Assembly (NCBI RefSeq): GCF_026151205.1
Contig: NC_087076.1
Location: forward strand, 4,425,902-4,489,901
Direction: 5' to 3'
DNA: 64,000 bases
Source: Bolinopsis microptera
Lineage: Eukaryota > Ctenophora > Tentaculata > Lobata > Bolinopsidae
Shown here: one piece after another, positions 1 through 64,000 of the stretch
Numbering within the stretch: position 1 is the stretch's first letter
Layout of the letters: every line of letters begins with the position of its first letter
Program-made: the position numbers and the translations under genes
Notes under the pieces: generated by a model
Told to the model about the DNA's origin: nothing
The model's database searches: none
The model's input: only the letters and a program-made list of their open reading frames with translations

Positions 1-1233
1 GAGAATTCTTTAATTTATTTGAAACGCAAGGAAATATTTTTTAAAAGAAGTATAGAGCCTAGCCCACAGACATCTCCACACTATTCTTCATACTAACACG
101 GTAGATCGAGTTCAAAGATTTGACTCTCATCAGCATGACGAACGATTCGCTACTCTGAAAGTGGCATCTACCTTGTGTCGATATTTATGGCCTGACTTTG
201 GATCTGAAGCTTGCTTCTGCCAGGTTAGATACAATATTGGACAATAAACAATGATAAACTTCGGACTTAAAGCGGGATAGGGATGTATAATGGAGGGGGT
301 TGTCTGCACTGTACTCTAGATGATCTAGGATGTGAAGCTTGCTTAAGCCTAGAACACACGAGTTCCCCTGATATAGTAGCAATGGCTAGATTCACTTCCT
401 TCCCACTTGCACTGTTGTTGACTTGTAGCTACAATATTAAATTGATTCGTGGAAATCGGTCTCGGATGTGAAGCTTCCTTAAGCGCCAAACCCTGAGAAT
501 ACTGTATTACTCGAACTTCGAGAATTTTCTAAATGAATCTAGACTAAAGGAGCCAACTTGAATCCATAAAATTTTGAATGCTACATTTTAAAATACCGCT
601 CTATATTTACACCGTTCACCAGTTAATATGGCTGGGAGGATTGGGAGGATTCATATTAGATTGTCGATTGTTTAAGATTAACTTGATATTTTAGCGTATC
701 AGAGCTGAAATTTTGCATGACTATTTCAAATGACTATTTTACATGACTATTTTTTCATATTCCGGGATGTTGAGGAAGGAGGAATGGATAGCTCGCGTTT
801 TCTGCGCGTTTTTTGGTGTCTGAATGCGCAAAAAATAGTCAAGCAATCTTATAGGTAAGAAATAGTCATGGAATCTAGGAATGCGCTCGATTCGAACTTC
901 GAGTCGATAAAATGATGTAACATCGCGTTAGCCCTGAGAGCGACCAATTTTGATTTAATTTTAAATTAATGTGAATATTTTTTCCACAAGAATCTTTTTT
1001 TACCGGTTATCAACAAATTTTGACTAGGTGTTAAATTCCTGGACGCCTGACTATTTGCCACTGGGCTGTAGAGAGAGTTCATACTTTCATACGACAATGT
1101 AATGCATGTTTTCAAATATGCGGGTGTGGTGCGGAGTTAATAAGGGTTAATTTCTATTGATTATTGTTTAAGATACTATTTTTAAAGATACTATTGGATA
1201 CGTGAGGGCACTCCGAATAGAATTGCTCACCTA
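1..1233. other. No gene seen; degenerate short repeats
   Basis: AT-rich. The word GATSTGAAGCTT recurs near 201, 331 and 467 with similar surroundings, suggesting an old local duplication. No frame with a recognisable domain. Confidence 0.4.
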
Positions 1234-1536
1234 ATGCGGGTTTTGACTCAGCAGGTAAACACTCCTACCCTTTTTAACTGCGAAGTGAAATCCCGGCCGA
1301 AGGCCGGGTTACACTGGTTACATTATATTATGGTTGACACTGTAACTGGTAACAAGGTATTCGTGGCAGCTCGAGTGATCAGCAAGGAAGCTCAAGAAAT
1401 AATTTATAAGGTATTTAAGCATTGGATATCCATATTCGGACCACCATCGACTTTCATTTCTGATAATGGAGGAGAATTTGTAAGTAAAATACAATTTTTA
1501 TTTTCCACAGAAGAATCAATACATATTGAATTATAA
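1234..1536 (+). pseudogene. Retroelement integrase core fragment
   Basis: A 100-codon frame resembling an rve-type integrase core from an LTR retrotransposon. Visible: WLHYIMVDTVTG with the first catalytic Asp (residue 35), and FGPPSTFISDNGGEF with the second (residue 77). The frame ends at residue 100, before the expected catalytic Glu, and no other retroelement domain adjoins it. I judge it a degraded fragment with no function. Confidence 0.7.
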
Positions 1537-1589
1537 ATATCCGATAATTCCATTAATAATCATTAAAAGTTGCGTTGTCATTTGTAAAA

Positions 1590-2350
1590 TCAAAAACGAA
1601 AAGCCCCACGCTGAACGCGCGCGGCATTTTTTCTGCAGCTGCCTAGCTTCAAGCTTGTAGCCGCTAACATCAAAGCCGCCGCGCGCGCCCAGTGCTGGGG
1701 TGCATTCTCATTAACAATTAAACTTGGTCAAAGATATTTATATACAATTCCTAAATTACAAATTAAATCAATAATCATGTTAATATGATTATTCAACACT
1801 ACTCGACAACAAACATTTGCCGGCCCATCAACGATTCAGTCGCCGAAACAAAAATCAAATGTTTGCTTTTTCGTTCCGGGGACTGTTTGAACTCAGTACT
1901 ATATCCGACTAATCACACTTTATAATGGTTAAAATACAAAGTAAAAAGATTTTCCTCGATGGGCCGGCATTCGCAACCGCGAAACGTTTTGAGTACGACA
2001 AACGATGACACCACCACCAGCCGTTAATTGATAAGTCCATGGGTGACGGGATAAAGTTAAAGTAAGATGTGTAATTTCATATTGCCTATCACCTATCACC
2101 TAAGTTACTTTGCATATACTGCTTCTAGTTACACGATAGCGATCTCAGTCCCCAATAACGTGTGACCCAACAGAGGGGATTGTGGAAGGACACGTACATT
2201 TTTCATTAACACGTGCCCTGATTACCCCCTCCGTTGAGCTACTATACGGGGAACGTTGACCGCCAGTCTGTAGTCAGATCGTTAATAAATTATACTTTAA
2301 AATTGGTCGCCGGGTGATGGTGTCAGTGAGAGACGTTAAGTTAGGTGAAC
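1590..2350. repeat. Old diverged copy of repeat B
   Basis: Two stretches resemble repeat B (58590-60176): around 1820-1860 (CCCATCAACGATTCAGTCGCC, compare 59266) and around 2175-2240 (GGGGATTGTGGAAGGACACG, compare 59727). The rest to 2789 is AT-rich with no gene recognised. Confidence 0.5.
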
Positions 2351-2789
2351 ATTGGTACAAAAATATAATAATCTAGCAGTTTATCTCAAAGTTAAAATCA
2401 CTATTTGTTAAAGTATACAAACAGTTCTATTCAGAAGAACAAAGTCCGAGAGCAGAGAGAAGATTTGGAGACTATACACGCATATGTGGGGTTTAAATTT
2501 GGTATTAGTAATTTTAGGGTTCGACCGAAAATGTTGGTCGGTTGGTTAATAGGGAGCAGTCACTGTCATTAGAATTATCAGATTAGGAGCAACAATTAGA
2601 ATCAAATTGGACATATTGTGTATTGTGTATTGTGTATTGTGAAATCAGTGAAATCTAGAATGGCGCCAAAATGCTAGCGCGCCTTGTTATGCGCGCTAAC
2701 ATACTAGCTGCTGAAAATAAAGAAGTATATGCATGATAATGTCGTTTGGCGGCAGCGCCTGCCGATACCTGGATTATATTGTGTTTAAC

Positions 2790-3293
2790 TTAGAATTCAG
2801 TGAAATTTTTGTCATTCCATTCAGCACCATACCTGTTTTGGGCATTCATCAATGACTTTTGTAATTTATTCTTAACAGAAGAACAAGAGGAATTAAAATT
2901 AAATGAGCCAATTTTACAAAACTCATTCCACAGCCACGCTGATTTATAGATGAATTGTTTAGTTGGAGAGGGTGTGATTAACATATTGTCTTTCCTATGA
3001 GATACGGTGAACAAAGAGAACATTGAAATTGGTACTCTTGTCTTAATTATCTTAAAAAATTCCATTAGGCAACGTAGTCTATATAGGTTCTCTACAGCTA
3101 GTAATTTATGTTTTGCAAATAGAGGTTTGGTAGACTCCTTAACATAAAAATCGCAACCCAAACGTTGGGAGCCGAACGGTCTAACTCTAGCACATGTTTT
3201 GAATTTGTCTACATACCTTTTATGGTCTCCGAATAGAATTCTTATACATTTCTTCTGAGTAATAAATAGTGAATTTAACTGTAAACGACTGTT
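2790..3293 (-). pseudogene. LINE reverse-transcriptase C-terminal fragment
   Basis: A minus-strand frame upstream-limited by a stop near 3297 and ending at 2790. It contains QKKCIRILFGDHK, FKTCARVRPFGSQRLG, STKPLFAKHKLL, and a closing segment FNFNSSCSSVKNKL. This is the C-terminal region after the polymerase core in jockey-like LINEs. The polymerase itself is missing, so the copy is truncated or broken at its 5' side. A related C-terminus can be read near 60370-60465. Confidence 0.7.
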
Positions 3294-3853
3294 TTAATCA
3301 AGCTTGCTCAGTACTGAAAATCAAGATTCAGACATCACCAGCATACTCACCATGATGCAATGGAATCGTAAAGAGACACAACGGCATTTTGGTATAATGC
3401 TTGATAAAATCCTTATTAGAAGAAATGAGATGTGAAATTCTTTGAGTAATACATACGGATTCAGCCCCCACCAACTAGTATTCGGAACAAACTCCTGGAA
3501 CTTTACACCATGAAGGTGTTCTTAAAAAAGTCAGTGATCACCTCAACGCTCTCTCTTTCTGGCTAGACAGAAGTTTGTTGAATTAGAAGCTAACGGCTAG
3601 TTATTGGGCCGCGCTCAGCCTGTCATTCCGCCAAATCTTTATTCGAACATAATAGCCTGGGGTCCCCAGGTAAACGGCAAGCTCAAGAGAACACTTCAAC
3701 AAAGGATATATTATATATATCTTGTGTAGTAAATTTCGTCGAAGTAGCGCGCGCCGCTTTCTTCTCGGAACTTTGGACCGAGGTAAGTTGTAAGTGCTCC
3801 AAAATAGCGCGCGCTGAGCTAGTCCATTAACAACAATGGACATCCTAAACATA

Positions 3854-4884
3854 ACCTACCAGGATGCGCGCCGAGTTGGATTCGTCGACGCAGTCCCGTT
3901 TGAAATGCAAATACTTTACGAGTATCACCCGTTAATGTTTAACTAGCCTGTCACGTGACCAGAACAGTTTTTTGCCCATAATGCATAACTAGACTTTTGT
4001 AGGTTTACAACCTACCAGGACGCGCGCCGAGTTGGACTCGTCGACGGTTTGTAGCGCGATGCACTACTGTGTACTGGGTCGCGCGCGCATCAAATAATGC
4101 TTCTCGCAACCACACGTATGCAGATTGGCGAGATGCGAAGGATTGACATCGTGAATCAAGTCGACGGTCCAATATATAAAACAGATATGGAATTGGAACA
4201 GATATTTTACGAGTATCACCCGTTAACTAAACTTTCCTTGTAGTTGTATCACGTCGTGACCTTCACCTAACCATGGCCATGTGCGGTGATTACCCCTTAT
4301 AGTGAAACGAAAATGGGGGTCACGACTTCACTTGATTCACGATGTCAATCCTTCGCATCTCGCCGATCTGCATGCGAGAAGCATTATTTGATCATGATGC
4401 GCGCGCGCGACCCAGTAGTGCATCGCGCTACAAAATACGCTGCTTTTAGCTGTAACATAATGTTTGATGGTTGGATATGCTTTAAACTTTTCGGACATTT
4501 TCCTTGTAAGTCTATGAGTAAGCTTACCAATTTTTGTTGCAATCGGAGGTCGGGAAGGATACTTAATATCTATTTGTTTGAAGAAAATTGTGCTGGCCGA
4601 AATTAGCGCTAAAAAACCATCCTACAGTTGGCACGCGCGGCTCACTGTCGATGGCGCACTACCTATTGTTAATTTCTTCATCTTGCTCGTTTCTCTTTGC
4701 CTCACGTTGTAGGCCCGCTGCGCACCAATGCGCGGCCGTATCGTGGCTTTTGCCAGGGTATTATTAAATGAAATTGCGATGAGGGTCACGACGTTGTTCT
4801 ATTTATAGGTTTACAACCTACCAGGACGCGCTCCGAGTTGGACTCGTCGACGGAACAGATATTTTACGAGTATCACCCGTTAAC
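3854..4884. repeat. Cluster of GC-rich repeat modules
   Basis: A module with CGCGCCGAGTTGGA and CGTCGACG occurs at 3854, 4008 and 4807. A second, TTTACGAGTATCACCCGTTA, occurs near 3912, 4206 and 4864. Segments 4055-4168 and 4319-4436 form an inverted pair. Open frames here (for example 4286-4606) are by-products of these repeats. Confidence 0.65.
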
Positions 4885-6016
4885 AGGTTACCTAGTAATA
4901 GTATATAGCGTGCTAGTGCTACTGCTAGTTTATAATTGCTCGCTTCTCTCATGAAGGGGAAAAGAGGAGGCCCGGTGTATCGAAGTTTCCGGTATCCGTA
5001 TAGAGAGGCATGGTGTGTCGGTGTAAATGTAGAGGTTTTACTTATCGATTATTTCATTTTGAAATCCCGTTCCCAAACTAAGAAAAACAATTTTTAATGA
5101 TTAGACATCAATCTAATTCTATAGTCATGGTCGGTCATCGACATTTAATAAAAACATCAAAATATACGAAAAGTTAACACGGTAAATGTGGCCAATGAAT
5201 TTTGATTTTCAGTAGGAACATTGTTTCCGAGAAACAAAAACCTTTTAGCTTAACAACGCCATTTCCAATTTCGTCTGCTCTTTAGCTTTACCGAGTTCAT
5301 TATTATCTTTTCTTGCCACATGGCGAATGTGGCCTTGTTTGCTGCTTACATTATATAAACTGGTTTGGACTATAAACAATAAATGATAAACACCATTACA
5401 TAAACTGAGGAGTGAGAGCACCACACTTTTATTGTTTATGAATAGTGACTGGCAACTGTAACCAATCAGTGGCACATAACGCACCATTTCAACCTAATCT
5501 CCTAAACATAACATCTTTACTATCAACTCAATAAGAAGTTAGAGTTTGACTGAGTGCAAAAAGTTAATAATTAAAATAAGACTGATTTCTTTAGTACAAC
5601 TGGAAAATAAAAATCTAAAGCATGCAGGGCATGTGGTGAGATTTGATTTTAACTGAACTGCTAATAATATAGAAAGTGTTTCCCTTAAAAGTTAAATTTT
5701 AAATGTTAGATAACTTTGTTGAGAGCTGATATCAAGATTTGGATGAGCAGTTATCCATAAAACAAACCTTTTCTTAAATTCGTCTATCAACATTTTTATA
5801 CAAAAGGCTCATTACTCAACTAACGTCACCGTAACATATCAATAACATCAATAACATACAAATTATTTTAATCTCCGTAAAAAAGATAAATCTAAAAAGG
5901 ATCATAACACGGTAAGCCGATGAGGTGAAATATAAAAATAGCCCCATTATACCACGAGACGAAGGTTCCTCCGTCTTCGGACTCGCGCGCGCGTCAAACA
6001 ACAACTACGGTAAAAA
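4885..6016. other. Plexin 3' flank; nothing else seen
   Basis: AT-rich sequence. Contains the possible plexin poly(A) signal at 5867-5872. Short frames at 5245-5487 and 5816-6004 show no domain and no coding signal. Confidence 0.4.
5867..5872 (-). terminator. Possible plexin poly(A) signal (ATTAAA)
   Basis: ATTAAA on the minus strand, about 145 bp after the plexin stop codon. No canonical AATAAA is seen nearer. Position is plausible; the motif is common by chance in AT-rich DNA. Confidence 0.3.
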
Positions 6017-51873
<45,857 letters not shown>

Positions 51874-51903
51874 TTCTAGCCATCCATTGTACAGCTACAT
51901 GAC
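51874..51903 (-). promoter_or_regulatory. Plexin 5' leader segment with minimal upstream ORFs
   Basis: An AG acceptor (TTTCAG) precedes 51903, so the plexin start codon probably sits in the second exon, behind a non-coding first exon I cannot place. Between this acceptor and the start are a start-stop pair, ATG directly followed by TAG (51895-51900), and a three-codon reading frame ATG-GAT-GGC-TAG (51876-51887). Both would be met by a scanning ribosome before the plexin ATG. Confidence 0.5.
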
Positions 51904-51950
51904 CTGAAATAATTTGCAAATAAATAAACGTGTCTTTTTTTTTTTTTTTT

Positions 51951-52905
51951 AAACAAATTTTATTTTATACCCACAATCAATTCATATTTAGTTCAAATAT
52001 TTAAAGTCAAAATAACCATTTCACATAAGTGGTTATATTATAATAAAATAATTTGTGATAAATTAATAAATTAATTTACACTCAAAAATGAACAAAATAT
52101 ACACAATTTTTACCTAGTGCAACACTGGTTCAGCGCGCGGCTGATCGAAAAAGTTTGATTTGATTTACTAACTACAGTGTACAGCGTACATGAAAAAATT
52201 ACTTACTGAATCTTTTAATACTAGACACATTTTAATTCAGATGTTGTTCAATGAGTTAGCCACAAAAATGTTCAAATTATGTAGGAGGGTAAAGGACACA
52301 ATTGCTAGTAGTGCTTCTTTGTGCCCGTTGACTACAATGAACATTTTGCGGAGTTTCTCCAGACGGCTTTTATCGGAGTGCGTGTTATTTACTTGGTTAT
52401 GCACAAGCCAGGCCAACATTTTGTTTTTGTGTCAGCCGAGCTACCAGGTTGCAGAGTATTATAAACACTAAACAATTATACACTATACAAATTTGCTAAT
52501 ACAATATCATGCAGAGTCCGATCTAGCTGCAAACGTCAGACACCACAGTTCAGCCGCCAAGTACCGTTTAAGTGAACACCGAAACACGAGGTTTAGGTGT
52601 CATTTTGTAAATCACTTTATGGATGGATAATTCAGTAATTGTTGAAGAAAATTACAGTCACTGCCACCTATAGCGTTATGTCATGGGTCTGATTAACGGC
52701 CAAGAATAAACGTACGTGTGCGCTTAAGAAACCCGCGCAAATGTTGAGGTAGGGAGTAGCTGCGGCGCGCTTTTAACATATATTACGTATAGCGCCGTAC
52801 GGAAACGGCAATATTTAAGTAATTAAGTATTTGTTTACATAAATTCCACGTTTTTATCAATAATCTAGCATGGTCCAAAACTGTTAAAGTTGTCATTATG
52901 CCACT
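51951..52905 (+). repeat. Long inverted repeat A, left arm
   Basis: About 955 bp is reverse-complementary to 60543-62552 once two insertions in the right arm are removed. It includes a short open frame with LCPLTTMNILRSFSRRLL that is shared by both arms and matches nothing I recognise. It starts about 50 bp upstream of the plexin leader, so it may overlap plexin upstream sequence. Confidence 0.8.
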
Positions 52906-53941
52906 AGAACTTTTATAATTTCAGAATTTCAACAGTTAGTGTCCTACAAGATTTGTCAAATCAGCAAAAACAAGAATAATTGAGACCATAAAAACATCAA
53001 CCTTTCTAAGACTAAAATCCAGGATATCTAACAATAATAAAAAGTTATGAAAAGAGATCAAAGGTTGTAAGGCAGCGATAAATCCTTTTGGCTCAATAAA
53101 ATTTAGAAGCTGTAAAAGGAAAATAAGTTTCTTCTTGGATGTTATGCCTAAAACTCAAAAATATAAGGCTCATTCTGAACAAACACAAATCCTCTGATGC
53201 TCTTTTCTATAGCCATTTGGTGGTTGATGTGATGAGAACAGAATTATTTTTAGGAGTATCTCCTTTAGGGGTATCCCACCCATGATATGTGATGTGTCAA
53301 ATGTAAGTGCCAGTCTTGAGATACACAAGTTAAGTGGGAGATACTAAAAAGTAGGAGAGTAGAATGACAAATAAAAAGTAGGAAAAAAGTAGGAACGGTG
53401 CAAATTTAGTAGTCTGAGCTTTAAGTTTTCAGTGCCTGATCACAATGTCATGTCTGAGGTCAGTATCAGTGATCTCAGACATAAGATAATAATCTTGAGT
53501 GGGGCCACTTAAAAATTTGAAACATACATTTAGCTCCTTGACGGTGTTTTGCTCCACCTTTCTAGGACCAAGAAATAATGTTATGATTGAGTTTGATAAA
53601 AAATGTTTCCAACAGTAAAGTAAAATTTAAGATAGATACTGATCTTTGATGCAAAAGTAAGATTACTTTATTGAACAAAATATCAGGCAAGGAGCAGCGG
53701 CCTGAATGCCGAGCCAAAGGTTTGGTGATAATGTTTCCATGAGTGGAATAATATTTTAGACATAGAAACTGGGCTTTCAATTCTAAGGTGCAACTATTCT
53801 GTTTGACGAAGTATCAAGACAAGGAGCATAGTCGAGGGCATAGCCCCAAGGGGCCGATGGTCTGATTAAGATGTGTGAAAAAGTGTCAGTGCAGTAGGCC
53901 AATGAGCAGGACTAATTTTAGAGAAATGAATATATCTACTA
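52906..53941. other. Unassigned sequence between repeat arm A and the motif-array element
   Basis: AT-rich with no recognised frame. Probably older repeat DNA. Confidence 0.3.
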
Positions 53942-56236
53942 TATAAAATGAAGAATTATTTTTGTACGACTCCGCCCATGTGCAAATTCTGCGCATGTGG
54001 TCATTGTAAAGTTTGCTTTGCCCAAATTTGACTGCCAAAATTGGTACAATTTGACCGGTTGAGCTATTCAGTGAGCTAGCATGCCACCTGGTGTTCACCC
54101 TTTGTTAATATTTCACCCAGATGGAAACAAATGTTCACTGGACACTTTAACATGTAATCTATATGTGTTACTCAGCCAATGTGGAGCATATCAGTGCTTC
54201 AAAGTGACATTTTAAAACTTTTTGCAATCTCGTTGGTAACTGAATCTGGCAGTCAAAACAGGTTGAGACTCTCAGAAAAAGGTCCCATCTACACAGAAAG
54301 CCCCGGTTGAGACAACTTTTAATGCTCAGCCTGTGTGCAGCAGTAGCTTGAAAGTTAGGCAATTTTCAAGACCAAAAATCATACGCTAAACAGTCAAGTT
54401 TTTGGTTGAAACTCTATGAACTTATTAGCTGAAACCCCTCTCAAGAGTTTTTGACTATTTTCGATAACACACCATGTCTCAACCGACGTGGAGCGAGGTT
54501 TTGGCAATGTAGAAATTTGTAAATTTTTAATTTATTAGCTTTTCATAATGCTTTTGTTTAGATCTGTAAGATTTTTTTAGCTTGGTAACTCTTACTAACT
54601 CTATTTTGAGTACTGAAACGGATATTTATATTCAGTACACTTCTCTCAACCCTGTGGAGCCCAAAATGGTTAAAAATTTGCCAACTTTTAAATTCTTTCT
54701 GGGTTAAGATAAAGTGACTTCTGTGATTTACATCTTGACTCCTGTATCTATATTTTCACCGTTGATGCAGACTCTTTAGTCGAGAACAGCCTATCTCAAC
54801 CATGTGGAGCAAAAAGAGGTCTTCCTTTTGATCAATCGAGACAACTTTTAAGTGCTTCATGGGATATCATTTTTATTCATTCTAGAGAAAATATGTTATA
54901 ATATTGGTGGTCAATAAACTTACTTCATGGGAACTATTCAGTGCTCAACCTGTGTGGAGCAGAGATGATTTCTGTTGTATTAGATTTTCGAAGCTCACCG
55001 CAGACCAATATGTAGTTGACCAAATAAAGTTTTACTCAGTTTGACTCTATTATTTTTTGTCATTTCTAGCTCTGCTCCACTCTGGCTGAACAGTTCTGGA
55101 ACATCAATCATGGTAAGAAAAGTATTTAAAGTATATCAGTAAACTTTAAATTGCATTACGTACAAATTCGCTACAGATCGACCATCATGGAGCTGGAGAC
55201 TCTTTTTACCGTAGAAAAGCCTGTTGCTCCTCACGGTTGAGCATATTGTCTTTTTCTATGGTGGCATATTTCTCTTTAAAGGACACAGTACATTTTTAAA
55301 CAGAGGGTTTAGTTTTCTTAACTCAAGTTGGCGTTAGGTTGTTTTAAGCTTGATTTGATCTATTGATATTCTATGAATTTAAGCTCTACTCCTCTCTGGT
55401 TGAGCCTATTAAATACAATTTTTCAATCTGTTCTGCTAGTAATTTATTTTAAAAGCTAAAATACTCATTCTAATTTCTCATCCAAGTCATATCAGCCGAT
55501 GAGGAGTCATGTTATGCAGTAAAAGTCCTCTGCTCCACATGGTTGAGCATTACTAGGTTTATCAGCAGTTCCAAAGAATAGAGTCAGGGGGTCTGAACAT
55601 AATCACAAGAAAAAATTATATTTTTATGGCCTGATTAGATGTATTTATCGTTTTTAATCACACTCACTTTCAAAACTCAGTTTCTTCCCAATCAGTATTC
55701 CCAACTAAGGTATAATAGTTTCGTGCTCCGCATCGGTTGAGCAAGGTGTACCATTATTGATTATGTTATCTGGTGCGTATTCCTTTAAACTAAGATTTTG
55801 TGAAAAGACGGAGATTCTACTGTAATGTTTACCCCTGGTTGAGACGAAAAATATGAGGATATTTCGACTGCTCCACACTGGCTGAGGTCCATTTTATGAT
55901 TTGTCAGTGAAAATATTTTGCAATTAACGTCCAGGATCTATTTGTTAAATGGCGATCAAAATAGTCAAAAAGCATAGATTTTATTTAATTGGGGTGCTCC
56001 ACACTTTTTTGCTCCACATCAAAAACCAGGTCATAACTTTTGCTCCACATGAGATAGAAACTTCATTCCAAAGAATTCAGAAAATTCGGAATCTTCAGAT
56101 GAAAATGATATCAGAAAGGATTAAATTGCTCTTTATCAACCTGCTCAAAAATTTAAATCAAAAAGTAAGCAAAATGGGCAAAGCAAAATTGACAATGACC
56201 ATGTGCAAACATTTTGGAACTTCATTTATATCGGTT
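53942..56236. mobile_element. 2.3 kb element with array of inverted 17 bp motifs
   Basis: Imperfect inverted ends: 53942-54026 against 56170-56236, sharing the core TGGTCATTG and TTTGCTTTGCCCA. Between them, CTCAACCnnnGTGGAGC-like motifs recur. Six face one way (54171, 54325, 54478, 54645, 54795, 54943), then six face the other way (55074, 55226, 55389, 55532, 55725, 55870). Partial copies flank them. No coding frame recognised. Confidence 0.6.
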
Positions 56237-56356
56237 TTGTGTTTATATTGCCGATTACATATTAATAAACTGAATATCTTCCTTTACAATTAATATTTTT
56301 TGATGCGATAAAAACTGTCTATCAGTGCCATAGTACTTAAACATGTCTCCATTTAC

Positions 56357-56670
56357 ATGAAATGTAATCTACTTCATATCAACATGTCCAAATGCTGCTA
56401 CATACATTTTAAACCTGCCTCTGAATATGATGACACCTGTGCACGGACTAGACCATTTGCTACCCTGTTAGATGAATCAAGATCAATATTCATCAATGGT
56501 AAGGTTATTACTAAAGTCAAGGATACCAAATTCTTAGGTGTTGTTATAGATAGTAAGCTAAACTGGATTGCCCAAATGCACTACATCCGTAAAAAACTGC
56601 GATCTATGACTGGTGCAATCTGCAGGATTCGGCACTCGATACCTTCTGAACTATATTTGCTGTGCGCGTT
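56357..56670 (+). pseudogene. LINE reverse-transcriptase fragment, truncated by a repeat
   Basis: Reads LLHINMSKCCYIHFKP, then INGKVITKVKDTKFLGVVID, then KLRSMTGAICRIRHSIP. This is the region just after the catalytic palm in jockey-like reverse transcriptases. LINE similarity stops near SIPSELY, close to where the repeat arm at 56698 begins, so the insertion probably truncated it. Confidence 0.65.
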
Positions 56671-56697
56671 GTCGGCCGAAACCTGGGAAGTTTCCGC

Positions 56698-58202
56698 TCT
56701 AATATTTCAGACGACAGTGATGACTCATTAAGAGCACTAATTTCGACCACTTTCCCGGTCGAACCATACCAAATCAAACTAATTTACCCACGTGTATAGC
56801 CCATGTCCTGGCGGTGCTGAGCCGATGTAAAACTCTTCTGTAAACTCTTTTGTCTCTTGTTTATATTTTATATTTTAGTTATACTGTGTACTGTGTACTG
56901 TGTACAATAGTTATAGTGTATAGTGTGTAGTGGTTATTTTTGTTATAACGTGTCACTTTATATTTTGCTACCATCGTCAGCCTTGACTGCAACTCACCAT
57001 TCATTGTACTTGATACAGCAAATATCAAAATTAAAACACTGTTTTCGATCTGACGGGTGATGGGCTCTCTCTGATGGGACATAGTTCTAGGGGGTACCCG
57101 GGGTACGAGTTAACGAATAGTGTTCGTGTCCTTACACAATCCCCTCTCGCTATGTTTCTGACGGAGGAGGAGCCTAGGTCATCCGTCTGCATCGCTTAAT
57201 CGAGTTTAAAAATTTAGCCAATTACAAACTTAATTACATGTTATATCAGGTGTAGAGTTTAGCATTCAAATTTTAAATTTTTGACGGCTGACGATGGTGA
57301 GTCGCTACGTTTAATTTGGGACTTTTATAGTCTTAAGTCTCGGAGCTCAAAATGTCTCGTACCACCCCGCCTTACATTACTTCGTGGTTGCCTCGAGCCT
57401 CGAGCCTCGAGTGGCGAGTGCTTACCCATCGAATACACGATTGAAACACTAATTATTTATTAGCATTCTACAGTCTCCAAAACGAAGTACGAAGGTAAAT
57501 TAACTTTGAGCTTTGTTTTGGCGACTGCTTCATCGATAAGCGAGTAGGTATTTGTTGTTTAGCAGGGTTGAAGATTAAAGCAATTATATAAAGTATATCT
57601 CCATCATGATATATGCTAGTGTAAACATACATAATCAATAATACAATCAAATAGTATTAGTAACTCGCTAGATTATAAAAGTGCTTTAAGCACATGTTTA
57701 CGTCAATTATTACTAAAATTAATATACTTTTTGCTTTAATACAAACAACAAATACATGTCACATTATAATTGAGTAGTTGAATGAAACCTGTGCTACAAA
57801 TGTCTACGCATGACGCAGAATTGCGTACTGCTTGATCGCGGTACTGCTGTTCACAGAGGCGCGCGCTCAATCACAAATAAAGAGCTTGCGGTATTTGGAA
57901 TCTGCTCTCCATTATTATATTAATTAGATCGCAGTGCTCACGCGCGGCCTGTACTGCGCGAACGACAGAATTAGTATCTTTTAAATTATTTTGCTTCTGA
58001 AATTTTGGCTCTAGTAAATGTTCCATGTAACTGTAAAATAACAATTAAATAAATCCTGTGCGCGGCGCTTACGGCTGCACCTAAGAATTGCTCAACAATT
58101 GTGGCTGTGTGCGCGGCGTACTGCATATGTTGTATGTGGTTGAATTGAAATTTGAATTTATTTGTGAATATAATATTATGTATTGATTGTTTTGTGGTAA
58201 AT
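56698..58202 (+). repeat. Interspersed repeat B, left copy
   Basis: About 1.5 kb repeat, in opposite orientation to 58590-60176. One end begins TCTAATATTT. It sits where LINE fragment 56357-56670 loses similarity. The two ends are not inverted repeats of each other, so this is not a simple terminal-inverted-repeat element; a solo LTR is possible but unproven. Confidence 0.75.
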
Positions 58203-58294
58203 AAAAAATTTTTCTTTCTTACATTTTTTCTTTCTTATAGGCCAGCCTATCACTATGGTCGTTGGTGACGTGATAGATACACCTAAAATTGGCA

Positions 58295-58589
58295 CCTGAA
58301 AACAAAGAAACACCAACTTTTAGACTGTGATTTCCAATCCAGGATAGATTTTGCCAACACATTCCTGTCCAAGCAGAATGCGGATTTTTACTTTGAGGAC
58401 GAAATCTGGTACAACAACGAGGCTCACTGCCACATCAATGGATGCGTCAACTTGCAGAATGCAATTCACTGGGGCTCTACTAGACCGGATGAAGTGGTGG
58501 AGAGAACAGCTTTTCCTGAAAAGGTCACAATCTGGTGCGCCATCAGTTCTCGTGGAATCCTAGGACCTTACTTTTACAAAAAAGAAAAT
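58295..58589 (+). pseudogene. Mariner-like transposase fragment 1
   Basis: Reads CDFQSRIDFANTFLSKQ, EIWYNNEAHCHINGCVN, FPEKVTIWCAISSRG, ILGPYFYKKEN. This is the central part of mariner-like DD(D/E) transposases, in which the first catalytic Asp sits in a W(F/Y)SDEAHFHL context; here that Asp is Asn (YNNEAH). The reading stops where repeat arm 58590-60176 starts, and resumes at 60177. Confidence 0.7.
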
Positions 58590-60176
58590 ATTTACCACAA
58601 AACAATCAATACATAATGTTATATTCATAATTAATTCAAATTTCAAACACATATACAGTACGCCGCGCACACAGCCATAATTTTCAATTGTTCAGAAATT
58701 CGTAGGTCAGATGTAGGCGCCGCGCACAGGATCTATTTAATTGTTATCTTACAATTACATGTCGCATTTCTTAATTACTAGAGCCAAAATTTCAGAAGCA
58801 AAATAATTTAAAACATATTTCTGTCGTTCACGCAGTACAGGCCGTGAGCACTGCGATCTAATTAATAGATCGAATAATAATAATGGAGAAATTCCAAAAA
58901 CCGCGCGCTCGTTATTTGTGATTAAATTGAGTGCGCGCCTCTGTGAACAGCAGTACCGCTCAATCATGAAGTACTAGGCGGTACGCAGTTCTGCGTGAGG
59001 CGTAGACATTTGTAGCACACGTTTCATTCAACTAATCAATTATGTGACATGTAATTATATTAAAGCAAAAAGAATATTAATTTTAGTAATAATTGACGTA
59101 AACATATGTGCTTAAATAACATTTATAATCTAGCGAGTTACCAATAATATAATACTATTTGTTTGTATTATTGATTATATATGTTTACACTAGCCTATAT
59201 TATGATGGAGATATACATTATATAATTGCTCCAATATTCAACACTGCTAAACAACAAATACCTACTCGCCCATCGATGAAGCAGTCGCCAAAACAAAGCT
59301 CAAAGTTAATATACCTTCGTACTTCGTTTTGGAAACTGTAGAATGCCAGTAAATAATTAGTGTTTCAATCGTGTATTCGATGGGCAAGCACTCGCCACTC
59401 GAGGCCGAGACAAACGGCACCGGCTCTGCCCTGCAACCATGAAGTAATGTAAGCAGTAAGGCGAGGCGGTGGTGTGCGCCGTTTATACGGCCCACAGCAC
59501 GAGACATTTTGAGCTCCAAGACTGAAGACTTAAGACTATAAAAGTCCCGAGTTAAACGTAGCGACTTACCATCGTCAGCCGTCAAAAATTTAGAATTTGT
59601 ATGTTATAAACTCTACATCTGATATCAGTATAACATGTAATTTAGTTTGTTATTGGCTAAATTTTTAACTCGATTAAGCGATGCAGACGGATGAACTAAG
59701 CTCCTCCTCCGTCAAAAACACAATGAGAGGGGATTGTGGAAGGACACGAACACTATTCGTTAACTCGTACCCCGGGTACCCCCTAGAACTATGTCCCATC
59801 AGAGAGAGAGCCCATCACCCGTCAGATCGAAAACAGTGTTTTAATTTTGATATATGCTGTACCAATTACAATAAATGGTAAGTCAAGGCTGACGTTGGTA
59901 GCAAAATATAAAGTGACACGTTACAACAAAATAACCACTACACACTACACACTATACGCTATAACTATTGTACACAGTACACAGTATAACTAAAATATAA
60001 AATATAAACAAGTTACAAGAGACAAAAGAGTTTACAGAAGAGTTTTACATCGGCTCAGCACCGCCAGGACATTGGCTATACACGTGGGTCAATTAGTTTG
60101 ATTTGGTATGGTTCGACCGGGAAAGTGGTCGAAATTAGTGCTCTTAATGAGTCATCACTGTCGTCTAAATATTAGA
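58590..60176 (-). repeat. Interspersed repeat B, right copy, inserted in the transposase
   Basis: Inverted copy of 56698-58202. It separates transposase fragment 1 from fragment 2 exactly at the coding break, so it is an insertion into the mariner-like element. Confidence 0.8.
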
Positions 60177-60370
60177 ATGACAGTCAACGAAGTTCGCTAT
60201 ATGGATCTGCTGGAGAACAAGTTTTATCCTGATCTGTCGCAGTTCTACTTCAACAACCCCCACCTCACCACGAACTGGTGGTTCATGCAGCATGCAGGAT
60301 GGAGCTCGACCTCACATCGTTCGACCAGTTCAGAAATTCCTCGCAAACAAGTTATCCACAGAATAAACCT
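60177..60370 (+). pseudogene. Mariner-like transposase fragment 2
   Basis: Starts immediately after the repeat arm with MTVNEVRYMDLLE, then WWFMQHAGWSS, where intact relatives have a W(F/M)QDGA motif with the second catalytic Asp. That Asp is lost (QHAG). The downstream reading is damaged and runs into a possible LINE tail (SCNSIKSRLNRSLLDA, 60380-60440). Confidence 0.6.
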
Positions 60371-61139
60371 GACTTTGTGAACACATCTTGTAACTCAATC
60401 AAATCAAGGCTAAACCGATCTCTTCTAGATGCCTTAACGGATGTTATATTATTATTACTCGTCTAAAGTGCTACGAAGTAGCGCGCGCCGGGCCAGACCA
60501 TTAACAATGGTCAACTAGATGCCCAAAGCAGGTTCGATAATGAGTGGCATAATGACAACTTTAACAGTTTTAGACCATGCTAGATTATTGATAAAAACGT
60601 GGAATTTATGTAAACAAATACTTAATTACTTAAATATTGCCGTTTCCGTACGGCGCTATACGTAATATATGTTAAAAGCGCGCCGCAGCTACTCACTACC
60701 TCAACATTTGCGCGCGCGGGTGTCTTAAGCGCGCACGTACGTTTATTCTTGGCCGTTAATCAGACCCATGACGCTATAGGTGGCAGTGACTGTAATTTTC
60801 TTCAACAATTACTGAATTATCCATCCATAAAGTGATTTACAAAATAAAATGACACGTAAACCTTGTGTTTCGGTTTTCACTTAAACGGTACTTGGCGGCT
60901 GAACTGTGGTGTCTGACGTTTGCAGCTAGATCGGACTTTGATATTATATTAGCAAATTTGTATAGTGTATAATTGTTTAGTGTTTATGATACTCTGCAAC
61001 CTGGTAGCGCGGCTGACACAAAAACAAAATGTTGGCCTGGCTTGTGCATAACCAAGTAAATAACACGCACTCCGATAAAAGCCGTCTGGAGAAACTCCGC
61101 AAAATGTTCATTGTAGTCAACGGGCACAAAGAAGCACTA

Positions 61140-62007
61140 TAGTAGAGGCTCTTACGGGCAAAAAGACGTGTTTTCTGCACGAGTTTAGAGACCTAACCGC
61201 TAATTGGACACAATAGTATGATGTCTAAGGATCGATAATATGTTAAGAAGTATAAATTTGGCCTTATTAGTCACGTGCTATACCAATGCGCGTTTTAAAC
61301 TTTGACAGTCTATTACTCTAAGGCAAATAGAGTAATTATATTCATATTTTGTCAGCAATAAGATCACATTATTTTCTATTTAGTGTGAAAATATGAGCTA
61401 GAACGGACATAATCTCGCTGAGTTATAGCTGTTTGAAATTTATGATGAACGCGCGGGTGCCAATACAATTGATAACAACTAAATGCTTTTGCGCGTAGTG
61501 CGCGTCGAAAATTTGGCAAAAACGCTTGCGGAGTGACAATATTCAAACTTCGATAAAGTATATGAAGTGGGTACTTCTCGGAAAGGAAAAATTTAGGCAA
61601 ACACGATGTGACTATTTTTGGGTTGATTTAATACAACTGTAAAAAATTATTCAAACTTCAAGCAAAAAAAGTCAAATTTTTTTACCACTTTTTTGGATTT
61701 TTACCCCCAAAAAAATAGAGGGATTTTTCAAATTTTTATATCATCTTGTGCAGCTGTGTTTTAGCTATCTCCATGCAAGTTTTGCCGACATGCCAACAAA
61801 ATTAACTTGTTCAAAATATCGAAAAACATGGTTTTTTGGCCTATTTTTTGCCCAAAAATCGGTTTTTTTGCAATTTTACCCCCAAAAAGTCAGTCCAATC
61901 ATCTTAAAACCACTTTTAATCGATTCTACGGTCAAAAATACGTCTAGTAAGGTGTATCTGGGGTCCCTAGCGTATTGAGCAGACAATGCCCGTAAGAGCC
62001 TCTACTA
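61140..62007. mobile_element. 868 bp terminal-inverted-repeat element
   Basis: Inverted ends of about 20 bp (TAGTAGAGGCTCTTACGGGC), flanked by CTA on both sides (61137-61139, 62008-62010). The matching place in left arm A (near 52310) has no element, which fixes its limits. No coding capacity recognised; several T-rich runs inside. Confidence 0.75.
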
Positions 62008-62162
62008 CTACTAGCAATTGTGTCCTTTACCCTCCTACATAATTTGAACATTTCTGTGGCTAACTCATTGAACAACATCTAAATTAAAATGTGTCTGGTA
62101 TTAAAAGATTCAGTAAGTTATTTTTTCTTGTACGCTGTACACTGTAGTTAGTAAATGCAAAC

Positions 62163-62337
62163 TTAATTGACGATGTCAATTCATGGTAGCTCGGCGCGGC
62201 ACAGTAGCGCATTTCGCCGATCTAGCCGCTGTGAGAAGCCTTGACATACGGAAAATAATATCTCTGATATTTGTGATACGTAACATGTATCAAGAGAAGC
62301 CTTATTGAGTGCGCGGCACAGTAACGCATCGCGCTAC
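62163..62337. mobile_element. 175 bp insertion with 10 bp direct flanks
   Basis: AAATGCAAAC occurs on both sides (62153-62162, 62338-62347). The segment is absent from left arm A. Inside, GCGCGGCACAGTA is present twice. Similar GC-rich words occur at 4055-4440. Confidence 0.6.
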
Positions 62338-62574
62338 AAATGCAAACCAAACTTTTTCGATCAGCCGCGCGCTGAACCAGTGTTGTACTAGGTAAAAATT
62401 GTGTATATTTTGTTCATTTTTGAGTGTAAATTAATTTATTAATTTATCACAAATTATTTTTTTAATTTAACCACTTATGTGAAATGGTTATTTTGACTTA
62501 AAATATTTGAACTAAATATGAATTGATTGTGGGTATAAAATAAAATTTGTTTTACTAAAATTTGTTTTACTAAG

Positions 62575-62765
62575 TTCGCCCACAGAACCATCGGACATCT
62601 TGGAACACACCACGTGTGACTACTTCCTGTGGGGGTGGGTGAAGGGCCAACTCTATACTACAAGAGATATCCTATTGCAGACATCACGCAGCTAAAGCAC
62701 CACCTGATCGACATCATCCATAATATGGACCCAGTGTTTGCTATGAACGCTTGTCGGACTGAAAC
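62575..62765 (+). pseudogene. Mariner-like transposase fragment 3 (C-terminal)
   Basis: Reads CDYFLWGWVKGQLY, then in another frame LKHHLIDIIHNMDPVFA. The C-D-Y/F-F-L-W-G motif carries the third catalytic acidic residue in this family. Separated from fragment 2 by about 2.2 kb of inverted-repeat arm, with a frameshift inside. Confidence 0.65.
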
Positions 62766-62887
62766 ATCTTTATTGAAATTATTGAATTGTTTTTGTGTGG
62801 GAATTTTGATTAGTTGATTTCATTTATCCTAAAACTTGGTGTTTTCCTGTCTAGCAAAGTCATTATCGGTATCCAATCAATCATGAT

Positions 62888-63222
62888 CAGGTCGTCATCT
62901 CCTCAGTATGTTTGGTAAAGCCTAGTGAACCTCATTAATACACGCTAGTGCCTTACAGTTCCAAAATACATAATCATGGCGACGATAGTTCAACTTGAAC
63001 CTTTATAGTTTTTACAGGTTCAAGTAACTTTAAGTGTTAGAGCCTCGAATTATTCTGTAAAACCCTCTGGTGTCGAGATTACTCCATCAGATCCCAAATT
63101 CGGATCCACTATTGTTAAGGAGACCCGCATGGCGCATCCAGTAGGGACTGTTGGCGGTAAGCTACAGCTCCTGCTGGTAATCGACTCGGAAAACAGTAGT
63201 AATCCCCGTTTTTGGGTTGGAA
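62888..63222. other. 5' leader of the terminal LINE
   Basis: No ORF. Likely contains the 5' untranslated region of the LINE that opens at 63223; the 5' boundary is not visible. Confidence 0.35.
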
Positions 63223-64000
63223 ATGAACACCAGATCGAAAACAGTTCCCCAGCTAGAATCCACTCTTACTGCTCCTATACCCCCTCCTAGAAGCCGTAAA
63301 TCTCTAAATCCCACCTCCCTTAGTGAAAAGCATGCTCTCCCTATCCACATTCACAAAAGAGCACAAGAAATCCAAGCTCCTAACACAGCCATAGATGAGT
63401 TCATAACATCGGAAAGACTGAAATCTAACAGACAACAGATCCTAATATCAGACCACAGCACCCAAGAAGATATCTGTCCAACATGCCACCTCGGTGTTCT
63501 TGCTAAACAAGATGGGCTCCTTTGTGAACAGTGCAATGTTTGGCACCATCCCATTTGTGAGGAAATCAACACCAAAGAATACAAACACCTCCAAGATGAA
63601 AAGTTTGACATTGCATTTGTATGTGGTAACTGTGAAAAACAACGCCTTACTACATCCACTTTACCTCCCCCGGATGCAGTCATCGCATCGATCAACAATG
63701 CAAAATGGGGAGTCCTAAAAGGTTTACAGATAAGGCCAGCTGTAGACTCTATCTACAAGAGGGTAGTCCTTTGGAAGAAGAACATGTTTAAGGTACCGAA
63801 AGGCAAGATAGGAGAGAGTTTTATTGAGGAAGTTGCCAATACCATCAACCTCTTTAACAGTGGCTCTAACCTCGAGAGTGTTGCAATTACTATGACGCTT
63901 ATAATTTTTCCCCTCCTGCTCCAGAAACCCTCCAAATCCTCTAAAGCCAAAGACCATGTAGCACACCTGGAAAGAAGACTTGTTATGTTATGTGCTTGCG
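63223..64000 (+). CDS. LINE polyprotein, 5' part with PHD-like zinc finger (partial)
   Basis: Open from Met 63223 (in-frame stop at 63178-63180) to the window edge, 259 codons without a stop. Residues about 80-130 form a PHD-type Cys/His finger: CPTCHLG, CEQCNVWHHPIC, VCGNC. The C-terminal part (LWKKNMFKVPKGKIGESFIE, LLLQKPSKSSKAKDHVAHLE) matches the conserved segment that precedes endonuclease/reverse-transcriptase domains in a LINE family I know from cnidarians and other invertebrates. The frame looks undamaged, suggesting a recent copy. The reverse transcriptase would lie beyond the window. Confidence 0.75.
   Translation, partial: MNTRSKTVPQLESTLTAPIPPPRSRKSLNPTSLSEKHALPIHIHKRAQEIQAPNTAIDEFITSERLKSNRQQILISDHSTQEDICPTCHLGVLAKQDGLLCEQCNVWHHPICEEINTKEYKHLQDEKFDIAFVCGNCEKQRLTTSTLPPPDAVIASINNAKWGVLKGLQIRPAVDSIYKRVVLWKKNMFKVPKGKIGESFIEEVANTINLFNSGSNLESVAITMTLIIFPLLLQKPSKSSKAKDHVAHLERRLVMLCAC

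Follow-up and report, generated by a model that had tools for sequence, protein, structure and literature searches.

A stretch of 64,000 nucleotides from Bolinopsis microptera, referred to here as the window (G000:C5:4425902-4489901 of the 264.65-Mb genome), contains between positions 53999 and 56200 a young non-autonomous DNA transposon of the cut-and-paste type, which has terminal inverted repeats and is without coding capacity. Its arms probably function as extended recognition ends, each bearing a train of regularly spaced putative binding sites for a protein that acts in trans. Listed in Table 1 are the features of this element, the window copy of what is designated family A. The earlier note, in naming a transposase and an autonomous relative, had implied a mobile element, and indeed it can be assigned as a transposable element because it has inverted-repeat ends and a 4-bp duplication and because 15 array-bearing copies are located at different places.

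Table 1 Features of the family A element (positions are those of the window)
Feature	Position	Strand	Remarks
Target-site duplication ATGT, left	53995..53998	.	
Whole family A element	53999..56200	+	2202 bp, non-coding; same borders in 15 array-bearing copies, different flanks
Left terminal inverted repeat GGTCATTGTAAAGTTTGCTTTGCCCA	53999..54024	+	26 bp
Site 1 CTCAGCCAATGTGGAG	54171..54186	+	
Site 2 CTCAGCCTGTGTGCAG	54325..54340	+	
Site 3 CTCAACCGACGTGGAG	54478..54493	+	
Site 4 CTCAACCCTGTGGAG	54645..54659	+	
Site 5 CTCAACCATGTGGAG	54795..54809	+	
Site 6 CTCAACCTGTGTGGAG	54944..54959	+	
Spacer block 1	54998..55057	.	Between sites 6 and 7; unlike the 11 other uninterrupted A copies; limits by eye
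Site 7 TTCAGCCAGAGTGGAG	55075..55090	-	Orientation switch between sites 6 and 7
Site 8 CTCAACCGTGAGGAG	55227..55241	-	
Spacer block 2	55292..55384	.	Between sites 8 and 9; unlike other copies; limits by eye
Site 9 CTCAACCAGAGAGGAG	55389..55404	-	
Site 10 CTCAACCATGTGGAG	55533..55547	-	
Site 11 CTCAACCGATGCGGAG	55726..55741	-	
Site 12 CTCAGCCAGTGTGGAG	55871..55886	-	
Right terminal inverted repeat	56175..56200	-	Minus strand GGTCATTGTCAATTTTGCTTTGCCCA; near-perfect inverse of left
Target-site duplication ATGT, right	56201..56204	.	

The exact ends, GGTCA...TGACC, are common to the family A copies. A query of 2301 bases yielded 11 other full-length matches, which start at query bases 54-60 and end at 2261-2266. 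The limits first proposed for the element, 53942 and 56236, were too wide by 57 and 36 bases, respectively, and an outer inverted repeat at those limits was looked for and could not be confirmed. The right flank displays a 75% match to positions 13885-13928, probably by chance. The longest stop-to-stop frame in the window copy encodes 84 amino acids. In all 15 array-bearing copies the 4-bp duplication is perfect, with the sequences being ATAT (five copies), TTAT, TTAA, and AAAT (two each), and ATAA, ATAC, ATAG, and ATGT (one each); the middle two bases are TA in 12 of the 15. No empty insertion site was found with the joined flanks of the window copy in the part of the sequence searched.

Allowing for three or fewer mismatches, the family A end occurs at 35 places in the genome, namely 17 pairs and one single end on C9, as compared to one place for the reversed control. 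Fifteen of the pairs hold the array, three of these being interrupted by other elements, and the remaining two (L074 and L075) are 412-bp derivatives with intact ends and no array. Given that their flanks are near-identical, L074 and L075 may represent a single insertion, and the array-less form either moved itself or arose through later deletion. The 11 uninterrupted copies besides that in the window differ pairwise by 0.31-1.57% with a mean of 0.89% (gaps uncounted), and the family has therefore moved recently. The window copy and a consensus built from the other copies are 95.9% alike. As for the genome-wide arrangement of the sites, which the earlier note had proposed to check, the copies are not random: 12 sites in the order ++++++------ are present in 11 of the 12 uninterrupted copies (window included), and the remaining one, L072, has lost a site and retains 11. 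Among the three interrupted copies all 12 sites are kept in two, and 10 in L062. Note that the right end carries left-type sequence in L062, L074, L075, and L048, the last of which is a family A fragment with a gap of 153 bp where other copies have 145 bp. In two copies (L061:2036-6603 and L062:1249-5807) the interruptions lie at nearly the same point, only a few bases apart. That in L061 is a non-LTR retrotransposon, and that in L062 has the inverted ends CGGGTATCGGCC and TA flanks and includes a reverse transcriptase frame.

The site itself is bipartite, with the half-sites CTCAACC and GTGGAG separated by two or three nucleotides, and the 12 sites in A are arranged such that six point inward from each end. 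When scored with a spacer of 1-5 nucleotides and two or fewer mismatches, the window copy and the A consensus have 12 sites each and a second family, B, described below, has 10; dinucleotide shuffles (60 each) gave means of 0.12-0.15 sites and a maximum of one. All twelve motifs originally reported were recovered within one base of the starts given for them, and the six-plus-six orientation switch is as described. The length of the motif is not always the 17 bp claimed because the spacer between the half-sites varies, being three nucleotides in eight of the A sites and two in the other four (54645, 54795, 55227, and 55533). The half-sites are near-inverses of one another (CTCAAC versus CTCCAC), and thus form a slightly asymmetric palindrome, the asymmetry of which gives each site its direction. 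The centre-to-centre gaps are 154, 153, 166.5, 150, 149.5, 131, 151.5, 162.5, 143.5, 193.5, and 145 bp. Their evenness (coefficient of variation 0.099) was equalled in none of 200,000 random placements, and in this respect the regular spacing is upheld, whereas the figure of about 150 bp covers a range from 131 to 193.5 bp, such that the pitch cannot be called rigid. The gaps show weak helical phasing (Rayleigh p about 0.03). Throughout the genome there are 430 places with a site at one or fewer mismatches versus 30 with the reversed pattern.

Most of the difference between the window copy and the consensus is confined to spacer blocks 1 and 2, the flanks of which are near-identical to those of the other copies. 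All 12 sites survive despite the two swapped blocks, and the gaps that contain them fall short of their consensus lengths (131 versus 146 bp and 162.5 versus 176.5 bp). A genome search with window positions 55287-55386 revealed no relatives of block 2 and matched only itself. Gap repair with filler DNA after excision would be one possible origin of the blocks. It is not very unlikely that both of them would have missed the sites by chance.

The search for sites uncovered family B, the members of which are ∼1.53 kb in length. An example is L076:651-2181, which is 1531 bp long, has the inverted repeat GGTCAAGTTCGGAGACAACCTGTACAT, and contains a longest stop-to-stop frame of 109 amino acids. From the 40 of 65 candidates that were scored, there are at least 39 near-complete places, the query's own included, that are at least 97% alike. 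The B ends in the genome number 60 left and 62 right and form 59 pairs, 56 of which are 1489-1645 bp long and three longer. As for the four unpaired ends, L080 corresponds to a full copy and L081 to a truncated copy, and the other two lie at C2:14900813 and C11:15935932. The 4-bp duplication is perfect in four of the five B copies read with both ends. Both families have GGTCA ends, duplicate 4 bp at the target, and carry the site in an inverted layout; in B the order is ++++-+----, such that one site is out of order. One B copy is inserted within another (G000:C6:16055392-16058467), and another seemingly lies inside a retrotransposon reading frame (L080:1-106, judged by eye against the L061 frame).

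The two families also agree in the register of the sites as counted from the ends. In the left arm of A the first three sites are located at 180.5, 334.5, and 487.5 bp and in the right arm of B at 180.5, 334.5, and 486.5 bp; the fourth sites, at 654 and 640.5 bp, differ by 13.5 bp. The first three values are constant in all 12 uninterrupted A copies and in all five B copies read, the copies within each family being young and therefore not independent in this regard. With a null model in which the first distances were random and the gaps were drawn from the pooled gaps, the A-left/B-right match has a probability of 1.6e-4 per comparison, four comparisons being possible. For A-right (317.5, 462.5, and 656 bp) and B-left (326.5, 469, and 662 bp) the agreement is only to 6-9 bp, and among the B copies the position of the first left site varies by up to 5 bp. 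In both pairings, A-left with B-right and A-right with B-left, the spacers are alike only at the level of shuffled sequences. A one-arm register kept to within one base across dissimilar spacers is a natural hint that it is the spacing which is retained, and it suggests that the spacing counts in the movement or packaging of the element. If confirmed, this would offer a direct means to ask whether transposases read chromatinized DNA at nucleosome pitch. The array looks like a set of protein sites because the site, its orientation, and the one-arm register are all kept in B between spacers that differ. The suggestion of binding sites for a protein such as a transposase is thus supported as to the sites, and not as to the identity of the protein.

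It might be argued that A and B share this layout only as ancient relatives whose lengths happened to stay, which we consider improbable. The ungapped identity between A-left and B-right outside of the sites does peak at shift 0 over 700 bp (33.6% versus 27.6%, sd 2.1), which may hint faintly that the two arms descend from a common ancestor in that orientation; when 350 or 520 bp are compared, however, shift 0 does not give the top value. With spacers at background many changes in length would be expected, and the intervals still differ by just 0, 0, and 1 bp, a comparison that assumes an ordinary rate of insertion and deletion. Even less probable is the notion that the array descends from a ∼153-bp tandem repeat of which a single box is left. 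The even pitch near 153 bp would fit, as would two repeated pairs in A, each 80% identical (a 30-nucleotide pair at 55215/55521 and a 25-nucleotide pair at 54682/54842). The claim that the sequence between motifs is not conserved nevertheless holds in large part, for the spacer-spacer alignments score only slightly above single-base shuffles (17.2 versus 16.5 with an sd of 0.36 in A, and 17.7 versus 16.0 with an sd of 0.61 in B). This excess, a further point for a tandem origin, is small, Tandem Repeats Finder reports no tandem repeats at a score of 50 or above inside the A element, and a plain tandem array would keep one orientation rather than reverse in the middle.

In another explanation, which must be taken into account but which we hold to be rather unlikely, the sites bind a host transcription or architectural factor such that the element is expressed, opened, or insulated, and have no role in transposition. 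The sites are internal rather than terminal and fill most of the element, and the ends of placozoan Mutator elements carry a loop-anchor motif (PMC12221973). Among the first 100 of the 430 site places, though, 94 lie inside A or B copies and six outside (placed by hand), an odd distribution for a general host factor, and end recognition is favored both by the inward-facing sites and by a register that is measured from the cut ends. The ctenophore loop motif of the same paper has two CpGs (PMC12221973) and the half-sites observed here have none; a link between the two was dropped on this basis.

If the arms of A are indeed extended recognition ends, an enzyme encoded elsewhere would move the element in trans, and each arm would consist of a short terminal repeat for cutting followed by a train of bipartite sites ∼150 bp apart. 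Each site would be occupied by the transposase that the element lacks, or by a DNA-binding protein that acts with it, and binding as a dimer is probable because the sites are bipartite and near-palindromic (CTCAACC / GTGGAG). Being approximately one nucleosome apart, the sites might be gathered in each arm into one folded, and probably nucleosome-bearing, two-arm complex, with the spacing selected since the sites must line up within it. The mirror order could tell the complex which way each end faces and in this manner set the pairing of the ends. The ends of DNA transposons are usually thought to be recognized within tens to a few hundred bases; in A, a site train of ∼1 kb fills each arm.

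Several known systems display parts of this arrangement. The CENP-B boxes of alpha satellite are 17-bp sites for a transposase-derived protein and have a nucleosome-related spacing, but they belong to a tandem centromere satellite, whereas A carries an inverted array in a mobile element. In Spm/CACTA and Ac many short subterminal transposase sites are found inside the ends; these are clustered within a few hundred base pairs, whereas in A most of the element is lined with single sites at ∼150-bp steps. The closest working analogue may be Galileo, a member of the P-element superfamily from Drosophila which has multiple THAP sites in long inverted repeats, with transposase sites at about 70, 561-577, and 701-718 bp (PMC3688188). 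Its authors propose that many sites confer enzyme specificity (PMC3688188). Both elements have several sites, putative in A, far inside of the ends, but the inner sites of Galileo reside in tandem repeats within long inverted repeats (PMC3688188); the arms of A are not mutual inverted repeats beyond the ends, have six sites each, and are associated with a 4-bp duplication. The coral CMITE elements likewise form non-autonomous families with interiors more alike than their ends, although they are ∼100 bp long with a contiguous conserved interior and a TTAA duplication (PMC2872659), and A keeps only spaced short sites. A search of the open-licence literature yielded no published description of such an array.

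The autonomous relative with the array and a transposase that had been suggested as a check was not found, either with the A and B end sequences (three or fewer mismatches) or among the copies read. The long copies inspected as candidates were L059-L062 and, from the three longer B pairs, L078. L061 was rejected as it holds a retrotransposon frame with reverse transcriptase and endonuclease, L062 because its insert, flanked by TA and bounded by inverted ends, has a reverse transcriptase frame, and L078, a B copy, because of a reverse transcriptase frame. L059 and L060 were likewise rejected: their 6.9-kb insert includes a 557-residue frame that has no Pfam match but looks, on visual comparison, like the frame preceding that in L061, and the insert was accordingly taken for a retrotransposon. 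The inserts in L060 (near 2790), L061 (near 6590), and L078 (near 4210) end in two tandem units of ∼15-20 bp, which differ among the three.

With respect to superfamily, the duplications of the P element and Galileo are 7-8 bp in length, and membership there was rejected given the 4 bp observed here. Kolobok elements duplicate TTAA. The same duplication is given for piggyBac (PMC2872659), and both assignments were rejected because TTAA occurs in only two of the 15 array-bearing A copies. Chapaev (CMC) termini, listed as CAC...GTG (PMC4079192), are unlike the GGTCA...TGACC ends, and this assignment was also rejected. For Sola2, short inverted repeats and AWWT duplications of 4 bp (ATAT, AAAT, and ATTT) are described (PMC3627910). 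Family A is similar in having short inverted repeats and AT-rich duplications, which are 4 bp long in all 15 copies and conform to AWWT in seven (ATAT five times and AAAT twice); six of the A duplication sequences (TTAT, TTAA, ATAA, ATAC, ATAG, and ATGT) fall outside of AWWT. No Sola transposase was seen in the element, and the comparison covers the duplications and the presence of short repeats.

Searches for related arrangements elsewhere gave mixed results. A two-site pattern was found at 70 places in the genome versus 41 for the reversed control, and because the control is this high satellites are likely to be included. The places comprise the A copies, a 21-bp satellite at C1:25853823-25854675, singles at C1:26092281 and C7:337483, and five places at C6:11185303-11187704, including a plus-strand run at 11186595/11186749/11186903 with gaps of 154 and 154 bp. 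The satellite (G000:C1:25853823-25854675) is built of a ∼21-bp unit, CTCAACAAGGGAGGAGGGGCC, that is site-like in sequence but unrelated in layout. GGTCA combined with a site occurs at 22 places (two in the control), of which 15 are A ends and one is an additional start in such an end. The other six, in which the site lies at a like distance, may be new families or chance; two of the six have a distance of 174 bp (C3:20814848 and C6:13727171) and two a distance of 163 bp. Single near-perfect sites without an array occur in L001 and L005, which match each other at 87% over 3 kb. Elsewhere in the window are a long foldback at 13772-14550 with 217-nucleotide inverted arms that are 100% complementary, a 274-residue frame at 30594-31418 matching rhodopsin-type receptors (Pfam 7tm_1, E 3e-17), a 21-bp tandem repeat of 22 copies at 44217-44684 with overlapping frames of 173 (plus) and 152 (minus) residues, and ∼560 bp of GAGG repeats at 46943-47506 with several open frames.

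The spacers carry one further signal. Across the 16 spacers that lie within the arms of A and B, the AA/TT/TA/AT steps recur with a 10.2-bp period phased to the inner site. This rhythm was reached by none of 2000 random spacer rotations and none of 1500 draws of window DNA, and the G/C steps are roughly antiphase to AA/TT (0.0033). With the outer site as the anchor the rhythm is weaker (0.0345 by rotation). Rotation within each family gives 0.056 for A and 0.001 for B. Of the four arms, both right ones show the signal strongly (0.0027 in A and 0.0007 in B), and both left ones lack it (0.57 in A and 0.44 in B). Tests on the whole element gave 0.005 for A, with the peak at 10.8 bp, and 0.075 for B at 10.2 bp. 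Since the test was devised after the spacing had been seen, with two anchors tried, the rhythm is rated as only suggestive. A G+C periodicity of 140-175 bp was rejected as a feature of the array, the flanking DNA being equally strong in this regard. The idea of a structure tuned to nucleosome spacing accordingly gains an A/T rhythm phased to the sites, but in only two of the four arms and by an after-the-fact test.

It is conceivable, though on balance we doubt it, that the whole element is a chromatin ruler with one protein site per nucleosome, selection on pitch and not on sequence, nucleosome-positioning DNA between the sites, and arms that the bound protein zips together as mirror images. 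If this were true, family A would represent a class of transposon end built on the scale of the nucleosome.
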